A stretch of 42,397 nt of DNA from Pirellulales bacterium (lineage in GTDB: Bacteria; Planctomycetota; Planctomycetia; Pirellulales; JAGQOS01), in contig JANQPJ010000152.1 in assembly GCA_028289525.1 (NCBI GenBank), positions 1 to 42,397 on the forward strand. Direction: 5' to 3'. Below the pieces are notes generated by a model that saw nothing but the letters and a program-made list of their open reading frames with translations, made no database searches and had not been told where the DNA came from. The position numbers and the translations under genes were made by a program. Shown piece by piece: positions 1 to 42,397 of this stretch; positions within the stretch are counted from its first letter, which is position 1; each line of letters begins with the position of its first letter.

Positions 1-1
1 A

Positions 2-436
2 AGTATGACGCTCTTAATCGGCGAGGTTCGAGCGGGGCTTGCTTCGTTGGATCCACGTGGCGTGTGGGCTCTGGGCGGGCCAGCTAGCGCTCTTTGGGGA
101 CATGGCGCTTTGCACGAGAGGTGTGGTCCCAATTGCGCCGAACTGTGGCAAGACAATTTCCCCAGTTGCCTTGATCTAAGAGTATTGCAGGGCTGCACCA
201 ATGATCAATGTGAGCCACTAAAACAAGAAAAAATGACTTGCTGGTATTCAGGACATAACCAGTCTGGCGCGCGAAGCATGCATGCTGGCGGAATCGTAGC
301 TGCTTTCTGCGATGGCAGTGTGCGGTTTATCTCCGATTGGATCGACCAAGGAGGATTCACGACCACAAACCCCTCGGTTTGGGAACGGCTGAATGTGTCG
401 GCCGATGGATTTGACGTCGACCCAGGCCAATTTTAG
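2..436 (+). CDS. DUF1559-family protein, C-terminal part (5' end outside window)
   Basis: This is the C-terminal 144 codons of a protein that probably begins before the window, since the frame is open to its first complete codon. Near the end it has the planctomycete DUF1559 signature: a conserved His in SMHAGG, nine residues, then DG in CDGSVRFI. Members of this family usually start with a type IV pilin-like methylation motif and a single hydrophobic helix and are very numerous in planctomycetes; that part cannot be seen here. The visible part is Cys-rich in its middle (CGPNC, CTNDQC), which suggests an exported location. The following lipoprotein gene is a common partner of DUF1559 genes. 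The molecular role is unknown. Family assignment is fairly sure; the true start is unseen and the ATG at position 5 may be only an internal Met. Confidence 0.8.
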   Translation, partial: SMTLLIGEVRAGLASLDPRGVWALGGPASALWGHGALHERCGPNCAELWQDNFPSCLDLRVLQGCTNDQCEPLKQEKMTCWYSGHNQSGARSMHAGGIVAAFCDGSVRFISDWIDQGGFTTTNPSVWERLNVSADGFDVDPGQF

Positions 437-437
437 T

Positions 438-632
438 GACGCGGTGGAGGGTGGAGGGAACGCGCTCGCCGCGTTTTGAATTACTTGGATTGTTGGGCGT
501 TCCTTGTTGAATATTGGACACTCCCTTTGCGTCAAAGAAGAACACCCAATATCCAACAAGGAATATCCAATTTTCCAAGGATCAAGCAACGCGCGAGCGC
601 GTACCACTCACCAATAACTAACAACTAAAAAC
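438..632 (+). repeat. Composite intergenic element, copy 1 (G-rich box, GCGC stem, inverted core, ACTCACC box)
   Basis: The element starts right after the upstream stop codon. In order it has a G-rich box (GGTGGAGGGTGGAGGG at 443-458, able in principle to form a two-tetrad G-quadruplex), a GCGCTCGCCGCG stem, an imperfect inverted core built from CCTTGTTGAATATTGG and CCAATATCCAACAAGG, a second GCGCGAGCGCG stem and an ACTCACC box. A near-complete copy in reverse orientation lies at 37121-37320. No coding function is apparent. It fills the gap between the DUF1559 gene and the lipoprotein gene, so it would be in the leader of the latter if the two are co-transcribed. Confidence 0.8.
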
Positions 633-652
633 CACACCCGTTGTTTGAAATC

Positions 653-1078
653 ATGCGCCGACGAACCTTCATCTTGTGGTTCACGGTCCTGTTTGGCTGT
701 GGCTCTGGGGAACCGTATGACCTGGTGCCGGTCTCAGGTCAGGTAACCTATGAAGATGGAACACTGATCGCTGCCGAGCGGATTACCCTCTATTTCCATT
801 CACTGGCGCCGCCTATCAACGCCAAGACCCACCCACGTCCTAGCACTGCGGAGGTTGAGCCGGCCACCGGCAAGTTCGATTTGGCAACCACTGCCCAGTA
901 TGGGGACGGGATCGTCGCTGGCCGCCATCGAGTCACGTTGATTGTTCGCGGCACAGAGAACCTGCCGGTCGATACCATTCCTCAGCATTATATGTCGCAC
1001 GAGACCACACCGCTCGAAGTCGACGCGGCCGATGCTCCCTTCGATTTCAAAATCGCCCGGCCTGCGAAGGCTAAGTGA
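653..1078 (+). CDS. Small predicted lipoprotein, likely beta-sandwich
   Basis: The 141-residue product starts with basic residues (MRRR), a short hydrophobic stretch and a lipobox LFGC, so Cys16 is the expected lipidated residue. The rest (LVPVSGQVTYEDGT, followed by alternating hydrophobic strands) resembles the small carboxypeptidase-regulatory-like or transthyretin-like domain proteins that planctomycetes encode next to DUF1559 genes. It probably sits in the periplasm anchored by lipid. The ATG at 653 is preferred over the TTG at 641 because it puts the basic residues directly before the hydrophobic core; no good Shine-Dalgarno sequence is visible for either. The gene is convergent with the receiver gene, with 6 nt between stop codons. 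Function is unknown; the lipoprotein call is solid, the fold is inferred. Confidence 0.75.
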   Translation: MRRRTFILWFTVLFGCGSGEPYDLVPVSGQVTYEDGTLIAAERITLYFHSLAPPINAKTHPRPSTAEVEPATGKFDLATTAQYGDGIVAGRHRVTLIVRGTENLPVDTIPQHYMSHETTPLEVDAADAPFDFKIARPAKAK

Positions 1079-1084
1079 ACGACG

Positions 1085-1609
1085 TCAGGCGACGAAATAC
1101 GACCCGACTGGCCAGCAATACGCTGCCTGGGGAGTTGGCTGCCAGCGCTGACAGGCAACATGCCGGCGCGATGGGCTAGAGAGACGCGGCACATAAGCCT
1201 GAATGGCCAGGTTCAGTTGGTTGCAAAAACGATCGTGGCCGGTCGTGATGCAAATGCAATGCCTGGCGCCCAGGTCGAACGCTTCCAGAAATTCATAAGG
1301 ACTCGACGATTGGGTCAGCGCGATCACCGGAATTTCGCGAAACCGATTATCCCAGTGCAGTTCGGCCAACAGCTCTCGGCTGCCGCCGTCAGACAGATGA
1401 AAATCGAGCAGAATAATATCTGGACGATGTGGCGCCGTGGCGGCGAGCGAGGCTTCAAGCGAGGCAATCGCGCTGCGGGCCGTGGGGGCCGATTCCACGC
1501 GGCACTCCAGATGACCTTCGGCCAACGCCTGGCAGGCAAGCCGAGCCCGGCTGGCGTCTTCGGCCACTAACAATACATCGACCTCGTGACGGCGAACCCA
1601 TTCGTCCAT
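1085..1609 (-). CDS. Atypical response-regulator receiver domain protein
   Basis: About 140 residues form a receiver fold: strand VDVLLVAED with the acidic pair Glu17-Asp18, strand DIILLDFHLSDGG with the candidate phosphoacceptor Asp69, and strand IPVIALTQ with the conserved Thr99. The lysine normally found after strand five is missing; the segment reads GARHCICITTG. This argues for altered phosphorylation chemistry or a pseudo-receiver. There is no output domain; a basic, Trp-containing tail of about 30 residues follows. ATG at 1609 is chosen because GAGG stands 8 nt upstream; a GTG at 1618 in the same frame is possible. No histidine kinase is adjacent, so the partner is unknown. Confidence 0.75.
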   Translation of the reverse strand: MDEWVRRHEVDVLLVAEDASRARLACQALAEGHLECRVESAPTARSAIASLEASLAATAPHRPDIILLDFHLSDGGSRELLAELHWDNRFREIPVIALTQSSSPYEFLEAFDLGARHCICITTGHDRFCNQLNLAIQAYVPRLSSPSRRHVACQRWQPTPQAAYCWPVGSYFVA

Positions 1610-1803
1610 GACGGGCACCTCGGCGACAGAAAAGAGTTGAGCTGGTATGCCGCTTTTCGCCTGCTGCTGAGCGAGTCATTCGCAGAGTTGGTCGTGCAAG
1701 AAGAAAGCGGAACTGTTGGGCGATTGTAGCCGCAGCCAAAACCTAGGGTCAAGGTGAGCTTTTGGGCATCCAGGGCAAGTCAATTGTTTAAACTACGCAA
1801 ACG

Positions 1804-1873
1804 CGAACCCGAAGCGTAAGCGAGGATGGACGCCAAAAAACCGTGGTTTTCCCTCGCTTACGCTTCGGGTTCG
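1804..1873. repeat. Inverted repeat, 22-bp perfect arms
   Basis: Arms 1804-1825 and 1852-1873 are perfect reverse complements around the core CGAAGCGTAAGCG, with a 26-nt loop. A T-run is not present directly after either arm, so it is not a canonical intrinsic terminator. It lies beyond the DUF1844 gene end and before the receiver gene start. A related arm motif (AAGCGAGGGA) occurs in the terminator hairpin at 5610-5678. Confidence 0.85.
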
Positions 1874-1994
1874 TAGATCGTTCGTGGCCCAAATTGAAAA
1901 ACGGACTCGCCCTGTTTGGGCATCCCGGCTAGCGAGATAGCGTTGCTGGCGCAAGCAATCGTCGATGCGTTCCGAGTACAATGCACGGACGAAG

Positions 1995-2108
1995 GAATAT
2001 CCAATATCCAACAAGGAATGTCCAACTTCCAAGGGATGGTAAAGTGTAGCCTAACGCGTCAGCGCGTTACTTCGTTATTGGACATTCCTTGTTGGATATT
2101 GGATATTC
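1995..2108. repeat. Large inverted repeat, 31-bp perfect arms with nested palindrome
   Basis: The arms 1995-2025 and 2078-2108 are exact reverse complements built from AATATCCAACAAGGAATGTC. The 52-nt loop contains a second palindrome, TAACGCG-TCAG-CGCGTTA, at 2052-2069. The arm sequence is the same family as the core of the composite elements at 438-632 and 37121-37320. Placed 25 nt after the DUF1844 stop codon, it could fold at the 3' end of the pyrG-DUF1844 transcript. The rest of the 1610-2132 gap holds only the other inverted repeat and no convincing gene. Confidence 0.85.
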
Positions 2109-2132
2109 AAAGCACCTAGTCGCCTGAGCACC

Positions 2133-2564
2133 CTATTCCGGGTGCACGATCTTGCTCTCCGGCGCGGCCGGGGCGGCGACCGTGGCCGCATTTTTCATCG
2201 CTACAAATGCCATCCGCAACTGGTGCAGCACGTCGGTCAGGCTTTGCGATTCGTCGGTCTCGAGATTGCCTTGGGTCTTCTCTTCCAGCATGCCCAGCGT
2301 GTCGATAAAGTATTTTGCCGCTTCCAGATTTTGTTCGGCTTTGCCGGTCGCCGGATGGGGAATTTGTCCCAGGGCAACCATCGCTTCGGTGGCCAGCGTG
2401 GTCAACAGCATCGGAAACGAAGCCGGCGGCATCTGGCCTTCTGGCGGAGCCTCGGCTTGCTGTTGTTGTTGCTGTTCGAGCGCCTCCTTTTCAGCCTGTA
2501 CCTGACTCTTCCAGTCGTCGTCGACGATGATTTTTTTCTCGTTTTCCGGGGCGTTGTCAGACAT
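2133..2564 (-). CDS. DUF1844 domain protein
   Basis: The 143-residue product has a charged, Gln-rich N-terminal half (a run of Q with flanking acidic and basic residues at about 18-40, likely disordered or coiled coil). A conserved DUF1844 core follows: LATEAMVALGQIPHP, then NLEAAKYFIDTLGMLEEKT, then LRMAFVAM. This small helical family has no established biochemical function. No signal peptide or membrane segment is seen, so it is probably cytoplasmic. The gene starts 26 nt after the pyrG stop codon on the same strand, which suggests one transcription unit. Family call is strong; function is open. Confidence 0.88.
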   Translation of the reverse strand: MSDNAPENEKKIIVDDDWKSQVQAEKEALEQQQQQQAEAPPEGQMPPASFPMLLTTLATEAMVALGQIPHPATGKAEQNLEAAKYFIDTLGMLEEKTQGNLETDESQSLTDVLHQLRMAFVAMKNAATVAAPAAPESKIVHPE

Positions 2565-2590
2565 TACTTGAGACTCCCAAAATGAAAATG

Positions 2591-4798
<2,208 letters not shown>

Positions 4799-5599
4799 AT
4801 GCAACGTTTGCTGCGAGTTGGGTTGTTTTCAGTCTTCGGGTTCGGGGTTCTATGGGCGTCGCCCGATCTTGCGATCGCACAAAAAGTGTCCTCGCCAAAG
4901 CAGAAATCCGCTGCGCAAATCGCTGCTCAGCTAAAATTGCTCAAAGCCTTGCCATCGCCTTCTCCCTGTGTGGAGGCGGTTATCATCGCTTTGGAGAATC
5001 CTGGTGTTCGCACCCTGGTGATTGAAAAAGCGGCCGATCCGTGCAACGTGTTTAAAAAAATCTGTTGTCTGGGTTTGCCGAGGATCCCCGGGTATGAATA
5101 TGTGCTCTTCGACTTCGATTGCGAAAATTGTGTTTGTCTCGTCGATCCTCAGTTTTTAGTGGTTGTTGACCGTAATCGCAACAAGGTGGTTGATATCCAA
5201 GATCCGTATCTTGGACCAACGAAACCCTGTTTGCCGGTTTACGAAGTCAAGACAAAAACAGCAAAGTGTTGTGCTGCTTGTCAGGACCAGCAGCCTTTCG
5301 CAATTGGCAAGGAGCAAGCCCACGGCTATATCAAACTGATCAATGCCACGAGCGACCTAGAACGGGCTGTGTTTGTGATTGCCAGTTCCAACCACTGCGA
5401 GCATTACCAGGTAACCAAGGGCGCATCGTATACAATTGCCGGTTTGCCTGCGATTGGGTTTGCCGCAGCGGCTTTCAACCCAAAGAACCCTAGACGTCGC
5501 GCCATCGGGGGCGACTCATTCCAACTGAGGGTGCCGTTTGAAGTTTCAGTTGAAGGCGCCGCAGGAAGCTACCGGCTAAAGATTAACCCGCTCGAGTGA
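4799..5599 (+). CDS. Cysteine-rich secreted hypothetical protein
   Basis: I do not recognise this 266-residue protein. It has a signal peptide (hydrophobic 4-20, probable cleavage after the AIA at 25-27). A helical amidated stretch follows, then a central region with clustered Cys (positions 57, 82, 89, 90, 108, 111, 113, 144, 157, 158, 161, 200). The C-terminal part is predicted beta-rich. The clusters CCL, CENCVC and CCAAC suggest disulfides or metal binding in the periplasm or on the surface. A strong Shine-Dalgarno AAGGAGG (4785-4791) stands 7 nt before the ATG, and a strong hairpin terminator follows the stop, so it is a well-defined monocistronic gene. Its base composition is more AT-rich than the flanking genes. 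Confidence 0.8.
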   Translation: MQRLLRVGLFSVFGFGVLWASPDLAIAQKVSSPKQKSAAQIAAQLKLLKALPSPSPCVEAVIIALENPGVRTLVIEKAADPCNVFKKICCLGLPRIPGYEYVLFDFDCENCVCLVDPQFLVVVDRNRNKVVDIQDPYLGPTKPCLPVYEVKTKTAKCCAACQDQQPFAIGKEQAHGYIKLINATSDLERAVFVIASSNHCEHYQVTKGASYTIAGLPAIGFAAAAFNPKNPRRRAIGGDSFQLRVPFEVSVEGAAGSYRLKINPLE

Positions 5600-5609
5600 G
5601 TACGGACAA

Positions 5610-5687
5610 TACAAGCCCGACGCGCAAGCGAGGGAAGACGTTCCAATCCAATTCCCTCGCTTGCGCATCGGGCTTGTATTTTTTATT
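5610..5687 (+). terminator. Hairpin terminator with 26-bp stem and T-run
   Basis: Arms 5610-5635 and 5653-5678 pair over 26 positions with one mismatch (core CGCAAGCGAGGGA), followed by a T-rich tract TTTTTTATTT at 5679-5687. It lies 10 nt after the stop codon of the upstream secreted-protein gene and before the convergent epimerase end, as expected for an intrinsic terminator of the plus-strand gene. The stem may also stop minus-strand readthrough, but no T-run is found on that side. Confidence 0.85.
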
Positions 5688-5712
5688 TAGACAAACACCG
5701 ATCGCTGTAGTA

Positions 5713-6675
5713 CTAGATCGCCGCATGGTACGACCGAAACCAGTCGACATATTCCCGCAGGCCTTCGCGGAATTCGACCTTTGGCCGGTAGCCTAACAGG
5801 CGTTCGGCCTTTTCCAGATTGGCAAACGTGATCGGCATGTCGCCGGGCTTCTCTGGCTGCCAGTCGATGTTCGCCGTTTTGCCCAAGGCCTCTTCCAGGC
5901 CAGCGATCAAGGCGCGAACCTCGATCGGTTCGCTATGGCCCAGGTTGATCGTTTCGCCTACGACGCCGTCGGCCGTCATCGCCGCGGTAAGGCCATCGCA
6001 AATGTCGGCCACGTGCGTGAAGTCGCGGCGGATCGTCCCGTCGCCAAACACAGGCAACGTTTTGCCGTTTTCGATCGCGTCGGTGAAAATCGTCATCGCC
6101 AAGTCGGGCCGCAGCCGGGGACCGTAGACGCTAAACGGCCGCAAACAAACCACCGGCACCTGATGCAGGTCGTAATAAGTCAGGCCCAACAGTTCGGCTG
6201 CCCGTTTGGTTGCTCCGTAAGGGCTCATCGGAATGCCGAGCGGGGCGTCTTCGCTAAAAGGCACCGCCGCACCGCTGCCGTAGACGGTCGACGACGAAGC
6301 CAGCAAAAATCGTTCGACCGGATGCTCGCGAGCCGCTTCTAGCAAACTGAGCGTCCCTTGGACGTTTGCCTGTTGGTAGATAAACGGGTTGGCCACGCTA
6401 GGACGCACACCAGCATAAGCCCCCAAGTGAACCACTTGGCGAAACTGGTGCTGGGCAAACAGTTGCTGCATCGCCGGGGCGTCGCAGAACGACTGTTCGA
6501 CCACGGTCACTTGATCCACATCGTCAAACGCGGCGGCATTCGTGCGCTTGAGCGCCGGGTCGTAGTAGTCGTTAAAATTGTCCAGGCAAACAATCGGGTC
6601 CGAGGTTTGCGGAAGTAGACGCTGGATAAAATGACTGCCGATGAAGCCGGCGCCGCCGGTGACTAAAATGGACAT
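5713..6675 (-). CDS. NAD-dependent nucleotide-sugar epimerase (UDP-glucuronate 4-epimerase-like)
   Basis: This is an extended short-chain dehydrogenase of 320 residues. It has the N-terminal NAD-binding motif TGGAGFIG (6-13), the Ser of LASSSTVYG (128-130) and the catalytic Tyr153 and Lys157 in SPYGATK. The segment NFNDYYDPALKR at 33-44 is typical of UDP-glucuronate 4-epimerases, although UDP-glucose 4-epimerase activity cannot be excluded. The product would be an activated hexuronic acid or hexose for polysaccharide or lipopolysaccharide synthesis. The gene lies 72 nt downstream of kdsB on the same strand, and this context supports an envelope-glycan role. Fold and catalytic residues are certain; the substrate is inferred. 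Confidence 0.9.
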   Translation of the reverse strand: MSILVTGGAGFIGSHFIQRLLPQTSDPIVCLDNFNDYYDPALKRTNAAAFDDVDQVTVVEQSFCDAPAMQQLFAQHQFRQVVHLGAYAGVRPSVANPFIYQQANVQGTLSLLEAAREHPVERFLLASSSTVYGSGAAVPFSEDAPLGIPMSPYGATKRAAELLGLTYYDLHQVPVVCLRPFSVYGPRLRPDLAMTIFTDAIENGKTLPVFGDGTIRRDFTHVADICDGLTAAMTADGVVGETINLGHSEPIEVRALIAGLEEALGKTANIDWQPEKPGDMPITFANLEKAERLLGYRPKVEFREGLREYVDWFRSYHAAI

Positions 6676-6747
6676 GGTAAGGCGTTACTCGAGGCAAATT
6701 GAACGTGGTGCGAACGACGCCCGACCACGCACGTCGGACGCCCTGCT

Positions 6748-7539
6748 CTAGGCAGCGTCCCTATCATAACCTGCCAGAAATCGGCTTACAAACGCCTGAT
6801 AATCGGCCGGGGTGTCGATGCCGATCGACGGTTCCTCGATCGGAGAAACCAAGATCGAATGCCCATTTTCTAGCACCCGGAGCTGTTCCAGGCACTCCAG
6901 ACGCTCGAGCGGCGAAGGAGGCAGGCTGGCCAGGCGGAGCAAAAATTCACGACGATAGGCGTAGAGCCCAATGTGCTGGAAATAGACCGGGGAGTCGCGA
7001 TCGAAGAGGTCGGCATCTGGAGTCCGAGCATGAGGGATCGGGCATCGGCTGAAATATAACGCGCGACCGTGGGCATCGGTCACTACCTTGACGCAGGCTG
7101 GGTCGTTCAACTGCGCGGCCGAGCGGATCGGCGTGGCCAGGGTGGCCATCGACGCGCTACGATCAGCGGCCAACAGGTCGATGAGTTGATCAATCGCCGC
7201 CCCAGAGATTTCTGGCTCGTCGCCTTGTACGTTGACGACAATCTCGCAGTCGGCGAGCGATTGGGCCACCTCGGCCACGCGATCAGTGCCGCTGGCGCAA
7301 TCGACCGACGTCATTTGCACCTGGCCACCAAAACGGCGGACCTCGGCCGCGATTTCCTCATCGTCGGCGGCCACCCAAACCGCCTCGGGCCGAGTCGCCT
7401 GGCGGGTGCCTTCATAGGTGTGTTGGAGCACCGACTTGCCGGTTTCTCGCAGCAACAGTTTGCGCGGCAAACGTGTCGAGGCCAGTCGGGCTGGAATCAC
7501 CACGACACTGCGGTCGGAATTTGTAACAGACGTAGACAT
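6748..7539 (-). CDS. kdsB: 3-deoxy-manno-octulosonate cytidylyltransferase (CMP-KDO synthetase)
   Basis: KdsB couples CTP and KDO to give CMP-KDO, the donor for the inner core of lipopolysaccharide, in the cytoplasm. The 263-residue sequence shows the nucleotidyltransferase motif IPARLASTRLPRK (15-27), the metal-binding QGDEP (105-109), SRCPIPHAR and a family-typical C-terminal half ending IGIDTPADY. E. coli KdsB has 248 residues; the extra residues are mainly at the N-terminus. It is divergent from glmS and precedes the epimerase gene on the minus strand. Its presence implies that the organism makes KDO-containing lipid. Confidence 0.95.
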   Translation of the reverse strand: MSTSVTNSDRSVVVIPARLASTRLPRKLLLRETGKSVLQHTYEGTRQATRPEAVWVAADDEEIAAEVRRFGGQVQMTSVDCASGTDRVAEVAQSLADCEIVVNVQGDEPEISGAAIDQLIDLLAADRSASMATLATPIRSAAQLNDPACVKVVTDAHGRALYFSRCPIPHARTPDADLFDRDSPVYFQHIGLYAYRREFLLRLASLPPSPLERLECLEQLRVLENGHSILVSPIEEPSIGIDTPADYQAFVSRFLAGYDRDAA

Positions 7540-7749
7540 CGAAAAGAATTCTCCGGCGACGAAGTCTCCAACGCGGCTATTTCAACGAGCACTTCGAATC
7601 GTTTTCACAGGTTGCGAGCAACTTGAGCACGAAAATTAACGAAAACTGGCCCACCGGAACAGACCATTTGTGTGGTACGATACCAGGTAGCAGGCGTCAT
7701 TGGCGTTTCCGGTTGTGCTAGCAATTACAAATTTGCGGAGTCCGAAGCG
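7540..7749. promoter_or_regulatory. Divergent promoter region between kdsB and glmS
   Basis: These 210 nt separate the two divergent starts and must carry both promoters. An extended -10 candidate for glmS, TGGTACGAT, lies at 7673-7681, without a good -35 box. No glmS-ribozyme-like structure was recognised by eye. Precise start sites are not determined. Confidence 0.35.
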
Positions 7750-9618
7750 ATGTGTGGAATTGTCGGGTATGTGGGCCATGGCCAGGCGGGCGATTTTTTG
7801 GTCTCAGGGCTCCGACGGCTGGAGTATCGGGGCTATGACAGCTCTGGCGTTGCCTGCATGGACGAGGAAGGTCGCACGCAAATCGTGAAGACAGCCGGGC
7901 GGATCGACAATCTGGCCGAACGATTGGCCCAATCTCCGACGCCTGGTAGCGTGGGGATCGGCCACACGCGTTGGGCCACGCATGGCCCGCCGACCGACGA
8001 AAACGCCCACCCTCATGCCGACACCGGGGCCACGTTGGCCTTGGTCCACAATGGGGTGATCGAAAACTTTCGGGCACTCAAGCGACGCCTGGAGTCCGAA
8101 GGCTGCCAGTTTCAGTCGGCCACCGACAGCGAGGTGATTGCCCATTTGATTGCGCTCGAATTGACGACCGCCCAGCGCCAGCCGACCAGCGATCTCGATC
8201 CTTACGCACCGCTGGTGGCGGCCGTTCAGGCGGCGCTTGCCCAACTCCAAGGCACCTATGGCCTGGCGGTCGTGTTTCGCGATTGGCCGAACGTGATCGT
8301 GGCGGCTCGCCAAGGCAGCCCTTTGGTGATTGGCGTCGGCGATGGCGAACATTTTTTGGCCAGCGACGGTTCGCCGTTGGTCGGTCGGACCGACAAAATT
8401 GTCTATCTGGCCGACCACGAGTTGGCGGTCGTGACGCCTGACTCGCTGCGCGTCGTCCATCGCGACCAAGGCCACGTACAACACGATGTGCAAACGCTCG
8501 AAATTGACACTGGCGACATCGGGCTCGAAGGCTATCCACACTATATGCTCAAGGAGATTTTTGAGCAGCCGGAGACGGTGCGCAACGCCATGCGGGGCCG
8601 CCTGAGCCGCGACGAGGCAACCGCCGTGTTCGGTGGGCTTAATCTGACGCCCCAGCAACTGCGGTCGGTCAATCGGATTGTGATGACTGCCTGTGGCACG
8701 AGCTGGCACGCCGCATTGGTCGGCGAATATATGATTGAAGCGCTTGCTCGAATTCCAATCGAGGTCGAGTATGCCAGCGAACTACGCTACAGCAACCCTC
8801 CGCTGGACGGCCAGACGCTGGTCTTCGCACTGACCCAAAGCGGCGAAACGGCCGATACCCTGGCTGCCCTGCGCGAAACCAAACGCAAAGGCCACCCCAC
8901 GCTGGCCATCTGCAACGTCGTTGGCAGCACGATTGCCCAAGAGTCGGACGGCGGCATCTATCTGCACGCCGGCCACGAGATTGGCGTCGCCTCGACCAAA
9001 GCTTATACATCGCAATGTGTGGTGCTGGCGATGCTGGCGCTCTACTTGGGCCGGTTGCGCCACTTGAGCTACGAAGCCGGACTACGGCTGATCGACCAAT
9101 TGGAGCAGTTGCCAGACCAAGTGGACAGGGCGCTGGCGACCAACGATCGGGTGGCCGAGGTCGCCAAGAAATACGCCGAGTGCGACAACTTCCTCTACCT
9201 AGGCCGCCAGTTCAACTTCCCGACCGCACTGGAAGGGGCACTCAAGCTCAAGGAAATCAGCTACATCCATGCCGAAGGCTATCCGGCCGCCGAAATGAAG
9301 CATGGTCCGATCGCCTTGGTCGACGAGCAGACGCCAAGCGTTTTCATCATGCCTCAGGGTGCGGTTTACGACAAGGTGATTGCCAATCTCGAGGAGATCA
9401 AGGCACGCGGCGGGCCGGTTATTGCCATTGCCGGCGAGGGCGACGATCGGGTGGCCGAAATGGCCGACGACGTGATCTACGTGCCCCAAGTAGAAGAGTT
9501 TTTGCAGCCGGTCGTGGCCATCGTTCCGCTCCAATTGCTCGCCTACCACATCGCCCTCTTGCGCGGCTGCGACGTCGACAAACCGCGCAATCTGGCCAAA
9601 AGCGTCACAGTAGAGTGA
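7750..9618 (+). CDS. glmS: Glutamine-fructose-6-phosphate aminotransferase (isomerizing)
   Basis: GlmS makes glucosamine-6-phosphate from fructose-6-phosphate and glutamine, the entry step to peptidoglycan and LPS amino sugars. The start is set by the family: the ATG gives MCGIVGYVG, so Cys2 becomes the N-terminal nucleophile after Met removal; the frame stays open 26 codons upstream, but those codons are not part of the enzyme. The 622-residue protein has the glutaminase domain (EYRGYDSSG, HTRWATHG), two SIS sugar-isomerase domains (CGTSWHAA, TQSGETADT) and the conserved ending NLAKSVTVE. Its TGA stop codon forms the first bases of a dispersed G-rich element. Confidence 0.97.
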   Translation: MCGIVGYVGHGQAGDFLVSGLRRLEYRGYDSSGVACMDEEGRTQIVKTAGRIDNLAERLAQSPTPGSVGIGHTRWATHGPPTDENAHPHADTGATLALVHNGVIENFRALKRRLESEGCQFQSATDSEVIAHLIALELTTAQRQPTSDLDPYAPLVAAVQAALAQLQGTYGLAVVFRDWPNVIVAARQGSPLVIGVGDGEHFLASDGSPLVGRTDKIVYLADHELAVVTPDSLRVVHRDQGHVQHDVQTLEIDTGDIGLEGYPHYMLKEIFEQPETVRNAMRGRLSRDEATAVFGGLNLTPQQLRSVNRIVMTACGTSWHAALVGEYMIEALARIPIEVEYASELRYSNPPLDGQTLVFALTQSGETADTLAALRETKRKGHPTLAICNVVGSTIAQESDGGIYLHAGHEIGVASTKAYTSQCVVLAMLALYLGRLRHLSYEAGLRLIDQLEQLPDQVDRALATNDRVAEVAKKYAECDNFLYLGRQFNFPTALEGALKLKEISYIHAEGYPAAEMKHGPIALVDEQTPSVFIMPQGAVYDKVIANLEEIKARGGPVIAIAGEGDDRVAEMADDVIYVPQVEEFLQPVVAIVPLQLLAYHIALLRGCDVDKPRNLAKSVTVE

Positions 9619-9707
9619 CGCGGTGGAGGGTGGAGGGAGACGCGCTCGCGCGTATCAACAACCAACAAACCAACATCCAACGTTTCGCGAGCGGCCGCTG
9701 CTTTTCC
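9616..9707 (+). repeat. G-rich/GCGC element abutting the glmS stop, followed by a GCGAGCGGCC repeat
   Basis: Starting with the stop codon of glmS, the sequence runs through GCGGTGGAGGGTGGAGGGA and a GCGCTCGCGCG stem, matching copy 1 at 438-475. A truncated GCGAGCGGCCGCTGC element follows at 9681-9707. The remaining bases up to the flgF start (9708-9956) contain no gene and no convincing promoter; a GGCAC-TTC-TTGC sequence there does not have sigma-54 spacing. Confidence 0.75.
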
Positions 9708-9956
9708 TCGAATGGCCATTCCTGCCGGTCGGTCGGCACTTCTTGCTGCTAGCAGCCCTGGGCGGCGGCACCACGCCTGGCGCTAAGCGAACCTATTTGT
9801 AAAACCGCTAACTTCTTGGCTAGCCAGCGGTTCAGCCATTTCTTCAAGGCCCATTGCCAGGCCTGCCGCACAAGTTGGCACGACCATTGCAACTAGCGAC
9901 CGGCGTCTCGCAGGGGGGCGGACACGTTGCATGCGAATTTTGATTCGCTTACCGCC

Positions 9957-10709
9957 ATGCCATACGGAATGTATATCTCGGCCGAAGGAGCCCAGGCTCA
10001 GGCCCAGCGGATGGAGGTCATCTCCAACAACCTGGCCAACGTCAACACCCCTGGCTTCAAACGCGATGTGGCCACCTTTCAAGCCCGCTTTGCCGAAGCG
10101 ATCGAGCAAGGATTGGTGCCACCGGAGCAAGGAGGTGTCGAAGACATTGGCGGCGGCGTGATGCTCGACTCAGTCAGAACCGATTTTGCCACCGGCAACC
10201 TCCAACGCACCGGCCGCGATACTGACATGGCGATCGACGGCGAAGGGTTTTTCGAAATCCTCACCGAGCGAGGCAACATGCTAACCCGAGCTGGCAACTT
10301 CACGCTCAGCCCGAGTGGTCAGCTACAAACCCAATCAGGCGATCCAGTCCTCAGTACCGGTGGTAGCCCCATTACGATCGACTCAACACTTGGCCCTTGG
10401 CGCGTCACGCCTGATGGCGGCATCGAACAAGCCGGAGCCGTAACGCTCTTGTCATTAGTCAGGCCAGGTTCGTTGGGCGACTTGGCCAAGGCAGGCGAAA
10501 ACCTGTTTGCCCCGCTGGCTTCGGTTGAACAAGTGCCGGCCGCCGAGCGAAGCGTGCGGGCCGGCTATGTCGAGATGTCAGGCGTCAACGCCACCAGCAG
10601 CATGATGGAGTTGATCGAAACCTCGCGTGCCTTTGAAGCCAACATGCAACTGATCCAAAACCAAGACCACATGATCGGCACCCTAATCGGCCGAGTCCTG
10701 CAAAGCTAG
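9957..10709 (+). CDS. flgF: Flagellar basal-body rod protein, FlgF-like
   Basis: FlgF is a proximal rod subunit of the flagellar axial structure, exported by the flagellar type III apparatus. The ATG at 9957 gives MPYGMYISAEGAQAQ, matching the family start; the 30 bases of open frame before it (from a TTG) have no support. The N-terminal rod motif SNNLANVNTPGFKRD and the C-terminal axial helix ending ANMQLIQNQDHMIGT are present. At 250 residues it fits FlgF (about 250) better than FlgG, and a longer FlgG paralogue follows. It is the first gene of the cluster. Confidence 0.9.
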   Translation: MPYGMYISAEGAQAQAQRMEVISNNLANVNTPGFKRDVATFQARFAEAIEQGLVPPEQGGVEDIGGGVMLDSVRTDFATGNLQRTGRDTDMAIDGEGFFEILTERGNMLTRAGNFTLSPSGQLQTQSGDPVLSTGGSPITIDSTLGPWRVTPDGGIEQAGAVTLLSLVRPGSLGDLAKAGENLFAPLASVEQVPAAERSVRAGYVEMSGVNATSSMMELIETSRAFEANMQLIQNQDHMIGTLIGRVLQS

Positions 10710-10782
10710 TTCAAGAAACACGTCAGCACGTCAAATACCAAACTCTAAATCCTAAATCAGAAATCCCAACGGGGTAGTTGTT

Positions 10783-11586
10783 ATGAGCGTACAAACCCTT
10801 TACACCGCGGCCACCGGGATGGAGGCCTTGGAAACCAAGTTGGACGTGATCGCCAATAATCTGGCGAACGTGAATACGGTCGGCTTCAAACGCGATCGGG
10901 CCAACTTCGAAGACTTGTTCTACCGGCATCAAGCGGTGCCAGGGGCTCAGGATTCGGCTGGAAACCTAGCGCCGACCGGCATCGCCATCGGCCTCGGCTC
11001 GCGGGTTTCCAGCACTCAAACCGACTACGACCAAGGTGCGTTTCAAACCACGAACAACCAGCTTGACCTGGCCATCGAAGGCAACGGATTTTTCCAAGTG
11101 CAAGATCCTTCTGGTGAGACGCTCTACACACGGAGCGGTAATTTTTCGATCAACGCCAACGGCAACTTAGTAATGGGTTCGGCCAGCACCGGTCGCCTGG
11201 TCGAGCCGCCGGTCGTTTTTCCGCCAGACACGACCAATATTAGCATCTCGGCCGATGGGATTGTTGAAATCCAGCAGGCAGGCAACAGCCAGCTGCAACA
11301 GCTAGCCCAACTGCAGTTGGCCCAATTCACCAATCCCGATGGTCTTCAGAAGTTGGGCGAAAACTTGTTCCGCGAAACGGACGCTTCCGGCTCGGCAACC
11401 TTGGCCAACCCCGCCACGCAAGGGCTGGGAGTCGTGCGTCAGGGAACGCTCGAGTCGTCCAATGTCGAGCCTGTCCAAGAACTAATCGACCTGATCACAA
11501 CCCAACGTGCATTTGAACTGAACAGCCAGGCCGTCCAGGCAGGCGACCAAATTTTGCAACTGGTCGCCAACCTACGTCGGTTCTAA
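10783..11586 (+). CDS. flgG: Flagellar distal rod protein FlgG
   Basis: FlgG forms the distal rod that passes through the P and L rings. The 267-residue product has the N-terminal signature MSVQTLYTAATGMEA, then ANNLANVNTVGFKRDRANF. The C-terminal axial helix is LIDLITTQRAFELNSQAVQ, ending LVANLRRF. It is close in length to E. coli FlgG (260). The gene is separated from flgF by 73 nt that include a small CACGTC-AG-CACGTC repeat and GGGG before the start. Confidence 0.95.
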   Translation: MSVQTLYTAATGMEALETKLDVIANNLANVNTVGFKRDRANFEDLFYRHQAVPGAQDSAGNLAPTGIAIGLGSRVSSTQTDYDQGAFQTTNNQLDLAIEGNGFFQVQDPSGETLYTRSGNFSINANGNLVMGSASTGRLVEPPVVFPPDTTNISISADGIVEIQQAGNSQLQQLAQLQLAQFTNPDGLQKLGENLFRETDASGSATLANPATQGLGVVRQGTLESSNVEPVQELIDLITTQRAFELNSQAVQAGDQILQLVANLRRF

Positions 11587-11650
11587 TGCGCGGTCGAGAG
11601 TCGAGGGCACGCGCTAACACGGATTACTCACCACTCACCACTCACCACCT
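11587..11650 (+). repeat. Stop-abutting GCGC element with three ACTCACC heptads
   Basis: The element follows the flgG stop codon immediately: GCGCGGTCGAGAGTCGAGGG, then CACGCGCTAACACG, then three tandem ACTCACC units at 11626-11646. It ends 6-10 nt before the flgA ATG. It is a shortened version of the composite elements at 438-632 and 37121-37320 without the inverted core. Confidence 0.7.
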
Positions 11651-11656
11651 ACCAAC

Positions 11657-12733
11657 ATGAACCAGTCATCCACTAACTTGTGTTTCATCCTTCTACTCGG
11701 CACTGCCGTGTCGAGTTCCGCGGCCGAAATCCATCTTCGTTCTCAGGCTCGACCGGTGAGCAGCCTGGTCCGGTTGGCCGACATTGCTCAAGTCGTCGCC
11801 AACGATTCGCAACAACAAACAGAATTAGAGTCGATTGGCCTGGTGCCGGCCCCGGTCGACGGGCAGACTCGCTATTTGGGCATTCGCGAACTCCAGGATC
11901 TGCTCCACCTGCGAGGAGTCGACTTGACCACTTTACGGTTCTCGGGGGCCAGCCGCGTAGCGATTGGGGCCGATGCCGAGCAGCCAGGTCGTCGAACAAA
12001 TCGCCTTTCGACCCAAGAGGCCGGCCGTGCTCAACAACGAGTTCACCAGGCACTCCAACAGTACTTGGACGCCCAGGCACCGGGGGCCAACTGGCAGATT
12101 GCTTGTCCACTCAATGCCGCTCAAGTGGCCGCGGTTTCGCAGGCAGGCGGGGCCATTCAGGTCTCCGGAGGTCATGCGCCGTGGACTGGTCAGCAGCAGT
12201 TTCAGCTCCGCTTGATCCATCGAGGCGGAACGCAAACGATCGGCGTAACCGCTCAAGTGTCGCTGCCCCAGGCGGTGGTAACCGCTGCCAGGCCGTTGCC
12301 GCGCGGGGCGATCATCAATGCCTCGGATCTGGTTTTGCAGCCCAGCGATTCACCACGGCTGCGAGCTGGAGAAGATCTGTTTCATGAAATTGAATTGGTG
12401 GCCGGGATGGAGACCACTCGATCGGTGGCCGTGGGCGAGCCGATCCATGCTCGCAGTGTGAGAACGCCGCAGTTGGTTGCCCAAGGCGATGTAGTCACAG
12501 TCTACTCGAGAGCCGGAGGAATTTCGGTCCGCATCACCGCTCGGGCTCGGCAAGCTGGTGGATACGGAGATTTGATTGCAGTCGAAACCTTTGAAAGGAA
12601 ACGGTTTTTTGCTCGGATCAGCGGACCGCAACAAGTGGAAATCAGTGCCGAGCCGGCGCCGGCCAAACGTCCAACAACTGCCCAAGCTTCGCGCGAGGGC
12701 GGTCGGCGGGCTGTGGCCCTGGCCAACCAATGA
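11657..12733 (+). CDS. flgA: Flagellar P-ring assembly chaperone FlgA
   Basis: FlgA is a periplasmic chaperone for assembly of the FlgI P ring. The 358-residue product is longer than the E. coli protein (219). It has a signal peptide (1-23, cleavage after SSA/AAE), an additional N-terminal half (about 24-200), an SAF domain (ARPLPRGAIINASDL, 211-225) and the C-terminal FlgA domain (VRITARARQAGGYGDLIAVE, 291-310). The long N-terminal half with a Gln-rich helix is common in distant FlgA proteins. No Shine-Dalgarno sequence precedes the ATG; the leader is the C/A-rich ACTCACC repeat. The gene lies between flgG and flgH. Confidence 0.88.
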   Translation: MNQSSTNLCFILLLGTAVSSSAAEIHLRSQARPVSSLVRLADIAQVVANDSQQQTELESIGLVPAPVDGQTRYLGIRELQDLLHLRGVDLTTLRFSGASRVAIGADAEQPGRRTNRLSTQEAGRAQQRVHQALQQYLDAQAPGANWQIACPLNAAQVAAVSQAGGAIQVSGGHAPWTGQQQFQLRLIHRGGTQTIGVTAQVSLPQAVVTAARPLPRGAIINASDLVLQPSDSPRLRAGEDLFHEIELVAGMETTRSVAVGEPIHARSVRTPQLVAQGDVVTVYSRAGGISVRITARARQAGGYGDLIAVETFERKRFFARISGPQQVEISAEPAPAKRPTTAQASREGGRRAVALANQ

Positions 12734-12787
12734 GGACGCGGTGAAGGGTTGAGGGTGTAGGGTGGAGGGAAAACGCTTACGCGGAGA
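12731..12787 (+). repeat. G-rich/GCGC element abutting the flgA stop
   Basis: Beginning at the flgA TGA, the stretch GACGCGGTGAAGGGTTGAGG continues as GTGTAGGGTGGAGGGA, then ACGCTTACGCGG. It is a member of the same G-rich family as the copies at 438, 9616 and 37300. Its end supplies the GGAG (12783-12786) that serves as Shine-Dalgarno 6 nt before the flgH ATG. Confidence 0.7.
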
Positions 12788-12792
12788 TAGAT

Positions 12793-13473
12793 ATGAAAAT
12801 TGGGTTGAATGACTTAGCCAAAGTTGGAATGGTTTGGATGCTGTTGTTGGCTTCCGGCGCTCAGGCACAGGATAGCAGTCTGTTTCAACGCGGGCCGCGC
12901 TCGTTGAATGAGCCGTTTTTAACGGTCGACAATGCGTCGCTGTTGTACCGACGGCCCAATCCGCCCAAGACGCTCAAGCTCCATGATCTGGTAACGGTCG
13001 TCGTCAGTCTGAACTCGCGGATGTTGAGCGAAGGCGATGCCGAGAGTCGAAAGACGGCCAATATCCAAGCAGTGCTGGCCGACTGGGTTGGACTGGATGG
13101 CCTGGCGCTGCGACCTGACCCACAAACACCTGGCGACCCTACGATCGACGGCTCGCTCAGTAGCCAATATCGAGCTGAGTCAGACATCGAAACCCGAAAC
13201 ACGTTGACCTTCACCATCCAATCGACAGTGGTCGACGTGCGACCCAACGGCAACTTGGTGATTGAAGCCCGGCAAGAGGTGACCAACAACGGAGAAATTT
13301 GGGAAAAATCGATCACCGGAATCATTCGCCGCGAAGATGTGAATCCAGACAATACGGTCGAAAGTGATAAGGTGGCCGACCTGCGACTCTTCAAGCGTGA
13401 ACGGGGTACGGTGCGCGACGGTTATCGTCGCGGCTGGCTGGTGAAGTTTTATGACCGTTTCCATCCTTTCTAA
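12793..13473 (+). CDS. flgH: Flagellar L-ring protein FlgH, non-lipoprotein form
   Basis: FlgH builds the L ring in the outer membrane around the rod. The 226-residue sequence has the family features LHDLVTVVVSLNSRM, then NTLTFTIQSTVVDVRPNGNL, then IEARQEVTNNGE and the end GWLVKFYDRFHPF. A signal peptide is seen (hydrophobic 9-22, likely cleavage after AQA), but the protein contains no cysteine at all, so it cannot be lipidated like the enteric FlgH. It lies between flgA and flgI, in the usual order. Confidence 0.92.
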   Translation: MKIGLNDLAKVGMVWMLLLASGAQAQDSSLFQRGPRSLNEPFLTVDNASLLYRRPNPPKTLKLHDLVTVVVSLNSRMLSEGDAESRKTANIQAVLADWVGLDGLALRPDPQTPGDPTIDGSLSSQYRAESDIETRNTLTFTIQSTVVDVRPNGNLVIEARQEVTNNGEIWEKSITGIIRREDVNPDNTVESDKVADLRLFKRERGTVRDGYRRGWLVKFYDRFHPF

Positions 13474-13535
13474 GTGAATAGTATCCCAAGCCTGGTTGTT
13501 GCGATTAAATCTTTCGCCGGAGAATCGAGTTCGCC

Positions 13536-14627
13536 ATGTTCGTCAAACGCTTCCTAATCAACCTGTTGGCCGTGGTCGTCACCCTGAGTGTCTTGGCCAC
13601 CCCGGCACTGGCCGGCAAGACGGTGCTTCGCAACATCTGTCGGGTGAAAGGCCAGGAAGAGAACACCCTGCGAGGGCTCGGCTTGGTGGTCGGCCTGCAA
13701 GGGACCGGTGATTCAGATGACAGCTTGCCGACCATGCGGGCATTGGCCAGAGCCATGGAACTGATGAACATGCCGGTCGTGGGCGCCGGGTTCAGCGATC
13801 AGGAAATTTTACAACAATTCAAAGGAACCAAAAATGTAGCGTTGGTTTGGGTCACCGCCACTGTGCCGGCGACCGGGGGCCGGCGAGGCGACGCCCTCGA
13901 CTGCACCGTGAGCGCGATTCGAGCCAAAAGCTTGAAACACGGCGAACTAGTCTTTGCCGCGCTCCAGGGGCCGAATATTCGCGACTCGCGAATTTATGCC
14001 TTGGCCAGCGGCCGGCTCCATTTGGACGACTCGACCCATTTGACTCATGCCAAAATCTTTCGCGGCTGCCGGCTCGAGGAAAACGTCCGCAATGGTTTTC
14101 AAAAAGATGGCAAAATCACTCTTGTGTTGAACAAAAACCACGCCGGATTTCAAGTCGCCTATGAAGTGGCCAATACGATTAACACCCAATTTGGCTACCA
14201 AGGCGGCGGCGGCACGCAAGACGATGAAGTCGCGCGACCGATCGATCCGAGCAACATCGAGGTGCGCATCCCCGACGCCTACCGCGATGTGCCAGTGCAG
14301 TTCGTGGCCGAGGTGATGGAGTTGGGCGTGTTCCGTGTGCAAACCGAAGCACGAGTGGTGATTAACGAACGGGCTGGCAGCATTGTGATCGGCGGCGACG
14401 TGGAGATTGGCCCGGCGGTGGTTGCCCACAAAAATGTGACGGTCGATACTCAAGCTCCCCAGGATTCGCCCTTCGTGGCCTTGGACCCCGAGGCGACCGA
14501 GACGCCTAAACTGAAGTCGTTGGTGGCCGCCTTGGAACGCGTGAAAGTCCCGCCGAGCGACGTGATCGAGATCATCAAAGGCCTCGACCGCAACGGCAAG
14601 CTGCACGCCAAACTGATTATCGAATAA
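13536..14627 (+). CDS. flgI: Flagellar P-ring protein FlgI
   Basis: FlgI forms the P ring in the peptidoglycan layer. The 363-residue protein is the usual length (E. coli 365). After a signal peptide (1-27, ATPALA) it has LRGLGLVVGLQGTGDSDDSL, KGTKNVALVWVTATVPATG, the GDALDCTVSAI segment and the ending LDRNGKLHAKLIIE, all typical. The rod-binding gene follows 25 nt downstream. This is a clear ring-forming protein and indicates a peptidoglycan wall with an outer membrane around it. Confidence 0.96.
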   Translation: MFVKRFLINLLAVVVTLSVLATPALAGKTVLRNICRVKGQEENTLRGLGLVVGLQGTGDSDDSLPTMRALARAMELMNMPVVGAGFSDQEILQQFKGTKNVALVWVTATVPATGGRRGDALDCTVSAIRAKSLKHGELVFAALQGPNIRDSRIYALASGRLHLDDSTHLTHAKIFRGCRLEENVRNGFQKDGKITLVLNKNHAGFQVAYEVANTINTQFGYQGGGGTQDDEVARPIDPSNIEVRIPDAYRDVPVQFVAEVMELGVFRVQTEARVVINERAGSIVIGGDVEIGPAVVAHKNVTVDTQAPQDSPFVALDPEATETPKLKSLVAALERVKVPPSDVIEIIKGLDRNGKLHAKLIIE

Positions 14628-14652
14628 CCAAGGTCGCCACGAAAACAATCTC

Positions 14653-15054
14653 ATGCAAAGTCTCGACACACTTTTGGCTTCGACGCCGCTCGACACCTCG
14701 GCCGCCACGCGGCTGCAGGCCAGCGGCGCGCCGAAGCCTGGCCCAGACGAGGTGGCCCAGGCACGCGACGTGCATGACGCCTTTACGTCGTTTGTCGGCG
14801 AAACGTTTTTTGCCCAAATGATCAAGGCAATGCGCAGTTCACAAGACAAGGCAGCCTATTTTCACGGCGGTCGGGCAGAAGAGGTGTTCCGCTCTCAATT
14901 AGATCAAACACTGGCCGAGCAGATGACCCAGAGCAATGGGGCGCAAATTTCCGAAGGCTTGTTCCGCAATCAGTTCCCCCATTTGGCCGAAGTGCTCCAG
15001 GCAGCCGATCAGGCCGGCAGCCTGCAAGACTTGGAGCAGCTGGTAAGACGATAG
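14653..15054 (+). CDS. flgJ: Rod-binding protein, FlgJ N-terminal domain only
   Basis: The 133-residue product matches the rod-binding (rod cap) half of FlgJ: helix VHDAFTSFVGETFFAQMIKA, then YFHGGRAEEVFRSQLDQTLA with FRSQLD, then the helical end. The C-terminal muramidase domain found in enterobacterial FlgJ is absent, as in many other phyla, so a separate lytic enzyme would be required to open the peptidoglycan. It probably acts in the periplasm at the growing rod tip. It is the last gene before a 427-nt gap. Confidence 0.82.
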   Translation: MQSLDTLLASTPLDTSAATRLQASGAPKPGPDEVAQARDVHDAFTSFVGETFFAQMIKAMRSSQDKAAYFHGGRAEEVFRSQLDQTLAEQMTQSNGAQISEGLFRNQFPHLAEVLQAADQAGSLQDLEQLVRR

Positions 15055-15481
15055 TAAAACTAATTTTTGAATGAAGCTAGTACCTTCATTCACTTGAATT
15101 TGTGAGTTGTAAGCTTCTGTTTCCCCCCTAGCCGCGACAAGACTTTGTCGCCGGGAAGCCTTGGGCCGTAACACGAAACTTTGCCAAACAACAAATACAA
15201 GCACGTAGCGCCGCGAGTTGACCGTGAAGTTCGAGATTCAGTGGTTGCACATTTCTCATGTTGAGCAGTAGCAGCGGTCGGTGATCGCTCGCGAAACCGT
15301 TGATTTTACAGATTTCCAGAAAACAATCGGTTTTCGAGCCCTTGTTTTTGGAACGACTGAGATTCATTCGCTGACGCGTCATGCTTGTATTTTTCATTTA
15401 GCCTGTTTTGAGACAAAGCCCAAAATCCCCCCTTAAGAAAATTCACTTCGTGAAATGACTAAACAAGAAGAGAGGCACCCA
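15055..15481. other. Intergenic region with repeats inside the flagellar cluster
   Basis: No convincing gene is seen in this gap. It holds a GCGAGCGGCC-type repeat at 15270-15297. A 19-nt sequence TGTTTTGAGACAAAGCCCA at 15404-15422 recurs in reverse at 42302-42320. A minus-strand open frame over 15128-15397 reads through the repeat (FASDHRPLLLL) and is judged spurious. A promoter for flgN-flgK may lie here but was not identified. Confidence 0.6.
15270..15297 (-). repeat. GCGAGCGGCC-type repeat copy
   Basis: The sequence AGCAGCGGTCGGTGATCGC followed by TCGCGAAAC is a variant copy in reverse orientation of the repeat seen at the pyrG end. Mismatches fall in the central stem. Confidence 0.75.
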
Positions 15482-15997
15482 ATGGACAACTCCCCCACGG
15501 CAGACTCGCTGCCCGAAGTCGCTTGGGAAACAGAAATCGCTGAACTGCTGTCAATGCTGTCAGCAACCCAAGGCGAAATGCTCGAACTGCTAGGCGAAAA
15601 ACGCCAAGCCTTGGTCGATGGCGACTCCCAACGCTTAACCGCGATTGGACCGCGCGAAGAGAGCCTGGTGGCCAGGCTGTCGGAATGCCAACAACGCCGG
15701 GCATCGTTGCTCGAATCGGCAGCCGAACACGGCTTGCCTGCTGGCAGCATCGAGGCTCTGTCGGCTGCGGTGACCGGCGACGAATCTCATGAAAGGCAAA
15801 ACGAGATTCGTGACGCCAAGCAACAGGCAAGATTGTTGCAGCACCATAGCCTTACCAGTTGGGTGCTCGTCCAACGCACCGTGCTGCATCTTTCTCAGCT
15901 CTTAGAGATTATTGCTACTGGAGGGCAAATGCAGCCGACATATGGAAAAGGGGGAACCTCGTCGGCCAGTGGTTCCTTAGTCGACCAGGCCGTTTAA
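15482..15997 (+). CDS. flgN: FlgN-family flagellar export chaperone
   Basis: FlgN is the cytoplasmic chaperone for the hook-associated proteins FlgK and FlgL, which are encoded next. The 171-residue product is almost all helix with heptad-like Leu/Glu patterns (LLSMLSATQGEMLELLGEKR), the usual FlgN form. The C-terminal tail has YGKGG and SLVDQAV, which resembles planctomycete FlgN proteins. ATG at 15482 is chosen because AGAGG lies 6 nt upstream; an ATG 27 nt earlier has no Shine-Dalgarno. The assignment rests on coiled-coil form and position. Confidence 0.78.
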   Translation: MDNSPTADSLPEVAWETEIAELLSMLSATQGEMLELLGEKRQALVDGDSQRLTAIGPREESLVARLSECQQRRASLLESAAEHGLPAGSIEALSAAVTGDESHERQNEIRDAKQQARLLQHHSLTSWVLVQRTVLHLSQLLEIIATGGQMQPTYGKGGTSSASGSLVDQAV

Positions 15998-16071
15998 GCA
16001 CCATTACGCAATGACAGCACTGCCAGCACTCTCGGCCCTAGCCCTTTGCCTCTAAACCCTGGAACTGAACC

Positions 16072-17769
16072 GTGTCGCTATTCGGATCAATTCAACTTGC
16101 CAACAACACTCTGAGAGCCTCGCAGATCGGCCTGCAGGTGGTCGGGCAGAACATCGCCAACGCGAATACCCCAGGGTATATTCGCGAAGAGGTGATTCTG
16201 GCCCCCGCGACCACGCAGCGCCAGGGCGGATTGCTGCTCGGTTTAGGGGTAAGAATCGAGGCCGTGGTCCAAGAAATCGACACCTTTCTCGAGGCGCGGC
16301 TACGCGGCGCGGTCAGCGATCGGGCCAGCGCCGAGGCTCAGGAAAGAACCTACCTCGATCTGGAAGGCTTGATCGGCGAACTTTCCGACACCGACCTGTC
16401 GACCTCGCTCAACAGTTTTTTCAACAGCATTTCGGAAGTGCTCAACCAGCCGGAAAACGCCGCGGTGCGGAATCTGGCGGTTCTCCAAGGCCGCACGCTG
16501 GCGACCGATGTGCGGCGGTTGTTCGGACGCGCGCTCGAACTGCACGAAGATGTGAACAATCGGGTTACCGATCTGTCGAGAGACATTAACCGACTGACCT
16601 CGGAAATTCGGGAACTCAACGTGCGAATCGCCTCGGCCGAAAGCGGCGGGGCCACGCCGAGCGACGCGGTAGGATTGCGAGATCAACGCTTGTTGGCGCT
16701 GACCCAATTGGCCGAGTTGACCAACATCAATGCCATTGAACAGCCGGATAGCACGGTGTCGATCTTCGTCGATGGGGATTTTCTCGTGCTAGGAAACGAA
16801 CGTCGAGAAGTAACCGTGGCCGATGTGAGTGACAATGGCCGGATTCGTAGCGAGATTCGCATCGCCGCGACCGATTCGCCTCTCAGCGCCGAGGGGGGCG
16901 CGCTGGCGGGTTTGACCGAGTCGCGCGATGTGATTCTCGATGGGTTTCTCGATGGATTGGATGACTTTGCCCGCACGCTGTCATTCGAGTTCAACCAAAT
17001 TTTTTCCAGCGGCCAAGGGCTCTCCGGCTACGAAGAGTTGGTGAGCGAGTTCGCCGTCGACGCGAGCGACGCCACGTTGGACGCCGCGAATCTTCCCTTT
17101 ACGCCAGAAAACGGCTCGTTCGAGGTGCTAGTCTACAACACCCAAACGGAGCTCTCCCAAACTTCGACAATTCGCGTCGACTTGAACGGCCTGGACGAAG
17201 ACTCCACGCTGGCCGACGTGGTGGCCCAACTCGAAGCGGTCGACGGAATTTCGGCGCAGATTACTCCCACCGGTCGGTTGTCGATCGAAAGCGATGCGGT
17301 CGACTCGACGTTTGCCTTCGCGAACGACAGCAGTGGGCTGCTGGCCTCGCTCGGCATCAATACGTTTTTTAGCGGCACCGGCGCCGCTGATATTGATGTG
17401 AGTCAAGCCATTCAGGATGACTCGTCCAAGTTTGCCGCTAGCCGGAATGGGATTGGAGAAGACACGCTGATCGCGATCGACTTGGCTGCGTTTCTCGATC
17501 GGCCGCTCGATTCGGTCGGCGGCGAAAACTTGGCCGAGCAATATGACACCTTGATCAATACAACGGTGCAAGGGTCGACCGTTACGCGGAGTGTGGCCGA
17601 AGGGTTGCGGGTGTTCGAGTCGTCGCTCGAGTCGGAAAAATTGGCCACGAGCGGTGTCAACCTGGATGAAGAAGCGGTCCGCTTGATTGCCTTTCAACGA
17701 ACCTATCAGGCTTCGGCCCGATATATTGCCACGATTTCCGATCTGCTGGACGTGCTGGTCAACTTATAG
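16072..17769 (+). CDS. flgK: Flagellar hook-associated protein 1 (FlgK)
   Basis: FlgK is the first hook-filament junction protein. The 565-residue product starts at a GTG with the family N-terminus SLFGSIQLANNTLRASQ and QNIANANTPGYIREEV. The central part (about 330-470) is strand-rich and contains a flagellin hook-IN-like segment with LADVVAQLEAVDGISAQI. The C-terminal helix GVNLDEEAVRLIAFQRTYQA is diagnostic. It lies 74 nt after flgN and before flgL. Length is close to E. coli FlgK (547). Confidence 0.93.
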   Translation: MSLFGSIQLANNTLRASQIGLQVVGQNIANANTPGYIREEVILAPATTQRQGGLLLGLGVRIEAVVQEIDTFLEARLRGAVSDRASAEAQERTYLDLEGLIGELSDTDLSTSLNSFFNSISEVLNQPENAAVRNLAVLQGRTLATDVRRLFGRALELHEDVNNRVTDLSRDINRLTSEIRELNVRIASAESGGATPSDAVGLRDQRLLALTQLAELTNINAIEQPDSTVSIFVDGDFLVLGNERREVTVADVSDNGRIRSEIRIAATDSPLSAEGGALAGLTESRDVILDGFLDGLDDFARTLSFEFNQIFSSGQGLSGYEELVSEFAVDASDATLDAANLPFTPENGSFEVLVYNTQTELSQTSTIRVDLNGLDEDSTLADVVAQLEAVDGISAQITPTGRLSIESDAVDSTFAFANDSSGLLASLGINTFFSGTGAADIDVSQAIQDDSSKFAASRNGIGEDTLIAIDLAAFLDRPLDSVGGENLAEQYDTLINTTVQGSTVTRSVAEGLRVFESSLESEKLATSGVNLDEEAVRLIAFQRTYQASARYIATISDLLDVLVNL

Positions 17770-17833
17770 CGGCGTTCGTCCCTTCCAAAGCTTAGACAGG
17801 ACAAGTACACCAAAGAGCTAAACAGAACAAAGA

Positions 17834-17863
17834 CACCACAGAGGGCACAGAGAACACCGAGGG
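17834..17863 (+). repeat. CACAGAGAACACCGAGG-type repeat
   Basis: The A/C/G-rich tract CACCACAGAGGGCACAGAG, then AACACCGAGGG, has internal 10-nt periodicity. It resembles the widespread short ACAGAGAACACAGAGG repeats seen in many environmental bacteria. Only one copy is in the window and its function is not known. Confidence 0.5.
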
Positions 17864-17906
17864 AAAGCGTTTTAGTCTGCTTACACGCGCAGGCGTCGTT
17901 TCTCTT

Positions 17907-18026
17907 GTTCCCAAGCTCTGCTTCAAGGCATTTCGAGAAACGTAGGTCGACGAGCGAGGAATCAATAAAAGGATGCCTGGGAAGCAGAGCATCCTTCCAA
18001 AGCGTTCCCAAGCAGAGCTTGAGAAC
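17907..18026 (+). repeat. TTCCCAAGCTCTGCTT paired element, copy 1
   Basis: The element begins GTTCCCAAGCTCTGCTTC and ends GTTCCCAAGCAGAGCTTG-AGAAC, with CTGGGAAGCAGAGC in its middle. It recurs almost intact at 24717-24823 and as a minimal palindrome at 25610-25654. It lies between flgK and flgL; an open frame running through it in phase with flgL is not thought to be part of that gene. Confidence 0.75.
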
Positions 18027-18108
18027 GAGACGAAAAAGTACGTGCGATCAATTCCCAAAACGCATCCTACAAACCAAGTCACCATTTTCTACCCTACCGC
18101 GAACTTCC

Positions 18109-21102
18109 ATGACCTCAGTTTCGTCCATCTCGTCGGCTCGTGTTAGCGGCCTGCTGATCCGTTCAAGGCTGGTGCAACAGATCCAGTCCGATCAACGGGA
18201 GTTGTTTCGTATTCAGACGCAACTGAGCACCGGGCGGCGCATTGCCTTGCCAAGTGAAGATGTGCCAGCAGCGGTTCGCGCGATCAGTTTGCAGCGCTTG
18301 ATCGAACGCAAGGAACAAGCCCAGATAAACCTGCAAACGAATGAATCGTATCTGTCAGCAACCGAGTCGGCGCTGAGCAACGTTACCGGGATTCTCTCCG
18401 ACGTGCGTGGATCGGTGTTGTCGGTGACCGATACCACGAGTAGCGATCAGCAACGTCAGGCGGTGGCCGAAGAGATCGACCGGGCGTTGTCCCAACTGGT
18501 CGATGCCGGCAACCAGCGGTTTCGCGGCCGTCATCTGTTTGCCGGCACGCGAACCAGTGTGCGGCCTTTTTTGCTGCGCGACAACGTAGTCGAATACGTC
18601 GGCAACGAAGGCGAATTGCAAAGCTTTTCGGACATCGACGTGTTGTTCGAGTCGAGTGTCGATGGAAATTCGGTGTTTGGCGCCGTGTCGACCTCGGTCC
18701 GCGGCACTGCCGATTTGAATCCAGTGCTAACCTCGGAAACGGCGCTCGACGATTTGCGAGGCGGTTTGGGAATCAGTGTCGGCAGCCTCGAAGTGAGCGA
18801 CGGTGTCGACACGGTGCAGGTCGATATCAGCGGAGCGGCCACGTTGGGCGACGTGGCCCGCTTGATCGAAACCAATCCGCCGGCCGGTCGTCAGACGACC
18901 GTCAGCATTTTGCCGGAAGGGCTGAAAGTTGAACTCGATACGGCCGGTGGCGGCGAGTTGACGATTCGCGAGGTGGGCGGAGGGACCACGGCCAACGAAT
19001 TGGGGATTTTGGCCGAAGACGGCGAGCCGAGCGGCATTGTGCTCGGGGCCGACCTCGATCCGATTGTACGGCTCGGAACCCCATTGAACGAGGTGTTTGG
19101 AGCCCGGGCTCAGGCACGGCTTGCCTCGCCAGGACCGAATAATGATCTCACCATTCAAGCGACCGACGTGGGAGCCCAATTCAACGGCGTTCAAGTGCAA
19201 CTGGTCAACGACCGGCTGCTCACCGCGTTGCCTGGGGTCTCGGTCGGAAACGAATTTGCCCGCTTCGAAACCAGTGCGGTCGCGGCCCAGGCAGCACTCA
19301 CGTTCCCCGGCGCAGATAACGATCTAATTCTCACTTCAACCACGCCAGGCAGCGCCGGCAACGACGTGACCGTGCGAGTGACCTCAACCGAAGCGGGGCC
19401 GAACCCGACCGCCTCGTACGATGCCAGCACTAAAACGTTGTCGCTCAATCTGGAAGCCGACGGTTCGTCAACCGGCAGTCAGGTGGCCACGGCCATCGCC
19501 GGTTTGGCTGGCACGCCGTTTTCCGTTTCGCTCGACACCTCGGCCGAAACAACCAACACCGGGTCCGGGACGATTGGCCTGTTGACCGATAGCGACTTTG
19601 CCAGCACCGGTTCGAGCGGCGGCGAGGCCAACACGTTGTATGTCCACGTTCAGGCAGGCCAAAGCCAATCGCGGCACGTGGTCGACGCGATCAACGCCGA
19701 AGGAACCTTTACGGCCGAAATCGACCTTCGCGATGCCCTGACCGCGGTACAAGCCGGGTTTGGCGTGGTCGATCCAACGGCCGCGACCGTGACCGAAGGT
19801 GGCAGCGGCTCCCAACTCGATCTCGACTCCGGCATCCAGATCACCAGCGGCGAAGAGACGTTTGAAATCAATTTTGACACCGCGGAAACGGTCGAAGATC
19901 TGTTGAACGCCATCAACGGCTCTGGCGCAGGGGTACTCGCCCAAATCAATGCCGCGGGGACTGGAATCGACGTTCGATCTCGGGTTAGCGGAAACGACTT
20001 TGCCATTTCAGAAAACGGGGGCGCGACCGCTTCGCAGTTAGGGATTCGCACCTTTACGGCCGATACCCGGCTTACTGAATTGAACCTTGGTCTCGGGGTG
20101 CCGACCGCTCAAGGGACCGATTTTACCGTGACGACCAGCGACGGCACGGCCCTCGACATCGACGTGGATGGACTGCAAACAGTCGGCCAGGTGATCGATG
20201 CCATTAATAACCATCCTGGCAATACGCAGTTAGTTCAGGCTCAATTGGCCGCCGTTGGCAATGGCATTGAACTCATCGAGCTAAACCCCACCGGACCTGG
20301 CAATTTTCAGGTTGATTCGGCACCTCTCTCCTTGGCGGCCGAATATTTGGGCCTGGTGCCTGAGGGCACGGCGACCAGTGGTTCGCCTACGGCCGCCACG
20401 CTTTCGACCGGAGTTGCCGATCTAGCGGCCGCGAACACCGATTTGACCTTTTCCGCCCGTTCGCCAGGAACCGCGCTCAATGGGGCCCGAATCGAATTCG
20501 TCAACAACGCCGCCACAGGCGACCAGGCCCTGGTGAATTATGACACGGTGTCTAACACGTTGACCGTCGATATCGACCCGGCCAATACGCGAGCAGTGAC
20601 GGTCGCGGCGGCCGTCAACGGTCAGCCAGGCGGTCTGTTTGATGCCCAATTGAACACCGACAACGACCCCAACACCGGGCAAGGAATCATCGCCGAAACC
20701 GGCGTCGTGGCCACATTGGCCGGCGGCACAGGCCAGGTGTTGGCCGGGCGCGACGTGAACCCTCAAGAGACCAACGGGGTGTTTAACACGCTCATCCGTC
20801 TTCGCCAGGCAGTCAACGAGCACGACGTGCCTGCGACGCAGCGTTATTTGGAAGAGCTGGACGCCGATCTTACGCGGCTCACATTTGCCCGCGCGGAGTT
20901 GGGTGCCCGGCAGCAGGGCACCGAAGTGTTGAAAACCCGGCTGGAGAACGAAGAAATCGAACTCCGTTCGGCATTGTCGTTGGAAATCGACGTCGACATT
21001 GCCGAGGCAATTTCGGATCTGACCAGTCGTCAGGCTTCGTTTGAAGCAACTCTGCGAACCTCGTCGAGCATTCTGCAACTCTCGCTGTTGGACTTTCTCT
21101 AG
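18109..21102 (+). CDS. flgL: Flagellar hook-associated protein 3 (FlgL), greatly enlarged
   Basis: FlgL is the second hook-filament junction protein. ATG at 18109 (MTSVSSISSARVSG) is chosen; the 68 upstream codons in frame are repeat sequence. The 997-residue protein is about three times the enteric FlgL (317). The axial ends are intact: N-terminal helix with LLIRSRLVQQIQSDQREL and the GRHLFAGTRTSVRPF segment, and C-terminal helix LENEEIELRSALSLEIDVD. The roughly 670-residue middle is surface-exposed D2/D3-like beta domains with hook-IN-like motifs (TVEDLLNAINGSG, TVGQVIDAINNHP). It also has several copies of a module starting N-D-L-T/I and carrying YD-x5-TL and NTG-x-GxI. It follows flgK. 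Confidence 0.88.
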   Translation: MTSVSSISSARVSGLLIRSRLVQQIQSDQRELFRIQTQLSTGRRIALPSEDVPAAVRAISLQRLIERKEQAQINLQTNESYLSATESALSNVTGILSDVRGSVLSVTDTTSSDQQRQAVAEEIDRALSQLVDAGNQRFRGRHLFAGTRTSVRPFLLRDNVVEYVGNEGELQSFSDIDVLFESSVDGNSVFGAVSTSVRGTADLNPVLTSETALDDLRGGLGISVGSLEVSDGVDTVQVDISGAATLGDVARLIETNPPAGRQTTVSILPEGLKVELDTAGGGELTIREVGGGTTANELGILAEDGEPSGIVLGADLDPIVRLGTPLNEVFGARAQARLASPGPNNDLTIQATDVGAQFNGVQVQLVNDRLLTALPGVSVGNEFARFETSAVAAQAALTFPGADNDLILTSTTPGSAGNDVTVRVTSTEAGPNPTASYDASTKTLSLNLEADGSSTGSQVATAIAGLAGTPFSVSLDTSAETTNTGSGTIGLLTDSDFASTGSSGGEANTLYVHVQAGQSQSRHVVDAINAEGTFTAEIDLRDALTAVQAGFGVVDPTAATVTEGGSGSQLDLDSGIQITSGEETFEINFDTAETVEDLLNAINGSGAGVLAQINAAGTGIDVRSRVSGNDFAISENGGATASQLGIRTFTADTRLTELNLGLGVPTAQGTDFTVTTSDGTALDIDVDGLQTVGQVIDAINNHPGNTQLVQAQLAAVGNGIELIELNPTGPGNFQVDSAPLSLAAEYLGLVPEGTATSGSPTAATLSTGVADLAAANTDLTFSARSPGTALNGARIEFVNNAATGDQALVNYDTVSNTLTVDIDPANTRAVTVAAAVNGQPGGLFDAQLNTDNDPNTGQGIIAETGVVATLAGGTGQVLAGRDVNPQETNGVFNTLIRLRQAVNEHDVPATQRYLEELDADLTRLTFARAELGARQQGTEVLKTRLENEEIELRSALSLEIDVDIAEAISDLTSRQASFEATLRTSSSILQLSLLDFL

Positions 21103-21546
21103 AGCGTATTTCAAAACCATGTTACCCATGCAAATACAAAGCGCGCGGCGCTAGCAAGGGTCGAGAGATACGCAAATCCACTCGCTTGCACTTTTGGAAG
21201 TTGCGCTATTTCCAGAAGTGCTTCTTGATTTTTCTCAGAAGGTCGCTGAAAAGGTTTGTTTGGGGTACTCTTTTATAAAGCCTGTGTAGACATTGATCGC
21301 GGCAAGTGCTAGCACCCGCTGGCTCATCCGCCGGAAACTCGGCTTGTCTCCTTGGCAGTCTTCTTGTATTTCTACTCGCCCAAATGACGCCTTCTCGATC
21401 CACAGCAACCGTTCGGTGGGTTCCCTGCGGGGAGCGCTGAACGTGAATCGCATGGTCTGTTGTCGCGGCGTCAACGAACTGGCCTGGCGTCCAATCAATA
21501 CACGCCCTGGCTGCTGTGTCTGCAAACCTGATGGACCTCACTTTTA
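21103..21546. other. Intergenic region between flgL and bamA, no gene seen
   Basis: The 444 nt contain short open frames on both strands, none with a recognisable domain or a ribosome-binding site. At 21189-21212 the motif TTTTGGAAGTTGCGC resembles the GAAGTTGCGC sequences at 24386, 24486 (inverted) and 40410. A bamA promoter is expected here but no clear -35/-10 pair was found. Confidence 0.5.
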
Positions 21547-24345
21547 ATGACACACGTTGGCTCACGGATGAAAACCATGACGTATTGCACCCTGGTCGCC
21601 GGGCTAGGGTTGCTGTGCCATGCCAAGTGGCTCACGGCCCAAACGCCGGAGCCTGTCAGCCCTGGCGAGCTGGTGGTCGATGTGCGCGTGCAAGGGAACC
21701 AAACGGTCACCCAAACGCGCATTCTGAACGAAATCAAGACGCGGCTCGGCCGGCCCTTCTCGCGCGAGACGGTCGAGCAAGATGTTCGCCATCTGGCCCG
21801 CCTGGGCTGGTTTGTCGATGTGAAGCCGTTGTATCAGCAAACGCCTCGAGGCCGCGTGGTGATTTTCCAGGTCACCGAACGGCCCACTCTGCGGTATATC
21901 AAATACCTGGGCAACGAAAGCGTTCGCGACAAAATCATGGCCCGCGAAACCGGGCTCAAGGTCGGCGACGCACTCGACCCCTATGCGGTCGAAGAAGGCC
22001 GGCGGAAGATCGAACAATTCTATCGCGAGCGCGGCTACAACAAGGCTCAGGTAAAAGTTCTCGAAGGAACCAAGCTCCAAGATCGCGGCGCGGTGTTCGT
22101 CATCAACGAAGGCGCTCAGCAGCGTGTCTGGAAGGTCAAATTTATCGGGAACACGATTGCCAGCGATTCTCGCCTGAAGACTCAAATCCAGTCGAAGCCA
22201 GGCCTTTTTTGGTACTTCAAAGGCTACGTCGACCGCAAGAAGATCGACGAAGATATCGACCGGCTAACGGCCTACTACCGTAGCCTGGGTTTTTTCGGGG
22301 CTAAAATTGGCCGTGAACTGGAGTTCAGCGACAGCGACAAGTGGCTCACCTTGACGTTTGTCATTGACGAAGGTCCACGCTACAAAATTCGCAACGTTTC
22401 GTTCCTCGGCAACAAACGTTTCCAGACCTCGCGGCTGGCCACCGGCATCAGCCTGAAGCGGGGCGATCACTTCGATCAAAAGTTGATGAACCATGACGTG
22501 AGCCTGTTGCGCGATTTGTATGGCAGCGAAGGCTATGTGTTTGCCGACGTGAAGGCCGACCCTCGCTTCCTGGAAGAGCCAGGCCAGCTTGACCTGGTGT
22601 ATAACATCGACGAGGGGAGCCGCTATCGAGTTGGCCGCATCACGGTTCACGTGCAAGGCGACAACCCGCATACCCGAATTCAAACCGTGTTGAACCGCGT
22701 GTCACTACGCACGGGCGACATCATCGACATTCGCGAAATGCGGGCTAGCGAGCGCCGCCTGAGGGCCTCGGGCTTGTTTGCCAACAACCCGATCGCAGGC
22801 CAGGCTCCGCGAATCGTACTGCAACCGCCCGGCTCGCAAGAGACCCAATTGGCCGAAGAAAGAGGCCGGGGCGCGCGCGGCCAAAGCCCCGATCCGCCGC
22901 GTATCGCGCCGCGCGGCCAACAAGTGGTCGATGTACAAGTGCATGGTCACTTGGCACCAGCACACCATACTGCCCCCAACCATCCGGCGCGCCTGCGCCA
23001 GACCGCGAAACCGGCGACCAACGTGGTGCGGATGCAAAGCCCAGACTCTGGTGCAACCCGTCCGACCACCGGCTACGGCGGCTATGGGGTGAATGCCGTG
23101 AGCCCCGGCGGGCAACCGGCTGGCGGCTATCCGGTTCAACCGAGCGTTACCCAAGCTCCGGTTCGCACGGCCGCGCTGCCTGGCAACGCCGGGGGCGGGG
23201 TTCCGCAATACACGCAGCCGAATTTTCCCCAACCACACTGGGATCCCAACGCACCGCTGGAAGTTTATCCAGAAGGCTTGCCGGTCGACATTTTTGTCGA
23301 AGAGACGCAAACCGGACGTTTTATGGTCGGCGTCGGTGTGAACTCCGATGCCGGCGTGCTCGGCAACATTACGCTGGATGAACAGAACTTCAACCTGTTC
23401 CGTGTTCCTCGGAGCCTGGAAGATTTCCGCAACGGCACCGCCTTCCGTGGTCGGGGACAACATTTTCGCCTTGAAGCCCAACCAGGCAGCGAGGTGCAGC
23501 GGTACCTGGTCAGCCTGCAAGAACCCTACCTGTTCGATACCCCGGTGTCGCTCGGCCTGAGCGGTTTCTTCTTCGACCGCCGTTTCCGTGATTGGGACGA
23601 ACAACGTTACGGTGGCCGCGTGTCGCTCGGCTACCAGTTGACGCCCGACCTGTCGTTGTCGGTCGCCTACCGGGGCGAAAACGTGAACATCCACGATGTG
23701 TTTGTGCCGACGCCGCCAGAGTTGGCGGACGCGGTTGGCGACAACGTGTTGCACGGCTTTCGCCCGACGCTGCGGCACGACACACGCGACAGTGCGTTCT
23801 TGGCCACCCAAGGGCACCTGCTGGAACTGAGCTTCGAACAGGTGATCGGCACCTTTTACTATCCGCGCGCCGAACTCGACTTGCGACAATACTTCCTGGT
23901 CCGCCAACGGCCGGATGGCTCTGGCCGGCATGTCATTAGCGTCGGGGGCAAGGTCGGGTTTACCGGCGCGCAGACGCCAATCTACGACCACTTTTTCGCC
24001 GGCGGGTTCTCCACGATCCGTGGGTTTAGCTTTCGAGGAGCCGCGCCGCGCGATCCAGACACCGGAGTGACCGTTGGCGGCGAATTCACCATCCTGGGCA
24101 GTGCCGAATATCTGTTCCCCATCACAGCCGACGACATGCTACGCGGCGTCGTCTTTTGCGACGTTGGAACGGTCGAGCGAGATGTCGAGATCAACGACTT
24201 GCGCGTGGCCCCTGGCGTTGGCCTGCGGATCACGGTACCAGCCCTGGGCCCGGCTCCAATCGCGCTCGACTTTGCCTTCCCGGTGGTCACGGTGGCCGGC
24301 GACGACGAGCAAATCTTCAGCTTCAACGTTGGCTTCTTGCGGTAA
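21547..24345 (+). CDS. bamA: Outer membrane protein assembly factor, BamA/Omp85 family
   Basis: BamA inserts beta-barrel proteins into the outer membrane. The 932-residue protein has a signal peptide (to about 31, ending LTAQ). POTRA domains lie at about 41-110, 113-190, 193-276, 279-357 and a fifth from 360. A Pro/Gly/Gln/Arg-rich linker follows (about 428-580), then a 16-strand-type barrel to the C-terminus with the lid motif TIRGF (823-827). The ending FNVGFLR is a slightly altered barrel end. The linker between POTRA 5 and the barrel is unusual. ATG at 21568 is an alternative start; neither has a good Shine-Dalgarno. Confidence 0.9.
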   Translation: MTHVGSRMKTMTYCTLVAGLGLLCHAKWLTAQTPEPVSPGELVVDVRVQGNQTVTQTRILNEIKTRLGRPFSRETVEQDVRHLARLGWFVDVKPLYQQTPRGRVVIFQVTERPTLRYIKYLGNESVRDKIMARETGLKVGDALDPYAVEEGRRKIEQFYRERGYNKAQVKVLEGTKLQDRGAVFVINEGAQQRVWKVKFIGNTIASDSRLKTQIQSKPGLFWYFKGYVDRKKIDEDIDRLTAYYRSLGFFGAKIGRELEFSDSDKWLTLTFVIDEGPRYKIRNVSFLGNKRFQTSRLATGISLKRGDHFDQKLMNHDVSLLRDLYGSEGYVFADVKADPRFLEEPGQLDLVYNIDEGSRYRVGRITVHVQGDNPHTRIQTVLNRVSLRTGDIIDIREMRASERRLRASGLFANNPIAGQAPRIVLQPPGSQETQLAEERGRGARGQSPDPPRIAPRGQQVVDVQVHGHLAPAHHTAPNHPARLRQTAKPATNVVRMQSPDSGATRPTTGYGGYGVNAVSPGGQPAGGYPVQPSVTQAPVRTAALPGNAGGGVPQYTQPNFPQPHWDPNAPLEVYPEGLPVDIFVEETQTGRFMVGVGVNSDAGVLGNITLDEQNFNLFRVPRSLEDFRNGTAFRGRGQHFRLEAQPGSEVQRYLVSLQEPYLFDTPVSLGLSGFFFDRRFRDWDEQRYGGRVSLGYQLTPDLSLSVAYRGENVNIHDVFVPTPPELADAVGDNVLHGFRPTLRHDTRDSAFLATQGHLLELSFEQVIGTFYYPRAELDLRQYFLVRQRPDGSGRHVISVGGKVGFTGAQTPIYDHFFAGGFSTIRGFSFRGAAPRDPDTGVTVGGEFTILGSAEYLFPITADDMLRGVVFCDVGTVERDVEINDLRVAPGVGLRITVPALGPAPIALDFAFPVVTVAGDDEQIFSFNVGFLR

Positions 24346-24385
24346 TCGAATGACGCGACGAAGCAACGATTCCTTCGCTTGCGCT

Positions 24386-24499
24386 TTTTGAAGTTGCGCA
24401 CTTCCTAGTTGGCCTGGGCCATTTTGTTGTAATCTCTGGGTAATACAACCTGAACGATTCACGATTGCCACTGCGTGGCTAAAAAGCGCAACTTCAAAA
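24386..24499. repeat. Inverted pair of TTTTGAAGTTGCGC
   Basis: The arms TTTTGAAGTTGCGC (24386-24399) and GCGCAACTTCAAAA (24486-24499) are exact reverse complements separated by 86 nt. They lie just after the bamA stop codon. The surrounding 540-nt gap up to rimI has no convincing gene. Confidence 0.7.
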
Positions 24500-24716
24500 C
24501 TGGCGTTTCAGGGTTTAAAGCAAGTTACCCAAATACTTGTTGATGTTTCGTCGAGAAGTCTCAGTGAAAATTAGGTCGCGCCCGCGATGGTAAGGGGTGC
24601 AGCCTGGGTTTTGAGACGAAGTCCAGCATCTGTAGCGACCACCAAAGTATCCGTGTGCCGGCCGCCTTTGGATTTCTGATCTGACGTGTTGACGCGTACG
24701 AACAACCAAAAACCAA

Positions 24717-24823
24717 TTCCCAAGCTCTGCTTCAAAACGTAAGTCGATGCTCGAAGAATACGCAAAAAGACGCCTGGGAAGCAGAGCTTTCTTCAAAAGC
24801 GTTCCCAAGCAGAGCTTGGGAAC
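24717..24823 (+). repeat. TTCCCAAGCTCTGCTT paired element, copy 2
   Basis: The element has the same three blocks as copy 1 at 17907-18026: TTCCCAAGCTCTGCTTC, a middle CTGGGAAGCAGAGC and a final GTTCCCAAGCAGAGCTTGGG-AAC. It lies beyond the rimI stop codon, in the space between the convergent bamA and rimI. The end can pair with the beginning or with itself, so more than one hairpin is possible. Confidence 0.75.
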
Positions 24824-24885
24824 CAGGCTAAAGCGACTAGATCTTTCTGGTTTTTGCGGAATAAGCGGCTCTGATTGAGCCTGCA

Positions 24886-25407
24886 CTATCCGGCCAGTCG
24901 GGTAATCCGATTCATCGGCAGAACGTTTTCCCCCGACTCGGGGCGATAGCGGAATTGCATTAGATAGGCGTCTTCCGGTGTATCTTCATAGTAGCTATGC
25001 AGCACCGAGACTGCCCGAAAGCCACATTCGCGGAAGAACAGTTGGGCCGACAGATTGGTCTCGCGCACTTCAAGCGTAATCCGCGTGCGCCGCTGGCTGG
25101 AAAGTTTGTTGATCAGTTTGTCGACCATTTGGGTGCCAGCACCACGTCGCCGGGCATCGTCGGCCACACAAAAATTCAGGATATGGAGCCGTGATTTGTG
25201 CAATTCATAAATCATGAATCCCACAACCTGTTCGTCGTGCTCGGCCACCATGCCGATGCAGTTGCGTTGCCGCAAACAGCGGATGAAATCTTCTTCCGAC
25301 CACGGAAACTCGAAGCTACGGCGCTCGATCTCAAGAACCTCCGGCATATCGCGACGAATCATCCAGCGAATATGTACTCGGATCTGTGGCTTGCGACCTA
25401 CACTCAT
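24886..25407 (-). CDS. rimI: Ribosomal-protein-alanine N-acetyltransferase (RimI-like GNAT)
   Basis: RimI acetylates the N-terminus of ribosomal protein S18 in enterobacteria and belongs to the GNAT fold. The start is set by AAGGAGG (25414-25420, minus strand) 6 nt before ATG at 25407; open sequence continues upstream but is not supported. The 173-residue protein shows the N-terminal IERRSFEFPWSEEDF, the acetyl-CoA loop RRRGAGTQM and the C-terminal ETNLSAQLFFRECGFRAV. These match RimI better than general GNATs. It lies downstream of the giant envelope locus on the same strand, with a long perfect hairpin in the gap. Confidence 0.88.
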   Translation of the reverse strand: MSVGRKPQIRVHIRWMIRRDMPEVLEIERRSFEFPWSEEDFIRCLRQRNCIGMVAEHDEQVVGFMIYELHKSRLHILNFCVADDARRRGAGTQMVDKLINKLSSQRRTRITLEVRETNLSAQLFFRECGFRAVSVLHSYYEDTPEDAYLMQFRYRPESGENVLPMNRITRLAG

Positions 25408-25609
25408 GCGCGGCCTCCTTCCATGTCGGCCTAAACGATGCGATGATAACTGTTGCTCTAAAGCGTTCGAATCCTTCCGAACATTCAATCGGCCAGCGCC
25501 GTCTCGTGACGTGGTTCGTAAAAGTAGCAAAACAGCCGGTTCTTGCCAATACGATCTAAAGCGCTACGGCCCTAGTTTTTTCTCGGCGATGCTAGCACTC
25601 GCATTATTT

Positions 25610-25654
25610 CTCGTAGTCTCGTTCCCAAGCTCTGCTTGGGAACGAGACTACGAG
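25610..25654. repeat. Perfect 21-bp hairpin with 3-nt loop
   Basis: The arms 25610-25630 and 25634-25654 are exact reverse complements (outer CTCGTAGTCTCG, inner TTCCCAAGC) around the loop TCT. The inner part is the minimal TTCCCAAGC palindrome of the elements at 17907 and 24717, here extended by 12 further base pairs. It lies 50 nt after the stop codon of the giant gene and about 200 nt before the rimI start. No T-run follows on the minus strand, so a Rho-independent terminator is not certain. The 25408-25703 gap shows no gene. Confidence 0.9.
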
Positions 25655-25703
25655 AGTAAAAATCACTCGGAAAGCACGATTTCAAATAGCGTCGTAAGCG
25701 CGG

Positions 25704-28700
25704 CTAGGGGAAGAGGACGAGGATCAACAACAGGACCGGCGCTTCGCCGGCATTCCATGCGCGCCGCACGGCCAGATAGAGTCCGACGAACATGAGCGCC
25801 AGCCCCACGACACTGGGCGCAAGCCACAACCACCAGACGAGTCCAACGATCGCAACCATCAGGTGCGGCCAGCGCCAGAGCCATTCGCCCATCGTCGCCA
25901 AGTGGCAACCTCTGACGGCGATTCCCAGGCTCGTCGCCAGTCCCAGCACAACAAGCCAACGCCAGAGCCAATCGCCGCGATCAGGCTCGGCATAGTCGAC
26001 CTCGACGACTGGCTGCCAGGCAGTTCCCGGCTCGCTCCACCGGCTGGCCGTTCCTCGATGGAGGTCGCGATATAAGTTTCCCAACTGCGACACGGTACTC
26101 GTCTCGCCTCGCAGCTTCGCATATTGGGCCATGACGCCCAAGCGACGGGCTAGCCGTAGTTGTTCGTCGTGGGCCGTGGTGGCAGTGGTTTGAACCTCTC
26201 TCGAAATCGTCTCACGCCCGGCGGCCGCGATGGCATGGACCAATGCCCGTTCCGAGGCCAAAAAGCGGCGTGCCCAGGGCCAGTACCAACGCTGGATTTC
26301 CTCGGCCGACTGTCGTTGATCAATGTCGGCAGCACGACTCAACAGACGGCCCATCGACTCGACACGTTGACCGGCTGCGGAAACCACTCCAATCTGATCG
26401 CCACGCGACGCCTGAATAGGCCGATATCCGGCCGGCCCAGAAACGGTCCAAAGGCCACGAGTCACCGGAATCGGTTTGCCGTGTGCCCACAACTCCGGCA
26501 CAACCAGACGAACTTGCTGGTCAGCCAGGCGTTCGATTGCTCCGGAAAAGAGCACCGCCACCCGTTGGGGCAGGCGACGAGAAATGGTAGCCACGCGCCA
26601 ATCGCCTGAACCGGCGCGCCGTAGCGAAGCTGGTTGATCGGCCACCATCGCTTGCAAGAGTTCAAACTGTTTGGGAAACCGAATCCGGCACTCGGCCAAA
26701 CCGGCCGGCTCTAGATCGAAGGTCGCCACGGCGTGCATTCGTCCATCGGCCTGCCAGGTGATCGACACATCGGCCAATTCGATCTGGGGTGTGCCAAGCG
26801 TGGCTCCAGACATTTGCGGAACCGCTGAAAAATCACGTCCAAACACCAGGTATGACTCCAGGCGTTGGGGCATCAGCCAGGGCGGCTTGGCCGGCTGTAG
26901 GCCGCGCGTTCGCCAAGTGATTTGTTTTTCGCCAGTCTGCTTGGGCAGCACGACATAACGCTGTACGTTGCCAGGCCCAATCGGCACGATTTCAGGCACA
27001 CGCAACGACTGGCCGGCTTCGAGGTCGAGTGGAAAATTCATCCGAAACGCAACCTTGCCGGCCAGTGCCTGGCGAGGCCGGACGATCAACCGCTGGTGCG
27101 GCTGGCCTGGTAAATCGGCCAACACCGTATCGGCCGCCGGGGCGACCTCCGGCGAATTGGCAAACCAGGCTGGCAAATCGAAATAGATCGCGTCCAAACG
27201 ACCTTGCTCGACCTCGGCTCGATAGTCAACTTCCACTGCCCAACGATCTCCGCGGGGTACCATCCTCGTCACCAAGGTCGACTGAACCTTCGGCTCGTTG
27301 GCCGACACGCGAAATCCCAAGGGCACCGCATCTGGCAGCACCAAGAAGCTGGCCACCCAGCGCCCAGCGGCATGGGCCGGTCGACGCTTGGGTTGGTCGA
27401 GCGACGCCAGGCCGTCGTCCGGCAGATCGACCAACACTTCTGGCAACCGATAAACATTCAACCGCAACGGGCCCAGAAGGCCCTGCGGAGCGACTTCGCC
27501 AGAGGCCGAACGCAACGCAATCTTGGGCACTGTGAACCGTTGGGTCGCTGGCACTGGGATGTTGCCTGTTAAACGCAAACGGTGCGTGCCGGAGAGCGGT
27601 TGCTTGAGAAAGACGGTAAGCGTTCCATCGTCGGTCCGCGACCAGCGCACTGCTTGCTCCGTGCGGTTTTGAGTCACGGAGACCGAATCGACCACCAACT
27701 CTTTAGGAATCGCAAGCATCTGTCGCAAGTAGAACCCTCGTCGGGTTTCAATCGCGACCTCATAGGCCACCAAGGCCGAGCGCCGCCGGAAGCTGAGGGC
27801 CAGCGTTTGTTGAGCGGTCATTTGTGGCGATTGGGGCCAGGTGGCGAGCGTCCAACCAACCGTCTGGCTGTCGAGCGCATAGGCTCGCTGAGGCGGCTGA
27901 TGCTCGATGCCCCAATGCCCAAAAAATTCCATCACATCGGTCGGCTGCAGCTTTCCTTCGGCCGCCTTGACCTCGGATTCCAATGACTTGTCGACCGAGA
28001 CGCCCAACAAGCGTTCGGTGGTCGCAGTATCGAGCAGACGCAAGAAAGGCAACGACAACTTGCCAACCCCGGAAACACCACGCAACAGCCAACGTCCCTC
28101 GAACACCACTTGATCTTGGGCCGGGCGTTTCAATTCCCAAACGTAGGTTGTACGCACGCCGGGGATGGTTTCGATCAGCCGCACTGGTGCATCGGGCGGC
28201 GCCGGCAACAACCGCAAACGCGGATCGGCCTCGATGCGCAAACGGGTTAGCTCTCCCTGAGAAACGCGCAGCTTGAAACGCGCCGAAAGCACCACGGTTC
28301 CAGGCCGAACGTCTAGCCACAGTAGCTGGAGCGCGTCGAATCGGAGCGCCTGGGTCGCACCGTGGGGGGCAACGGCCCAATCGGCCTGAATTCGTTTGGC
28401 GCTGCCCAATCGGCCGCGCAACATGCCGGCGGCGCGATCGAGTCGCACAGCACCGGCAATCCCCGGCAGCCGCGGCTGACTCTGCCCGACGGCTGCTTCC
28501 ACCGCAATCGTCGACGAAGGCAAACGCGGCACCCGAAAATCAACCCGAGTTCCGGTGGGAGTCGCGAGAAGCTTCGGGCGAAATTGAATGGTTACCCGAT
28601 GTTCCCCAGACGGCTGGCCAGGCAATTCACAATAACCACCTTCGACGTCCCATGCCAACGGCTGGTCGCGCCCGTCGACTTGAGCCACCAGTGGCCGGTG

Positions 28701-31700
28701 AGCCAAATCGCGCGGATCGAGCGCGATCCGAATAGGACGGTTGCGATGGAGCACTGTGATCGAAAACACCGCCCGCGCCTGAACCATCTGGGGCGCGTCT
28801 TCGTCCATCCCACGCACCAAACGTAACCGGTAGTCGGCCGCCGTCAACAACCAACCTCGAGGGACGCCGCTCACCGTTTCGGCGCGTCGGGTAAGATCGT
28901 GCAACAGCGACTCTGGCACCTGATACATGCCGCCGGTCGGCTTCCGATCGTCGTCGATGGGAATAAAGACACGATGAATTTTCACTTCAGGACGCATCTG
29001 GTCGCTGGCTTGGACTGGTTCGGGCACCGTCTGCCCAAAGACCGCTTCGGGGGCGATGCTCAACAACAAGGCCAAGCTGGCCGTAGTGGCCGGCAGCTTG
29101 CGTCTGCCGGAGTCGTGCAAAGCGATCGCTTGAAGCGCCAAGGCCGCCAGACTTCCCAGCACCGCGCCCGTGGCGATCGGCGCATAAATCACCGGCATCG
29201 CCAGGGCAAGCGTTCCACTAGCCGCTAAAGCCAACCACCCCAGGCGCGCCTGACGACGACTACCCCACAAGACCATCGCAAAGGCGAACAAAAAACTCGC
29301 GCCGCTCAATGCTTGAATCGCGACCCGATCGACCACTTGGACCGTGGTGGTCTCAGGCGACCAATCGGCCACCCGAAACGCATTCCAGCCCTGCCGGGGC
29401 AACCGGGGAATGCCAGTGCTGGTCCACGGCAACTTGACCAACCCACCGGCCTCGTTCCAATCGGCCACGGCGACCCAAGGCCGGTCGGGCGTCGTTGCCA
29501 AATGGCCTTGTTTTCCGGACGCTTCGAACGCATAGGCCGCGACCTCTGGCAACAACGGGGCGCGGTTTGCGCGCGTCGCCGCTTCTACCTCGGTCGTCAA
29601 CACGACGGCCCCCGGCGCCACCAGCAACGCGAGTTTTGCACGCTGCAAAATTTCAACGGCCTGCTGCAGACTAGGGCCGTGGACATCCTGCCATGGGACC
29701 AAGCCTTCCGGCAAAATCTCACCGGCGGCTAAACTTTGCTCATCGACCAACAGGGGCTCCCAAACCGCCGTCCTCCGCGGACCGACGGTTTGCAACGACT
29801 CGGCCATTTCCAGCCACGCTCCCCAGGTTAGCTGGCGACCGGAATCGTCGGCCGGCAATGCCTGCCCGAGTCGTTCCAAAAGCGCCCGCACCCATGCTCG
29901 ATCGCGCTCGGCCGCTGGCTCGACGCTGAACATCGTCGACCAATCGGTCAAACGTCCTGGATGAAACGGCAACGAAGCGGTACGGGCTAGCGGACCAAAA
30001 ATCCGCTCCCGCCAGGGGACCGACTCTAGCCACGAAGCGTCTGCCGAGCGAACGGTATATCCCGACGGCACCCAGAGCGTCCATTGCCTGCGAATCACCG
30101 GCAAGTCGATCTGAGGGACCAAGGGACGTTCGGAGCGCGTGAGCGAGCCGGCCAACTGCTCGGTTTCATAGCGGACCACTAACTGAGGAAAACGTTCGCC
30201 GGTTGGCAGTGGAATTGCAATTTCGCGCTGACCGCCCAAGTGCTGCGTCGGTTTGACCAGGGTTCCGTCGAGCCACGCCGAGCGGAAGCGCAATTCCGCT
30301 GGCCAGCTTAAGCGGACTTGGCGATGCCCTATGTTTTCAATCGCGTAACAAGCCGAGTGAATCGCTTTGCCGTCACGCGCATATTGCGACTGCACGTCAC
30401 AGTTCCACACCCAGGCAGAACTGCCTGGGGACACGTGCGACCGGCGCTGGACACGGATTGCGACCGGGGCTCCCTGCAAGGCGTCACGAGCCGGCTCATA
30501 GCGAAACACCATCCTCGCAGCGGTGGTTTTTTCGTCGGCCCAGGGCTCGGGGGGAATCGGCTCTAAACGCTCATTGGCCAGCCCGACGGCAAACCGGCGA
30601 CCGGCCATCACTGAGACTGTGGCCGATTGGCTGGCCGCCTGCGGCAAGCCGGCTAACCCGATCGCCATGGCCGGCTTGACCGGCACGGTGCAAGTAGCAC
30701 GAATCTCAAATGGAACACTGCGCGCTTGGCGGAGCACAATCTCCCAGGTCTCGCCCTGCGGCGAGGCCTCTTCGGTTCCTTCGGCCACCAGAATCCGTTG
30801 GGCGGAAAGCTGGGGTTCGCCATCGGTGGCCAAGGTCCAGCGCCAGGGGTTTGCCCGACGCTGAGTAAAGTGAACCAAGAGTCGGTCGATGCGGCTTTCG
30901 ATCGGCGTACAGCGAATCACCAGGGATTCGGTCAACGAGTCGTTCTCAACCTGGGCCTCAAGCGCCAGAGCAGCCTCATAACGAGCCCCAGCGGTTACCA
31001 GGCGAAACGCCAGACGCCGCGTGTCAGCCCCATGATCGAACAACATGCCGCTCCAGGGCCCATTGAGCAACTCGACGGTTTCAACCTCCAAGGTCGCCGG
31101 ATCGACTTGCAAGAGCCGCTCGTCCCCTTCGCTGGCCAGGCGATAAGGATCGCTCGCGCGGACCAACAACCAATCGGCGGCCAGTTGAGCCTGCTGGAAA
31201 TCGAGCATCCGTAATCGCAAGGCAGGCAACAATTCGTCGAGATTGCTACGCCGTAGATGCCCTCGGGCAACAATTTTGAGCGTTCGACCGACCGCGAGCC
31301 CCTTGGCCAAACGAATCGCCACTTCGCCTGATCCGTCCTTCCCGCGCCGCATGCTCCAGTCGGCAATCGCCTCCTCTGGCACGCTGGTAATGGAGTCGAT
31401 GATCCAATCTTGAGGAAATTTGGCGTCTAGGGTGAACTGCGGAGCGCCGTCAACAGTCAGCTGAGCGGTCATTTGACCGACCACTTCGCTGGCCCCGACT
31501 TCAATGGTCGTTCCCTGGCGCACCTGAAGCTTGGTCTCGTCGCGGCGCACCACCACTTGAACCTGACAGTCCTCTTGGAACTGCTGCAACTCGATCAACT
31601 CACCCAATCGCGGCTCAGGCAAACGCAAGGTTCTCGTTTGCGTGCAGCCCTGGGTATCAAGCTGTTCGAGCACCAAAGGGCGAGGGATCATCATTTCGAT

Positions 31701-32828
31701 CCGCCCTTCCGACCACTTCAGGTCAGGCAGCCGGATCCGTGGCAAGCGCCAAGCGCCTGCGGCAACCGGCGGTGCAATCGCCAGCAAACGAATCGTCTGT
31801 CCCGTCCCAACCAGCGGTTCCGGCAACTGCAATACCACCTGATTCTCGGTCTGCTCGGCAGACGATTCGGCCACCCAGGCAATTTTCTGCTCGCCATAGC
31901 GGGCAGCGACAAGCCTGAGCGTTGGCGCCAGCGAGACGCGAATCGCATGCAGGGGACGCTCGGGATCGTCGATCGCAAATTGGGCCGAAACCTCGACCCC
32001 ACGAGGAGAAAAATCGTACGTGGTCGCTTCCCGCACGGCCGCTCGGGCAGTCGACGCGGCAACCTCCTGACCACGACGAATACGCAACTCAAACTGGGCC
32101 CGTGCCCCGGGCTCTAACCGCCACTGTCGGCGATGGCCGGCAACCGGGCCCACGTCGCTTACCAATCCACCGGCCAATACAGGGCGATCGCCCTCAGGCA
32201 GATTGATCATGATCCGCTGTAGCGGGCAAGGCACCAAGGCCAAATCGTATTGCAAGTCGTCCTGTTGTCCAACGGCTCGCTGCGTCCACTCGATGTGAAG
32301 CTGCCCAGGGTGCTCGACCATCAGGGCCAGCTCTCCGTTCGGCTGGAGGCCCAAACGCGCAGGCTGTCCATCGCTGTCTTGCCAAACAGCTTGTTCGATT
32401 GCTAACCGGCAAGGCCCCAAAGGCAACGACACCGCCCGATCGCCCTGGTGCGAAATTTCCAGCAGCGCCTGACCGATCAAGTTCCCGGCGTCGTCCAAAC
32501 GAGCTTCATATCGGGCCTGAGTAACGCGCGACATGACCAAGTCGGGCACGCCTGCCGCGGCCGCTCGCGCGCGCCGCAAGAGGGCATCGAACTGGTCAGG
32601 CGCGATCGGCAGATACGGCTCCTTGCCGAGTGGCCAATCGTCGATCCGATCGGCCGGCGCGAAAATCCGTCGATACTCGATCTCACGCGGTGCGTGGCTG
32701 GCAGGTTCGGCCGCTTGAGCCCCACACGTGCCAACCAGCCATACTAATCCCACGACAACTTGGCGCGCTAGCCAGCTCAACAGCAGCGGCCGGTGGCCGC
32801 TCGCGAAACGCTTGTCTGGCGTGCTCAT
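25704..32828 (-). CDS. Giant exported membrane protein, two fused paralogous units (B and C)
   Basis: I do not recognise this 2374-residue protein. Unit B has a signal peptide (to about 40, ending AQAAE), a beta-rich ectodomain (50-1165) and three hydrophobic segments (about 1173-1238). Unit C begins with a signal-like hydrophobic stretch (1248-1264), continues as ectodomain (1281-2280) and ends with three to four hydrophobic segments. The units align by eye: REIEYRRIFAPADR with VKIHRVFIPIDDDR; FPQDWIIDSI (471) with IPKELVVDSV (1707); RQWTLWVPSGY (913) with RGLWTVSGPAGY (2125). Its ATG overlaps the upstream stop as ATGA, indicating coupled translation. The N-terminal [13 protein letters not shown] is encoded by a dispersed repeat. 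No catalytic motif was seen; a surface, scaffold or adhesion role is only a guess. Confidence 0.85.
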   Translation of the reverse strand: MSTPDKRFASGHRPLLLSWLARQVVVGLVWLVGTCGAQAAEPASHAPREIEYRRIFAPADRIDDWPLGKEPYLPIAPDQFDALLRRARAAAAGVPDLVMSRVTQARYEARLDDAGNLIGQALLEISHQGDRAVSLPLGPCRLAIEQAVWQDSDGQPARLGLQPNGELALMVEHPGQLHIEWTQRAVGQQDDLQYDLALVPCPLQRIMINLPEGDRPVLAGGLVSDVGPVAGHRRQWRLEPGARAQFELRIRRGQEVAASTARAAVREATTYDFSPRGVEVSAQFAIDDPERPLHAIRVSLAPTLRLVAARYGEQKIAWVAESSAEQTENQVVLQLPEPLVGTGQTIRLLAIAPPVAAGAWRLPRIRLPDLKWSEGRIEMMIPRPLVLEQLDTQGCTQTRTLRLPEPRLGELIELQQFQEDCQVQVVVRRDETKLQVRQGTTIEVGASEVVGQMTAQLTVDGAPQFTLDAKFPQDWIIDSITSVPEEAIADWSMRRGKDGSGEVAIRLAKGLAVGRTLKIVARGHLRRSNLDELLPALRLRMLDFQQAQLAADWLLVRASDPYRLASEGDERLLQVDPATLEVETVELLNGPWSGMLFDHGADTRRLAFRLVTAGARYEAALALEAQVENDSLTESLVIRCTPIESRIDRLLVHFTQRRANPWRWTLATDGEPQLSAQRILVAEGTEEASPQGETWEIVLRQARSVPFEIRATCTVPVKPAMAIGLAGLPQAASQSATVSVMAGRRFAVGLANERLEPIPPEPWADEKTTAARMVFRYEPARDALQGAPVAIRVQRRSHVSPGSSAWVWNCDVQSQYARDGKAIHSACYAIENIGHRQVRLSWPAELRFRSAWLDGTLVKPTQHLGGQREIAIPLPTGERFPQLVVRYETEQLAGSLTRSERPLVPQIDLPVIRRQWTLWVPSGYTVRSADASWLESVPWRERIFGPLARTASLPFHPGRLTDWSTMFSVEPAAERDRAWVRALLERLGQALPADDSGRQLTWGAWLEMAESLQTVGPRRTAVWEPLLVDEQSLAAGEILPEGLVPWQDVHGPSLQQAVEILQRAKLALLVAPGAVVLTTEVEAATRANRAPLLPEVAAYAFEASGKQGHLATTPDRPWVAVADWNEAGGLVKLPWTSTGIPRLPRQGWNAFRVADWSPETTTVQVVDRVAIQALSGASFLFAFAMVLWGSRRQARLGWLALAASGTLALAMPVIYAPIATGAVLGSLAALALQAIALHDSGRRKLPATTASLALLLSIAPEAVFGQTVPEPVQASDQMRPEVKIHRVFIPIDDDRKPTGGMYQVPESLLHDLTRRAETVSGVPRGWLLTAADYRLRLVRGMDEDAPQMVQARAVFSITVLHRNRPIRIALDPRDLAHRPLVAQVDGRDQPLAWDVEGGYCELPGQPSGEHRVTIQFRPKLLATPTGTRVDFRVPRLPSSTIAVEAAVGQSQPRLPGIAGAVRLDRAAGMLRGRLGSAKRIQADWAVAPHGATQALRFDALQLLWLDVRPGTVVLSARFKLRVSQGELTRLRIEADPRLRLLPAPPDAPVRLIETIPGVRTTYVWELKRPAQDQVVFEGRWLLRGVSGVGKLSLPFLRLLDTATTERLLGVSVDKSLESEVKAAEGKLQPTDVMEFFGHWGIEHQPPQRAYALDSQTVGWTLATWPQSPQMTAQQTLALSFRRRSALVAYEVAIETRRGFYLRQMLAIPKELVVDSVSVTQNRTEQAVRWSRTDDGTLTVFLKQPLSGTHRLRLTGNIPVPATQRFTVPKIALRSASGEVAPQGLLGPLRLNVYRLPEVLVDLPDDGLASLDQPKRRPAHAAGRWVASFLVLPDAVPLGFRVSANEPKVQSTLVTRMVPRGDRWAVEVDYRAEVEQGRLDAIYFDLPAWFANSPEVAPAADTVLADLPGQPHQRLIVRPRQALAGKVAFRMNFPLDLEAGQSLRVPEIVPIGPGNVQRYVVLPKQTGEKQITWRTRGLQPAKPPWLMPQRLESYLVFGRDFSAVPQMSGATLGTPQIELADVSITWQADGRMHAVATFDLEPAGLAECRIRFPKQFELLQAMVADQPASLRRAGSGDWRVATISRRLPQRVAVLFSGAIERLADQQVRLVVPELWAHGKPIPVTRGLWTVSGPAGYRPIQASRGDQIGVVSAAGQRVESMGRLLSRAADIDQRQSAEEIQRWYWPWARRFLASERALVHAIAAAGRETISREVQTTATTAHDEQLRLARRLGVMAQYAKLRGETSTVSQLGNLYRDLHRGTASRWSEPGTAWQPVVEVDYAEPDRGDWLWRWLVVLGLATSLGIAVRGCHLATMGEWLWRWPHLMVAIVGLVWWLWLAPSVVGLALMFVGLYLAVRRAWNAGEAPVLLLILVLFP
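32781..32810 (-). repeat. GCGAGCGGCC-type repeat coding for the N-terminus of the giant protein
   Basis: Read on the minus strand the copy is CGTTTCGCGAGCGGCCACC followed by GGCCGCTGCTG, matching the copy at the pyrG 3' end almost exactly. It supplies residues 7-16 of the giant protein, [10 protein letters not shown], that is the basic and first hydrophobic residues of its signal peptide. Confidence 0.88.
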
Positions 32829-35800
32829 CGGTTCGATTCCGTCGGATGCAGCGCGACAGTGGTCGCCGCAGACGATGGGGACGAACCGCCTGACTCGTAG
32901 ACCGACTCCACCGCACTGGGGGTAAGAATCATGCTCGAGATAGGCCCTGAGGCGGGCCGCCGCCGTTTTTGTTGCAACAGCACATATCGCAACAGCCCGG
33001 CCAGTAACACCAACACAACTCCCACGGTCGCGGCTCGACCAACCTGGATTGCCAAGTCAGGCTGACTCACCCCCGCAACCAGCAACAGCATCGCGAGCGC
33101 CACCAAAACGGCCGGCCGACGGGCTACCGGGAGATAGACCAGCAACAGCCCTACGGCCAGGGTAATCCCCGAAATGACAAACAACACGGCCCCGCGGCTG
33201 GCAGTGTGCACTTGCAACACTGGCGGGGAATCGAGTGAGAAAAACAGATATCGAGTGGCCGAGGCCGGAATCTGGCCAGGGGATTTTGCGCCCGCCCAAG
33301 CTTCTAATTGCTGATCGCTCAAGACCGGCCGGCGACTCCAGAGCCAGCTTTCGCGATCCCAAAGATCGAGTTGAGTAAACGACTGGGCCGCCGACAACAC
33401 GGCCTCGCGCGGCGGCAAAACAAGCTGCCAATAGGTTTGGCCATTCCATTGGCTATCCAACATCTGGACTGATGCCAGTTGCAGCGCACCGCGCGGCGGT
33501 TGATCGAACAAATGGTAACGAAGTTCGAGGTGGTGCTGCGTCGCCAAATCGCCCGACGGTAACGACACCACCAGCGTCCCGCTCACCGCTTTGGCAGCTT
33601 GCAACGCCCCGTCTAACAGCACTTCAACTTCATCAGGAGTTACGCCCGAGGGAAGTCGCAAGCGGATTTTCGAGGCGGTCGAGGTAAACCGATAGACTAC
33701 CCGATCTTGACGGGCAGAACCGTTGAGCCAAGTTTGCACCCAGAGCCGATGCACCAACGTTGCCCCGTCATCCGACCGGTCTTCGAGTTCCAAGATCAAC
33801 GGAACCTGGGCCGCTCGTGTTTTGGTCTGCAACACCAGCGACTCGCTACTGCCTGCAGGTCCAGCCAACCAAGCTGCCTGAGAATCGTTTTTGCCTAGTT
33901 TGGTGCGCAACCCGGACTCTGGCTTCACGGTCACTTGGGCCGAAACAAACTGGCCCTCGATCGGAACGACCAGGGGAACCGCTTCGCGCACGGTACTACG
34001 GGGTTCGAGCCTGGGCAACGGGTGTTGATAGCGCACTAGCAGGTTGCAGGTTCCAATGCGAGCCGGGGGCGGCAACGCAACACGCACCATGGTTGCTGGG
34101 CTTGGTTGCTCTTGATTGGCAACCGGTTCCAACAACTTGAACGGCAGGGGGTTGCCTTCGAAGATTAACTCCGCGCGTCCGTCAACCGCCAACCCAGCCG
34201 GCAGTCGTAGGTCGACGTGATCAATCGGTTCATGACGCACTCGATAGACGATGCGTTGCCGGATGTCGGCCGTGGTCTTGCTCACCGCAATTTGGGCATT
34301 GGTCTCAACCGTGATTTCCTGGGGATGGACCGTCATCTGCGCCACAAAACTTGCTTGTTCTGCCTGAGCCCGATAGTAAAGCGGTTCCTGTTGGCGCACT
34401 GGCAATTCGATTTCAGGCGCTACATGCTGTGGTAATAGCCCGACCATCTTGTCGGCTAATGGAACTAGCTCGACATTGTCTGCCGGCTGGACGACCAGCA
34501 TGGCCGGCTCGGAGGAAGTCGCCCTAGGCACTGGCAACACCAACTGGAGGCGCTCGGCATCGGCCTCAACCGGCTGCACCCCGGCCAGTTCTAAAGTGAC
34601 CGGTTGGGTCGAAGGCCGCTTGAGCGGCACAATCAACTCTCCTTCGTCCGTAATCACCACCCCATCTTTATCCACCAGGTGATCCGGTCCGACCTCGACA
34701 TTTTTCCAGCCTTGCATCGCGATCGTAAAGGCAAACACCTTGGCGCCTCGAATCGAATAGCGAAGCTTTCCTTGCAACACGGTCCGATTGGCATCGACAT
34801 GAACCAGATATTCCGGTTCAACCCTAGTTTGCGTGCTTCGCGGAATGACGCGAGCAGGCAGCGAGAAGGGTTGGCTGAAGTATTCAAAAGCGGCCGCCAA
34901 CCGTTCTCGGCTTAACGCCTCGGGCACCTCTTCCACTTGGCGGACGTTGCGCGACTGGCCCCAAAGCACCTGCCAGTCGTCGCGCACCACGACCGCCACG
35001 TGGCCCCATTGCCTCACCGCGTCGACCACCTGAAAACCGGCCATCTCAAGCGTTTTATCGGCCGCGGAAAGATCGAGCGACCGGTCAACGGTAATCCGCA
35101 CCGGCAGCGATTCGCCGGTCGGTTCATCGAGCCGGACCTCGACTTCGCGTCCTCGATCGGCCGCGTTTTCGTCGGCCGCGCTAATTTGCGCAACCGAATA
35201 GCCGTTGTGAACCGTCTGGACCAACGTGGCCTGAGGAGGCAGCCGTACCCGAAACGTATCGAATTGGCCGCCAAAGCTGCGGACCAACAGTCGGGCTTCG
35301 GAACGAATGTTCGGACCGTTCACGCGCACGACAACGTCGCCGGTCGCTTCCAAGGCCGTGGGAGCGGTCGAGCCCTGACGTTCGGCACTATGCCAGGAGA
35401 ATTCTAGTAGACCATCGAGTCCCAGCGCCGAGAACAGGGTATTGTTGCCTTGGGCCTTGGCCGCCTGCAACTGGCCACCTTCGACCAGCCGGCCCACGGC
35501 CTTGGCCATGGCGACCTCCAAAGCCAACTCCGAATGGGTCGCCCGAGGCACCTGAAGCTTTAAGGTCGACAGCTCGCCTTGATGTTCGATGGGCACCAAC
35601 AGTTCGAGTTCCACTTGGTGCAGCGCCTCGTCGGCCTTGGCGTCTGGTTGCTCGTCCGCGCGCAGCCACAACACATAGCCAGCCCCTGGTTCGAAATCCA
35701 GATAGCGCGCGCCCGACTCAGGCTTGGCTAACGGCTTGGCCAACACGGCGCGCTGCATTCCGATCGGCACCCGAACCCAATTGGACCGATGCAAGCGGAT

Positions 35801-36130
35801 GCCAAGTTCGACTTTCAACGCAGCCCGATCCTGTTTGGCATGACCGGTGATTTTGAGCGTCTGCAAACTAAAACGCGGCTGTGCCTGGTCTTCTTCTAGC
35901 CCTTGCAACATACGACGGGCTTTGACAAAAGCCTGATAACTGAAATTCAATACCGCCTGGAGTTGGCCCTGCTCGTCTTCGAGCAGGTAGGTATCAGGTT
36001 CGAGTTCGCGGACCTCGCCCTTGGCAACCTCGGCCGGTTTGGGCGAGGGCTCTTGGGCACACAGTTCCGGCGGGCGAATCGACAGCACGAGAACCGCGAA
36101 AACAAGCGTAACAGCGTGAAAAGCTTGCAC
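32825..36130 (-). CDS. Large exported membrane protein, single unit (A) of the same family
   Basis: This 1101-residue protein has a signal peptide (1-25, cleavage near LCAQ), a long beta-rich ectodomain without recognised domains and three hydrophobic segments (about 979-1003, 1006-1022, 1032-1053). A basic, Ser-rich cytoplasmic tail follows (QQKRRR onward). Residues 797-915 align by eye with units B (805-927) and C (2022-2140) of the next gene: the order is a polar strand pair, RLRLPSGV, LLDGAL, a Pro-Ser-Gly turn, LELRYHL and a W-x-L-x-x-P segment near the end. The position of this module from the unit start is about 750 residues in all three. Its stop overlaps the next start (ATGA). Family and function are unknown. 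Confidence 0.85.
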   Translation of the reverse strand: MQAFHAVTLVFAVLVLSIRPPELCAQEPSPKPAEVAKGEVRELEPDTYLLEDEQGQLQAVLNFSYQAFVKARRMLQGLEEDQAQPRFSLQTLKITGHAKQDRAALKVELGIRLHRSNWVRVPIGMQRAVLAKPLAKPESGARYLDFEPGAGYVLWLRADEQPDAKADEALHQVELELLVPIEHQGELSTLKLQVPRATHSELALEVAMAKAVGRLVEGGQLQAAKAQGNNTLFSALGLDGLLEFSWHSAERQGSTAPTALEATGDVVVRVNGPNIRSEARLLVRSFGGQFDTFRVRLPPQATLVQTVHNGYSVAQISAADENAADRGREVEVRLDEPTGESLPVRITVDRSLDLSAADKTLEMAGFQVVDAVRQWGHVAVVVRDDWQVLWGQSRNVRQVEEVPEALSRERLAAAFEYFSQPFSLPARVIPRSTQTRVEPEYLVHVDANRTVLQGKLRYSIRGAKVFAFTIAMQGWKNVEVGPDHLVDKDGVVITDEGELIVPLKRPSTQPVTLELAGVQPVEADAERLQLVLPVPRATSSEPAMLVVQPADNVELVPLADKMVGLLPQHVAPEIELPVRQQEPLYYRAQAEQASFVAQMTVHPQEITVETNAQIAVSKTTADIRQRIVYRVRHEPIDHVDLRLPAGLAVDGRAELIFEGNPLPFKLLEPVANQEQPSPATMVRVALPPPARIGTCNLLVRYQHPLPRLEPRSTVREAVPLVVPIEGQFVSAQVTVKPESGLRTKLGKNDSQAAWLAGPAGSSESLVLQTKTRAAQVPLILELEDRSDDGATLVHRLWVQTWLNGSARQDRVVYRFTSTASKIRLRLPSGVTPDEVEVLLDGALQAAKAVSGTLVVSLPSGDLATQHHLELRYHLFDQPPRGALQLASVQMLDSQWNGQTYWQLVLPPREAVLSAAQSFTQLDLWDRESWLWSRRPVLSDQQLEAWAGAKSPGQIPASATRYLFFSLDSPPVLQVHTASRGAVLFVISGITLAVGLLLVYLPVARRPAVLVALAMLLLVAGVSQPDLAIQVGRAATVGVVLVLLAGLLRYVLLQQKRRRPASGPISSMILTPSAVESVYESGGSSPSSAATTVALHPTESNR

Positions 36131-36328
36131 AATCAGCGAAGGGTGTTAGAACACATTTCAAAACCAGTAAAAGTAACGCAGGATCGCGGGATTTCGCCAC
36201 CAAATCCAGGTTTTGAAACTGGCTCTAGAACTGCCGCGACCTGGGTCCGGAACATTCCCGTGCCGATTCAGACCGGCAAAATGCCCATAGGAGAGCAGGC
36301 CGTCAAAACCGCACAGGTATCTTCCAGT
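36131..36328 (-). promoter_or_regulatory. Gap before the giant locus with an inverted pair
   Basis: The 198 nt between the monophosphatase stop and the unit A start hold an inverted pair TTTCAAAACC (36156-36165) and GGTTTTGAAA (36209-36218). The pair is close to the unit A start and could form a leader hairpin. No clear -35/-10 pair was found, so the giant genes may have their own promoter here or be read from the upstream gene. Confidence 0.4.
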
Positions 36329-37105
36329 TTACTCTGGCGAATCTAACAAAGCCATCATTTGCCGATGAATCGTGGGGCCTGCGGCCGCGACAAATTTGGG
36401 ATTCCAGAGGTCAAACGCCCCCCCATCGCGGGCTGTGAGCTGTCCGCCGGCCTCGATGACCAACAAACAGCCAGCCGCCACGTCCCAGGCTTTCACGTCG
36501 CTGGCCCAGCAGACGTCGTAGCGGCCAGCCGCCAAATAGGCCAGATTCAGCGCCGCCGAGCCCCCCCGGCGCACCGCCTGACACTTGGGCAACACGCGGA
36601 CAAACTCATCAATGGCCGGCAACTGCTTGTCGACCCGATGGGGAAAACTGGCCGCCACCAGGGCCTCGGAAAATTCGGCCACCTGGCTCGTCCGCAGCTG
36701 GTTGCCGTTGAGCGTCGCCCCTTGGCCCCGTTGGGCTACGAAACACTCATCCAGCATCGGGTCGAACACCGCACCAACCAGGCTCTGGCCTTGATGGACC
36801 AACGCCACGCTGGTCGCATAGTGGGGAATGCCGTGTGCGTAGTTGGTCGTCCCGTCGAGTGGGTCGACTACCCAGCAATACTCGGCCAGCGGCTCGGCTG
36901 CCCGAGGCCCCTCTTCGCCAACAAAGCCATGGTCGGGAAAGTGTTGGGCCAACAATTCCTGAATCGCCTGCTGAGCGGCAAGATCGGCATCGGTTACCAA
37001 ATCGGCAGGCCCTTTATATCGGGCTTGAAAACGGCCCAAGTGCTCAAGCAACACCTGACCGCCAAGTCGGGCTGCCCGTTCGCAAATCGTTCGTTCGTGA
37101 GACAT
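36329..37105 (-). CDS. Inositol monophosphatase family protein
   Basis: This Mg-dependent phosphatase family acts on inositol phosphate or related sugar phosphates. The 258-residue product has all metal and catalytic motifs: the Glu of GEEG (63-66), DPLDGTTNYAHG (81-92) and the C-terminal WDVAAG (207-212). ATG at 37105 is chosen because it gives the normal N-terminus MSHERTICERAARLGG; the frame is open a further 97 codons upstream, but those codons are a dispersed repeat. Substrate is uncertain; 3'-phosphoadenosine-5'-phosphate and fructose-1,6-bisphosphate activities occur in relatives. It is upstream of the giant locus on the same strand. Confidence 0.92.
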   Translation of the reverse strand: MSHERTICERAARLGGQVLLEHLGRFQARYKGPADLVTDADLAAQQAIQELLAQHFPDHGFVGEEGPRAAEPLAEYCWVVDPLDGTTNYAHGIPHYATSVALVHQGQSLVGAVFDPMLDECFVAQRGQGATLNGNQLRTSQVAEFSEALVAASFPHRVDKQLPAIDEFVRVLPKCQAVRRGGSAALNLAYLAAGRYDVCWASDVKAWDVAAGCLLVIEAGGQLTARDGGAFDLWNPKFVAAAGPTIHRQMMALLDSPE

Positions 37106-37120
37106 TTGAGCGTTTTTTCC

Positions 37121-37320
37121 GTTGTTAGTTGTTGGTGAGTGGTGAGTGGTGAGTGGTGAGTGGTACGCGCTCGCGCGTTGCTTAATCCTTGGAAATTGGA
37201 TATTGGGTGTTTTTCTTTGACGCAAAGGAAATGTCCAATATTCAACAAGGAACGCCCAACGATCCAAGTAATTCAAAACGCGCGAGCGCGTCTCCCTCCA
37301 CCCTAAACCCTCCACCGCGT
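37121..37320 (-). repeat. Composite intergenic element, copy 2 (reverse orientation)
   Basis: Read on the minus strand this copy has the G-rich box (GGTGGAGGGTTTAGGGTGG), GCGCTCGCGCG stem, core CCTTGTTGAATATTGG with CCAATATCC, GCGCGAGCGCG stem and four tandem ACTCACC heptads (GGTGAGT on the plus strand, 37134-37161). Blocks and order match copy 1 at 438-632 over nearly the whole length. It ends about 15 nt before the monophosphatase ATG, so it forms most of its leader. Confidence 0.85.
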
Positions 37321-37625
37321 CCTTCCACCGCGCAAAACCTACCGGGGGGGCAACCGCCGACCAAGAGATATGTGTACCGGTAAATTTTAACGACAATCAG
37401 GGAAGCCTGAGTGTAAAGACCAAAAAGTTTCAAAAAAGAGTCTGCTTGGCATTCGAGTTTTCTATCCAAAAGACTGGACATCCAGCGCCAAATCTGTATG
37501 ATCGAATCTTAGTGAACGAAGAGGGTGTCGAGTTTTCATCTAGCGAGAGTTTATTCACGGCAGCATACGCCTTATTTTTATTCATCTCAGCTTCGTTGGT
37601 GCATTCGGCCTCTTCTCTGTTCCGG

Positions 37626-37665
37626 CCCCGTCGACTTACGCTTGCGTAGGCGGCGGGGTTTTTTT
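37626..37665 (+). terminator. Probable intrinsic terminator without a clear upstream gene
   Basis: The sequence CCCCGTCGACTTACGC, loop TTG, then CGTAGGCGGCGGGG forms an imperfect GC-rich stem followed by seven T residues (37659-37665). It reads on the plus strand, but the preceding 260 nt contain no convincing coding gene. It stands 45 nt before the next plus-strand gene. It may end a small RNA or act as a leader terminator. The rest of the 37321-37709 gap shows no gene. Confidence 0.65.
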
Positions 37666-37709
37666 ATTTCTAGAGCAGATCCAGCGTAAGTGTGACGATG
37701 TAGGCCTCG

Positions 37710-38459
37710 ATGGCATCTACTGTGTGGCAACTCGACGACCAGAGCGCCGCGCTGACTCAACCAGGGTTGCGCGCCAACTTTCAGCTCTCCAATCCTCAAC
37801 AGGGAATTGTGGAGTGCCAGGTAGCCGACGCGCGTCTCGACGCCAAGTTGTTGCAGGGCGCTCGCCTCGACCCGGCGACCGCAGGCTGCCAGTTGCTCGA
37901 GGCATACGTTCGGCAAAACGATTTGATCGCCAGCTACACACTCGGACAAGAACAGCCTTTTGAGTTGAAACACTATTGGCGTGGCTTGCCGTCTAACAGC
38001 ACGTCGACTCTGGCCGCCCTGGAACTGATCAGTTCGATGCAAACCGAGCTGCTCGATGCGCTGCCGCGATGCGTGGTAGGTAGTCGCTTAGCGGCCGTCC
38101 AATCCGTGCTGATTTGGAAATCGGTGGAGGACGACTGGCAACCGTTGGAAATCGAGCCAGAAAGTTCGCACATGTTCGCCCACCATCAGGTGCCGGCTGG
38201 CGTGCTCTGGCGTTTCAAAGCGCCTCAGGTAAGCTACTTAGAACTGATCCCGCCTGGCGACGCCCAACAGTTGCGGTTGGCTCGAACGGCCAACGGTGCC
38301 GTAACTTCGCAATGGCAAATTTTTGCCCGACCGCTTGAAAAGGGAGTAATCCTCCGCTCGCGCCTGTATGGCGTGTTGGTGGAACAAGCCACCGACCTCG
38401 ACCAAGCTCAGCATTGGTGGCAAGCTCTTGAGTCGAGCCAACTGCCTTTGACGGTGTAA
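37710..38459 (+). CDS. Hypothetical protein, mixed alpha/beta
   Basis: I do not recognise this 249-residue protein. No signal peptide or membrane segment is seen. The first half has several beta-strand-like stretches (VWQLDDQSAAL, FQLSNPQQGIVECQV). A helical part with LAALELISSMQTELLDALP follows. The end carries ILRSRLYGVLV and QAQHWWQALESSQLPLTV. The codon use and composition match neighbouring genes, and no overlapping frame on the other strand shows a domain. Upstream a terminator-like hairpin lies 45 nt before the ATG. No Shine-Dalgarno is clear. It may be a planctomycete-restricted family. Confidence 0.7.
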   Translation: MASTVWQLDDQSAALTQPGLRANFQLSNPQQGIVECQVADARLDAKLLQGARLDPATAGCQLLEAYVRQNDLIASYTLGQEQPFELKHYWRGLPSNSTSTLAALELISSMQTELLDALPRCVVGSRLAAVQSVLIWKSVEDDWQPLEIEPESSHMFAHHQVPAGVLWRFKAPQVSYLELIPPGDAQQLRLARTANGAVTSQWQIFARPLEKGVILRSRLYGVLVEQATDLDQAQHWWQALESSQLPLTV

Positions 38460-38655
38460 AAAGTTTTTAGTTCTTGGTTTTTAGTTCTTAGTTTTCATGA
38501 TCGAAAGTGGCGCTGTCCAACTAGAGCGAGTCGCTCTTTACCATAGCAGGCACGGCCTAGCTTCCACCAAGATTTTCCGACGAAACACGACTACGAATCA
38601 TCCAAAATTGCTCTAAGGCCGTTGGATTCGCGCGACCATCCATCAAAGTTGCATT

Positions 38656-39291
38656 TCAAAGCCGACTCGATTGAGCAAGCTTCGGTCGGGCGGTTCGCGC
38701 TGCACCGTTGAGTTGGAAACAGGGCAACTGGGCAATCTCAACCATTTCCGCCAAGCCTTCAGAGACCAATTCTTGTCCGGTGATATACCGGCCTGGATGA
38801 ATCCACTTATCCAAATGCCCGCGTGGCATCCCAAACAGCTTGGCCAGCAGTTCGTCCATCTCTTCCTCAAGATGTCCGAAATGGCGTGCCCATTCGGCCG
38901 CTTCGCCCAGCCCCACGTGTTCTTCGCTCTGCCATTTCATGGGATGAAACAGCAACACGCTAAACGGAGTCACCAGCCGGCGTTCACACGCGGCAAAGGG
39001 CCACAACATGGCCGAAGAGCACTCGCCTGTCACGATCCCGGTCACTTTCAGACCGCGCAATTTCATAATCGACATGAGCGAAAGCGACGTGTAAGGACTG
39101 CCGCCTGGCGAATCGATATACATCAGACATTCGCCGCCTGGCTCGACGCCTAGCAGTTTTTCCGTGATGTCACTTTCGTGGTCGGTTAAGTCGCCAATCA
39201 CGGCAATCTCGACCGGGCCTTCTTGAATTGCATCTTCGGCCATCAATCGTGTATTCCTCAGGTTACTGAAGCCAACTTCGCTAAACTCCAT
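38656..39291 (-). CDS. ClpP/crotonase-fold protein with altered catalytic set
   Basis: The 211-residue product resembles ATP-dependent Clp protease proteolytic subunits. It has MYIDSPGGSPYTSLSLMSIM, the nucleophile loop TGECSSAMLWPFAA with Ser93 in the position of the ClpP catalytic Ser, and FHPM with His116 in the position of the catalytic His. The third residue, Asp in the ClpP motif GLID, is Glu182 here (GLAE). The sequence is therefore not a standard ClpP; a variant protease, an SppA-like enzyme or a non-proteolytic member is possible. No clpX is adjacent. ATG at 39243 is an alternative start. A TATAAT-like box on the minus strand lies at 39375-39380. Confidence 0.75.
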   Translation of the reverse strand: MEFSEVGFSNLRNTRLMAEDAIQEGPVEIAVIGDLTDHESDITEKLLGVEPGGECLMYIDSPGGSPYTSLSLMSIMKLRGLKVTGIVTGECSSAMLWPFAACERRLVTPFSVLLFHPMKWQSEEHVGLGEAAEWARHFGHLEEEMDELLAKLFGMPRGHLDKWIHPGRYITGQELVSEGLAEMVEIAQLPCFQLNGAARTARPKLAQSSRL

Positions 39292-39434
39292 CGTACACGT
39301 ATTTTTCTAATCGGGCTACGAATTGGGTACCCTGGAAGCCGAAATTTCCTGCCCTTGAAAGCCCGACTTTTTCGATTATAACGCTTATCCCGTGGGACCA
39401 CTGGCCAGGAAAACTGCAGAGTCAACGATTCTAC

Positions 39435-39510
39435 AAAAGCAGCGGTCGGTGACCGCTCGCGAAACGGCTAGACTCTCCCGTTTCGCGAGCGGCCGCCGGC
39501 CGCTGCTTTT
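39435..39510. repeat. Two facing GCGAGCGGCC repeats forming a 32-bp inverted repeat
   Basis: The left arm (39435-39466) and right arm (39479-39510) pair over 32 positions with three mismatches, around a 12-nt loop. Each arm is a full repeat unit with AAAAGCAGCGG at its outer end and CGCGAAACG at the inner end. It lies between the ClpP-like gene start and the promoter of the zinc-ribbon gene, and could form a cruciform or isolate the two transcription units. Confidence 0.88.
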
Positions 39511-39548
39511 CGACTTTGCAATCGTCCTGGGGCCACTGGCCCTGCTGC

Positions 39549-39578
39549 TTCACACCCCACGGCACCCAGGTATATAAT
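39549..39578 (+). promoter_or_regulatory. Sigma-70-type promoter candidate for the zinc-ribbon/GYF gene
   Basis: A TTCACA box (39549-39554) and a perfect TATAAT (39573-39578) are separated by 18 nt. Transcription would start near 39585 and give a leader of about 85 nt that contains the repeat at 39600-39626. Confidence 0.45.
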
Positions 39579-39599
39579 AGAGTTTCAGTCGTTCCAACG

Positions 39600-39626
39600 G
39601 TTTCGCGCTTCGGCCACCGGCCGCTG
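39600..39626 (+). repeat. GCGAGCGGCC-type repeat, diverged copy in a leader
   Basis: GTTTCGCGCTTCGGCCACC followed by GGCCGCTG is a diverged copy of the family (CGAGCGG changed to CGCTTCGG). It lies within the predicted 5' leader of the zinc-ribbon/GYF gene. Confidence 0.7.
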
Positions 39627-39670
39627 TCACCAACACTTCTCGCAGGAAATTCGGCCGCCAGCAAAACGTC

Positions 39671-40399
39671 ATGGGCATTAAGTTTCAGTGTCCCAATGGG
39701 CACCAGCTGAACGTCAAAAACTTCCTGGCTGGAAAGCGTGGAATTTGTCCCGACTGTGGGATCAAATTCATCGTTCCCGACAAGAGCGGTGGAGTCGCCG
39801 AAATGGCCTCGACCACCCAGGTGGCCCCTCAGGCTTCTCCGGCTCCGATGGAGCCCCCGTCGGATACCAACCCGTCCACGACGACCGTCACGGCCGTACC
39901 GGTCGACCAACCAGCGTCGACGCCAACGGCTATTCCCACCGATCCGTTGGCCGTTGCTCCCACGGCCTCCTGGCATGTCCGGCCCAGCACCGGTGGCCAG
40001 TTTGGCCCGGCGACGGCCGGGGTGATGCGCCAATGGTTGTCGGAAGGACGGATCGGCAACGATTCACTGGTGTGGCGTGACGGCTGGAGCGAATGGCAAA
40101 ACGCGGCTCAGGTCTTTCCGCAAATTGGCAACCCCAGCGCCCAAGACATCCACACGTTGCTCGGGCAACCGGCCCCCCAACGAGCAGTGAACCGTCTGCG
40201 CTCGCACCGTTCACGGCACAAGTCTGAGCAGCTCACCCTGGCAGCGATCGTCGTGATGATCTTTTTGACCGTGTTGCTCTTTGTCGGTCTGGTGTATGTG
40301 ATCTCACAGCAAAATTTTGGCGCCAGTCGCCTCGAACGCTTGCCTGAGGCTGTAGGCCATTGTCCCCAAGCACATGCGATGCCAAGATTTGAAACCTGA
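39671..40399 (+). CDS. Zinc-ribbon and GYF_2 domain membrane protein
   Basis: The 242-residue product has an N-terminal zinc-ribbon-like motif (Cys7 and His11 in CPNGH, then Cys26 and Cys29 in CPDCG). A Pro/Thr-rich linker (about 45-98) follows, then a GYF_2-type domain (WHVRPSTGGQFGPATAGVM through WRDGWSEWQNA, about 101-150). After a basic segment comes one membrane helix (LTLAAIVVMIFLTVLLFVGLVYV, given here as LTLAAIVVMIF then LTVLLFVGLVYV, about 189-212). This arrangement is common in planctomycetes, and the N-terminal domains would be cytoplasmic. The function is unknown; GYF domains bind Pro-rich peptides in other systems. Confidence 0.82.
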   Translation: MGIKFQCPNGHQLNVKNFLAGKRGICPDCGIKFIVPDKSGGVAEMASTTQVAPQASPAPMEPPSDTNPSTTTVTAVPVDQPASTPTAIPTDPLAVAPTASWHVRPSTGGQFGPATAGVMRQWLSEGRIGNDSLVWRDGWSEWQNAAQVFPQIGNPSAQDIHTLLGQPAPQRAVNRLRSHRSRHKSEQLTLAAIVVMIFLTVLLFVGLVYVISQQNFGASRLERLPEAVGHCPQAHAMPRFET

Positions 40400-40505
40400 A
40401 TCGCCAGTTCTGAAGTTGCGCATTTGTGCTGGAAAGCTTGCAAGTGTTGGCGGCAAAGGGAAGTTTCACGCTAAAAACATCCCCTGACGAAAGAGCGGAA
40501 CTGCT

Positions 40506-41459
40506 CTAATGTCTCCCTGCAGGCAAACAGCCGCGTAACAAGGCCGGCGAGGCAAACGCCAGGCTGGCAATCAACATGACCAGACAAAACAGCGTTAACC
40601 CGGTCAGCAACGCCAAGCCAGCCCACATCACCACGGCCAGGGCCAACAACAACGGGCGGGCCAAGGGAACCCAAATCAACACGGCAAACCCAATCTCAAA
40701 GAGCACAATCGCATGGGTCCACAAGTTGATGAGATAGATATGGCCGGATAATACGCCAGTCAAATCGACCAATCGGGTTTCAGGCCGGACGGCCAGCCAC
40801 CACACCGCCTCGCCGATCCACCAGGTATCTCCGCCGGCCCCTAGTTGGCCCACGGCCATCATCAGATAAACCAAGACGATGTGCACCTGAATGAGCCGCA
40901 ACACAATCCGCGCGGCATAAGAACGCGACGGCAATTCGGTTTCGTCCTCAGCGGCCTGACGGCGTCGCCAAGCGTCTACCGACAGCTTGGCGCCACAAGG
41001 CGCCCAACACAGATAGAACAACACCAAGGTGATGATCGGCTCGACCTGGCCAGTCAACAACGGTGCGCGATGAATGTATGACAATACCACCAACAAGGTG
41101 AACACCGCGCTCAGTCGGGTTTTGAAACCGACCAGAAACATCAACAACGGGACGGCGCAAGCCAGGTGAACCGTCCACAGCATCGTTTCGGAATGGACAT
41201 AGTCGAGCAACGAGAAGCTGGTATTCTCAGCTCCCCGCAACAAATCGATCGCCTCGACCGGCAACATCCCATGCGGTCCAAACCAGCGGACCAAATCGAA
41301 CGCATAGGTCGCATGCCAATAGACGACGACCGCCGCGATCAACACCCGAATCACGCACAACGGCAACGGATCGGCCGGCGTATACCAAAAACGGTTCCAC
41401 GCCTGGCCAAACCGCTGGCTGCACACCCCGGCATAATCCCCCATGGCCGAGAGACTCAT
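40506..41459 (-). CDS. HTTM-domain integral membrane protein (gamma-carboxylase-like)
   Basis: The 317-residue protein has several membrane segments and the form of the HTTM family, related to the membrane part of vitamin K-dependent gamma-carboxylase. It shows the early segment DPLPLCVIRVLIAAVVVYW, the RWFGPHGMLP motif, the YIHRAPLLTGQVEPI segment and QVHIVLVYLMMAVGQLGAG followed by WWIGEAVWW. The reaction of bacterial members is not established. ATG at 41459 overlaps the stop of the upstream gene as ATGA, so translation is probably coupled; the frame is open further upstream but inside the other gene. Confidence 0.83.
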   Translation of the reverse strand: MSLSAMGDYAGVCSQRFGQAWNRFWYTPADPLPLCVIRVLIAAVVVYWHATYAFDLVRWFGPHGMLPVEAIDLLRGAENTSFSLLDYVHSETMLWTVHLACAVPLLMFLVGFKTRLSAVFTLLVVLSYIHRAPLLTGQVEPIITLVLFYLCWAPCGAKLSVDAWRRRQAAEDETELPSRSYAARIVLRLIQVHIVLVYLMMAVGQLGAGGDTWWIGEAVWWLAVRPETRLVDLTGVLSGHIYLINLWTHAIVLFEIGFAVLIWVPLARPLLLALAVVMWAGLALLTGLTLFCLVMLIASLAFASPALLRGCLPAGRH

Positions 41460-42136
41460 GGTTGCGTCTCCTGACGAACCGCCGCGTTCTCGCCGGCTCC
41501 GGCAGCCTTCGTCAAATGGAGCCGCGACTGGAAAAATGATAAATTTGCTCGATAGACGGTTTCGTACCATTGCGGATCGTAGGGATCTCGGACGGCCGGG
41601 TCGAGCGCCTCCATCGACTCCCGAGGAATCAGCAACTGACGCTTGACCGCCAACTGATGTTTTCCACGGTCGATCTGCCGTTCGGCCAGCAATCGCTGGC
41701 TAATCTCCACTGGCAATACACCGCCGACACTGTCGTCGCCCAGTCTTCTAGACAACGTATACATCAGGTTGCCATACCGGCGGGCTCGCACGCGAGGCCG
41801 CAGGCCCTGGACAGGGAACTGCACGGCCGCCGCACCATCGGCCGCTTGTCCTAGCTCAAGCTCGATCACATGATCAACGTCCAACTCAGTAGCATGGGTA
41901 AAATGGTAGTTATACCCCAGATCCATATGCAACCACTGGAGATAAGGCCGCACCAAGGGGACGTTGGCCAACTGTCGCCGGACCGCCGAAACCGGGCCGA
42001 CGTTCGAAGCCACAGCCACGAAGAGTGCGAACAGGTGGAGAAACAACAGGAAGGAGAGCAGCGTGCGAAACCCCTCGGCCGGTAGCTCGGGCGAGTCGGG
42101 ATCATCGACTGCGGAATGGTCGGCTTTGCTCTGCAT
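41456..42136 (-). CDS. Membrane-anchored protein coupled to the HTTM gene
   Basis: The 226-residue protein has a cytoplasmic acidic N-terminus, one membrane helix (LLSFLLFLHLFALFVAVAS, about 26-44) and a periplasmic domain of about 180 residues. That domain contains YLQWLHMDLGYNYHF, then RPRVRARRYGNLMY, then DPYDPQWYETVYRANL. I do not recognise a domain by name. Proteins of this form are often encoded beside HTTM genes, and the 4-nt ATGA overlap with the HTTM gene suggests that the two products work together, for example as a membrane enzyme and its accessory protein. The function is unknown. Confidence 0.75.
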   Translation of the reverse strand: MQSKADHSAVDDPDSPELPAEGFRTLLSFLLFLHLFALFVAVASNVGPVSAVRRQLANVPLVRPYLQWLHMDLGYNYHFTHATELDVDHVIELELGQAADGAAAVQFPVQGLRPRVRARRYGNLMYTLSRRLGDDSVGGVLPVEISQRLLAERQIDRGKHQLAVKRQLLIPRESMEALDPAVRDPYDPQWYETVYRANLSFFQSRLHLTKAAGAGENAAVRQETQP

Positions 42137-42397
42137 CGAAGTACAACCTAAACGAAAGCAAGTTCTATCGTTTTCCGACGATTACACTACGGAGTTACGG
42201 AGGGGGAAAATCCGAAATCCGAATTTCGGATTTCTCCCAAGCCCCCAAGGTCGATTCCACCCGGCTGAAGTCTTACCTAAAATTCAAATACTATTGTCCA
42301 CTGGGCTTTGTCTCAAAACAAGTATCAACGCGCAGGAGAACCGCAAAGTCATTGATTCCACAAGAGCAGCGGCCGGCGGCCACTCGCGAAACAGGAA
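42137..42397. other. Terminal intergenic stretch with palindromes and repeats
   Basis: No gene is seen up to the window end. It holds a 21-nt palindrome GAAATCCGAA-T-TTCGGATTTC (42214-42234). It also holds the inverted copy TGGGCTTTGTCTCAAAACA (42302-42320) of the sequence at 15404-15422, and a GCGAGCGGCC-type repeat (42364-42392). The promoter for the HTTM pair is expected in this stretch but was not identified. Confidence 0.6.

Follow-up and report, generated by a model that had tools for sequence, protein, structure and literature searches.

The intergenic composite at positions 438-632 of the window (the whole 42,397-nucleotide stretch analysed, contig 92 of a 4.04-Mb draft genome in 425 contigs) is, on balance, best explained as a member of a family of fold-back repeats that are dispersed, non-coding, and non-autonomous and are built of modular arm-box-arm units, at the boxes of which exchange and slippage would occur. 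The unit is centred on a 14-bp near-palindromic box, ACGCGCTNGCGCGT, with an arm on either side, and the arms are arrays, usually of four to five heptads, that belong to interchangeable types:

H1 arm, read outward from the box: CTNNACC
H2 arm, read outward from the box: ACTCACC/ACTAACA/ACCAATA
H3 arm, read outward from the box: AAATCCC/AAATTCC/AAATCAG
H4 arm: TTGGACATTCCTTGTTGGATATTGG, REP-like, corresponding to half of the "core" of the initial annotation

The same ordered blocks had been reported at 438-632 and 37121-37320, and the alignment bears this out: blastn matched 438-613 to 37154-37321 on the minus strand at 84% identity (E 1.9e-55). The composite at 438-632 is thus repeated at 37121-37321 in the opposite orientation, with the block order H1-box-H4.H4-box-H2; the G-rich arms of the two copies differ by one 7-nt unit, and the core of the second carries a 15-nt deletion. 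A repeat search recovered the complementary inverted arms of the pair as stretches of 87 nt at 95% and 47 nt at 94%. The parts of the two composites are as follows:

438-459, plus strand: H1 arm of GACGCGG and GGTGGAG heptads, beginning 1 bp past the TAG stop (434-436) of a DUF1559 gene
460-474, plus strand: left box, ACGCGCTCGC-CGCGT, with one extra C
475-588, plus strand: core, an imperfect inverted repeat of two H4 arms placed tail to tail with a short loop between them
589-602, minus strand: right box, matching ACGCGCTCGCGCGT exactly on this strand and facing the opposite way from the left box
603-632, plus strand: H2 arm of ACTCACC/AATAACT/AACAACT heptads, ending about 20 bp upstream of ATG 653
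37121-37164, minus strand: H2 arm of the second composite, ending about 17 bp upstream of the inositol-monophosphatase ATG (37105-37103, minus)
37165-37178, plus strand: exact box of the second composite
37179-37277, minus strand: core H4.H4 of the second composite, with the 15-nt deletion relative to the first copy
37278-37291, minus strand: second box of this composite, exact on the minus strand
37292-37321, minus strand: H1 arm of the second composite, CTCCACC/CTAAACC/CTCCACC, terminating in CCGCGTC

Matches to the 14-bp box number 13 in the window, compared to 3.6 expected, and this number was reached in none of 100 shuffles. The window also holds further elements, complete or decayed:

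1995-2108, no strand assigned: H4-box-H4 element with perfect 31-bp arms at 1995-2025 and 2078-2108 and the box AACGCGTCAGCGCGTT at 2054-2067
9614-9681, plus strand: H1-box-H2-like element without a core, abutting the stop of the gene that ends at 9618, with an exact box at 9640-9653
10718-10767, plus strand: decayed box and H3 arm (AAATCCT AAATCAG AAATCCC) upstream of ATG 10783
11592-11656, plus strand: H1-box'-H2 element with the degenerate box ACGCGCTAACACGG, its H2 arm running straight into ATG 11657
12737-12785, plus strand: H1 arm with a decayed box, lying between the stop at 12733 and ATG 12793
38462-38497, minus strand: H2 arm with no recognisable box, 2 bp past the stop at 38459

The 31-bp inverted repeat at 1995-2108, which had been described as the core standing alone, is real (DNA fold z = -13.6), but it has its own box between the arms, and these arms point the opposite way round from those in the composites. 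No part of the window matched an Rfam family at the gathering score.

The 195-bp element used as a query gave 72 aligned pieces in the genome, and about 25 further copies of the core were found, each near different genes. About 1.32 Mb of the genome, roughly one third, was read, in a sample partly chosen for its matches, and genes were called by a home-made codon-usage script. In a survey of 424 kb picked regardless of matches, from which 5 N-runs were removed, repeat arrays of period 7 were strongly enriched, with 17 arrays, whereas period 14, a multiple of 7, gave 6 and almost all other periods gave 0-3; all of the period-7 arrays were intergenic. Heptad arms were present on 99 of the 114 boxes with at most one mismatch, whereas control palindromes gave 3-16 hits, and only one of the 99 arm-bearing boxes lies in a coding region. 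Among the classified H1-H3 arms, 129 of 130 have the A/C-rich strand reading outward from the box. Since the polarity is fixed relative to the box, the left arm of every element is G-rich and the right arm A/C-rich.

This polarity bears on how the elements relate to genes. At both composites the ACTCACC end does face the next start codon (ATG 653 and, on the minus strand, ATG 37105), as the initial annotation had stated in proposing a mobile 5' leader cassette, the A/C heptads of which would serve the downstream start. Both composites and the element at 11592-11656 run straight into a start codon, their A/C-rich arm before the start is predicted to be single-stranded, and heptads before starts are known in Beggiatoaceae (PMC4679880). 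However, a fixed orientation to the downstream gene was not observed across the genome: between co-directional genes, the ratios of starts to stops faced were 14:15 for H1, 10:9 for H2, and 13:12 for H3 arms, and gaps between convergent genes hold ten more H2 arms. Because the arms read A/C-rich outward, any gene that starts beside an element automatically has an A/C end before its start codon, and the polarity is set by the box, not by the genes. The leader cassette is contradicted as a general rule, although it could still be rescued for a subset of the elements, and as an account of the family it is very improbable. An apparently non-autonomous palindromic element with a conserved block order is the part of the earlier proposal that stands.

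The arms have an internal order. H1 arms have four units in 32 of 55 cases, H3 arms have five units in 32 of 49, and in H3 arms a CAG unit occupies a set position, the third or the fourth. The reading of the heptads as plain slippage products was set aside in view of this order and of the preferred lengths. Elements combine the arm types freely, mixed-arm elements being as common as symmetric ones, in which both arms are of the same family. In addition, over the 16 nt adjoining the box the two arms of one element match each other better than they match the arms of other elements (H1, p 1e-4 and 0.004; H3, p 0.018 and 0.015). This match declines outward from the box and is weak over the whole 32-nt arm (p 0.045 for H1 and 0.23 for H3), as expected for a unit that was inserted whole and whose arrays drifted later. 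A telomere-like or template-repeating activity that adds heptads at DNA ends, with the box as the join of two ends, would account for the strict polarity, in which the G-rich strands on either side run towards the box, as when two telomeres are fused head to head, for heptads such as GGGTTTA, and for arms that start at gene ends. The ordered, type-specific units and preferred lengths argue against such an activity, as does the within-element match adjoining the box, which fits a unit copied whole, and we regard it as extremely unlikely.

The elements are closely apposed to genes. An arm lies within 10 bp of a gene end in 57 of 84 elements, compared to a mean of 28 and a maximum of 36 in 2000 simulations in which the elements were placed at random within the same gaps. 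The gene caller's starts are sometimes wrong (ATG 11657, directly after an H2 arm, was missed), and distances to start codons are therefore overestimates. Insertion alone does not explain this tight contact. One alternative is that the elements are selected transcript-boundary elements, in which an arm-box-arm RNA hairpin after the stop terminates or insulates transcription in both directions. In its favour, the arms abut stops, and symmetric elements fold strongly (-0.60 kcal/nt, compared to -0.31 kcal/nt for control intergenic regions) and lie between convergent genes in 8 of 20 cases, an enrichment over the baseline of 94 of 560 (p 0.014). Conversely, the equally common mixed-arm elements are no more stably folded than ordinary intergenic DNA (-0.26 kcal/nt), the elements lack a following T-run (mean T fraction 0.26), and the preference for stops is marginal once errors in gene starts are allowed for (70:51, p 0.055). 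Taken together, these results make a boundary hairpin a rather unlikely explanation of the family as a whole. An intrinsic terminator, a GC-rich hairpin followed by a T-run, was rejected, given the missing T-run and the unstructured mixed-arm elements.

Comparisons between loci indicate how the elements change. Contig 248 carries a paralogous pair, a DUF1559 gene and a small gene about 60-80% identical to those of the window, and this locus has the arrangement GACGCGG-H1-box-H2 with no core; the two loci thus differ by the core and one box. The locus without the core may be ancestral, or it may have arisen by deletion. The tract at 588-760, comprising the right box, the H2 arm, and about 100 bp at the start of the downstream gene (to about 750), is 92-94% identical between the paralogs, and this contrast with the 60-80% of the flanks suggests gene conversion. 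Elsewhere, a composite of about 280 bp is common to two loci with unrelated upstream flanks, which supports the copying of whole composites. The two boxes of one composite are mutually inverted, yet they match at 12 of 14 positions as a direct repeat.

The element is likely to be mobile. Inspection of the element ends revealed no target-site duplication, and no transposase or autonomous partner with the same ends was identified in the loci read (about one third of a draft genome). None of the five Y1 transposase (Y1_Tnp) loci of the genome carries recognisable box or heptad copies on both sides, and a link to a RAYT was accordingly rejected; one of these loci has a single box and an H3 arm at one end, and another is flanked by a different REP. 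A classical MITE, mobilised as a whole composite by a transposase acting in trans at terminal inverted repeats, would fit the dispersed copies with inverted-repeat ends and no ORF, as well as the paralogous locus without a core. Nevertheless, the elements end in variable heptads and not in a fixed terminal repeat, the inverted arrangement of the boxes in one composite shows that the box is not a duplicated target, and neither the target duplication nor the flanked Y1 gene was seen, so that this origin is unlikely, a little more so than the boundary hairpin.

From the sequences we infer how the modular fold-back elements move and what they do. Units would be copied as DNA into new places, and the hairpin between two boxes would be lost or gained via replication slippage or template switching, leaving one box; such loss or gain is possible because each box is both an inverted and a nearly direct repeat of the other (12/14). 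Arms would be exchanged at the box, and slippage would alter the number of heptads. More tentatively, the elements may be retained at gene boundaries because they do no harm in such positions or serve as transcript-boundary spacers, which would place the G-rich strand after a stop and the unstructured A/C-rich strand before a start. The double character of the boxes offers a testable reason for the coming and going of box-flanked hairpins.

Among known systems, the nearest description is that of the heptameric G-rich repeats GGGAATC and GGGGA(C/T)T of Xanthomonas and Nostoc (Rehm et al. 2015, PMC4692102). These are likewise dispersed intergenic heptads with a four-unit preference, a short distance to genes, and a G-rich strand that is sense downstream of stops and antisense upstream of starts, and those of Xanthomonas include many convergent pairs arranged as inverted repeats. 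Both of the features that mark such repeats, namely over-representation of heptads in intergenic DNA relative to other unit lengths and that strand arrangement near genes, were found here. A single G-quadruplex-type consensus heptad was not: H1 arms have about four G-tracts, and the H2 arms and the CAG/TCC units of H3 arms do not fit one. The present elements further differ in having several heptad families around a shared 14-bp palindrome, exchanged arms, and a REP-like core in composites. They are a modular variant of intergenic heptamer repeats, in which the palindromic box, the arm exchange, and the REP-like core are new.

The TAACTGA heptads described in Beggiatoaceae, Cyanobacteria, and Bacteroidetes (MacGregor 2015, PMC4679880) are also intergenic and in contact with coding ends. 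They are mostly direct forward arrays before starts, only one inverted repeat having been reported, whereas the present elements fold back around a box and have no start preference. REP/BIME sequences with their RAYT (PMC2817692) resemble the H4 arms in their head-to-head and tail-to-tail arrangement, as intergenic palindromes in many copies, but here no Y1 transposase was found with box elements on both sides, and heptad arrays form the outer ends. Bacterial MITEs (review PMC10969869) share the short, dispersed, non-coding inverted-repeat structure, but no fixed terminal repeat, target duplication, or partner transposase was found in the loci read. MITEs, RAYT-REP systems, and intrinsic terminators thus each differ from the elements in at least one tested membership feature.

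The string made of the box and a following A was counted 55 times in this genome, against 0 for a control string, and of 57 relatives searched three had it once each. Among 297 genomes of the order, a single other one carried the core, in copies about 80-97% alike, head to head and tail to tail, without the box and the H1-H3 arms. AAATCCC arrays are patchy, with 2 carriers among 119 genomes of the class and 14 among 294 of the phylum, and ACTCACC arrays are present in 6 of 58 genomes, all counts including this genome. One other genome has the same layout without a box: a stop, GGGATTT heptads, an unrelated centre, AAATCCC heptads, and a start. Some distant genomes have fold-backs of further heptads, and others have one-sided arrays only. 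A search of 84,980 GTDB genomes for the exact box plus ACCACTCACC gave two matches only, both coding and attributable to chance; 62 viral contigs contain the 16-bp box string, judged to be at chance level from the size of the collection, and the core and H3 strings had no viral matches. In these searches the box was essentially confined to this genome, whereas the same heptads, often folded back without a box, are patchy across the phylum.

It is conceivable, though doubtful, that the elements represent a combinatorial class in which the palindromic box is a joint for swapping heptad arms, each arm being a gene-boundary module, so that intergenic regions are built from interchangeable parts; the box would then be an addition local to this genome, made to the phylum-wide, patchy heptad fold-backs. 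The family described here brings heptamer repeats, REP-like palindromes, and composite elements together in one modular system, and some planctomycetes have whole intergenic regions made up of such modules, in contact with both gene ends. The literature gave no description of such elements in planctomycetes, and none was found for the mix-and-match build.

The DUF1559 gene and the nature of its relatives mark the genome as probably planctomycete. Planctomycete intergenic DNA is poorly understood, and elements of this kind can mislead searches for regulators and break assemblies. The ends of contigs 38, 317, and 322 fall inside core copies, contigs 38 and 317 having the same start, and the core palindromes seem to break the assembly there. 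A MITE-like sequence with the ends CTAGAGC..GCTCTAG lies in the loop of one core copy and beside another (L060 4336-4629 and L057 291-584).

Other repeats were noted in passing. A separate REP/BIME family, CGTTTCGCGAGCGGCC..GCTGCTTTT, lies at 2595-2628, 9681-9698, 15266-15298, 32778-32810, 39434-39511, and 42361-42393; contig 310 has a Y1-transposase-like gene with copies of CCGCTCGCGAAACG on both sides, which is a candidate RAYT for this family. Near-perfect palindromes at 1804-1873 and 5608-5680 have the common word CCCTCGCTT(A/G)CGC and belong to a different repeat family. The repeat family GTTCCCAAGCTCTGCTTGGGAACG occurs at 17903-18035, 24712-24832, and 25617-25644 and adjoins heptad arrays in other contigs too. 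Finally, a short fold-back at 42206-42236 consists of a further heptad type, AAATCCG, and resembles the fold-backs of distant planctomycete genomes.
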